38,716 nucleotides of DNA from an uncultured Atopobiaceae bacterium (lineage in GTDB: Bacteria > Actinomycetota > Coriobacteriia > Coriobacteriales > Atopobiaceae): the NCBI GenBank assembly GCA_947581665.1, contig CANPVI010000002.1, positions 1 through 38,716 on the forward strand, read 5' to 3'. Of the stretch, positions 1 to 38,716 are shown in pieces (positions within the stretch are counted from its first letter, which is position 1; every line of letters starts with the position of its first letter). The notes below the pieces were generated by a model. That model was not told where the DNA came from. It saw only the letters and a program-made list of their open reading frames with translations, and ran no database searches. The position numbers and the translations under genes are program-made.

Positions 1-579
1 CTCCCTGAGCGTGGCCTCGGGATAGACCTTGCCGGTGGGGTTGTTCGGAGAATCGACCACGATGGCGCAGGTCTTGGCCGTGATGGCGGCCGCGACGGCG
101 TCGACGTCGATGTCGAAGGTCTCCTGGTCGGCGAGCACCTCCACGCACCGCGCGCCGGCGGCCTCGATCCACAGCTTGTACTCGGGGAAGTAGGGCGCGA
201 TCACGATGATCTCGCCCTCGCCCGGCTGTGTGAGGGCGCGGAAGGTGGCCGCGAGGGCGGGCGCGGCGCCCGCGGTGAGGAAGAGGTCGGTGGCGGCGTA
301 GTCCACGCCATAGCGGCGGTTGAGTGAGGCGGCCACCGCCTGACGCGCCTCGGGAAGGCCGACGGCCGGCGTGTAGCCGTGGAGGGCCATCGACGGAAGC
401 GTGAGCGCGCGCTCGATGGAGGCGCGGACCTCGTCCGGCGCGGGCGCCGAGGGGTTGCCGAGCGAGAAGTCGAAGACCTTGCCCGCGCCGATGGCGGCCT
501 TGCGGCCCGCGGCGTAGGCGGCGATCTCGCGGATGGACGACTTCTCGGAGCCGTACTGGAACATTTCAGCGTTGATCAT
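1..579 (-). CDS. Pyridoxal-phosphate-dependent aminotransferase (class I/II), 3' end outside window
   Basis: Minus-strand reading from ATG at 579 gives MINAEMFQYGSEKSSIREIAAYAAGRKAAIGAGKVFDFSLGNPSAPAPDEV...VVDSPNNPTGKVYPEATLRE; the NNPTGKVY motif is typical of PLP aminotransferases; RBS-like GGGGAGAG upstream. Open to the window edge. Confidence 0.88.
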   Translation of the reverse strand, partial: MINAEMFQYGSEKSSIREIAAYAAGRKAAIGAGKVFDFSLGNPSAPAPDEVRASIERALTLPSMALHGYTPAVGLPEARQAVAASLNRRYGVDYAATDLFLTAGAAPALAATFRALTQPGEGEIIVIAPYFPEYKLWIEAAGARCVEVLADQETFDIDVDAVAAAITAKTCAIVVDSPNNPTGKVYPEATLRE

Positions 580-637
580 GGCGAGCTCTCCCCTCGCGGT
601 TCGTGCGTCATGGATTTTAAGCTTCCCGCGCGCTGGC

Positions 638-2929
638 TCAGTCGTCGGACTCCGTTGGCTCGGGATCGCCCTTTGCGTCCACCTCGGCGTCGGAGGCCTC
701 GAGCTCGCGTGCCGCAGCCGCCTCGGCGGCGATCGCCGCATCGGCCGCGCGCACTGCGGGATCAGCCGACGGCTTGTCGCCCGTGGCCGCAGAGACGTCG
801 CGCTCCTCCTCGTCCGCCTCGTCCAGGCCACCGTCGGCGAGGGCATCGCCTGCGGGGGCCACGTCGGCGCCCTCCTCGGCGGCTCTCGCGTTCGCGGCCT
901 CCTCGGGATGCGCGGCGAGGTAGTCGTCCCAACGGTCGTCGAGGAGCGCCTTCACGGCCTCGCCCTCCACCGTCTCGCGCTCGAGCAGCACGGACGCCAT
1001 GAGGCGCATTTGATCGGCGCGCTCCTCGAGGATCGTCCTCGCGCGTTCGTGGGCCTCGCTGATGATGCGGCTCACCTCGGCGTCGATGCGATCGGCGGTC
1101 TTAGGGGAGTAATCCTGGTGCTGCGCGTAGTCGCGCCCGAGGAAGACCTCGTGCTGCGCCTCGCCGAACACCTGCACGCCGAGCGCGTCGCTCATGCCGA
1201 GGCGCGTGACCATGTTGCGCGCGAGCTTCGTCGCGCGCTCGAGGTCGTTCGAGGCGCCCGTCGTGATGTCGTCGCAGAAGAGCTCCTCGGCCGTGCGTCC
1301 GCCGAGCAGCACCGCGATGCTGTCGAGCATGGTGCTCCGGCTCTCGAGGAAGCGATCCTCCTCCGGCAGCGAGAGCGTGTAGCCGAGCGCCTGGCCTCGG
1401 GCGATGATCGAGATCTTGTGCACCGGGTCGGCGTCTTCGAGCACGTGGCCCACGAGCGCGTGGCCGCTCTCGTGGAAGGCGATGGTCTTGCGCTCGCGCT
1501 CCGTGATCACGCGGCTCTTGCGCTCGGGGCCGGCCACCACGCGCTCCATGGCCTCCTCGATCTCGGCTTGGCCGATGGTCGGGAGGTTCCTGCGCGCGGC
1601 GAGGATGGCGGCCTCGTTCATGAGGTTCATGAGGTCGGCGCCCGTGAAGCCCGGCGTGAGCTTCGCGAGCTCGGCATAGGAGACCTCGGGGGCGAGCGGC
1701 TTGTTCGCGCCGTGGACGCGCAGGATCTTCTCGCGGCCCACGAGGTCGGGCCGGTCGACCGTCACCTGGCGATCGAAGCGCCCGGGGCGCAGGAGCGCGG
1801 GATCGAGGACGTCGGGGCGGTTCGTGGCGGCGATGAGGATGACGGTCTCCTTCTCCTCGAAGCCGTCCATCTCCACGAGGAGCTGGTTCAGCGTCTGCTC
1901 GCGCTCGTCGTGGCCGCCACCGAGGCCGGCGCCCCTCTGGCGTCCGACCGCGTCGATCTCGTCGATGAAGATGATGGCCGGTGCCTGCGCCTTCGCCTGC
2001 TTGAAGAGGTCGCGCACGCGGCTCGCGCCCACGCCCACGAACATCTCCACGAAGTCGGAACCGGAGATGGAGAAGAACGGCACGCCCGCCTCGCCGGCCA
2101 CGGCCTTCGCGAGGAGCGTCTTGCCCGTGCCGGGAGGGCCGACGAGCAGCACGCCGTGGGGGATCTTCGCGCCGAGGCGGCGGAAGCGCTCGGGCTCGGC
2201 GAGGAAGTCGCGCACCTCGCGAAGCTCCTCCACGGCCTCGTCGATGCCTGCGACGTCGTCGAAGGTCACGTTCGGCCGCGTGGCCTCGTTCGTCTGGGCC
2301 TTCGTCTTGCCGAACTGCATGGCGTTGCTGTTCTGGTTCTGCATGCGGCTCATGAAGTACACCATCACGCCCACCAGAAGCAGCGTGGGGATGAGCGAGA
2401 AGAGGAGCGAGCTCAGGAAGTCGCCGTCGGAGGTGTCCACCACGTAGGTGACGGACGGGTGCTTCGCCATGAGCTCGTCGAGGCTGTCGACTCCGGCGTA
2501 GGTGCTCGTGTAGTAGATGGGCGCCTCGCCCGCGTCCTTGGCCTCGTCGCTCACCCACACCGTGCCCTCGAGCGCGCCGCTCTCGGTGTGGAAGGTCACG
2601 GACTGCACGAGCCCCTGCTCGACGGCGAGCGTGAACTCGTTCGTGGGGATGTTGATGGTCGTGGCGTTGTTCTGCGTGGTGGGGCCGGAGAAGGTCCAGA
2701 AGAGGTAGATGCCGCAGATGATGGCGATGATGAGGTAGATGAGGGTCACGCGGCCGTTGGAATGCGGGCCCTGGGGGTTCGAGGGGCCCACCGGTCCGAG
2801 CGGACCGCCGTTTCCGCCGTCATCGCCGTGGTTCACGCCACTCGGTCGCGGCGGCCGCGAGCCGTCATGGCCCGCGAAGCGGGTGGCCCGCACGTGCGCG
2901 GAGCTTGTGGAACGTTCGAAGATAGCCAT
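638..2929 (-). CDS. ftsH: ATP-dependent zinc metalloprotease FtsH
   Basis: Walker [25 protein letters not shown] region, zinc site [12 protein letters not shown]-terminal TM segments; acidic C-terminal tail. Confidence 0.98.
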
Positions 2930-2953
2930 GTTCGTGCCCTGGGTTCGAAGACG

Positions 2954-3523
2954 CTAGGAATAGACCTCGGGCTTCAGGACGCCGAGGTAGGGAAGGTTGC
3001 GATAGCGCTCATCGTAATCGAGGCCGTAGCCCACCACGAAGGCGTCGGGCACATGCGCGCCCACGTAGCGCGGAAGCACCGCGCTCCTCTGCCCCGGCAC
3101 GTCCTTCACGAGGAAGGCGGCGATCTCGATGGAGCGGGGCCCGCGGCTCTCGAGGTTCTTGATGAGGTAGTTCAAGGTGATGCCCGTATCGAGGATGTCC
3201 TCGACGATCACGATGTCGCGGCCCTCGATGGGCGTGTCGAGATCCTTCAGGATGCGCACGACGCCCGAGCTCTTGGCGGCCGAGCCGTAGCTCGAGACGG
3301 CCATGAAGTCGATCTGCATCGGGCAATGCACGGCGCGGATGAGGTCGGCGAAGAAGACGACGGCGCCGCGCAGGATGGCGATGAAGAGCGGGTTCGATTC
3401 CCGGTAGTCTTCCGCGAGCTCCTCGCCCATGCGCTTGACGATGCCCTTGATGTCGGCCTGGGAGAGGAGGACGCACTCGATGTCCTCGTGGCTCGGCACG
3501 CGCCCTTCGTCGTGATCCATCAA
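2954..3523 (-). CDS. hpt: Hypoxanthine (guanine) phosphoribosyltransferase
   Basis: PRPP-binding motif IVIVEDILDTGITL; lies between ftsH and tilS. Confidence 0.95.
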   Translation of the reverse strand: MMDHDEGRVPSHEDIECVLLSQADIKGIVKRMGEELAEDYRESNPLFIAILRGAVVFFADLIRAVHCPMQIDFMAVSSYGSAAKSSGVVRILKDLDTPIEGRDIVIVEDILDTGITLNYLIKNLESRGPRSIEIAAFLVKDVPGQRSAVLPRYVGAHVPDAFVVGYGLDYDERYRNLPYLGVLKPEVYS

Positions 3524-3582
3524 GGTTCCTCCTCAAAGCCCCGCAGGCGACGCGACGCGCGCTCGCGGGAGCATCACGGCAA

Positions 3583-5139
3583 TCATCCGAGCGTTAATAG
3601 TACCAACGTGGCCGTGGAGGGCGTCACGCGAGCCCGTTCATCGGCGCGAATGCCGGCCACCCATACGATTTCGCCCTTCGGCCCCCGCCTCACCACCGGC
3701 ACGCGCGCGCGTTCGCGCGCGGGCACGCCGGCGTCCGCGAGGAGGTCGGAGAGGCGCTTCGAGCGCCCGTCCATCCCGAGCGGGCAGAGGACCTCGCCCA
3801 CCTCGGGCGGCCCCACCCAGAGCCTCGAGGCGGGATCCTTGGGCGAGAGACCGCAGGCCTCGGCGTCGAGCATCACCGCCCGGCCCTCGTACTCGAGGCC
3901 GAAGGTGCGCGCGGCGGCTACCACGTCCAAGGTGTGCGCGGTGCTCCGGAAGCGCGCCTCGAGCACGGCGCGCGGCCCGTCGAGCTCGCGCTCTTCGCCC
4001 TCCTCGCGGAGCGCGTTCGGCACGAGCGGCCCGAGGACGAGGCGTCCCGGTACGCCGAGCCAGCCCGAGGAGAGCGCCTCCTGGGCGCGGCGCGCGCGGA
4101 TGATGAGGACGCCGTGGTCCATCGCCACGTCCACGCCGAGGGGCGTGGTGAGGCTCCCGGACCCCGCCGCCACGAGCTCGAGCACGCGGTTCACATGGCG
4201 CGCCTCGAGCCGCGCCATCGGCTCGGCCTCGAGGATCGCACTCCGCACCACGCGCCTCGCGATGGCCACGTCCTCGAGCGAGAGCGCGGCGCCATCGAGC
4301 AGGCAGTACCCGTCGTCCGCCTCGATCGTGAGGACGCGCCTCGCCTCGGCGGCGAGGCCCGTGAGGTAGGCGTCCTCGTCGCCGAGCAAATCGCAGGTGG
4401 AGGAAAGCGCCAAGGCGAGCTTCGGGTTCCTCGCCTTGGCGGGCGGCACGAGCTCGCGCCGCACGTAGTTGCGCAGGTAGCGCTCATCGTCGTTCGTCGA
4501 ATCCTCGCGCCAGATGATCCCGTGCATGCGGCAGGCCTCGCAGAGCTCGTCGTGCGTGCGATCGAGGAGCGGGCGCACGATGCGGTTCCTCCTGCGCGGG
4601 ATGGAGGAGAGCCCCGCCGGTCCCGAGCCGCGAAGCGCGTTCATGAAGAACGTCTCCACGCGATCGTCGGCCGTGTGGGCGGTGAGGATCCGCGCGTCGC
4701 CGGGCCTCGTGCCCGCCTCCTCCGAGAGGCGATTCGCGAGCTCGTTGGCGGCCGCGTAGCGCGCGTCGCGCGCCACGTCCTCGAAGCTGCGCCCATGGCT
4801 TTGCGCGGCGAGCGCCGGCACGTCCCTCGAGATCACGGTGCAGGGGATGCCGAAGCGCGCGGCGAGCTCGCGCACGAACTCCTCGTCCTCCTCGGCGTCG
4901 ATCGGACGCGTCTGGTGGTTCACGTGGAGCACGTGGAGGCGCTCCCGGCCGATGCGCGCCGTGCCGCGACCGTCCTCGATGTCGAGCGTGGAGGTGGCGG
5001 CGAAGAGGAGGAGCGCCGAGCTGTCGGCACCGCCGGAGACCATGAGGACCACGGGGGCGCCGTGGGCCGCACTCCCCCTGCCGCTCGCCCGCTCGAAGGG
5101 CGAGCCCTGGTGGCCGAAGCGCCGTGCCACGCTCGTCAC
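3583..5139 (-). CDS. tilS: tRNA(Ile)-lysidine synthase
   Basis: PP-loop VMVSGGADSSALL, HVNHQTRPIDAEEDEEFV, TAHTADDRVETFFMNALRGSGPAGLSSIP; tilS-hpt-ftsH order. Confidence 0.95.
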   Translation of the reverse strand: MTSVARRFGHQGSPFERASGRGSAAHGAPVVLMVSGGADSSALLLFAATSTLDIEDGRGTARIGRERLHVLHVNHQTRPIDAEEDEEFVRELAARFGIPCTVISRDVPALAAQSHGRSFEDVARDARYAAANELANRLSEEAGTRPGDARILTAHTADDRVETFFMNALRGSGPAGLSSIPRRRNRIVRPLLDRTHDELCEACRMHGIIWREDSTNDDERYLRNYVRRELVPPAKARNPKLALALSSTCDLLGDEDAYLTGLAAEARRVLTIEADDGYCLLDGAALSLEDVAIARRVVRSAILEAEPMARLEARHVNRVLELVAAGSGSLTTPLGVDVAMDHGVLIIRARRAQEALSSGWLGVPGRLVLGPLVPNALREEGEERELDGPRAVLEARFRSTAHTLDVVAAARTFGLEYEGRAVMLDAEACGLSPKDPASRLWVGPPEVGEVLCPLGMDGRSKRLSDLLADAGVPARERARVPVVRRGPKGEIVWVAGIRADERARVTPSTATLVLLTLG

Positions 5140-5256
5140 GCTCCTCGCCTCCCCTCGCGTTTAGACATCCGATGCCGCCAGGTACACACTACCCCCAAGT
5201 GCGCGGACGCGATCCCGCCGTCGCGCGCAACGATGCGAACGCTCAAGGGGAGGCCC

Positions 5257-6075
5257 ATGGCAGGCGTGCTCACGCTCCACGTACTCGGTTCCGGCTCGAA
5301 GGGCAACGCCGCCATCGTCGAGGGCCCCGAGGGAAGCATCCTCGTGGACTGCGGCCTCGCGCGCCGCACGCTCATCTCCCGAGCCGCGGAGCTCGGCGTC
5401 GACGCCGAGGACGTGCGGCTCGTGCTCATCACCCACGAGCACACGGACCACATCCGCGGCCTCGAGGTGTGGTCTCGCCACTGGGAGGGACCGATCGTGG
5501 CGAGCGGCGGCACGGCCACCTCGCGCCGGCTCGTGGGGCTCGGCGTGGAGCGAGTGGCGGTGGGCGCGCGCTTCGAGGCCGCCGGCATGGCCGTCCGCAC
5601 CCTCGCCACGAGCCACGACACGCGCGAGCCGATGGGCCTCGTCTTCGAGGCCGCGGGCGAGCGCCTCGCCATCATCACCGACACGGGCGTCTTTCCCGAG
5701 GAGGCGCTCGAGACGGCGAGGGGCGCGAGGATCATCGCGCTCGAGAGCAACCACGACGAGGGCATGCTCGCCGAGGGACCCTACCCTTGGGCGCTCAAGC
5801 GGCGGATCTCCTCGGAGTACGGGCACCTTTCGAACGCGCAGGCGGCCGAGGCGGCGGCGGGGATCGTCACCTCGGCCACCGAGACGCTCGTGCTCATGCA
5901 CCTCTCCGAGGAGAACAACCTGCCTTCGCTTGCCGTGCGCGCGTGCGCCGAGCGCCTCGGCGCCGAGCCCGCGAACGCCACCTTCACGAGGGCCGTGCGC
6001 ATGCGACGGGAGGACGACGCATCTCCACTTGAGATTGTGTGCGCCTCGCAGACGCGTCCGATGACGTTCGGCTGA
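5257..6075 (+). CDS. MBL-fold metallo-hydrolase (YycJ/WalJ-like)
   Basis: MAGVLTLHVLGSGSKGNAAIVEG...LITHEHTDHIRGLE...; ATG at 5257 preceded by AGGGGAGG. The upstream part of the long ORF (3934-) is antisense to tilS. Confidence 0.9.
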   Translation: MAGVLTLHVLGSGSKGNAAIVEGPEGSILVDCGLARRTLISRAAELGVDAEDVRLVLITHEHTDHIRGLEVWSRHWEGPIVASGGTATSRRLVGLGVERVAVGARFEAAGMAVRTLATSHDTREPMGLVFEAAGERLAIITDTGVFPEEALETARGARIIALESNHDEGMLAEGPYPWALKRRISSEYGHLSNAQAAEAAAGIVTSATETLVLMHLSEENNLPSLAVRACAERLGAEPANATFTRAVRMRREDDASPLEIVCASQTRPMTFG

Positions 6076-6128
6076 GTGCGCCGCGCTATCATCCAGCCAT
6101 GGGCCCGGATCGTCTTCAGGGAGGGTAC

Positions 6129-6563
6129 GTGGCGGCCTCCGACACCTCACACACGCCGCGTCCGAACGCGGACGACGTCCAGCGCGCGCCGAATGATTCG
6201 ACGGTTTCCGTGGGTGGCCGCAAGGCCTTCTCCCACGAGCCCAAGCCGCGCAAGACGCAGCCTCCCGCGAGCGTGACGAGCGAGGATTTCGCCACCACGG
6301 ACTACGCCGAGAGCACGAACTTCACGAGCAAGGGCGCGCCGCGCGTGTCCGATGGCGGGTATCGCCGCTCGCGCTCGGGCGAGAAGCGCATGAGGGAAAC
6401 CCTCCGCTACGGCCAGTACCTCGAGGTCCCCAAGGGAAAGCAGCCCATCTTCCAGCAGCAGAGGAGCTCCAGGCGCACGGCGCTCGTCGTCGCGGCCATC
6501 CTCGTGGCGTTGGCGGTGGTGCTCTTCTTCTGCTGGATGTTCTTCTGGCGATCGATGTCCTAG
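6129..6563 (+). CDS. Hypothetical protein with C-terminal transmembrane helix
   Basis: GTG at 6129 preceded by AGGGAGGG; C-terminus RRTALVVAAILVALAVVLFFCWMFFW is a clear TM segment. An alternative ATG lies at 6099. Confidence 0.65.
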   Translation: MAASDTSHTPRPNADDVQRAPNDSTVSVGGRKAFSHEPKPRKTQPPASVTSEDFATTDYAESTNFTSKGAPRVSDGGYRRSRSGEKRMRETLRYGQYLEVPKGKQPIFQQQRSSRRTALVVAAILVALAVVLFFCWMFFWRSMS

Positions 6564-6593
6564 CGCTCCGTCCCCATCGCCCTTGCGCCGGCG

Positions 6594-8297
6594 CTAGGCG
6601 ATCCCCGCCCCCTGGAGGACGAGCGCGGCCGCCACGTCCGCGAGCGAGCCGTCGTAGCCCTCCACGTCGATGCCCGCGTCCGCGAGCTCGCGCTCGAGGT
6701 CCGACGTTTTCTCCATGCCCACCATGGCCCGCGCGCCGGACGCCGTGCCCTCCGTCGCGTCCCGCCAGATGACGACGTACCACGTACTCTCCCCCATCTG
6801 CGAGGCCTTGGCCACGTAGGTGGCTCCCTCGTGCGCGGTGGTCTCGTCACCCTCGCCGGAGGAGGTCGTGGTGGTCTGGGAATCGGAGCGCAGGCCGCAC
6901 GCGTTCATCACCTTCGTGATGGAATCCTGCGTGGGCTCGAAGTCGCCGCCCGTGCCGGTGAGCGCAAGGCACGCGCCGATCGGCGCCTTGCCCTCGGCGA
7001 GGAGGTTCGGCGGGAAGAGCTGGAAGCCGCGGGGGATGGAAAACGGCAGCGGCGAGAAGCCGATGGCCTCGATGCGCAGGTCGTCCGCCTCGTCCTCGGC
7101 GCCGCCGAAGCCCGCCGTCCACGCCATCGAGAGCTCGCCGTCGGTCTCCTTGGCATAGGACACGGCAAAGCCCGCATCCTGGAGGAAGCTCGACACGTCC
7201 TCGGGCTCGAAGCGCAGGAACCCCGCGAGGTCGAAGGCGCTCTGCGGGTACGGCGAGGACACGCTCACGTCCACCGACTGCCCCTCGCGGAGCTCGGTGC
7301 CCGCGGCGGGATCGGTGGAGACGACGCGCCCGGCCTCCACGTCCTCGGAGGGCACGTAGGACACGCTCCCCGTGAGGCCGGCTCGCTCGAGCGCGGCGAG
7401 CGCCGCCTGCTCGGCCAGCCCGATCACGTCCGGCACGGTGTAGGGCTGCGCCACCACGAGCGTGACCACGTCCTCGGCGGACACCTTCGTGCCCGCGACG
7501 GGCGAGACCGCGATGACGGTGCCCTTGGGGTCGGACGCGTTTTGGTATTCGAGCCGCAGCTGGTCGATGCCCGCGGCGGAGAGCTTCGCGCGCGCCTCCT
7601 CGAGCGGGAGCCCCTCGACGTCGGGCACGAGGCGCAAGATGCCGATGCCGAGCTCCACCGTGCGGCCGAGCGCGATCCTGCGCCCCGCCTGCGGCTGCAT
7701 GGAGACGACGGTGCCCGCGCCGTCGTCCACGACGACCGAGCTCACCTCCACCTCGAACCCAGCCTCCGTGAGGGTGGCCGTGGCCTCGGCCTCGGACATG
7801 CCCATGACGTCGGGCACGCTCACGCCACCCCAAAGCTCGAGGCGCCAGCTCACGAACGCGATGGCGACCGCAGCCACCACCACGGCGGCGATCGCGGCGA
7901 AGACGTAGGGCCGCTTCGAGCGGCGATTCGGCATGCCGGCGTCGGGATCGTCGAGCACCGGCGCCGGGGCGGGCGCGGCGCTCTCGTAGTGGGACGGCGG
8001 CACCTCGACGTCGAGGCCATCTCCGTCGAGCCCGCGATCGTCCGCGGGATCCGGATCCTCGGGCGCGTCGAGCAGGGTCGTCTCGCCCGGAAGCACCGTC
8101 TCCTCGCGCCGGCGCGCCACGCGGGTCCCATCGCCCGCCGCGGGGCGCGAAACCTCGGTGGGCTCGTTTCCGGAATAGCGCACCACGCGCGTGGAATCGG
8201 CGTACTCGGGCTCGCTATTGGAACCGATGATCTGGCCGCAGCGGTGGCAAAACGCCGAATCGTCGGCGAGCTCAGCCCCACACCTCGGACACTTCAT
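6594..8297 (-). CDS. Zinc-ribbon, single-TM, PASTA-domain protein
   Basis: N-terminal MKCPRCGAELADDSAFCHRCGQ zinc ribbon; TM YVFAAIAAVVVAAVAIAFV; three PASTA-like repeats (VPDVMGMSEAEA..., VPDVEGLPLEEA..., VPDVIGLAEQAA...). No kinase domain. Confidence 0.85.
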   Translation of the reverse strand: MKCPRCGAELADDSAFCHRCGQIIGSNSEPEYADSTRVVRYSGNEPTEVSRPAAGDGTRVARRREETVLPGETTLLDAPEDPDPADDRGLDGDGLDVEVPPSHYESAAPAPAPVLDDPDAGMPNRRSKRPYVFAAIAAVVVAAVAIAFVSWRLELWGGVSVPDVMGMSEAEATATLTEAGFEVEVSSVVVDDGAGTVVSMQPQAGRRIALGRTVELGIGILRLVPDVEGLPLEEARAKLSAAGIDQLRLEYQNASDPKGTVIAVSPVAGTKVSAEDVVTLVVAQPYTVPDVIGLAEQAALAALERAGLTGSVSYVPSEDVEAGRVVSTDPAAGTELREGQSVDVSVSSPYPQSAFDLAGFLRFEPEDVSSFLQDAGFAVSYAKETDGELSMAWTAGFGGAEDEADDLRIEAIGFSPLPFSIPRGFQLFPPNLLAEGKAPIGACLALTGTGGDFEPTQDSITKVMNACGLRSDSQTTTTSSGEGDETTAHEGATYVAKASQMGESTWYVVIWRDATEGTASGARAMVGMEKTSDLERELADAGIDVEGYDGSLADVAAALVLQGAGIA

Positions 8298-8351
8298 GGC
8301 CCCTCGCATTCGTCGCCGCGCGCCGCGCGCGCCATCGCCCACGCTTCCATC

Positions 8352-10322
8352 TTAGGGCTTGAGCGCATCCACCTCGTCCAGCCACAGGCGAGCCACCGCG
8401 TCCGACGCGAGGCGAAGGTCACCCCGCGGCGAAAGCGCCACCGAGCCCACCTTCGGGCCGTCGGGCAGGCAGCTCCGCTTGAACTGCTGCGAGAAGAACC
8501 GCCGGTAGAAGACCCTCATCCACGAGAGGATGGCCTGCGCGTCGTAGGCGCCGTCGAAGGCGATCCTCGCGAGGCGGTAGACCTTGCGCGGCCGGTGCCC
8601 CATGCGAAGCATGTGGTAGAGGAAGAAATCGTGGAGCTCGTAGGGGCCGATGAGGTCCTCGGTCCTCTGCGAGATCTTGCCCGAAGAATCAGCCGGCAGG
8701 AGCTCCGGCGAGACCGGCGTGTCGAGCACGTCGACAAGCACGCGGGCGAGCTCCTCGTCGGCCTCGGGCGTCTTCGCCTCGCTCTCCCCCGCGCGCAGGC
8801 GCGCGAGCTCGGCCTCGTGGCGCACGAGGTGGCGCACGAGGGTCTTCGGCACGCCCGCGTTCACGCCGTACATGGACATGTGGTCGCCGTTGTAGGTGGC
8901 CCAGCCGAGCGCGAGCTCGGAGAGGTCGCCGGTGCCCACCACCAGGCCGCCCTCCTGGTTCGCGATGTCCATCAAGAGCTGCGTGCGCTCCCTCGCCTGC
9001 GCGTTCTCGTAGGCGGTGTCATGCACGGAGGGGTCGTGCCCCATGTCCTTGAAGTGCTGCTCCACGGCGGCGACGATCGAGATCGTGCGCGTCTGCGCCC
9101 CGAGGGCCCTCGCCATGCCGAGGGCGTTCTCGAGCGTGCGGTTCGAGGTGCCGAAGCCCGGCATCGTGATGGCGAGGATGCCGCGGCGATCGAGCCCCAG
9201 CTGGTCGAAGGCGCGCACCGTCACGAGGAGCGCGAGCGTGGAATCGAGGCCGCCGGAAATGCCGATCACCGCGCGCGTGCACCCGGTGTGGAAGAGGCGC
9301 TTCGCGAGCCCGAGGGATTGGATGTTGAGGATGTCCTCGGAGCGTTGCCCGAGCTCGGAGGTGTCGCTGGGCACGAAGGGATGCGCGTCGACCGTGCGCG
9401 TGAGCGCGGTCCTCTCGAGGGCGAGCGAGAAGGGGGTCTCGAGGTAGCCCGCGGCCTTGGGCGTGGGCGCCGTCCGGTAGGTGGTCATGCGCAGGCGCTC
9501 TGCGGCGAGCATCGCCACATCGACCTCCGAGATGGCGCGGCCATCGCCGAAGGGTTGGGCCTCGGCGAGGAGCCGGCCGTTCTCCGCGATGAGGTCGTGG
9601 GCGGAGAACACGAGGTCATCGGTCGATTCGCCCCAGCCCGCGCTCCCGTAGAGGTAGCCGCAGATGAGGCGCGCGCTCTGGCCCACCACGAGGCTTCGAC
9701 GATAGTCCGCCTTCCCGACGAGCGCATTCGAGGCCGAGAGGTTGCAGATGAGGGTGCAGCCCGCCTGCGCGAGGCCGATGCTCGCAGGATCGGGCACCCA
9801 GAGGTCCTCGCAGATCTCCGCGCCCACCACGAGCTCGGGGAGCTCGGTGCACCGAAAGACCTGCGCCGCGCCGAAGGGCACGTCCTCGTGGCCCGCGAGG
9901 TCCACGAACGAGACCTCGAGGGGGCCGGGCGTGAAGTGGCGCCCCTCGTAGAACTCGTTGTAGGTGGGGATGTTTCGCTTCGGCACGAGCCCGAGGAGCC
10001 TGCCGTGCGCCACGAACGCGGCCGTGTTGTAGAGGTTTCCGGAGAGCGCCACCGGCAAGCCGACGATGGAGAGGCAATCGCACGCGGCCGTCTTCTCGAC
10101 GAAGCGCGCGAGGCCACGCTCCGCGGCCCCGAGGAGGAGCGGCTGGCGCAGGAGGTCCTCCACCGTATAGGCGCAGAGGCAGAGCTCGGTGAGCGAGACC
10201 ACCTTCGCGCCCTCGAGCGCGGCCCAGCGCACGCCCTCGATGGCGCGCTCGACGTTGAAGTCCACGTCAGCCACCCGCACCTCGGGCGACACCACGGCAA
10301 CCTTCACGAATCCATCGCGCAT
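8352..10322 (-). CDS. nadE: Glutamine-dependent NAD(+) synthase
   Basis: N-terminal nitrilase-like domain (EGRHFTPG..., GAEICEDLWVPDP) and C-terminal PP-loop ATPase VIGISGGLDSTLALLV; 656 aa. Confidence 0.95.
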   Translation of the reverse strand: MRDGFVKVAVVSPEVRVADVDFNVERAIEGVRWAALEGAKVVSLTELCLCAYTVEDLLRQPLLLGAAERGLARFVEKTAACDCLSIVGLPVALSGNLYNTAAFVAHGRLLGLVPKRNIPTYNEFYEGRHFTPGPLEVSFVDLAGHEDVPFGAAQVFRCTELPELVVGAEICEDLWVPDPASIGLAQAGCTLICNLSASNALVGKADYRRSLVVGQSARLICGYLYGSAGWGESTDDLVFSAHDLIAENGRLLAEAQPFGDGRAISEVDVAMLAAERLRMTTYRTAPTPKAAGYLETPFSLALERTALTRTVDAHPFVPSDTSELGQRSEDILNIQSLGLAKRLFHTGCTRAVIGISGGLDSTLALLVTVRAFDQLGLDRRGILAITMPGFGTSNRTLENALGMARALGAQTRTISIVAAVEQHFKDMGHDPSVHDTAYENAQARERTQLLMDIANQEGGLVVGTGDLSELALGWATYNGDHMSMYGVNAGVPKTLVRHLVRHEAELARLRAGESEAKTPEADEELARVLVDVLDTPVSPELLPADSSGKISQRTEDLIGPYELHDFFLYHMLRMGHRPRKVYRLARIAFDGAYDAQAILSWMRVFYRRFFSQQFKRSCLPDGPKVGSVALSPRGDLRLASDAVARLWLDEVDALKP

Positions 10323-10412
10323 GGGGGCTCCTTTTCCCGTGTGGGCCGGCGTGTGCCTCGATCCTACGGCGCGCGGCGCGCGAGCACGGCCGCACCTCGG
10401 TGACGCAACGCC

Positions 10413-12788
10413 CTAGAGCGGCAAGTTGGGATCGGCGTCCATCGTGAGCGGCGAGGTCTCGCCCGCGCGGAGCTTACGGGCCCCCACGAGGGCGATCATG
10501 AGCGCGTTGTCGGTGCAGGCGTCGATCGGTGGCACGCTCACACGTACACCCCGCGCCTCGAGCGCGCGGGCGAGCGATTGGCGAAGCGCCTCGTTGGCCG
10601 CCACGCCGCCACCGAGGCAGAAGTCCCTCACGCCGGCCTCCTCCACCGCGCGCAGCGCCTTGGCCACCTGCACGTCGACGACGGCCGCCTGGAAGGACGC
10701 CGCCACGTCCGCCGCGTTCACGCTCTCCTTTGCCCGCGCCTTCCCCTCGAGGTAGGTGACCACGGAGGTCTTGAGGCCGGAGAGGGAGAAATCGAGGCCG
10801 TGGGTGTGCAGGAGCGCGCGCGGGAAGTCGATTGCCTTCGGATTGCCCCGCGCGGCGAGCCGGCTGATCGCGGGGCCGCCGGGGTAGCCCAGGCCGAGCG
10901 CCTTCGCCACCTTGTCGAAGGCCTCCCCCACCGCGTCGTCGATCGTCTGGCCGAGGATCTCGTAGGCGCCCCAATCGCGCACGAGCACGAGCATCGTGTG
11001 GCCGCCCGAGACGAGGCTCGCCACGAACGGCGGCGTGAGCTCGGGGTTCACCACGAGGTTCGCGAAGAGGTGGCCCTCGAGGTGATTCACGCCCACGAGC
11101 TTGAGGCCCGCCGCAGCGGCGAGGCCCTTCGCGAAGGCGATGCCTACGACGAGCGCACCCACGAGCCCGGGGCCCTGCGTGACGGCCACGGCGGAAAGCT
11201 CGCTCGCCGTAAGCGCGCGCATGCCGAGCGCCTCGCCGGCCTTCGCCATGGCCTCCTCGAAGACGCCGACAAGCGCCTCCGTGTGCTTCCTGGAGGCGAT
11301 CTCCGGCACGACGCCGCCGAAGCGCGCGTGGAAGTCGATCTGGCTCGCCACCACCTGCGAGAGCACCTCGCCCTCGACCGTGGCCACGGACATCGCGGTC
11401 TCGTCGCAGGAGGTCTCGATGGCGAGGATGAGGTCGCCGAGCTCCTCGAGTTTCGCCCGCTCGGGGGCCGGGCGCTCGAGGGGAGCGGGCGGCCAGGGGC
11501 GCGCGGGGAGCGCGGTTTCGGCGAGCACCTCGTCGCCGCCCGCGAGTGGGAGGTCCACCGAGAGCACGAGCGCGTCCTTGCCCGTGCCGTAGTAATCGCG
11601 CCTGCGCCCCACCTCGACGAAGCCGAGCGCGTCGTAGAGGCGGCGGGCCTCGCCGTTTCCCTCGAAGACCTCGAGGCTCGCCGTGCGCGCACCGAGTGCG
11701 AGGCCGCTTGCGGCCACGCGCGCGAGCAGGCGCTTCGCGATGCCCTCGCGCCGCCTCGCCGGCTCCACGACCACGTCGAGGATCTCGAGGTCGCTTCCGC
11801 AGAGGCGTCCGCCGGCGTAGGCCACGAGGCGGCCTTGGTCGTGCGCCACCCACCACGGGTGGGCCGGATCGGCGAGCTCCTCTTGGAACATGGCCTCCGA
11901 CCACGGCGTATGCGAGCTCTCGGCGAAGACCGCGTCCTCGAGGAGGGCGAGCGCGGAGAGGTCGGCGAGGCCGAGCGGGCGAATCTGCAGGTGGCGATCG
12001 GCGAGCGCGTCGGCCACGCCGGTGATGCGCGCGCTCTCGGGCTCGGGGAGGCCGAGGCGCTTGAGCTCGTTCTCCTCGGCGTCGGAGAGGCGCGTGTAGA
12101 CGGGGAGCAGGAGCGCGGGATCGCCGGGGTCGTCCTCGTCAAAGTTCCAAGGCGCCGCGAAGGAGAGCGCGAGGCCCTCGCCCGAGGGGTGCCAGAGCTC
12201 CTCGGGAAGGGTGGTGGCGAGCCCGGAGGCGGCGAACGCGTCGCGGTACTTCACGAGCCCATCGCCCGTGAGCGTGATCCGCCCCGCGTCGTCGCGCGAG
12301 GCCCACGCCTCCACGGCGACGGGCACCTTCGAGACGGTCTCCGCGTCGAAGAGCCGGTGCGCACCCGTATCGTCGAGCGAGAAGAGCCCGGGGTAGACCT
12401 CGCGGCGCATCGCGTCGAGCACCACGCCGAGAAGCCCGCGCGCGCCCACCCTCCACGCGCGCCACGCGCATGCGTCGAGCGTCGAGGCGCCGAAGAGCGG
12501 CTTTTGCGCGCCGAGCGAAAGGCCCTTGGCGCAGGCCACGCCGATGCGCACGCCGGTGAAGGAGCCGGGGCCACGTCCCACGAGGTAGGCATCCACGTCG
12601 TCGAACGCGAGGCCCGCCTCGGCGAGCGCCTCCTCGAGGCTCCGCACGAGCTCGACGTTCGACTGGCGCCGGCACGGATGGTCGCGCGTCGCGAGGAGCC
12701 GAAGCGCGCCGTGGCCCCGCGCGGGATCCCCCTCGAGGACGGAGGCGCAGAGGAAATCGCTCGAGGTGTCGAATGCGAGGATTACCAC
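10413..12788 (-). CDS. TsaB-RimI-TsaD triple fusion (tRNA t6A biosynthesis plus GNAT acetyltransferase)
   Basis: TsaB-like VVILAFDTSSDFLCASV...GRGPGSFTGVRIGVACAKGLSLG; GNAT/RimI-like ILDVVVEPARRREGIAKRLLARV...FVEVGRRRDYY; TsaD-like ILAIETSCDETAMSV...VNHLEGHLFAN...LVSGGHTMLVLV. GTG at 12788 preceded by AGGGGAGG and overlapping the tsaE stop. Confidence 0.92.
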   Translation of the reverse strand: MVILAFDTSSDFLCASVLEGDPARGHGALRLLATRDHPCRRQSNVELVRSLEEALAEAGLAFDDVDAYLVGRGPGSFTGVRIGVACAKGLSLGAQKPLFGASTLDACAWRAWRVGARGLLGVVLDAMRREVYPGLFSLDDTGAHRLFDAETVSKVPVAVEAWASRDDAGRITLTGDGLVKYRDAFAASGLATTLPEELWHPSGEGLALSFAAPWNFDEDDPGDPALLLPVYTRLSDAEENELKRLGLPEPESARITGVADALADRHLQIRPLGLADLSALALLEDAVFAESSHTPWSEAMFQEELADPAHPWWVAHDQGRLVAYAGGRLCGSDLEILDVVVEPARRREGIAKRLLARVAASGLALGARTASLEVFEGNGEARRLYDALGFVEVGRRRDYYGTGKDALVLSVDLPLAGGDEVLAETALPARPWPPAPLERPAPERAKLEELGDLILAIETSCDETAMSVATVEGEVLSQVVASQIDFHARFGGVVPEIASRKHTEALVGVFEEAMAKAGEALGMRALTASELSAVAVTQGPGLVGALVVGIAFAKGLAAAAGLKLVGVNHLEGHLFANLVVNPELTPPFVASLVSGGHTMLVLVRDWGAYEILGQTIDDAVGEAFDKVAKALGLGYPGGPAISRLAARGNPKAIDFPRALLHTHGLDFSLSGLKTSVVTYLEGKARAKESVNAADVAASFQAAVVDVQVAKALRAVEEAGVRDFCLGGGVAANEALRQSLARALEARGVRVSVPPIDACTDNALMIALVGARKLRAGETSPLTMDADPNLPL

Positions 12789-13321
12789 GATGCCTCCCCT
12801 GCGTCGAGGGCCCGCGCGAGCGCCTCGCCCCGCGCTCCCACACCGCGCGCGACGATCACGCGCGCCGGTTCCGCGTCGAGGTCCTCCGGGCGGGAGGGCG
12901 CCGCGTCCTCGCGTGCGAGCGAGATCTCGAGGCGCTCCGGGCTGAGGAGCTTCGCGAAGGGCGCGCCCCACTCCACGAGCGACGCGCCATCCTCGCCGAC
13001 GACGTCCAATGCCCCCGCCTCGCCGAGCTCGCCTTGGCCCGAGGAGGGGTCCAGGCGGTAGAGGTCGAGGTGATGGAGCGGGATGCGGCCTCCGTAGTGG
13101 CTCACGAGGAGGTTGAACGTGGGGCTCGTGACCTCGCCCTCGGCGCCAAGCGCCCTCGCGACGCCCTTCGTGAGCTGGGTCTTTCCCGCACCGAGCTCGC
13201 CTTCGAGGATCACGACGTCGCCCTCCTCGAGAAGCGCGCCCAGAAGCTCGCCGAGACGCCGCGTCGCCTCCTCGGAGGCCGAGCGCCAGCGCCCCTCCCC
13301 CACGCGCTCGAGCGCCGTCAT
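12782..13321 (-). CDS. tsaE: tRNA threonylcarbamoyladenosine biosynthesis protein TsaE
   Basis: Walker A EGELGAGKTQLTKGVARALG, VTSPTFNLLVSHY, HHLDLYRL; ATG overlaps the stop of the upstream UDG gene. Confidence 0.93.
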   Translation of the reverse strand: MTALERVGEGRWRSASEEATRRLGELLGALLEEGDVVILEGELGAGKTQLTKGVARALGAEGEVTSPTFNLLVSHYGGRIPLHHLDLYRLDPSSGQGELGEAGALDVVGEDGASLVEWGAPFAKLLSPERLEISLAREDAAPSRPEDLDAEPARVIVARGVGARGEALARALDAGEASW

Positions 13322-13935
13322 CGGGCGTCCCCCGCCTGCGGGTGCTCCGCGAGCCAACGCCCGAGGAGGTGGAAATCTGCCTCGAGGTCGTCCTGCTTAT
13401 CGCGCGAGTAGAGCGCGGCCGCCGGGTGGAAGACCGGCAGCACCGCGAAGTGGCCCACCTGGTAGATGCGCCCGCGCATCGAGGTGATGCCGCGATCGGT
13501 GTGCAGGATGAAGCGCATCGCGAAGTTGCCGAGCGCCACGAGGATGTCCGGCCAGACGCTGCGGATCTGCTCGCGCAAGAACGGCGAGCACGCCTCGATC
13601 TCGCCCGGCTGCGGGTCGCGGTTTCCCGGCGGGCGGCACTTGAGGACGTTTGCGATGTAGACCTCCTCGCGCGTGAGGCTCGCGAGCGCGAGGAGCGAAT
13701 CGAGGTTCTTGCCGGCGGCGCCCACGAAGGGCTCGCCTTGGAGGTCTTCGTTTCTTCCCGGTGCCTCGCCCACGAACATCACGCGCGCGTGCGGATCGCC
13801 CACGCCGAAGACGAGGTTCGTGCGCGTCTGAGCGAGCGCGCAGCGATGGCACTCGCCAAGGCACGCGCAGATGGCCTCGAGCGGCACCTCGCCCGGCCTC
13901 GGATGCGGATATCCCGGGATCTCAATTCCTGGCAT
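13318..13935 (-). CDS. Uracil-DNA glycosylase, family 4 (Fe-S type)
   Basis: [51 protein letters not shown]...[13 protein letters not shown]...FHPAAALY. Confidence 0.92.
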
Positions 13936-13983
13936 TGCCCAAATCCCCACAAAGGCGCTGATGCCCTGGGTCGCCCCCTCGCA

Positions 13984-15153
13984 TCAGACGTAAACCTTCT
14001 CTAAACGTAAACCGAAATCGCAGCACACCTCGTAGGAGATGGTGCCGCGCAGGCGCGCGAGCTCGTCGGCGGAGATCTCGTAGTCGCCATCGGTGCCCAT
14101 GAGCGTGACCACCTGGCCCTCGCGCACGGGATGGCGCTTCTGGAACTCGCGCGCGCCGTTCACCTCGACGGCGAACATGCACTGGTCCATGCAGATGTTG
14201 CCCACCTGGCGACAACGCATGCCGTCCACGAGCACCTCGGCGCGGTTCGAGAGCGTGCGCGCGTAGCCATCCGCGTAGCCGATGGGGATGGTGGCGATCT
14301 GCACGTTCGCGCGCGAGAGGCGGTACGTGAGCCCGTAGGACACGCCCGCGCCCGTCGGCGGCTGCGCCACGCGCGTGATGCGCGCCCGCACGCTCATGGC
14401 CGGCCGGAGGTCCACGAGGGGCTCGCAGTTGGGCGCCGGGTAGAGGCCATAGAGGCCGAGGCCCACGCGCACCATGTCGAAGTTCGTCTCTGGGTGCAGG
14501 ATCGTCGCGGCGGTGTTGTCGCAGTGCACGAGGCCCGGGTCGATTCTCGCGGCCTCGAGCGAGGAGATGAGGTCGCCGAAGCGCCGCACCTGGAGTTCGA
14601 AATCCCAGTCCCTCGGCACCTCGGCCGTGGCGAAGTGCGTGAACGTGCCCGCGCACGTGATGCCGCGGTGCCAGCCCACGGCCTGGCGAAACGCCGCCAC
14701 GTCCTCGGGCATGAGGCCGATGCGGCTCATGCCGGTGTCCACGGGCACGTGGTAGCGGGCCACCGTGTCCTTGCTCGCGGCCTCCTCACCGAGCGCGAGG
14801 GCGAAGTCCTCGTGGTAGGCGGAGGGCTCGAGGTCGAAATCCACGAGGTAGGGCACGGAATCGATCGGCGGCTCGGCGAGGATCGCGATGGGCTTGTCCA
14901 CTCCCGCCTGGCGAAGCTCGATGCCCTCGTCCACGGTGGCCACCCCGAAGGCGTCCGCTCCCGAGGCCATCATCGTGCGCGCGCACTGCACGGCTCCATG
15001 GCCATAGGCGTCGGCCTTCACGATGGCCATGAGGCGCTGGGTGCGGTCGAGCAGGCCCTTGAACTCGCGGGTGTTGTGGCGAATGGCGGAGCGGCTCACC
15101 TCCACCCAGGCCCAGCGGGTCTCGGGCGAGCGCGCGCTCGTGTCGGCGGACAC
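13984..15153 (-). CDS. alr: Alanine racemase
   Basis: VEVSRSAIRHNTREFKGLL...AIVKADAYGHGAVQCAR (PLP lysine); VRVGLGLYGLYP; IGYADGYARTLSNRAEVLVDG. Confidence 0.96.
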   Translation of the reverse strand: MSADTSARSPETRWAWVEVSRSAIRHNTREFKGLLDRTQRLMAIVKADAYGHGAVQCARTMMASGADAFGVATVDEGIELRQAGVDKPIAILAEPPIDSVPYLVDFDLEPSAYHEDFALALGEEAASKDTVARYHVPVDTGMSRIGLMPEDVAAFRQAVGWHRGITCAGTFTHFATAEVPRDWDFELQVRRFGDLISSLEAARIDPGLVHCDNTAATILHPETNFDMVRVGLGLYGLYPAPNCEPLVDLRPAMSVRARITRVAQPPTGAGVSYGLTYRLSRANVQIATIPIGYADGYARTLSNRAEVLVDGMRCRQVGNICMDQCMFAVEVNGAREFQKRHPVREGQVVTLMGTDGDYEISADELARLRGTISYEVCCDFGLRLEKVYV

Positions 15154-16761
15154 CTAGGCCTCCCCTTCGCTCGCGAGGATGCGCTCCTCGAGGGCGTCGA
15201 GCGCGAGGCCGAGCCCCTCGGCCACGTCGAGCGCCATCACACCGCGCGATCCGCGGGCCTCCACGGCGAGATGGCCGGCGAGGCCATGGATCTCGCACCC
15301 GTAGGCGCACAGGAGCGGAAGCGAATCCGCCTCGCGGCCGCCGGTGGCGAGCAGCGCGCCCATCACGCCGGAGAGCACGTCGCCCGTGCCGGCCGTGGCA
15401 AGCGCCGGAGGTCCTGGGTTCGGCAAAAACGCGATGTCGACGCCCACGCACGCGCTCGCGGCGCCCTTCGCCACCACGCAGAGCTCCGAGCCACCATCGG
15501 CCCACACGATCTTCCGCGCGGCGTCGAGCGCGGCCGTGAGCGACCCGGGAGGGTTCGTGGCCTGGCCCACGAGACGGCCGAGCTCCTTGCGATGCGGTGT
15601 GAGCACGAGAGGCGCGCTCCTGCGGATGACCTCCGGATAGCGATCGAGGCGTCCGGAGGTGAGGCGCGAGAGGGCGTTCAGGCCGTCGGCGTCCACCACG
15701 AGCGGGCAATCGGTGGAGAGGAGCGCCTCGACGATGGCCTCGGTGTCGGGATTCACCTGGAGGCCGGGACCCACCACCACGGCCGAACGCTCGCGCGCGA
15801 GGCGGCAGATCTCGTTCTTCGCGGCGGCCGAGAACGTGCCCGTGCCCGTCGCGGGAAGCCCGATGACGGGGATCTCCACGAGATGCGTGCGGCACACGGT
15901 GGCGATCGGTTGCGGCACGACGAGCGTCACGTAGCCGGCGCCCGTGCGCGCGGCGGCGCGGGCGGCGAGCACGGCGGCGCCCACGTAGGGCACCGACCCC
16001 GCCACCACGAGCACGGAGCCGCGGGTGTACTTGTCCACGTCCGTGCGCGCCACCTGCAGGCAATCGACGTAGTCGGGCAAGTCGAGGCGCCAGGCCACCG
16101 GATCGGCCTCGAGCACGAGGTCGGCCGTCTGCGTGGCGAGCGGCGCGAGCACGATGTTTCCCGTGAGGGCGCGCCCGGCGCCCGCGAGCAGGCCGGGTTT
16201 CAGCGAGAGCATGGTCACCGTCGTGTCCGCCACCACGGCGCCCGCCGGCGCGAGGCCGGTCTGCGCGGAGAGGCCACTCGCCACGTCGATGGACACGACC
16301 TTCGTGGAGAGGCTGTTCACCACGTCGATCCATAGGTCGAACGGCGCGCGCGGCTCGCCCTCGAAGCCGGTGCCGAGCATGGCGTCGAGCACCACGTCGG
16401 AGCTCGCGACGATCTCCGCGAGCTCGTCCGAGGAGGGGCCGGGACGATACGGCACGCCCGCCGCCACGGCGCTCCTCGCCACCATGAGCGCGAGCGAGCC
16501 CTTGATGGTGGAGGGCTCCGCCGGGCACACGACCGTCACGTCCACGTTCGCGCGCTTCAGGAGCTCCGCGGCCACCCAGCCGTCGCCGCCGTTGTTGCCC
16601 GAGCCGCAGAGCACGCACACCTTGCCCGGCGTGCCGCCGTTCACCACTTCCTGGGCCGCAGCGTGGCCGGCCCTGCGCATGAGCTCGGCGAGGCTCACGC
16701 CCTCGAGCGTGAGGGCCTGCTCGACCCGCTTCACATCCTCCACGTTCAAGACCGGCTGCAT
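15154..16761 (-). CDS. nnr: Bifunctional NAD(P)H-hydrate epimerase / ADP-dependent dehydratase
   Basis: N-terminal YjeF_N VCVLCGSGNNGGDGWVAAELLK; C-terminal carbohydrate-kinase-like domain with LATAGTGDVLSGVMGALLATG. Confidence 0.95.
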   Translation of the reverse strand: MQPVLNVEDVKRVEQALTLEGVSLAELMRRAGHAAAQEVVNGGTPGKVCVLCGSGNNGGDGWVAAELLKRANVDVTVVCPAEPSTIKGSLALMVARSAVAAGVPYRPGPSSDELAEIVASSDVVLDAMLGTGFEGEPRAPFDLWIDVVNSLSTKVVSIDVASGLSAQTGLAPAGAVVADTTVTMLSLKPGLLAGAGRALTGNIVLAPLATQTADLVLEADPVAWRLDLPDYVDCLQVARTDVDKYTRGSVLVVAGSVPYVGAAVLAARAAARTGAGYVTLVVPQPIATVCRTHLVEIPVIGLPATGTGTFSAAAKNEICRLARERSAVVVGPGLQVNPDTEAIVEALLSTDCPLVVDADGLNALSRLTSGRLDRYPEVIRRSAPLVLTPHRKELGRLVGQATNPPGSLTAALDAARKIVWADGGSELCVVAKGAASACVGVDIAFLPNPGPPALATAGTGDVLSGVMGALLATGGREADSLPLLCAYGCEIHGLAGHLAVEARGSRGVMALDVAEGLGLALDALEERILASEGEA

Positions 16762-16770
16762 GCGTGGCCC

Positions 16771-17313
16771 CTACTCTTCGCGCGTGGGCGAGGGATCGTT
16801 CGACGCGGCGTGCGTGCGCGCCTCCCCGGCCTCCTTCTGGGCGCGTTCGAGTTCGAGGACGATCGAGCGCGCCTCTTTGAATGATGACGCAAGGGCATCG
16901 CGCTCGCCCGCGCGAACCTTCTTCGCCGGCCGAGCGTCGCGGGTGATGAGCACGGCGTTCGCGCAGGCCACGGTATCGGTGTGGGAGAGCGAGAGCGCCA
17001 CCTCCTCCACGCCCATCTCAAAGGCGAGGCCCTGGGCGGTGCCGGCGAGGAGCGCCTCGGGGTGGCCGTCCTCGGCGTTCACCACCGAGACGTCCTTCCA
17101 GCCCATGCCCGCAAAGCCGCACCCGAGCGCCTTGAGCACGGCCTCGCGCGCGGCGAAGCGCGCGGCGTAGGACTGCTCGGGCTTCGCGCGGCGTTCGCAG
17201 TACGCGATCTCGTCGTCGGTGAAGAGCCGGCGCTTGAGGCCGGGCGTGCGCTCGAGGGCGCGGCGCATGCGCGCCACCTCCACCAGATCGACTCCGACGA
17301 GGAGCTTTCCCAT
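16771..17313 (-). CDS. acpS: Holo-[acyl-carrier-protein] synthase, with extra C-terminal tail
   Basis: VGVDLVEVARMRRALERTPGLKRRLFTDDEIAYC...ARFAAREAVLKALG; tail RAGERDALASSFKEARSIVLELERAQKEAGEARTHAASNDPSPTREE. Confidence 0.92.
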   Translation of the reverse strand: MGKLLVGVDLVEVARMRRALERTPGLKRRLFTDDEIAYCERRAKPEQSYAARFAAREAVLKALGCGFAGMGWKDVSVVNAEDGHPEALLAGTAQGLAFEMGVEEVALSLSHTDTVACANAVLITRDARPAKKVRAGERDALASSFKEARSIVLELERAQKEAGEARTHAASNDPSPTREE

Positions 17314-19158
17314 CTACTCCACCGTCACCGACTTCGCGAGGTTGCGGGGCTTGTCCACATCGCAGCCACGGGCGAGCGCCACGTAGCGCGCGAGGAGCTG
17401 GAGGTGCACGACGTCCATCACGGGCGAGAGCCACTCGGGCGCGGGCGGCACGAGCAGGAGATAGCTCGAGAGCTGCGCCACGCGCACGTCGCCGTTCGTG
17501 GCGAGCGCGATCGTGGTGGCCCCGCGCGCGTTCACCTCTTGGAGGTTCGAGATCGTCTTGTCGCGCACATGGCTCTCGGGCACCACGACCACCACGGGAT
17601 AGCCCGGCTCCACCAGGGCGATGGGGCCGTGCTTCATCTCGCCCGCGGGATAGGCCTCGGCGTGGAGGTAGCTGATCTCCTTCAGCTTGAGGGCGCCTTC
17701 GCGCGCCGTCGTGGAGGAGACGCCTCGCCCGAGGAAGAGCGAGGAGCGCGCGTCGACGAAGGCCTGCGCAGCCACCTCGTCCTGCCAGGCACGCGAGAGC
17801 ACGATGCGGATGAGCTCGGGGGCGCGCTGCATCTCGCGGAAGCGCGCGCGCACCTCGGAAAGCGAGATGGAGCCGTTCGTGCGCGCGAGGAAGAGCGCGA
17901 GGAGCGCCGCCGCCACGAGCTGGGCCGTGTAGGCCTTCGTGGAGGCCACGGCGATCTCGGGGCCCGCCTGCACGTAGAGCACGCCGTCGCTCTCGCGCGC
18001 GGCCGTGGAGCCGAGCACGTTCGTGATGGCGATCACCTTCGCGCCCGCGGCCTGCATCTTCCTCGCGGAGGCGAGCGTGTCGGCCGTCTCGCCGCTCTGG
18101 GTGATGATCACGCAGAGCGTGTGGTCGGTGGTGAGGATCTCCTCGTAGTTGAACTCGCTCGCGCACTCCACCGTCGTCGGGATGCGCGCCCACGTCTCGA
18201 AGTACGTCTTGGCGATGAGCCCCACGTGCCAGGAGGTGCCGCACGCCACCACGTAGATGCGATCGATGGCGGCCACTTCCTCGGGCGAGAGGCGAAGTTC
18301 GTCGAGGACGATGCCGTCTTGCCCCAGGCGCCCCTCGAGGAGGCGCTCGATGGCCTCGGGCTGCTCGGCGATCTCCTTGGCCATGAAGTCGGGGTAGCCG
18401 CCGAGCGTGGCGGCCGAGGCGTCCCAGTCGATGTCGAAGGTGTCGGGCTCCGCGACCGGCGTGAGGTCGCTCTCGAAGACGCTCACCTCGCCTGTGGGGA
18501 GGAGCCGCGCGATCTGCCCCTCGCCGAGGTTCACGACGTGCGAGGTCGTGTGGGCGAGGGCGGTCACGTCGGAGGCGGCGTAGGCGCCATCCGCCGTGGA
18601 CGCGAGCACGAGTGGCGAGCCCTTGCGGCAGCAGAGGATCTCGCCCGGTGCGTCCGCCGAGAGGCAGGCGATGGCCCAAGACCCCTCGAGGCGCGAGGTG
18701 GCGAGCGAGACGGCGAGCGCGAGGTCCCCCTCGGCGGTGCCGGCGAGCGCCTCCTCCACGAGGTGCGCGATCACCTCGGAATCGGTCTCGCTCGCGAAGT
18801 GGTGGCCACGCTCCTCGAGCTCCGCCACCAGCTCCTGGAAGTTTTCAATGATGCCGTTGTGCACCACGGCCACGCGCCCGGAGCAGTCGCGATGCGGGTG
18901 CGCGTTCGCGTCCGAGGGCTCGCCGTGGGTGGCCCAGCGCGTGTGCGCGATGCCGGTCGTCTGGGTGGCGTCGAGCTCCTCGCAAAGCGCGGCGAGCGCG
19001 GCCACGCGACCCTTGCACTTCACCTCGGTGAGCTCGCCCGAGGGCGCCTCAAGCTCCACGCCCGCGGAATCGTAGCCGCGATACTCGAGCGTGCGAAGGC
19101 CCTCCAAGAGGAAGGGCAGCGCGGGATTGCCTCCGGTGTATCCGACGATGCCGCACAT
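17314..19158 (-). CDS. glmS: Glutamine-fructose-6-phosphate aminotransferase (isomerizing)
   Basis: MCGIVGYTGG N-terminal Cys nucleophile; SIS domains; C-terminus DVDKPRNLAKSVTVE. Confidence 0.98.
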   Translation of the reverse strand: MCGIVGYTGGNPALPFLLEGLRTLEYRGYDSAGVELEAPSGELTEVKCKGRVAALAALCEELDATQTTGIAHTRWATHGEPSDANAHPHRDCSGRVAVVHNGIIENFQELVAELEERGHHFASETDSEVIAHLVEEALAGTAEGDLALAVSLATSRLEGSWAIACLSADAPGEILCCRKGSPLVLASTADGAYAASDVTALAHTTSHVVNLGEGQIARLLPTGEVSVFESDLTPVAEPDTFDIDWDASAATLGGYPDFMAKEIAEQPEAIERLLEGRLGQDGIVLDELRLSPEEVAAIDRIYVVACGTSWHVGLIAKTYFETWARIPTTVECASEFNYEEILTTDHTLCVIITQSGETADTLASARKMQAAGAKVIAITNVLGSTAARESDGVLYVQAGPEIAVASTKAYTAQLVAAALLALFLARTNGSISLSEVRARFREMQRAPELIRIVLSRAWQDEVAAQAFVDARSSLFLGRGVSSTTAREGALKLKEISYLHAEAYPAGEMKHGPIALVEPGYPVVVVVPESHVRDKTISNLQEVNARGATTIALATNGDVRVAQLSSYLLLVPPAPEWLSPVMDVVHLQLLARYVALARGCDVDKPRNLAKSVTVE

Positions 19159-19213
19159 GACGCCCCCTTCCCGCGCGTTGCGCGCTCTGCCTTCGTCCAG
19201 TCTAGGCCGCTCG

Positions 19214-20542
19214 CTAGGAAAGCTCGCGCTCCACTACCTGCGCGATATGCTCGGCGCACCCATCGCAGTCCTCTGCGGAGGCGGCCTCCACCATCACACG
19301 CACGAGCGGCTCCGTGCCCGAGGCGCGCACGAGCACGCGACCGCGATCGCCGAGCTTGGCCTCCGCCTCGCGCACGGCGGCCCATACGGGCTCGCATCCG
19401 TCGAGATCGTCCTTGCGCACGCCGCTCACGTTGATGAGGCGCTGCGGGTAGCGTGTGACGATCTTCGCGAGCCTCGAGAGCGGGAGGTCGAGCTTCTTCA
19501 TGATGGCGAGCACCTGGAGCGCGGTGATGAGGCCATCGCCGGTGGAATTGTGTTCCAGGAAGATGATGTGGCCGCTCTGCTCGCCGCCGAGCATGGCGCC
19601 GTCCGCCACCATGCGCTCGAGCACGTAGCGATCGCCCACCTGCGTCTGCACGACCTTGATGCCCTGGCGCTCCATCGCGCGCACGAAGCCGAGGTTCGCC
19701 ATCACGGTGGACACGACCTCGTTTCCCGGCAGGAGCCCGAGCTCCTTCATCTGCACCGCGCAGATGGCGAGCATGGCGTCACCGTCCACCTCGTTTCCCT
19801 GCTCGTCCACGAAGAGCACGCGATCGGCGTCGCCGTCGTGGGCGAAGCCGCAGCACGCGCCCGTCTGCGCCACGAGCTCGCGCAGCTGGTCGAGGTGCGT
19901 GGAGCCGCAGTTCACGTTGATGTCGACTCCGGTGTAGCGGGTGTTGGTGGCGAATACCTCGGCGCCGAGGTCGCGAAGCGCCGCGGGGGTGGTCTTGCAG
20001 GCCGCGCCGTGCGCGCAGTCCACCGCGATCGTCATGCCCTCGAGGTCGCCCTCGATCGTGTCAATCGCGTGCGCCACGTACTGCTGACGCGCATGCTCCA
20101 CCTTCACCGGCTTGCCGACGCCGTCGCCCACGGGACGATCCTCGGGACGCGAGACGCCATGGTTGAGGTACTCCTCGATCTCGTCCTCCACCGCGTCGGA
20201 GAGCTTCTTGCCGTCGCCGGAGAAGAGCTTGATGCCGTTGAACTCGGGAGGGTTGTGCGAGGCGGAGATCACGACGCCACCATCGAGGCCGAGCTGGCGC
20301 GTGAGGAGCGCCACCGCGGGGGTGGGGATGATGCCGCAGAGGTGCGCCGTGCCACCCGAGCTCGTAATGCCCGCGACGAGCGAATCCTCGAGCATGATGC
20401 CGCTTCGGCGCGTGTCGCGCCCGAGCACGAGGTCCGGGCCCGCGTAGCGCACGAACGCCTGGCCCAGCCTAAAGGCGAGCTCGCAGGTGAGCTCGGTGTT
20501 CGCCACGCCGCGCGCGCCGTCGGTGCCGAAGATCCTGCCCAT
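19214..20542 (-). CDS. glmM: Phosphoglucosamine mutase
   Basis: MGRIFGTDGARGVANTELTCELAFRLG; GVVISASHNPPEFNGIK; DGDADRVLFVDEQG. Confidence 0.98.
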   Translation of the reverse strand: MGRIFGTDGARGVANTELTCELAFRLGQAFVRYAGPDLVLGRDTRRSGIMLEDSLVAGITSSGGTAHLCGIIPTPAVALLTRQLGLDGGVVISASHNPPEFNGIKLFSGDGKKLSDAVEDEIEEYLNHGVSRPEDRPVGDGVGKPVKVEHARQQYVAHAIDTIEGDLEGMTIAVDCAHGAACKTTPAALRDLGAEVFATNTRYTGVDINVNCGSTHLDQLRELVAQTGACCGFAHDGDADRVLFVDEQGNEVDGDAMLAICAVQMKELGLLPGNEVVSTVMANLGFVRAMERQGIKVVQTQVGDRYVLERMVADGAMLGGEQSGHIIFLEHNSTGDGLITALQVLAIMKKLDLPLSRLAKIVTRYPQRLINVSGVRKDDLDGCEPVWAAVREAEAKLGDRGRVLVRASGTEPLVRVMVEAASAEDCDGCAEHIAQVVERELS

Positions 20543-20579
20543 AGCCGCCCCCCGTGCTCTTTCGTCCTCGCCCTTTAAG

Positions 20580-20620
20580 AAAAGGGGCCCGCCCGCCTGA
20601 AGGCGGACGAACCCCGGACA
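20580..20620 (-). terminator. Probable intrinsic terminator downstream of rpsI
   Basis: Minus strand: GTCCGCC-TTCA-GGCGGGC hairpin, then GGGCCCCTTTTCTT. Confidence 0.65.
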
Positions 20621-20637
20621 CTACCTGCTCAAACGCA

Positions 20638-21039
20638 TTAACGCTTGGAGAACTGCGGACGCTTGCGGGCCTTCTTCAGGCCGTACTTCTTGCGCTCGAC
20701 CGCGCGGGCGTCGCGCTTGAGGTACCCGGCTTTCTTGAGCTCGGCGCGGAAGTCGCCGGCCTCGAGGAGCGCGCGGGCCACGCCGAGGCGCACCGCACCG
20801 GACTGCCCGGAGACGCCACCGCCGGAGCAGTTGGCGAACACGTCGAAGCGACCCTGGGTCTCGGTGACCTTGAAGGGCGCCGTGGCGGTGTCCACAAGCT
20901 GCTGACGGCCGAAGTACTCGAGCGCCGGCTTGCCATTCACCGTCACCTGGCCCGAGCCCGGCACGAGCCTCACGCGCGCAACGGCCTCCTTGCGGCGGCC
21001 GGTACCTGTGTAGACGACGGGAGTTTCTGCCTTTGCCAT
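20638..21039 (-). CDS. rpsI: 30S ribosomal protein S9
   Basis: [30 protein letters not shown]...[12 protein letters not shown]-terminus. Confidence 0.98.
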
Positions 21040-21042
21040 GTG

Positions 21043-21480
21043 CTAGCCCTTCAGATCGATGGGGGTGGGGTTCTGGGCAGCGTGGGGATGCTCGGGGCCT
21101 GCGTAGACCTTGAGCTTGGTCAGCTGCTTGCGGCCGAGCGTGGTCTTGGGGAGCATGCCGCGCACGGCGTGCTCGATCACGCGCTCGGGGTGGGTCTCCA
21201 TGGCCTTCGTGAAGCTCTCGAAGGAGAGGCCTCCGAGGTAGCCGGAGTGGCGCCAGTACTGCTTGGACTGGGCCTTGTTGCCCGTGAGCCTCACCTTGGA
21301 CGCGTTCACGACGACGACGAAGTCGCCCGTGTCCACGTTCGGCGTGAATTGGGGCTTGTTCTTGCCACGGAGGATCATGGCCACCTGCGTGGCCAAACGG
21401 CCGAGGACGACGCCATCGGCGTCCACGAGCACCCACTTGCGCTCGACTTCACCCGGCTTTGCGGAGGGAGTGGACTTCAT
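21043..21480 (-). CDS. rplM: 50S ribosomal protein L13
   Basis: [46 protein letters not shown]; adjacent to rpsI. Confidence 0.98.
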
Positions 21481-21633
21481 GTCGCGAGGACCTTTCTTGG
21501 TTGCCGTGGGGCAGCTGGACGTCTGCCTTCGGGCGGCTCTTCTGATTCCACGGGGTATGGAGGCAAAAGAACCTCACGAGTGTACACCAACGAACGGAGC
21601 CGCTCGGCCTCGCTCCCTCCCCACAACCTCCAC

Positions 21634-21668
21634 AAAAGAGGCCCGCCCGGTGTCTTGCCGAGCGGGCC
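21634..21668 (-). terminator. Probable tmRNA terminator
   Basis: Minus strand GGCCCGC-TCGGCAAGACACCGG-GCGGGCC followed by TCTTTT, directly downstream of the tmRNA 3' end. Confidence 0.75.
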
Positions 21669-21677
21669 CTTCGTTTT

Positions 21678-22048
21678 TGGTGGAGGCGCGGAGGATCGAA
21701 CTCCGGTCCAAGCCAAACCCCTGACGGTTTTCTCCAAGCTCAGTCCATGGTTCGCATTCGAGCGCCTCGGGTCCACAGACAATCCCTCGGCGCCCTAGCT
21801 GGTTCGGCCTTTGGCCACGCCATACCGGCTACGTGCGCGGCCGCATCCCCGTGAGGTGATGCCTTCGGGTTCTTAGGGGAAGGTCCCCCGAAGACAGCTG
21901 CCGTCTATCGACTAAGCAGCGAGAGCCAGTTGAGGCTCAGCAGTACGAGTGTTGTCAATTCAATTTGACGGTACCCCTGTTTCACGTGGCGAGGAGACCA
22001 CGGCTTGCTTGCCGTCTCAAATCTGACCTGTCGAAACCAGTCGCCCCC
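21678..22048 (-). ncRNA. ssrA: Transfer-messenger RNA (tmRNA)
   Basis: Minus strand begins GGGGGCGACTGGTTTCGACAGG and ends GGACCGGAGTTCGATCCTCCGCGCCTCCACCA; the 5' GGGGGCG pairs with 3' CGCCTCC; internal tag reading frame ends ...DNTRTAEPQLALAA-TAG (21912-21956). Confidence 0.97.
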
Positions 22049-22057
22049 GTTCGGGTC

Positions 22058-22150
22058 GTTGGGAGACCTCATCTGCGCGCGATTTTGCGGGCGCAACAAC
22101 CCACTGGGTTGTTGCGCCCGCAAAATCCCCCGCATCTAAGGCCCCACAAC
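22058..22150. repeat. Long hairpin H1
   Basis: Perfect 23-bp arms gattttgcgggcgcaacaaccca / tgggttgttgcgcccgcaaaatc (22081-22103, 22105-22127) with a 1-nt centre; imperfect outer extension (15 of 23 paired). Confidence 0.95.
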
Positions 22151-22169
22151 GCCCCTCACATCTCGGCTT

Positions 22170-22263
22170 GCCGGATGCGCCCCATCTAGCCACGATCTCG
22201 GCCACTCACGTAGCGTTTAGTACGCTACGTGGCCGAGATCCTGTCTATCTGGGGCACCCCGAC
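22170..22263. repeat. Long hairpin H2
   Basis: gatctcggcc-[actc]-acgtagcgt ... acgctacgt-ggccgagatc (22194-22240) with imperfect outer arms. Confidence 0.9.
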
Positions 22264-22361
22264 AAACCTCGCATATCAAGTGCTTCTGTTCTTTCGATCG
22301 TTGAAAGAGCTGGGCAATCTTACTGCAATCTTTTAAGGGTTACAGGTTCGGCCAAACATCA

Positions 22362-22468
22362 GCGAGAGGCTCTGGGGTGCCCGAGATGCGTGGGATTTTG
22401 GCCACGTAGCGTACTTCGCTACGTGAGTGGCCAAAATCGCGCGCAGATCGGGTGCACCAGAGCCTCGC
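22362..22468. repeat. Long hairpin H3, inverted relative of H2
   Basis: gattttggcc-acgtagcg-tactt-cgctacgt-[gagt]-ggccaaaatc (22394-22438) with outer arms gcgagaggctctgg.../...ccagagcctcgc. Confidence 0.92.
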
Positions 22469-22480
22469 AGCGTTAGCTCG

Positions 22481-22627
22481 TTAGCCCTCGTCGACCAGCT
22501 CGAACATGTCGGGGCCCACGCCGCACACGGGGCAGACGTAGTCATCGGGAAGCTGCGGCTCGTCGATGGTGACCTCGTAGCCACAGACGGTGCAACGGAA
22601 CGTATAGGTCTTCTTCTCGTCAGCCAT
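22481..22627 (-). CDS. Rubredoxin-like Fe(Cys)4 protein, 48 aa
   Basis: MADEKKTYTFRCTVCGYEVTIDEPQLPDDYVCPVCGVGPDMFELVDEG; two CxxC knuckles (CTVCGY, CPVCGVG). Confidence 0.9.
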   Translation of the reverse strand: MADEKKTYTFRCTVCGYEVTIDEPQLPDDYVCPVCGVGPDMFELVDEG

Positions 22628-22705
22628 GATGGCTCCTTTCATGGGCTCCACATCGAGCACGGGAAACATAGCTTAGCCGTTCCTACCCAATTTGCGCGTA
22701 ACCAT

Positions 22706-22767
22706 TTACGCCGGGAAGCCACTTCTTCGGTGCGGTACCGCACCGAAGAAGTGGCTTCCCGGCGTAA
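22706..22767. repeat. Perfect 62-bp palindrome
   Basis: ttacgccgggaagccacttcttcggtgcggt followed directly by its exact reverse complement (31 bp per arm, zero spacer). Confidence 0.98.
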
Positions 22768-22785
22768 GTTCGAGGAGGCGCCCGC

Positions 22786-23295
22786 CTAGCTCGCGACGTA
22801 GCTCGCGGCCTTCGGCGGGGTCTTGCCCTTCAGGACCTTGTGGTAGTAGCTGTAGCTCATGGGGGGCTCCTCGCCGAGGTCCTTGGTCTCGGCGACCTCG
22901 CCGATAAAGAGCATGTGGGTGCCCACGTCGATGGACTGGCTCACCGCGCAGGACACCATGCCGCAGGTGTGGAGCGTGGTGTAGGGGTCGCCGAACTCGT
23001 CGTAGTCCACCGGGATGTCGGCGAACTTGTCGAAGTCGAGCGAGGAGCGGAAGCCGAAGCGCCCGATGAAGGGCATGTCGGCCGTCTCGTCCACGATCGT
23101 GATCGCGAAGTGGCCGGCGGCGAGGATGCGCCCGCAGGTGACGTTCTCCTTGTTCACGGAGATGACCACTTGGATCGGGGTGGCGGTGACCTGCGTGGCG
23201 GTGTTGATGAGGCAGGCCGCGTAGCCCTCCTCGTTCTTGGCGGAGACGATGTAGAGGCCGTAGTGGTGCTTGAACATGACGGTGGGATCGACCAT
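22786..23295 (-). CDS. Flavin reductase-like FMN-binding protein
   Basis: MFKHHYGLYIVSAKNEEGYAACLINTATQVTATPIQVVISVNKENVT...; flavin reductase-like split barrel pattern; upstream of a rubredoxin-like gene. Confidence 0.85.
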   Translation of the reverse strand: MVDPTVMFKHHYGLYIVSAKNEEGYAACLINTATQVTATPIQVVISVNKENVTCGRILAAGHFAITIVDETADMPFIGRFGFRSSLDFDKFADIPVDYDEFGDPYTTLHTCGMVSCAVSQSIDVGTHMLFIGEVAETKDLGEEPPMSYSYYHKVLKGKTPPKAASYVAS

Positions 23296-23373
23296 GGGAG
23301 CTCCTTTGCTCGGCGCGTCGCGATGTCACGCCAATTGTGGCACGCGCGAGGGCCGACGCGCCCATCGCGGGAG

Positions 23374-23847
23374 CTAGCGGTTGAGCTCCTTCACCACGCG
23401 GCGCAGCTCGCGGTCGCTGTCGCGCTTGGCCATGTCCTGGCGCTTGTCGTAGAGCTTCTTTCCGCGAGCGAGCGCGATGGTGAGCTTCGCGCGGTTCCTC
23501 TCGTCGAAGTAGAGCTGGAGCGGCACGAGCGCCATGCCCTTCGCGCGGAGGTGCTCGTCGAGGTAGCGGATCTGGCGCTTGTGGAGCAGGAGCTTGCGAC
23601 GCCTGTCGGGGTCGCGGTTGGCGATGTTGCCGTGCGAGAAGGGCGGGATGTGGAGGCCGATCACCCAGGCCTCGCCGCCGCGCACGAGGCAGAAGGCCTC
23701 GCTGAGCGAGGGCGGGCGCTCGCGAAGGCTGCGCACCTCCGTGCCGGCGAGGACGATGCCCGCCTCGAAGGTCTCGAGGATCTCGTAGTCGTGGCGGGCG
23801 GCGCGGTTGCGGGCGATGACCTTGATCTCGGGTTTGCGCTCAGCCAT
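23374..23847 (-). CDS. smpB: SsrA-binding protein
   Basis: IARNRAARHDYEILETFEAGIVLAGTEVRSLRE...HIPPFSHGNIANRDPDRRRKLLLHKRQI; ATG at 23847. Confidence 0.97.
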   Translation of the reverse strand: MAERKPEIKVIARNRAARHDYEILETFEAGIVLAGTEVRSLRERPPSLSEAFCLVRGGEAWVIGLHIPPFSHGNIANRDPDRRRKLLLHKRQIRYLDEHLRAKGMALVPLQLYFDERNRAKLTIALARGKKLYDKRQDMAKRDSDRELRRVVKELNR

Positions 23848-24751
23848 CGAGCTCGTCCATGGGTTCGTCCGAGGGGATGGGCGGCTCTGGATCGGCTTCG
23901 GCACGTGACGCCACCTCGGCGTCCGCGTCGGCCACGAGCTCGGCGAGCATGCGGCAGGCCTCCTCGCCCACGAGATCGCGTGCGCGCACGAGGAGCGAGC
24001 CGGCGGCGCGATCGTCGCCCAGGGCCCGCGCGTCGGAGGCGCACATGATGAGGCAGATGGCGATCTCGGCGTTCGCGCCCTCGGGGATGCCGGCCTCGCC
24101 GAGGATGCGCACGATGTCCTCGTCGGAGAGTGCCGTGGGATCGGCGGAGGTGCCGGAGGCGTCGGCGATGAGGGCCGCCACCTCGGCGTCATCCGTGCCG
24201 AGACGCGCGGCGCACGCGAGGCACGCGGCCTCGAGCGCGTGCTCGTGGATGCTCGCGAAGTGGCGCGCGAAGTTCGCGTAGGCGCGCACGAGGTGCTCGC
24301 GATGGCTCGCCCGCTCGAAGACGCTGAAGGAGAGCGCGAGCCATTCCCGCTCGTCGCCCATGGAAAGGCAGACCTCGGCGAGGTCGAGGCGCCACGCGCA
24401 CTCCATGGGGTTCCAGCGCACGGCCTGCGAGAGCGCGGCGCGCGCGCCGGCGAGGTCGCCCATGTTCGCGAGGGCGAGGCCGAGGTCGGCGTAGACGCGG
24501 TCGTAGGGCTCGCCCACGTCGCGAAGCTCGCGGGGATCGTCCTCCACGCGGCGGTACGCGAGGCGCTCGAAGAACGTCGGGAAGCTGAACCACTGGAGCG
24601 AATCCGTGGTGGGGCAGTGCTCGGCGACGAAGGCCTCGATCTCGCCCGCGATGGCGCGAAGATCGCCCGCGGCACCCGCGAAATCGCCTGCGCCGAGCTT
24701 GAGCTCGGCGTTCAGGAGCCGCGTGACGAAGCGCTCGGGAGCCTCTGACAC
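23840..24751 (-). CDS. TPR-like helical repeat protein, hypothetical
   Basis: Start GTG at 24751, 3 nt before the ftsX stop codon complement; ADLGLALANMGDLAGARAALSQAVRWNPMECAWRLDLAEVCLSMGD is TPR-like; overlaps the smpB start. Confidence 0.75.
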   Translation of the reverse strand: MSEAPERFVTRLLNAELKLGAGDFAGAAGDLRAIAGEIEAFVAEHCPTTDSLQWFSFPTFFERLAYRRVEDDPRELRDVGEPYDRVYADLGLALANMGDLAGARAALSQAVRWNPMECAWRLDLAEVCLSMGDEREWLALSFSVFERASHREHLVRAYANFARHFASIHEHALEAACLACAARLGTDDAEVAALIADASGTSADPTALSDEDIVRILGEAGIPEGANAEIAICLIMCASDARALGDDRAAGSLLVRARDLVGEEACRMLAELVADADAEVASRAEADPEPPIPSDEPMDELDG

Positions 24752-24753
24752 CG

Positions 24754-25680
24754 CTAGACCTTGAGGTAGCGACGCATCGCGATGGCCGAGCCGAAGAGGC
24801 CGATCACCACGCCGATGGCGAGCATGATCACGTAGGTCCACGCGACGACGGCGGGATCGATCGTGAGCGTGAGGAACTGCAGGCTGTCGGCAAGGCGCGG
24901 CATGAGCACGCCCATGCCCACCTGCAGGCCGATGATGGCGAGGGCCGAGCCGATGAGCGCCTCGATGATGCCCTCCATGATGAACGGCCCGCGGATGAAG
25001 CCGTTGCTCGCGCCCACGAGGCGCATGATCGCGATCTCGCGACGGCGCGCGGCGATGGCGAGGCGGATCGTGTTGTTGATGAACACGAACGCCACGAAGA
25101 TGAGCATCACCACGAGTACGATGGCGATGATGCGGATGTAGTTCGCCACGGAGAAGAGCCGCTCGACGGTCTGCTGGCCGTACTGGATGGAGAGCTCCAC
25201 GTCCTCGGGATCATCGCACACGCTCTGGAACGCCGGGTCGGCCGCGAGCTTATCGGCCACGCCGGCCACTTCCTGGGGATCGGTGAGCTCGATCACGAGC
25301 GACGCCGGCACGGGGTTCTCGCCGTCGAGCGCCTCCACCGCCGCTGCGGCGTTCTTGTTCGACATCGTGGAGCGGTACTCCTCGAGGGCCTCTTCCTTGG
25401 ATTTGTAGGTCACCGTGTCCACGTACTCCCAGGTCTCGATGTCGTCTTGGAGCGCGTCGACGGCGGCCGAGGTGGCGTCGTCGGAGAGGAAGGCCTGGAT
25501 GGTGACCTGATCCTCCACCGAGCCCACCACGTTGGTGATGAGCGCGGAGCCGAGGATGAAGAACCCGATGATGAAGAGCGAGAGGAAGATGGTGACGATG
25601 GCTCCGAGGGCCGTCGACCAGCCGCGAAGGATGTGGTGGCCGGCCTCGCGAAGGGCGTAACCGAAATTAGAGGGCGCCAT
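24754..25680 (-). CDS. ftsX: Cell division permease FtsX
   Basis: Four TM segments, IRLAIAARRREIAIMRLVGASNGFIRGPFIMEGIIEALIGS; start overlaps the ftsE 3' end. Confidence 0.95.
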   Translation of the reverse strand: MAPSNFGYALREAGHHILRGWSTALGAIVTIFLSLFIIGFFILGSALITNVVGSVEDQVTIQAFLSDDATSAAVDALQDDIETWEYVDTVTYKSKEEALEEYRSTMSNKNAAAAVEALDGENPVPASLVIELTDPQEVAGVADKLAADPAFQSVCDDPEDVELSIQYGQQTVERLFSVANYIRIIAIVLVVMLIFVAFVFINNTIRLAIAARRREIAIMRLVGASNGFIRGPFIMEGIIEALIGSALAIIGLQVGMGVLMPRLADSLQFLTLTIDPAVVAWTYVIMLAIGVVIGLFGSAIAMRRYLKV

Positions 25681-26938
25681 AGTAGCCGTAGCCTCCCCTC
25701 TCCTGGTCGCGCACGAGGTGGCCGTTCTCCAGCGCCACGACGCGCTTGCGCATGGAATCCACCATCTCGCGGTCGTGGGTGGCCATGATGACGGTGGTGC
25801 CGTTGCGGTTGATGGCCTCGAGCAGGCGCATGATGCCGAGCGAGATGGCGGGGTCGAGGTTGCCGGTGGGCTCGTCGCAGATGAGCAGCGGCGGCCGGTT
25901 CACCATGGCGCGCGCCACGGAGACGCGCTGCTGCTCGCCGCCGGAGAGCTGGTCGGGGAAGAGGTCCATCTTGTCCTCGAGGCCCACGAGGCGAAGCACC
26001 TCGGGCACCTGCACCTCGATGACCGCCTTGGGCTTGCCGATGCACTCGAGCGAGAAGGCCACGTTCTCATAGGTGGTGCGGTCCTGCAGGAGCTTGAAGT
26101 CCTGGAACACGCAGCCGATCTGCCTGCGCAAGAACGGCACCTTCCAGTTGCGCATCTTCGTGAGGCTCTGGCCGGCGACGAGGATCTCGCCGGAGGTCAC
26201 CTTGAGCTCGCGCGTGAGGAGGCGCAGGAAGGTGGACTTGCCGGAACCCGAGTGGCCGACGATGAAGACGAACTCGCCGGGGTAGATGTCGAGCGACACG
26301 TCCTCGAGCGCGGGCTTGTTCGGCTGCGCGGGGTAGATCTTCGTGACGTTGCGCATGGAGATCGTGGGCTCGAGGTCGCGATTGACCCGCGGCGCGTTCT
26401 CCTCGGAGCCGAGCGAGCTGTAGAGGCCATGCGGCGTGTAGCCGAGATCGGCGGCCTGCGCCTCGGGCGAGGTGGACGCCGTGACGGTCGTCACGGGGCC
26501 GGGCGCGGCGAACGGAGCATTCGAGGCGGCACCGGCCTGGACGCTCGGCACCGCGTGCGGAAGGTGCGAGACGGCGTAGGGGTCGGGCGCGGGCGGCGCG
26601 GGGACGGACGGCTTGGTCGCCGGCGCGGGGACGGACGGCTTGGTCGCCGGCGCGGCCCCCACGGGCACCTCGACCACGTCCTCGACGAAGGCGGCCACGG
26701 GCTCTGCCACAGGCGCGCTCGGTGGCACCTCGGTAAGGTAGTCGGGCACGCTCGCCACCGTGGGAACCACGGGCGCCACGTCGACGACTTCCGCCTCCTC
26801 CACCACGTCGAGCGACGGCTCGACGGCAGGCGCCCCGGGGGTGCCGGCGATGATGTTTGGCGTGTGATCCGCGCCCGGAACATCCGGAGTGGGACCTGCG
26901 GGCACGACGTCGCCGCCCCCGCGGAAATGATCTGCCAC
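25667..26938 (-). CDS. ftsE: Cell division ATP-binding protein FtsE with long N-terminal extension
   Basis: ABC motifs GHSGSGKST, LSGGEQQRVSVARAMVNRPPLLICDEPTGNLDP; GTG at 26938 preceded by AAGGAG; ~200 residues of Pro/Ala/Val-rich sequence before ISMRNVTKIYP. Confidence 0.93.
   Translation of the reverse strand: MADHFRGGGDVVPAGPTPDVPGADHTPNIIAGTPGAPAVEPSLDVVEEAEVVDVAPVVPTVASVPDYLTEVPPSAPVAEPVAAFVEDVVEVPVGAAPATKPSVPAPATKPSVPAPPAPDPYAVSHLPHAVPSVQAGAASNAPFAAPGPVTTVTASTSPEAQAADLGYTPHGLYSSLGSEENAPRVNRDLEPTISMRNVTKIYPAQPNKPALEDVSLDIYPGEFVFIVGHSGSGKSTFLRLLTRELKVTSGEILVAGQSLTKMRNWKVPFLRRQIGCVFQDFKLLQDRTTYENVAFSLECIGKPKAVIEVQVPEVLRLVGLEDKMDLFPDQLSGGEQQRVSVARAMVNRPPLLICDEPTGNLDPAISLGIMRLLEAINRNGTTVIMATHDREMVDSMRKRVVALENGHLVRDQERGGYGYYGAL
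26597..26655. repeat. 27-bp tandem repeat (2 full copies plus partial) inside ftsE
   Basis: cgcggggacggacggcttggtcgccgg repeated exactly; encodes the ATKPSVPAP nonapeptide twice. Confidence 0.95.
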
Positions 26939-27079
26939 GGTGTGCTCCTTGAATCTGCGATTACGGACAGACAGCGGCAAGTATAGCGGAGGATTGGCCG
27001 AGTCCCTAAAACTTGCATGGTACCCTCACGTTTGCGAAATCCGGCGCGCACGCGCCGCCACCCCACCACGGAGGAGCCC

Positions 27080-28261
27080 ATGGCCACAGACTACGCGGCA
27101 CTTTCAATGGAACTTCACGAGGAGCTCCGAGGGAAGATCGAGGTCACGTCCCGCGCGAGCGTATCGAGCGCGCACGATCTGTCGATCGCCTACACGCCCG
27201 GCGTCGCCGCGCCGTGCCTTGCCATCCAGCGCGAGCCCGAGCGCTCGTTCGAGCTCACGCGCAGGTGGAACACCGTGGCGGTCATCACGGATGGCAGCGC
27301 CGTGCTCGGGCTCGGCAACATCGGCCCCGAGGCCGGCATGCCCGTCATGGAGGGCAAGTGCGTGCTCTTCAAGGCGTTCGGCGGCGTCGACGCCATCCCG
27401 CTCTGCCTTCGCACGAACGACGTGGACGAGATCGTGCACACGGTGAGCCTCCTCGCGGGGAGCTTCGGTGGCATCAACTTGGAGGACATCGCGGCGCCGC
27501 GTTGCTTCGAGATCGAGCCCAAGCTCCAGGAGGCGGTGGACATCCCCGTCTTCCACGACGACCAGCACGGCACCGCCGTCGTGGTGGCGGCCGGGCTCAT
27601 CAACGCCCTCAAGCTCACGGGCAGGGACTTCGCGAGCCTGCGCGTCGTGCAAAACGGCCCGGGGGCCGCGGGAACGGCGATCATCAAGATGCTGCGCGCG
27701 CTCGGCGTGGAGGACATCGTGGCCGTGGACCGCGCGGGGATCGTCGAAGCGTCGCGCCCCGCCGGCTGTCCCGGCTACAAGGCCGAGCTCGCGATGATCA
27801 CGAACCCGCGCCACCTCACCGGCGGGCTCGCCGAGGCGCTCGTGGGTGCGGACGTGTTCATCGGCACGAGCGCGCCCGGCACGCTCTCGCAGGACATGGT
27901 CCGCACGATGGCGGCCGATCCGATCGTCTTCGCCTGCGCGAACCCCGACCCCGAGATCACGCCCGAGGACGCCCACGCCGCCGGCGCGGCGGTCGTCTCC
28001 ACGGGACGCTCGGACTACCCGAACCAGGTGAACAACGTGCTCGTGTTCCCGGGGCTCTTCCGCGGGGCGCTCGACGCGCGCGCGAGCCGCGTCACCGATG
28101 GCATGAAGGTTGCCGCGGCCTACGCGCTCGCGGGCCTCGTGGGAGACGACGAGCGTTCTTCGAGCTACATCATCCCGGAGCCCTTCGATCCCCGCGTGCG
28201 GGACGCCGTGGCGAAGGCCGTCTTCGACGCCGCGCGCGAAGGCGGGGTCGCCCGGGCGTAG
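27080..28261 (+). CDS. Malic enzyme (NAD(P)-dependent malate dehydrogenase, decarboxylating)
   Basis: SIAYTPGVAAPCLAI..., VITDGSAVLGLGNIGPEAGMPVMEGK, FHDDQHGTAVVVAAGL, FACANPDPEITPEDA; ATG after GGAGGAG. Confidence 0.95.
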   Translation: MATDYAALSMELHEELRGKIEVTSRASVSSAHDLSIAYTPGVAAPCLAIQREPERSFELTRRWNTVAVITDGSAVLGLGNIGPEAGMPVMEGKCVLFKAFGGVDAIPLCLRTNDVDEIVHTVSLLAGSFGGINLEDIAAPRCFEIEPKLQEAVDIPVFHDDQHGTAVVVAAGLINALKLTGRDFASLRVVQNGPGAAGTAIIKMLRALGVEDIVAVDRAGIVEASRPAGCPGYKAELAMITNPRHLTGGLAEALVGADVFIGTSAPGTLSQDMVRTMAADPIVFACANPDPEITPEDAHAAGAAVVSTGRSDYPNQVNNVLVFPGLFRGALDARASRVTDGMKVAAAYALAGLVGDDERSSSYIIPEPFDPRVRDAVAKAVFDAAREGGVARA

Positions 28262-28299
28262 CGCGAGGGAATCCGGCGAGGGGGGCGAGGGCCCCGCGC

Positions 28300-29844
28300 C
28301 TAGCCGCCGAGCACCGAGCCGTCGGCGAGGGTGAGCGTGTGGCCGTTGAAGTTCACCGTGCCGTGGTTCTCGAGCTCGGTGATCGAGCAGTCGGCGGTGA
28401 GCTTCCACGTGCACCCGGGCTCGACGATCACCGTGAGCGAACCGGGGTCATCCTCGCCGGGCCTCTCGAGGTTGATGGCACCCTCGAGCCGCGAGTTCTC
28501 GGTGAGGTGCACGGTCGCCCTCGAGAGGCGATCCACCACCACATCGCCCGAAAGCTGCTGGTGGACGCAGGTGAGCGTGGCGCTGCCGCCATTGGCTCCC
28601 GCCTCGCCCCAGCCGATCGAGCCGTCGTTTGCGGCCACGCGAAGCAGCGCGGCGTTCGCGTCGGCGTTCTGCACGCGCACGCCGTCGAGCGTGATGTCCG
28701 CGGTCACGTTCGTGACGAAGATGAGGTCGCCTGAGTTGTTCGTGAGCGAACCGCCGGAAAGCGCGAGGGTCGAGGTCTGCCTGGCCGCGCTGCGCTCACC
28801 GAAGACGAGGATGCCCTGCACGTTCACCGGCGCGTGCTCACCGCGACCGGTGTCCATGGAGCTCGCGATGGAGCAGGCGGAGAAGCTCGCCGACGCGCTC
28901 CCCGCGAGCACGAGCGCCTCGGCGTGCGCCGCCGTGAGCTTCGCGCCCTCTGCGGTGAAGGCCGAGGTCACCTGGAGCACCGGTGAATCGGTGCCGTTCG
29001 ACACGAGCTCGCCGCTCGCGACGCTGACCTCTCCGCGCGCCGTGGCGCGGATGGCCGGAGACTCCGTGCCCGAGGTGGTGAGCAGCGCGCCGTTCAAGGC
29101 GAGTGTGCCCTGGGCGCTCGCCACCACGGCGGGCGCGGAGGATTTCGTGGTCACGACCTCGGTTTTGTTCAGCACCGCCTCGGAGCCCTCGCCATAGGCG
29201 AAGACCCCGGCGGCGCCGTCGGCAGCCGACGTCACCGAGCCGCCATCCATCACGAGGCCGCCACCGCGCGAGACGAGGAGCGCGGAATCGAGCCCGAAGA
29301 GCCGCGCCTTCGAGAGGTCGGAGGGCTCGCCCCACTGCTCGACGGCGCAGTCCACGAGGATGACGTCGCGCGCGCTCACCCTGAGGGCGCTCTCATCCTC
29401 GGCGCGCGAGCGAAACTGCCGGCCGATGGAGGTGCCCGCCTCGCTGAGATCGGTCTTCGCGCTCCCCTGCTCGGCGGCTACGGTCTCTGCGTCCCTGGCC
29501 ACGGTGATGTCCGTGGCGCCATCTTCGAGCGCCACGAGCGTGATGAGGTCGTCGGTGGCGATGCCATCCGGCTCGAGCTCCTCGCCCGCGTCGGACACGA
29601 TGTGCGCCTTGGAGAGGTCGACGGTGATCGCGGCGTCGCCCGAGCGCTCGAACTCGTCGTCTTCCATATGGCCGGGCGCGAGCTGCAGGGTGGAGCCATC
29701 GACGCTTGCCACCTGGCCCACCACCTGCTCGCCGGGTTCGAGCTGGCTTGCCGCCTGGCCGCACGCCACGAGCACGCCGAGGGCCACCACGAAGGCGAGC
29801 GCGATCACGAGCATCGCGCGCACGTTGCCCTTGGGCTTGCCCAT
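28300..29844 (-). CDS. Predicted lipoprotein with repetitive beta-helix-like surface domain
   Basis: MGKPKGNVRAMLVIALAFVVALGVLVACGQ (signal plus LVAC lipobox); long run of ...LNGALLTTSGTESPAIRATARGEVSVASGELVSNG... repeats; ATG after GGGGAGACC. Confidence 0.75.
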   Translation of the reverse strand: MGKPKGNVRAMLVIALAFVVALGVLVACGQAASQLEPGEQVVGQVASVDGSTLQLAPGHMEDDEFERSGDAAITVDLSKAHIVSDAGEELEPDGIATDDLITLVALEDGATDITVARDAETVAAEQGSAKTDLSEAGTSIGRQFRSRAEDESALRVSARDVILVDCAVEQWGEPSDLSKARLFGLDSALLVSRGGGLVMDGGSVTSAADGAAGVFAYGEGSEAVLNKTEVVTTKSSAPAVVASAQGTLALNGALLTTSGTESPAIRATARGEVSVASGELVSNGTDSPVLQVTSAFTAEGAKLTAAHAEALVLAGSASASFSACSIASSMDTGRGEHAPVNVQGILVFGERSAARQTSTLALSGGSLTNNSGDLIFVTNVTADITLDGVRVQNADANAALLRVAANDGSIGWGEAGANGGSATLTCVHQQLSGDVVVDRLSRATVHLTENSRLEGAINLERPGEDDPGSLTVIVEPGCTWKLTADCSITELENHGTVNFNGHTLTLADGSVLGG

Positions 29845-30263
29845 GGTCTCCCCGCTTCCCATCGTGCGAAGGCGCGCTCCCCTGCGCTCGCCTCGCGCAT
29901 CTCCCGAACACAGTATGGGCCAGCCCACGAGATCATGGCCCCTCGTGCACACGTAAAACATTTCGAAATTTATGGATATTTCCAATGGGCCGATTCACAA
30001 TTGGGCTCGCCTCACGTCCAAACCCCCACGAAGACACATGGCCCTACCTCGGGGCTCTCACGCTTCACCCCGAAACGCGGAATACGGGGCAGCCCGCCTA
30101 CCTGCTGGTTGGGGTGCGGGCCTCGCACCTCGCGTTCGCTGAATCGTGGGGGTGGCCGCACGCTTCCCCTCAGTAGCGTCGCCATCCCGGAGAGTGCGCG
30201 GAAGGCGGCCTTGGGAGCCAGGGAGAAGCTCCGCGACCGCCCTCCTTGGCGAGGGGAGGACTC

Positions 30264-32825
30264 ATGACGGGACGGGGAGAACTTTCAGGAGAGAGAAGGA
30301 CCACCGAGGAACTGGCATTGGCGATGGAGCTGCTCGAGCACGGTACGCTCGTCGAGCTTCAATCACTTGGATTCACCACCAGGGCACGTGACATCGACGA
30401 GGCGCTCTCGCGGCTGCCCCGGAGGATCGTCGTGGACCCGTGGTGCGGCTTCGCCTGCGCATCGTGCGACGACGCGTCCCGGCACGCGCTCTTCGCCCGG
30501 GCGGGGAAGCACCCCGAGCTCACGAGAGCCGTGCTCGAGGCCCTCTGCGCGCGAGGCGAGTTCGCCAGAGCCGGGAGCATCATCCGCGCGGCTGGCGGGG
30601 TGGAGGTCGGCGACCTCGTGGTTTCCCACTGCTTCGACTTCCTCAATCACGGCTTCAGGGAGCTCGTGGAGAACTACGTCTTCGACGACGCGTTCAAGGC
30701 CTCGCAGGTGGTGCGCACGCTCGTGTCCGCCGTGCTCAAGCTGCTGTTCACACCGCCGGACCGCTTCGGCCGGGCGCTCGTGGACGCGCTCGAATCCCTC
30801 CGCGCGCTCGAAGCGGGCACCTCGCGCGGCGACCTCACCGAGCGCGAGCACGTGCTTTGGACCCAGGCGCGCGCCCTCATGGGGCTCATCACCAGCTGGT
30901 CCACCTCGAAGACGATAAGCCCCTCGGAGGCGCTCACCCTGGGCGCCGCGCCCGTGGACGATGCACTCTCCCACACGCTCCTGAACCTCCAGGCCATCCA
31001 CGCCAACCGCCTGGACGGCGCCTACGAGCAGGCGTTCTTGCTCCTCCAGCGCATGGGGCCGGGCGGCGAGGAGCCCACGCTCGTCTCGTCGCTCGCGGCG
31101 GCTGAATACTTCGTGTGCGCCACGATCGCGGGCCGCGCGGTGCGCACGGAGGAGCGCGCCCTCTTGCATCGCGCGATCGATTTCCTCGACACGCAGGGCT
31201 TTCTCGTGCTCAGCCACTCCGTGGAGGGCTATGCGCTCGCGGTCCTCGGGCTCCTCGGGGAGGGAGGCCTCATCCCGCCCCTGCGCGACACGATGGAGCG
31301 GGTGGCACGGCACCCCGATTCGCGGCTGCGCGCGGCACTTCGGCTCGGGCTCGCCCTCATGCTCATTCGCAACCGGTCGCTTTTCGCCGCCTTCTCGATC
31401 ACGCGAAGCCTCACGGAGGACCTGCTCTGCGTGGGCGCCGAGACGCTCGCGCTTCTGGCCTACCCGGTGGAGACGCTCTCGCGCGAGCTCATGGGCGAGG
31501 CGGTGGAGGCCCCGCCCTCGGTGGAGAGCGAGGCCGCGCATCCCGCGCTCTCGTGCCTCGCGCGCCTCGTCTACGCCATCGCCTGCTCCATTCCCTCCAT
31601 CACCGACCACCTCGAGGAATTCTCCTTCGACGAGATGCTCGAGGAGGTCGTGCCCACTTTCGCGGTCGACGTCCTCGTGGAGCTCGTGCTCGAAAGCCCC
31701 TGGGACAAGGCCGGGATCTTTCGCCACCGCCTGCCCGCGCGCTGGGCGCGCCCCGGCCTCACCGCGCGCCTCGAGCTCGCCGACCTCGGGCTCTCCGGGC
31801 TCGCGGAGCTCTTCCCGCGCCTCTCGAAGCGAAGGGAGAGTCGCGAGACCGCCATCCTCGTGGCCGAGCCCACGGCGCACGCGCAACCCGCGCCCGCCCC
31901 GCGCCGCTCGCGCGCGAACGCGAAGGTCGATCCGCGCCAGCCTTCCCTCTTCGACGCACGGGCCACGGAGGAGGAGCCGCCCGCAATTCAGTTCCTCGAT
32001 GCCGAGACGCCGCTCTTGCAGCTCAAGCTCCTCGGGGACTTCGAGGTGATCGTGGGCGACCGCCGCATCGAGGAGGATGACTGGCGTCGCAAGGCCGCGC
32101 GCCTCATGCTCGAGATCCTCGCCATGGTGCCCACGCACTCCCTCACGCGCGCCGAGCTCTGCGAGCTCATCTGGCCGGATCGCGACTTCCTGCTCAGCCG
32201 CAACAACCTCTACTCGGTGGTGAGTTGCGTGCGCGAGACGCTCGGCTGCCGCGATGACAAGCCTCCCTACCTCGTGGTGGAGGAGGGTCGCATCACGCTC
32301 AACCCGAAGCTCGTGATGGTGGACGTGGACGAATTCGAGGCGCTCTGCAAGGAGGTGCTCTCGCACGCGGGCGATCGGACGTGGCGGCTCTCGCTCTGCC
32401 GCCACGTGAGCGCGCTCTACGCGGGCGGCCTGAGGATTCCCACGCAGGACGTGCGCGGCGACTTCGCGGCCAAGCAACGCACGCTCCATTCGCTCTACCT
32501 CGACGTGCAGGTGGAGGCGAGCGAGCTCGCGCTCAAGGAGGGACTCTCGAAGGAGGCGCTCTGGTTTGCCCAGACAGCGCGCGAGAAGGATCCGCTGCGC
32601 GAGGACGTGATGGCGTGCTACCTGCGCTCGCTTGCCGCCGACGGCCGCGCCAAGGAGATGGAGGACACCTTCGAGTCCTACCGCCAGCACCTCGCGCGCG
32701 AGCTGCGCGTCGTCCCCTCGGCGCGCATGGAGGCGCTCCATCACTCGCTCGCCCGCTGGCTCAAGAAGAACGAGCGTGGCGGCTATCCCGGAGAGCTCGA
32801 CCAGCGCATGCGAAGCCGCGGCTAG
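30264..32825 (+). CDS. BTAD/SARP-like transcriptional regulator with C-terminal wHTH-BTAD
   Basis: ATG after GAGGGGAGGA; C-terminal LQLKLLGDFEVIVGDRRIEEDDWRRKAARLMLEILAM...LCELIWPDRDFLLSRNNLYSVVSCVRETLG...ALYAGGL...DPLREDVMACYLRSLAADGRAKEMEDTFESYRQHLARELRVVPS. Confidence 0.85.
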   Translation: MTGRGELSGERRTTEELALAMELLEHGTLVELQSLGFTTRARDIDEALSRLPRRIVVDPWCGFACASCDDASRHALFARAGKHPELTRAVLEALCARGEFARAGSIIRAAGGVEVGDLVVSHCFDFLNHGFRELVENYVFDDAFKASQVVRTLVSAVLKLLFTPPDRFGRALVDALESLRALEAGTSRGDLTEREHVLWTQARALMGLITSWSTSKTISPSEALTLGAAPVDDALSHTLLNLQAIHANRLDGAYEQAFLLLQRMGPGGEEPTLVSSLAAAEYFVCATIAGRAVRTEERALLHRAIDFLDTQGFLVLSHSVEGYALAVLGLLGEGGLIPPLRDTMERVARHPDSRLRAALRLGLALMLIRNRSLFAAFSITRSLTEDLLCVGAETLALLAYPVETLSRELMGEAVEAPPSVESEAAHPALSCLARLVYAIACSIPSITDHLEEFSFDEMLEEVVPTFAVDVLVELVLESPWDKAGIFRHRLPARWARPGLTARLELADLGLSGLAELFPRLSKRRESRETAILVAEPTAHAQPAPAPRRSRANAKVDPRQPSLFDARATEEEPPAIQFLDAETPLLQLKLLGDFEVIVGDRRIEEDDWRRKAARLMLEILAMVPTHSLTRAELCELIWPDRDFLLSRNNLYSVVSCVRETLGCRDDKPPYLVVEEGRITLNPKLVMVDVDEFEALCKEVLSHAGDRTWRLSLCRHVSALYAGGLRIPTQDVRGDFAAKQRTLHSLYLDVQVEASELALKEGLSKEALWFAQTAREKDPLREDVMACYLRSLAADGRAKEMEDTFESYRQHLARELRVVPSARMEALHHSLARWLKKNERGGYPGELDQRMRSRG

Positions 32826-32837
32826 CCGACCCGCATG

Positions 32838-32893
32838 TTCCGCCGCATAGCTCCAAAGGCTTCCGCGGCGTAGCCCAAAAGGCTTCCGCGGCG
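32838..32893. repeat. 23-bp tandem repeat, ~2.4 copies
   Basis: ttccgccgcatagctccaaaggc | ttccgcggcgtagcccaaaaggc | ttccgcggcg...; 4 mismatches between copies 1 and 2. Confidence 0.8.
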
Positions 32894-32918
32894 GAAAGGG
32901 TTGGGGGATAGAGGATGG

Positions 32919-34985
32919 CTAGAAGGCGCCGCCGCCACCGCCGCCACCGACGCCTCCGCCGCCGCCCATGGAGAAACCGCCGCCGGCACCCGCGCCGGAG
33001 GCGTTCGCACTCGTGGCGACGGCGCCCGTCGATGCGGTGTAGCTCGCCTGGTATGCGTCTCCCAGGGCGCGCATGGGGCTCCACGGGCCGCCATAGCCCC
33101 AGTACCACACGTAGTAGGGGTAGAAGTACGGATCGTCCACCACGTGGGGCATGGCCACGCGCAGCTGGTCGATGACCTCGTCGGCCACGCCGAGGATCAC
33201 GGCGTAGACGAGGAGCTGGTTCCAGAGTCGCACGTCATCGGGCACGGCCTCGTCGATGCGTGTGAAGTCCTTGAGCCACGCGCGCAGCGCGAACGCCTTC
33301 GCGCGGATCTCGTCGGCCTCCTCGGAGTAGCCCTCGCACCTGCTCGCCACCACGCCGCAGACGACGGCGCCCACGATGGGGAGGATGAGGAAGAGGAGGA
33401 ACCACACGGGCGGCTCGAGCGCGATGAACGCGATGAAGCCCGCGACCGCGAGAAAGACGCAGATCACCGCGACCGCGTAGAGGCGGCTTCTCTGCTTGCC
33501 AGCCTCGTCGCTCAGGTAGCCCTTGGCCTCCACCTGCGCCTTCACGGTGCTCCGCCAGTCGTCGAGTGCCTCGGCGTAGCTGTTCGGGAACTCCTTCGCC
33601 ACACCCTTCATCTCGGAGAAGTCGAGCACGGGCTCGAAGTCGCCCCCCGCTCCCCCTGCCGTGGCCTCGGCCTCCGCCTCGTCGCGCATCTCCTGGAACG
33701 TGGGCGTCTTCGGCGCCACGAAGTCGAAGAGGAAGTCGAGCGCCGCCTCGTCGATGGGGTCGCTCACCGTGGCCGCGCCCTCCGCGCGCTGCCTGAGGCG
33801 GTAGTCGTCCTGCGCCTTGCTGCCGAAGATGCCGTGCTTGGTGGTGCTCACGTGGTCGAGGCCGATCGCGCGCTGATCGGTGAGGCGCATGAGCGTGGCC
33901 GTAAGTTCGGGGGCGCCGGGCTCGCCATTCACGAGCGCGCCCACCATTGCGGGATGGTCGTGGGAGGGCACGTCGCGCCAGTACTTCTCGTGGAAGCTCG
34001 AGCGATGCCGCTTCTTGTAGGACGCGCTCGTGGCGGCGGCGAAGATGATCGCAGCCGCGCCACCCCCGGCTACCACGCCGGTGGCGCCGTAGGTGATCGC
34101 ACGTGCCTGCGCGCGCTGGGCGTTCGCCTCCTCGGCCCAAGCCTCCTCCTCGGAGATGATGGTCTGGAGCTTCGCCTCGGAGCGCGCGGGCATGGTGAGC
34201 CACGAGAGCGGGAAGGCGATCCTCGCCTCCGCGAACTGGTCCGTGCCCACGCCCGGCACCTGGTAGATGACGTCGTCTCCCGAGAAGCTCACCGTGGAAT
34301 CGAGCGAGCCATGGCCCCACGCGCGCACGTTCTCGCCGGGCACCACCTCCTCGCCCGCAGGCACGGGAAGGTGCACCGTGCATGTGACGTCGTCGCTCAT
34401 CACGTCCCAGCCGTCGGACACGAACTTCCAATAGAGCTCGCCGGTGTCCGCCCAGGCATTGATGGCACCCACGAGGTCGTAGACCACGCGATACGTCACG
34501 TCCTCGTAGCTCGCGTCGTTATAGAGCGTCACGCGCACGAGGTTGCCGGTGTCCTCGACGGTGTAGGTGTGTGGGAGCTGGGCGCCGAAGGAGTCCTCGG
34601 TGAAGGGGGTGAACGCGCCGTCCGGCCCCACGATGCCCACGCTTTGCACGCGAGCCTCTACCTGCTCGCCCTCGGAGAAGCCCGTGCCGATCTCCCAGTA
34701 GACGCCGTGGAACTCGCCGTCAAAATCGAACGTGCGATCCTCCACCACGTCGAGCACGCCGTCCGGTTGTACCGTGGCGTTGATCACCGTGCGGCTCATC
34801 TCGTAGTCGTCCGCGAGCGCCGGCTGCGGCGCGGCGAGGAGCACCGCGCACGCCGCGAGCGCGGCCGTGACGATCCCGATGCCGAGCCGCGCTCCGCGAC
34901 GCCACCCCCGTGTCGAGTTCGGCCCGCTCCCCCGCACGTCATTTGAGTGTTTCAGGCGCACACGCGTCGCCTCCCCGTGGAACAA
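32919..34985 (-). CDS. DUF2207-type membrane protein with Gly-rich C-terminus
   Basis: Signal peptide LGIGIVTAALAACAVLLAAPQPALA; MSRTVINATVQPDGVLDVVEDRTFDFDGEFHGVYWEI; C-terminal GGGFSMGGGGGVGGGGGGGAF. Confidence 0.88.
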   Translation of the reverse strand: MFHGEATRVRLKHSNDVRGSGPNSTRGWRRGARLGIGIVTAALAACAVLLAAPQPALADDYEMSRTVINATVQPDGVLDVVEDRTFDFDGEFHGVYWEIGTGFSEGEQVEARVQSVGIVGPDGAFTPFTEDSFGAQLPHTYTVEDTGNLVRVTLYNDASYEDVTYRVVYDLVGAINAWADTGELYWKFVSDGWDVMSDDVTCTVHLPVPAGEEVVPGENVRAWGHGSLDSTVSFSGDDVIYQVPGVGTDQFAEARIAFPLSWLTMPARSEAKLQTIISEEEAWAEEANAQRAQARAITYGATGVVAGGGAAAIIFAAATSASYKKRHRSSFHEKYWRDVPSHDHPAMVGALVNGEPGAPELTATLMRLTDQRAIGLDHVSTTKHGIFGSKAQDDYRLRQRAEGAATVSDPIDEAALDFLFDFVAPKTPTFQEMRDEAEAEATAGGAGGDFEPVLDFSEMKGVAKEFPNSYAEALDDWRSTVKAQVEAKGYLSDEAGKQRSRLYAVAVICVFLAVAGFIAFIALEPPVWFLLFLILPIVGAVVCGVVASRCEGYSEEADEIRAKAFALRAWLKDFTRIDEAVPDDVRLWNQLLVYAVILGVADEVIDQLRVAMPHVVDDPYFYPYYVWYWGYGGPWSPMRALGDAYQASYTASTGAVATSANASGAGAGGGFSMGGGGGVGGGGGGGAF

Positions 34986-35071
34986 TGGTCATGAATTCAT
35001 AGGCCCCATGATACCCAGCGTGGAAAGCGCGCCGCGCACCACTGGGCACCTGGCTGGACAAGGAGGAAACG

Positions 35072-35590
35072 ATGGCACTTTCGCCCGCTGTCGAGGAAAA
35101 GCTCAACACGCAGATCAACAAGGAGATCTACTCCGCCTACCTCTACCTCACCTTCGCCGACTACTACGAGGGCCGTGGCCTCAAGGGCTACGCGAACTGG
35201 TACATGGTGCAGGTGCAGGAGGAGCTCTCCCACGCCATGATCCTTCGCCGCTACCTGCTCGATAACGACGCCTCGCCCGTGATGCTCGCCATCGACAAGC
35301 CGGACAAGACCTTCGACGACGACCTCGCGCCGCTTCGCGCCGGCCTCGAGCACGAGCGCTACGTCACGAGCCTCATCAACGACTGCTACGCCGTCGCCTA
35401 CGCCGAGAAGGACTGGCGCACGATGAAGATGCTCGACTGGTTCATCGACGAGCAGGGCGAGGAGGAGACGAACGCCACCGACATGGTCACCGAGATGGAG
35501 CTCTTCGGTGAGAGCGCGGACGGCCTCTTCTCGCTCGACCAGAAGTACGCGGCCCGCACCTTCACGCCCACGACCAGCATGCCGATGTAG
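35072..35590 (+). CDS. Ferritin
   Basis: LNTQINKEIYSAYLYLTFADYYEGRGLKGYANWYMVQVQEELSHAM...WFIDEQGEEE ferroxidase-type residues. Confidence 0.95.
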   Translation: MALSPAVEEKLNTQINKEIYSAYLYLTFADYYEGRGLKGYANWYMVQVQEELSHAMILRRYLLDNDASPVMLAIDKPDKTFDDDLAPLRAGLEHERYVTSLINDCYAVAYAEKDWRTMKMLDWFIDEQGEEETNATDMVTEMELFGESADGLFSLDQKYAARTFTPTTSMPM

Positions 35591-35614
35591 GGCCCGCGAG
35601 CTCGGATCGTTCGC

Positions 35615-36640
35615 GTGGCCAACGCGCGTGGACACCTTGGGGGCCGCTCGCAAGGGCGGCCCCTCGCCGTGGTGGGGCGCTTCGCGCCGTCGCCCTCGGG
35701 GCGCATGCACCTGGGAAACGTCTTCTCGGCGCTCATCGGCTGGCTCGCCGTGCGTGCCGCGGATGGGCGCATGGTGCTGCGCATCGAGGACCTCGATCCG
35801 CGCACGCAGCGCCCCGAGGTGGCCGCCCAGCTCATCGACGACCTCGCGTGGCTCGGGCTCGATTGGGACGAAGGCCCCATCTACCAGCATGAACGTGGAG
35901 ATGTGTACGCGAGGGCGCTCGGCTCGCTCGATTCGAGGGAGCTTCTCTACCCGTGCTTCTGCACGCGGCGCGAACTCCACGCCGCGAGCGCGCCCCACGC
36001 GAGCGATGGCACCTATGTCTACCCCGGCACCTGCCGCCGCCTCCCCCGCGAGGAGCGCATCGCCCGGCTCGTCGAGGGACGGGCCCATGGCCTTCGGCTC
36101 CTCGTCCCGGATGCGGGGACCCCGAACGCGGTGATCGAGTTCGACGACATGGTCTACGGTCCCCAGCGCCAGGATCTCGTGAGCGAAGTGGGCGACATCC
36201 TCGTGCAGCGCTCCGACGGGGTCGTGGCCTACCAGCTCGCCTGCGTGGTGGATGACGGCGAGGAGGACGTCTCGCTCGTCATGCGGGGGCGCGACCTTCT
36301 CGGCTCCACGGCGCGCCAGATCTACCTCCAGCGGCTCCTCGGCTTTCCCGAGCCTCGCTACCTGCACGTTCCCTTGCTCGTGGCCCCCGATGGTCGCCGT
36401 CTCTCGAAGCGCGAGCGCGACCTCGACCTCGGCGCCCTTCGCGCGCGGCTTTCCGGCCCCGAGCCGCTCCTCGGCCGCCTCGCCGCCGCAGTGGGGTTCG
36501 CCGAACCCGGCGAGGCGCTCAGCGCCGATGCGCTCGTGGAGCGCTTTTCGCTCGAGAAACTGGCCGCACATCGCGAAGACATCGTGGTGGACGGGCAATT
36601 TCTCGCAACCCTCGGCGGGCGGGGGGCGCCGATGGGCTAG
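35615..36640 (+). CDS. gluQ: Glutamyl-Q tRNA(Asp) synthetase-like protein
   Basis: RFAPSPSGRMHLGN (HIGH-like), CFCTRREL...YPGTC zinc site, RLSKRERDLDL (KMSKS-like); lacks a full anticodon-binding domain. Confidence 0.9.
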   Translation: MANARGHLGGRSQGRPLAVVGRFAPSPSGRMHLGNVFSALIGWLAVRAADGRMVLRIEDLDPRTQRPEVAAQLIDDLAWLGLDWDEGPIYQHERGDVYARALGSLDSRELLYPCFCTRRELHAASAPHASDGTYVYPGTCRRLPREERIARLVEGRAHGLRLLVPDAGTPNAVIEFDDMVYGPQRQDLVSEVGDILVQRSDGVVAYQLACVVDDGEEDVSLVMRGRDLLGSTARQIYLQRLLGFPEPRYLHVPLLVAPDGRRLSKRERDLDLGALRARLSGPEPLLGRLAAAVGFAEPGEALSADALVERFSLEKLAAHREDIVVDGQFLATLGGRGAPMG

Positions 36641-36656
36641 AATGCCCTAGCACCAC

Positions 36657-36747
36657 GGAGAGCTGACCGAGTGGCTGAAGGTGCTCGCCTGCTAAGCGAG
36701 TAACGGGTGTGACCCGTTCTGGGGTTCGAATCCCCAGCTCTCCGCCA
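36657..36747 (+). tRNA. tRNA-Ser(GCT)
   Basis: GGAGAGC...GCTCTCC-G-CCA acceptor; CTCGC-CTGCTAA-GCGAG anticodon arm; long variable arm AACGGGTGTGACCCGTT; GGTTCGAATCC T-arm. Confidence 0.98.
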
Positions 36748-36814
36748 GCAAACACAGGAGCCCGGCATCGCCGGGCTCTTTTCATGCGCTGGCGCAGAGC
36801 TGGGGATTCGAACC
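36723..36814. repeat. Palindrome P1: tRNA-Ser 3' end mirrored around its terminator
   Basis: Arms 36723-36749 and 36788-36814; 26 of 27 positions complementary. Confidence 0.95.
36758..36782 (+). terminator. Terminator of tRNA-Ser
   Basis: gagcccggc-atc-gccgggctc-tttt, 9-bp stem. Confidence 0.9.
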
Positions 36815-36906
36815 CGCGAGGGCTTCAGGCGCCAGTGGCGCCTGAAGGGCCGAGCGCGTGCTTTTCGCGCGAAGCCAGCAAAAATCGCGAAGCGATTTTT
36901 GCGTCG
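36800..36906 (+). repeat. Element A: anti-T-arm plus hairpin cluster
   Basis: ggggattcgaacccg-cgag-[cttcaggcgcc agt ggcgcctgaag]-ggccgagcg...-gccag-[caaaaatcgc gaa gcgatttttg]-cgtcga. Confidence 0.85.
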
Positions 36907-36989
36907 AATCCCCAGCTCTCCGCCAGCAAACAGTAAGCCGGCCCATCGGGCCGGCTTTTTGTTTGCTCGCGGGGAGCCGGGGATTCGAC
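36903..36989. repeat. Palindrome P2: second tRNA-Ser 3' end copy mirrored around a second terminator-like hairpin
   Basis: Arms 36903-36931 and 36961-36989 (26 of 29 complementary); centre aagccggccc-atc-gggccggcttttt. Confidence 0.93.
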
Positions 36990-37137
36990 TTTTACCGCGA
37001 GCTGAGGATGCGGACCGGGCGTTGCCCGGCCTATCAGTCCAAAAACGATCTCCCATGACGTCGAGGCGGAGGGTAGGGCGCGTATGCAAGGGAGCTCGAG
37101 CTCGAGACAAGGATTGAAGGAGCCCAACCGTGTTTGC

Positions 37138-37415
37138 GGTGCGGCGTGAGGGCTCGAGGGTCCAGTGGATCCTCGAGAGCGCATGGCTACGAACCCAAGC
37201 CATAGCGCCATGCGCACAGTCGACGCAAAATCGCTTTGCGATTTTGCTGGCCTGCGCTCCCTTCGGTCGCTCCGGCCCGCGAGGAGCCACAAGGGCTCCT
37301 CGCGCTCTCGGGTTCGAATCCCTCACGCTACGTCAATAGCTCCGGCTCTTCGCAAGATTCGCGAGCCTTTGCATTCTCGAGGATTCACCGGATCCTCGAG
37401 CCCTCACGCCGCACC
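37138..37415. repeat. Long inverted repeat P4 with tRNA-Arg 3'-end sequence in both arms
   Basis: Arms 37138-37182 and 37371-37415, 40 of 45 complementary; both contain ggtgcggcgtgaggg / ccctcacgccgcacc. Confidence 0.93.
37220..37325 (-). repeat. Element B: inverted copy of Element A architecture
   Basis: Minus strand: gagggattcgaacccgag-agcgcgaggagcc cttgt ggctcctcgcg-ggccggagcg...-gccag-[caaaatcgc aaa gcgattttg]-cgtcga. Confidence 0.85.
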
Positions 37416-37474
37416 GGAAAACGCAAAGGGCCCGGCTTTGCCGGGCCCATGCGTTCTCTGGTGCGGCGTGAGGG
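37401..37474. repeat. Palindrome P3: tRNA-Arg 3' end mirrored around its terminator
   Basis: Arms 37401-37424 and 37451-37474 (22 of 24 complementary) around gggcccggc-ttt-gccgggccc. Confidence 0.94.
37420..37448 (-). terminator. Terminator of tRNA-Arg
   Basis: Minus strand GGGCCCGGC-AAA-GCCGGGCCC-TTTGCGTTTT. Confidence 0.85.
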
Positions 37475-37535
37475 ATTCGAACCCCCGACGTTCTGATTCG
37501 TAGTCAGGCCCTCTATCCAGCTGAGGTAACGCCGC
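37459..37535 (-). tRNA. tRNA-Arg(ACG)
   Basis: Minus strand GCGGCGTTACCTCAGCTGGATAGAGGGCCTGACTACGAATCAGAACGTCGGGGGTTCGAATCCCTCACGCCGCACCA; anticodon loop CTACGAA. Confidence 0.98.
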
Positions 37536-37641
37536 ATTGGAGTTTGAAGTATGGGAGCACGTCGGGCGAGTGTCAAGCCAAAAGGGCTGCTCCGCGCCCT
37601 CATCACACATCGCGGGGCGTGCGGCCAAAAGGCGGGAGGCG

Positions 37642-38536
37642 CTAATGCACGCGCCAGAAACCGCTGCGTCGGCTACCCACGCGCTCGAGCTTGCCGGTGC
37701 GCTGGAGCTCGGCGATGTGACGGGCGCAGGTGCGCGGTGACATGCCGAGGGCCTCGGCCGCCTCGGCGATCGTGGCCTCCGGCCGCTCGAGGAAGTAGGC
37801 GAGTACGCGCTCGGGTCGTCCTGCGGGCGTGACGCCGCGGTTGAGCTTGTGCTCGAGGCGTCTGAGTCTCGGCGAGGCATCCCAGCATGAAGGTCGCATA
37901 GGGCGCGTCGTTGATCCTCCGACGCGATTCCGAGGCGGCCTCACGCTGCTGCGCGGCGCGATCCATCAGCACTTGCTCGAGCTCACCCCAGCGAAAGACC
38001 TGATTCCAGCGGGCGAGCATGAGGCGGTGCCAGAGCACTCCGGTGAAGCCCGAGGCACGGGCAAAGGGCTGGATGTAGTCGTACTCGTAGCGAAACACCG
38101 AGCTCGCGACGAGCGGGTGGAGATCGGTGCGGGCGTACCAGTCGAGCAGCGCCTCGAGCAGATGCGAGACGCGCGAAGCCGGCGCAGCCGCGTCCTCGGG
38201 AAGGGAGGCGCCCGCGTCCCGCGTACGCCAGACATCCCATGAGCCCAGGGCATCGGCGATGTGGGTGTTCAGGCGCATGAGGTCGGAAAGCGACGTGGGA
38301 TCGTAGGTGTCGAGCTTCACGCACGCCGCCTTCACCATCTCCGCCACGGCCGGGTCCTGGGCGGCGCCGATACCGCTCGCCTCGACGAGCTCGCGAAGCT
38401 GCGATGCGTGGATCTCGTGCGCGAGGGCGAGGTCACGCGGCGGCACCCGCTCCTCGAACGAGCCCACGAGCGTCCCCACCTCCACGCAGAGCCGCGTGAT
38501 GGGCGGGGTGATCGCGATGGGAGGCGCGTACTTCAT
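37642..38536 (-). pseudogene. Fic-like protein with degenerate catalytic motif and apparent frameshift before a C-terminal HTH
   Basis: MKYAPPIAITPPITRLCVEVGTLVGSFEE...FRYEYDYIQPFARASGFTGVLWHRLMLARW aligns by eye with the Fic HPFxDGNGRxGRLW region; the HTH ([48 protein letters not shown]) is in a different frame (37642-37944) from the N-terminal ORF (which runs to 37673). Confidence 0.7.
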
Positions 38537-38598
38537 GAAGCCGAGTCGCTCCTTTTCCTGGGAAGGATGAAACGGACGCGTCGCGCGGAATGGATGAG

Positions 38599-38641
38599 CG
38601 AGGACCGCGGTGCCCAAGGGGGAGGGGCACCGCGGTCCTCG
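38599..38641. repeat. Strong hairpin downstream of the partial membrane-protein gene
   Basis: cgaggaccgcggtgccc / gggcaccgcggtcctcg, 17-bp arms with a 9-nt loop; no T-tract on either side. Confidence 0.85.
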
Positions 38642-38650
38642 GGAGAGTGG

Positions 38651-38716
38651 CTAGAAGATGCCGACGAGGGCACCGAGGATGCCCACGGCGAAGAGCCCGA
38701 CGATGATGGCGATCGG
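38651..38716 (-). CDS. C-terminal end of a membrane protein (5' part outside window)
   Basis: Minus strand reads ...PIAIIVGLFAVGILGALVGIF-stop, a TM helix; open to the window edge. Confidence 0.5.
   Translation of the reverse strand, partial: PIAIIVGLFAVGILGALVGIF

Follow-up and report, generated by a model that had tools for sequence, protein, structure and literature searches.

Long imperfect hairpins beside ssrA in an uncultured Atopobiaceae bacterium belong to a Coriobacteriales-wide family found just after stop codons

In the window, the whole stretch of 38,716 nt analysed here from the draft genome of an uncultured Atopobiaceae bacterium, three long hairpins (H1 to H3) lie within the 432 bp that separate the 5' end of the tmRNA (22048) from the stop codon of a rubredoxin-like gene. 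This raises the question of what these hairpins are and whether they belong to ssrA. A sequence-only reading had given this distance and had described H2 and H3 as inverted copies that share an actc bulge and differ by two compensatory C-G to T-A changes, all of which was confirmed. The innermost part of H2 lies at 22200-22234 and that of H3, as its reverse complement, starts at 22400, whilst the 16-mer atctgcgcgcgatttt occurs at 22071 in H1 and as an exact inverse at 22433 in H3. The three hairpins are real, none of 200 dinucleotide shuffles folding equally well in any case (Table 1), but they had been drawn too small, as each covers ~85-125 nt when its outer imperfect stem is included. The hairpin cores extend over ~22066-22143 in H1 and ~22172-22256 in H2.

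Table 1. Features of the window at and around the three hairpins
Feature	Position	Strand	Evidence
tmRNA gene (ssrA)	21678..22048	-	ARAGORN; Rfam RF00023, 134.9 bits
H1, element copy, right-hand apical hairpin of the full-length form	22049..22170	+	R1 match 66.1 bits; fold z -9.63
H2, short-form element copy	22161..22283	+	R1 119.9 bits; R2 94.8 bits; fold z -8.02
H3, short-form element copy	22351..22470	-	R1 138.9 bits; fold z -7.15
rubredoxin-like gene, 3' end carrying H3	22481..22627	-	ORF read directly; NCBIfam rubredoxin, below cut-off

H1 abuts the 5' end of the tmRNA immediately upstream and on the opposite strand, and its apical hairpin, GCAACAACCC/GGGTTGTTGC, is the right-hand arm of a full-length form of ~205 nt that is found elsewhere in the genome. 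H2 is on the strand opposite to both the tmRNA and the rubredoxin-like gene, the NCBIfam match of which falls under the cut-off (30.7 versus 90 bits). H3 starts 10 nt after the stop codon of that gene (22481-22483, minus strand), which is the usual placement for the element, and its last nucleotides are a T-rich GTTT. Within the family, H1 and H2 are atypical in lying inverted in the tmRNA leader, and they probably owe their origin to local duplication or conversion rather than to a tmRNA function. Two further observations concern the same region. The tmRNA tag given by ARAGORN, GSCLRGTFP* (window 21912-21956, minus strand), looks wrong, and a direct reading of the tag region gives DNTRTAEPQLALAA followed by TAG, which is a canonical tag. 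A perfect palindrome at 22706-22767, just 3' of a flavin-reductase-like gene (fold z -15), represents a second, unrelated interspersed family, with ~10 places in G000 and a single one in each of G001 and G004.

The draft genome that contains the window is 1.73 Mb in 257 contigs, and blastn against it returned 46 matches over many contigs; the hairpins are therefore interspersed repeats. Every one of the six genomes of the genus gave blastn matches, as against none of the 35 genomes searched from other genera, and blastn against phages and plasmids gave no match, leaving carriage by either unsupported. Public contigs with the core motif were all from uncultured Atopobiaceae labelled Lapin, a label that we have taken as rabbit gut. 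Two forms exist, a short form of ~120 nt, to which H2 and H3 belong, and a full form with three apical hairpins, of which H1 retains only the right-hand one.

The sequence-only reading had proposed a search of this and related genomes with a model built from the hairpins, and this approach recovered many further homologs. Eighteen copies, aligned freely with MAFFT, gave a first model (R1; 121 positions), which detected the element in each of the six genomes of the genus and picked up weak copies in two additional genera of the family. A second model (R2; 119 positions; 11 rows, one of them opposite-strand) was built from the copies in those two genera and detected the element in four of the family's 35 genera and, across Coriobacteriales, in 57 of 151 genomes, representing 24 of 77 genera (E ≤ 0.001; 24 candidates scored per genome). 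These counts describe a sample of the order that includes many draft genomes, with gene calls based on a simple codon score. Copy number ranges from one or two in some genera to tens per genome in others (~32 in G170). The search tool labels the families f1, f2 and f10, and f2 and f10 may correspond to Eggerthellaceae and Coriobacteriaceae.

The earlier statement that no named family matches was upheld. No Rfam 15 family reached its gathering threshold at the window hairpins or at loci from other genera and families. A permissive Rfam search of the window hairpins gave sub-threshold matches mostly to microRNA models, none of them credible, and at the f10 loci it gave only T-box-like matches upstream of pheS (L273, 56-315; L285, 49-308; 38 versus a cut-off of 93 bits). 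Literature on palindromes in Coriobacteriia, Eggerthellaceae, Atopobiaceae and Eggerthella lenta contained nothing relevant that we could find, and the element is apparently undescribed so far. An order of gut bacteria carries, at tens of copies per genome, a structured element for which Rfam has no entry.

The covariation between H2 and H3 had been read as selection on a folded form, and the covariation was borne out, lying far above what shuffling or sliding produced, both in this genus and in the comparison of three families. The MAFFT alignment of 18 copies contains 33 pairs, 16 of them with two-sided changes. In an alignment fitted to R1 (150 matches, opposite-strand ones included) 94.4% of cells pair, compared with 77.6% after shuffling and 28-47% after sliding, bearing in mind that model-fitted alignments lean towards their structure; two-sided changes affect 26 of the 33 pairs, a count that ignores kinship and does not number independent events. 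An ATCT/ATCT internal loop of four unpaired columns is 95-99% conserved beside pairs that take up to four Watson-Crick types. Covariation was also found within loci, in 17 clusters of orthologous copies; at the H3 site, one pair varies between C-G, A-T and G-C among four species whose copies are near-identical elsewhere. Across three families (79 matches) 30 of 32 pairs show two-sided changes, 84.1% of cells pair (62.9% shuffled, 31-44% slid) and the ATCT/ATCT loop is nearly fixed.

However, selection at the level of RNA is unproven, because G-U pairs do not outnumber A-C mismatches: the 3618 cells of 112 non-overlapping forward copies from the six genomes include 3306 Watson-Crick, 48 G-T and 111 A-C. 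G-T is also the rarer in f2, but not in f10 or in other f1 genera, and outside this genus and f2 both counts are small, so that the missing G-U excess is weaker evidence there. DNA-level selection or hairpin-templated correction could contribute to the covariation. Taken to its end, the latter would make the covariation a by-product of mutation without a selected function, with template switching in the hairpin or conversion between copies rewriting both arms. The near absence of one-sided G-U intermediates, the frequent C-G/G-C flips and the whole inner blocks that differ between species at orthologous sites are what such a process would leave behind. Templated correction should nevertheless erase mismatches, and the mismatched loop columns are 94-99% conserved alongside covarying pairs; together with consistent placement after stop codons and recurrence at the same genes across families, this makes the explanation very improbable.

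In this genus, 93 of the 100 copies with a called left gene have that gene upstream on the same strand, and in 76 of these 93 the distance to its stop codon is 15 nt or less (median 6 nt). H2 and the orthologs of H1 and H2 in the tmRNA leader are among the exceptions. The cluster next to ssrA is thus real but incidental to a family that sits after stop codons genome-wide, and an ssrA-specific element was rejected, as copies follow many genes. In f10 the element lies at the stop codon or close to it, and in f2 the distance is ~40 nt and an extra hairpin (GTTCCG..CGGAAC) intervenes; this hairpin was seen upstream of the element at L257, L264, L270, L281 and other f2 loci.

Particular positions recur across genera or families, namely pheS|pheT, gyrB|gyrA, purH and agmatine deiminase, and those at pheS and purH recur in another family. 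Low-copy genera have their copy at the pheS stop codon, before pheT (seven genomes, three genera), and the pheS position recurs in f10 genomes. The identities of PheS, GyrB, GyrA and agmatine deiminase come from NCBIfam, and PurH, InfC, PheT, ArgJ and ArgB are what we take the remaining proteins to be from their sequences. GyrA at L154 and L248 was observed to have an acidic N-terminal extension of ~80 residues.

Could the copies simply be intrinsic transcription terminators of unusual length? A T-rich tail follows the stem in this genus, at a fixed place on the element strand (47% of copies versus 4.5% on the opposite side), copies lie after stop codons, and the right-hand neighbour may be on either strand, about as many facing the element as following it, all of which a terminator would explain. 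However, the tail is weak, at three to four T, a terminator scan of 22000-22800 found none, and f2 copies have no T-tract. Furthermore, copies lie inside operons, at infC|rpmI, pheS|pheT, gyrB|gyrA and argJ|argB, and the element therefore need not stop transcription; the infC|rpmI copy, common to several species, is without the T-rich tail in G000 and G003. A pure terminator was rejected as the general role, and we regard terminators of this kind as an improbable account of the family.

Comparison of orthologous sites revealed turnover within the genus. The H2 site holds a copy in G000, G003 and G004. In G001 and G005 it has no copy, and what is left is the outer stem, accompanied by a single GCACC-like repeat rather than two. 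At the H1 site G000 and G001 have a copy and G003 and G005 do not, and H3 orthologs follow rubredoxin in G001, G004 and G005. Several sites filled in one species are empty in G005, or hold a differently sequenced or full-length copy. These comparisons fit insertion and deletion alike, and the two cannot be told apart.

Such turnover, in an interspersed element with tens of copies per genome, is expected of a non-autonomous mobile palindrome, REP- or MITE-like, that would spread via single-stranded DNA at replication forks, its post-stop sites being merely tolerated and its fold kept for a transposase that needs a DNA hairpin. Covariation restricted to Watson-Crick pairs without a G-U preference fits this explanation, as does the orientation by replichore in three complete genomes described below. 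On the other hand, the pheS and purH positions recur across families, phages and plasmids carry no match, and there is no clear target-site duplication, the apparent GCACC repeats being part of every copy. With regard to MITE features, the inverted ends are imperfect and a non-exhaustive search found no parent element. The PF01797 transposase is absent from four of the six genomes of the genus and is flanked by a different repeat in the other two, leaving a RAYT unsupported as mobiliser in this genus. Overall, a mobile palindrome appears unlikely. The loci in question, L039 and L040, encode a Y1 transposase (RAYT-like) flanked by GCAAGACAGTGGGGACGG..., and a similar repeat was seen in G005, which has no PF01797 match. 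A longer repeat with inverted ends (GGGGACTATR...CATAGTCCCC) was also noted near several element sites, at L147 and in stretches of G005.

In three complete f2 genomes (G170:C1, G176:C1 and G191:C1) the strands of the copies split into two arcs, in 32/32, 33/35 and 25/25 cases (90/92 in total), a split never reached in 2000 strand shuffles per genome. In G170, GC skew is positive along the plus arc and mostly negative along the other. By comparison, 191 of 277 sampled G170 genes (69%), from a caller seeded with known genes, point as the copies do. The excess over genes is suggestive, yet it is not decisive, because expression-matched genes might be more biased. It could indicate a DNA-level mark for replication or segregation that must point with replication. 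However, copies number no more than tens per genome, and in some genera just one or two; they point in mixed directions in G205 and within contigs of G005, where GC skew is too weak to judge replication direction; the element is tied to stop codons; and highly expressed operons may exceed the average leading-strand bias, which could account for the excess. We consider a replication mark the least probable of the explanations discussed here. The near-perfect replichore orientation in f2 is a separate puzzle concerning how these repeats spread or act.

Taken together, H1 to H3 belong to an order-wide family of long imperfect hairpins with a common fold that covaries, a consistent orientation to the upstream gene and recurrence at orthologous genes. 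We give about an even chance to the reading that these hairpins, just after stop codons, between cistrons and at transcript 3' ends, act on mRNA as REP elements do. A role of this kind at 3' ends or in termination is favoured because copies are placed after stop codons, in sense orientation and also inside operons, and because in E. coli ribosomes stall at REPs that lie no more than 15 nt from a stop codon, and mRNA half-life is affected by REPs (PMC12306157). A rigid hairpin near the terminating ribosome would block 3'-to-5' exonucleases, and this block would set and stabilize the 3' end of the upstream cistron; a hairpin within ~15 nt of the stop codon may also slow translation termination. 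In this genus the T-rich tail may allow some copies to end transcription as well, and the conservation of the internal loops hints that a protein or nuclease recognizes them. Against this REP-like role, RNA-level selection should favour G-U, sites are gained or lost between species, and the strict orientation in f2 is not predicted by a purely RNA role; the missing G-U excess leaves room for DNA-level explanations. More tentatively, and with a lower probability, the family may be an ancient Coriobacteriales cis-acting element whose internal loops are read by a dedicated trans-acting partner and which controls translation termination or mRNA 3' ends at selected genes, with a near-exclusive replication direction in some families.

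Among known systems, the Collinsella-1 RNA motif (RF01700; PMC2864571) is a candidate structured RNA of human-gut Actinobacteria, but its model has no match at the element loci at gathering or permissive thresholds. Of 250 palindromic candidate structured RNAs from human microbiomes (PMC8040213), most are predicted terminators and some possibly REP, and the main text of that study names none in Actinobacteria. Intrinsic (Rho-independent) terminators share with the element a stable hairpin at gene 3' ends and, in some copies of this genus, a T-rich tail; the element is, however, far longer and repeated, its loops are conserved, and it occurs inside operons and, in f2, without a T-tract. REPs measure 20-40 bp (PMC3733652), whereas the element, at ~120-205 nt, has conserved internal loops; unlike REPs, it has no linked RAYT in four of the six genomes of the genus, does not flank the Y1 transposase in the other two, and keeps its positions at the same genes across families. 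Nevertheless, the element resembles the REP and BIME sequences of E. coli and other bacteria in being an extragenic palindrome interspersed in many copies, which lie mainly 3' of genes and frequently between cistrons or directly after a stop codon, and it provides a concrete test case for stop-codon-adjacent hairpins outside E. coli.
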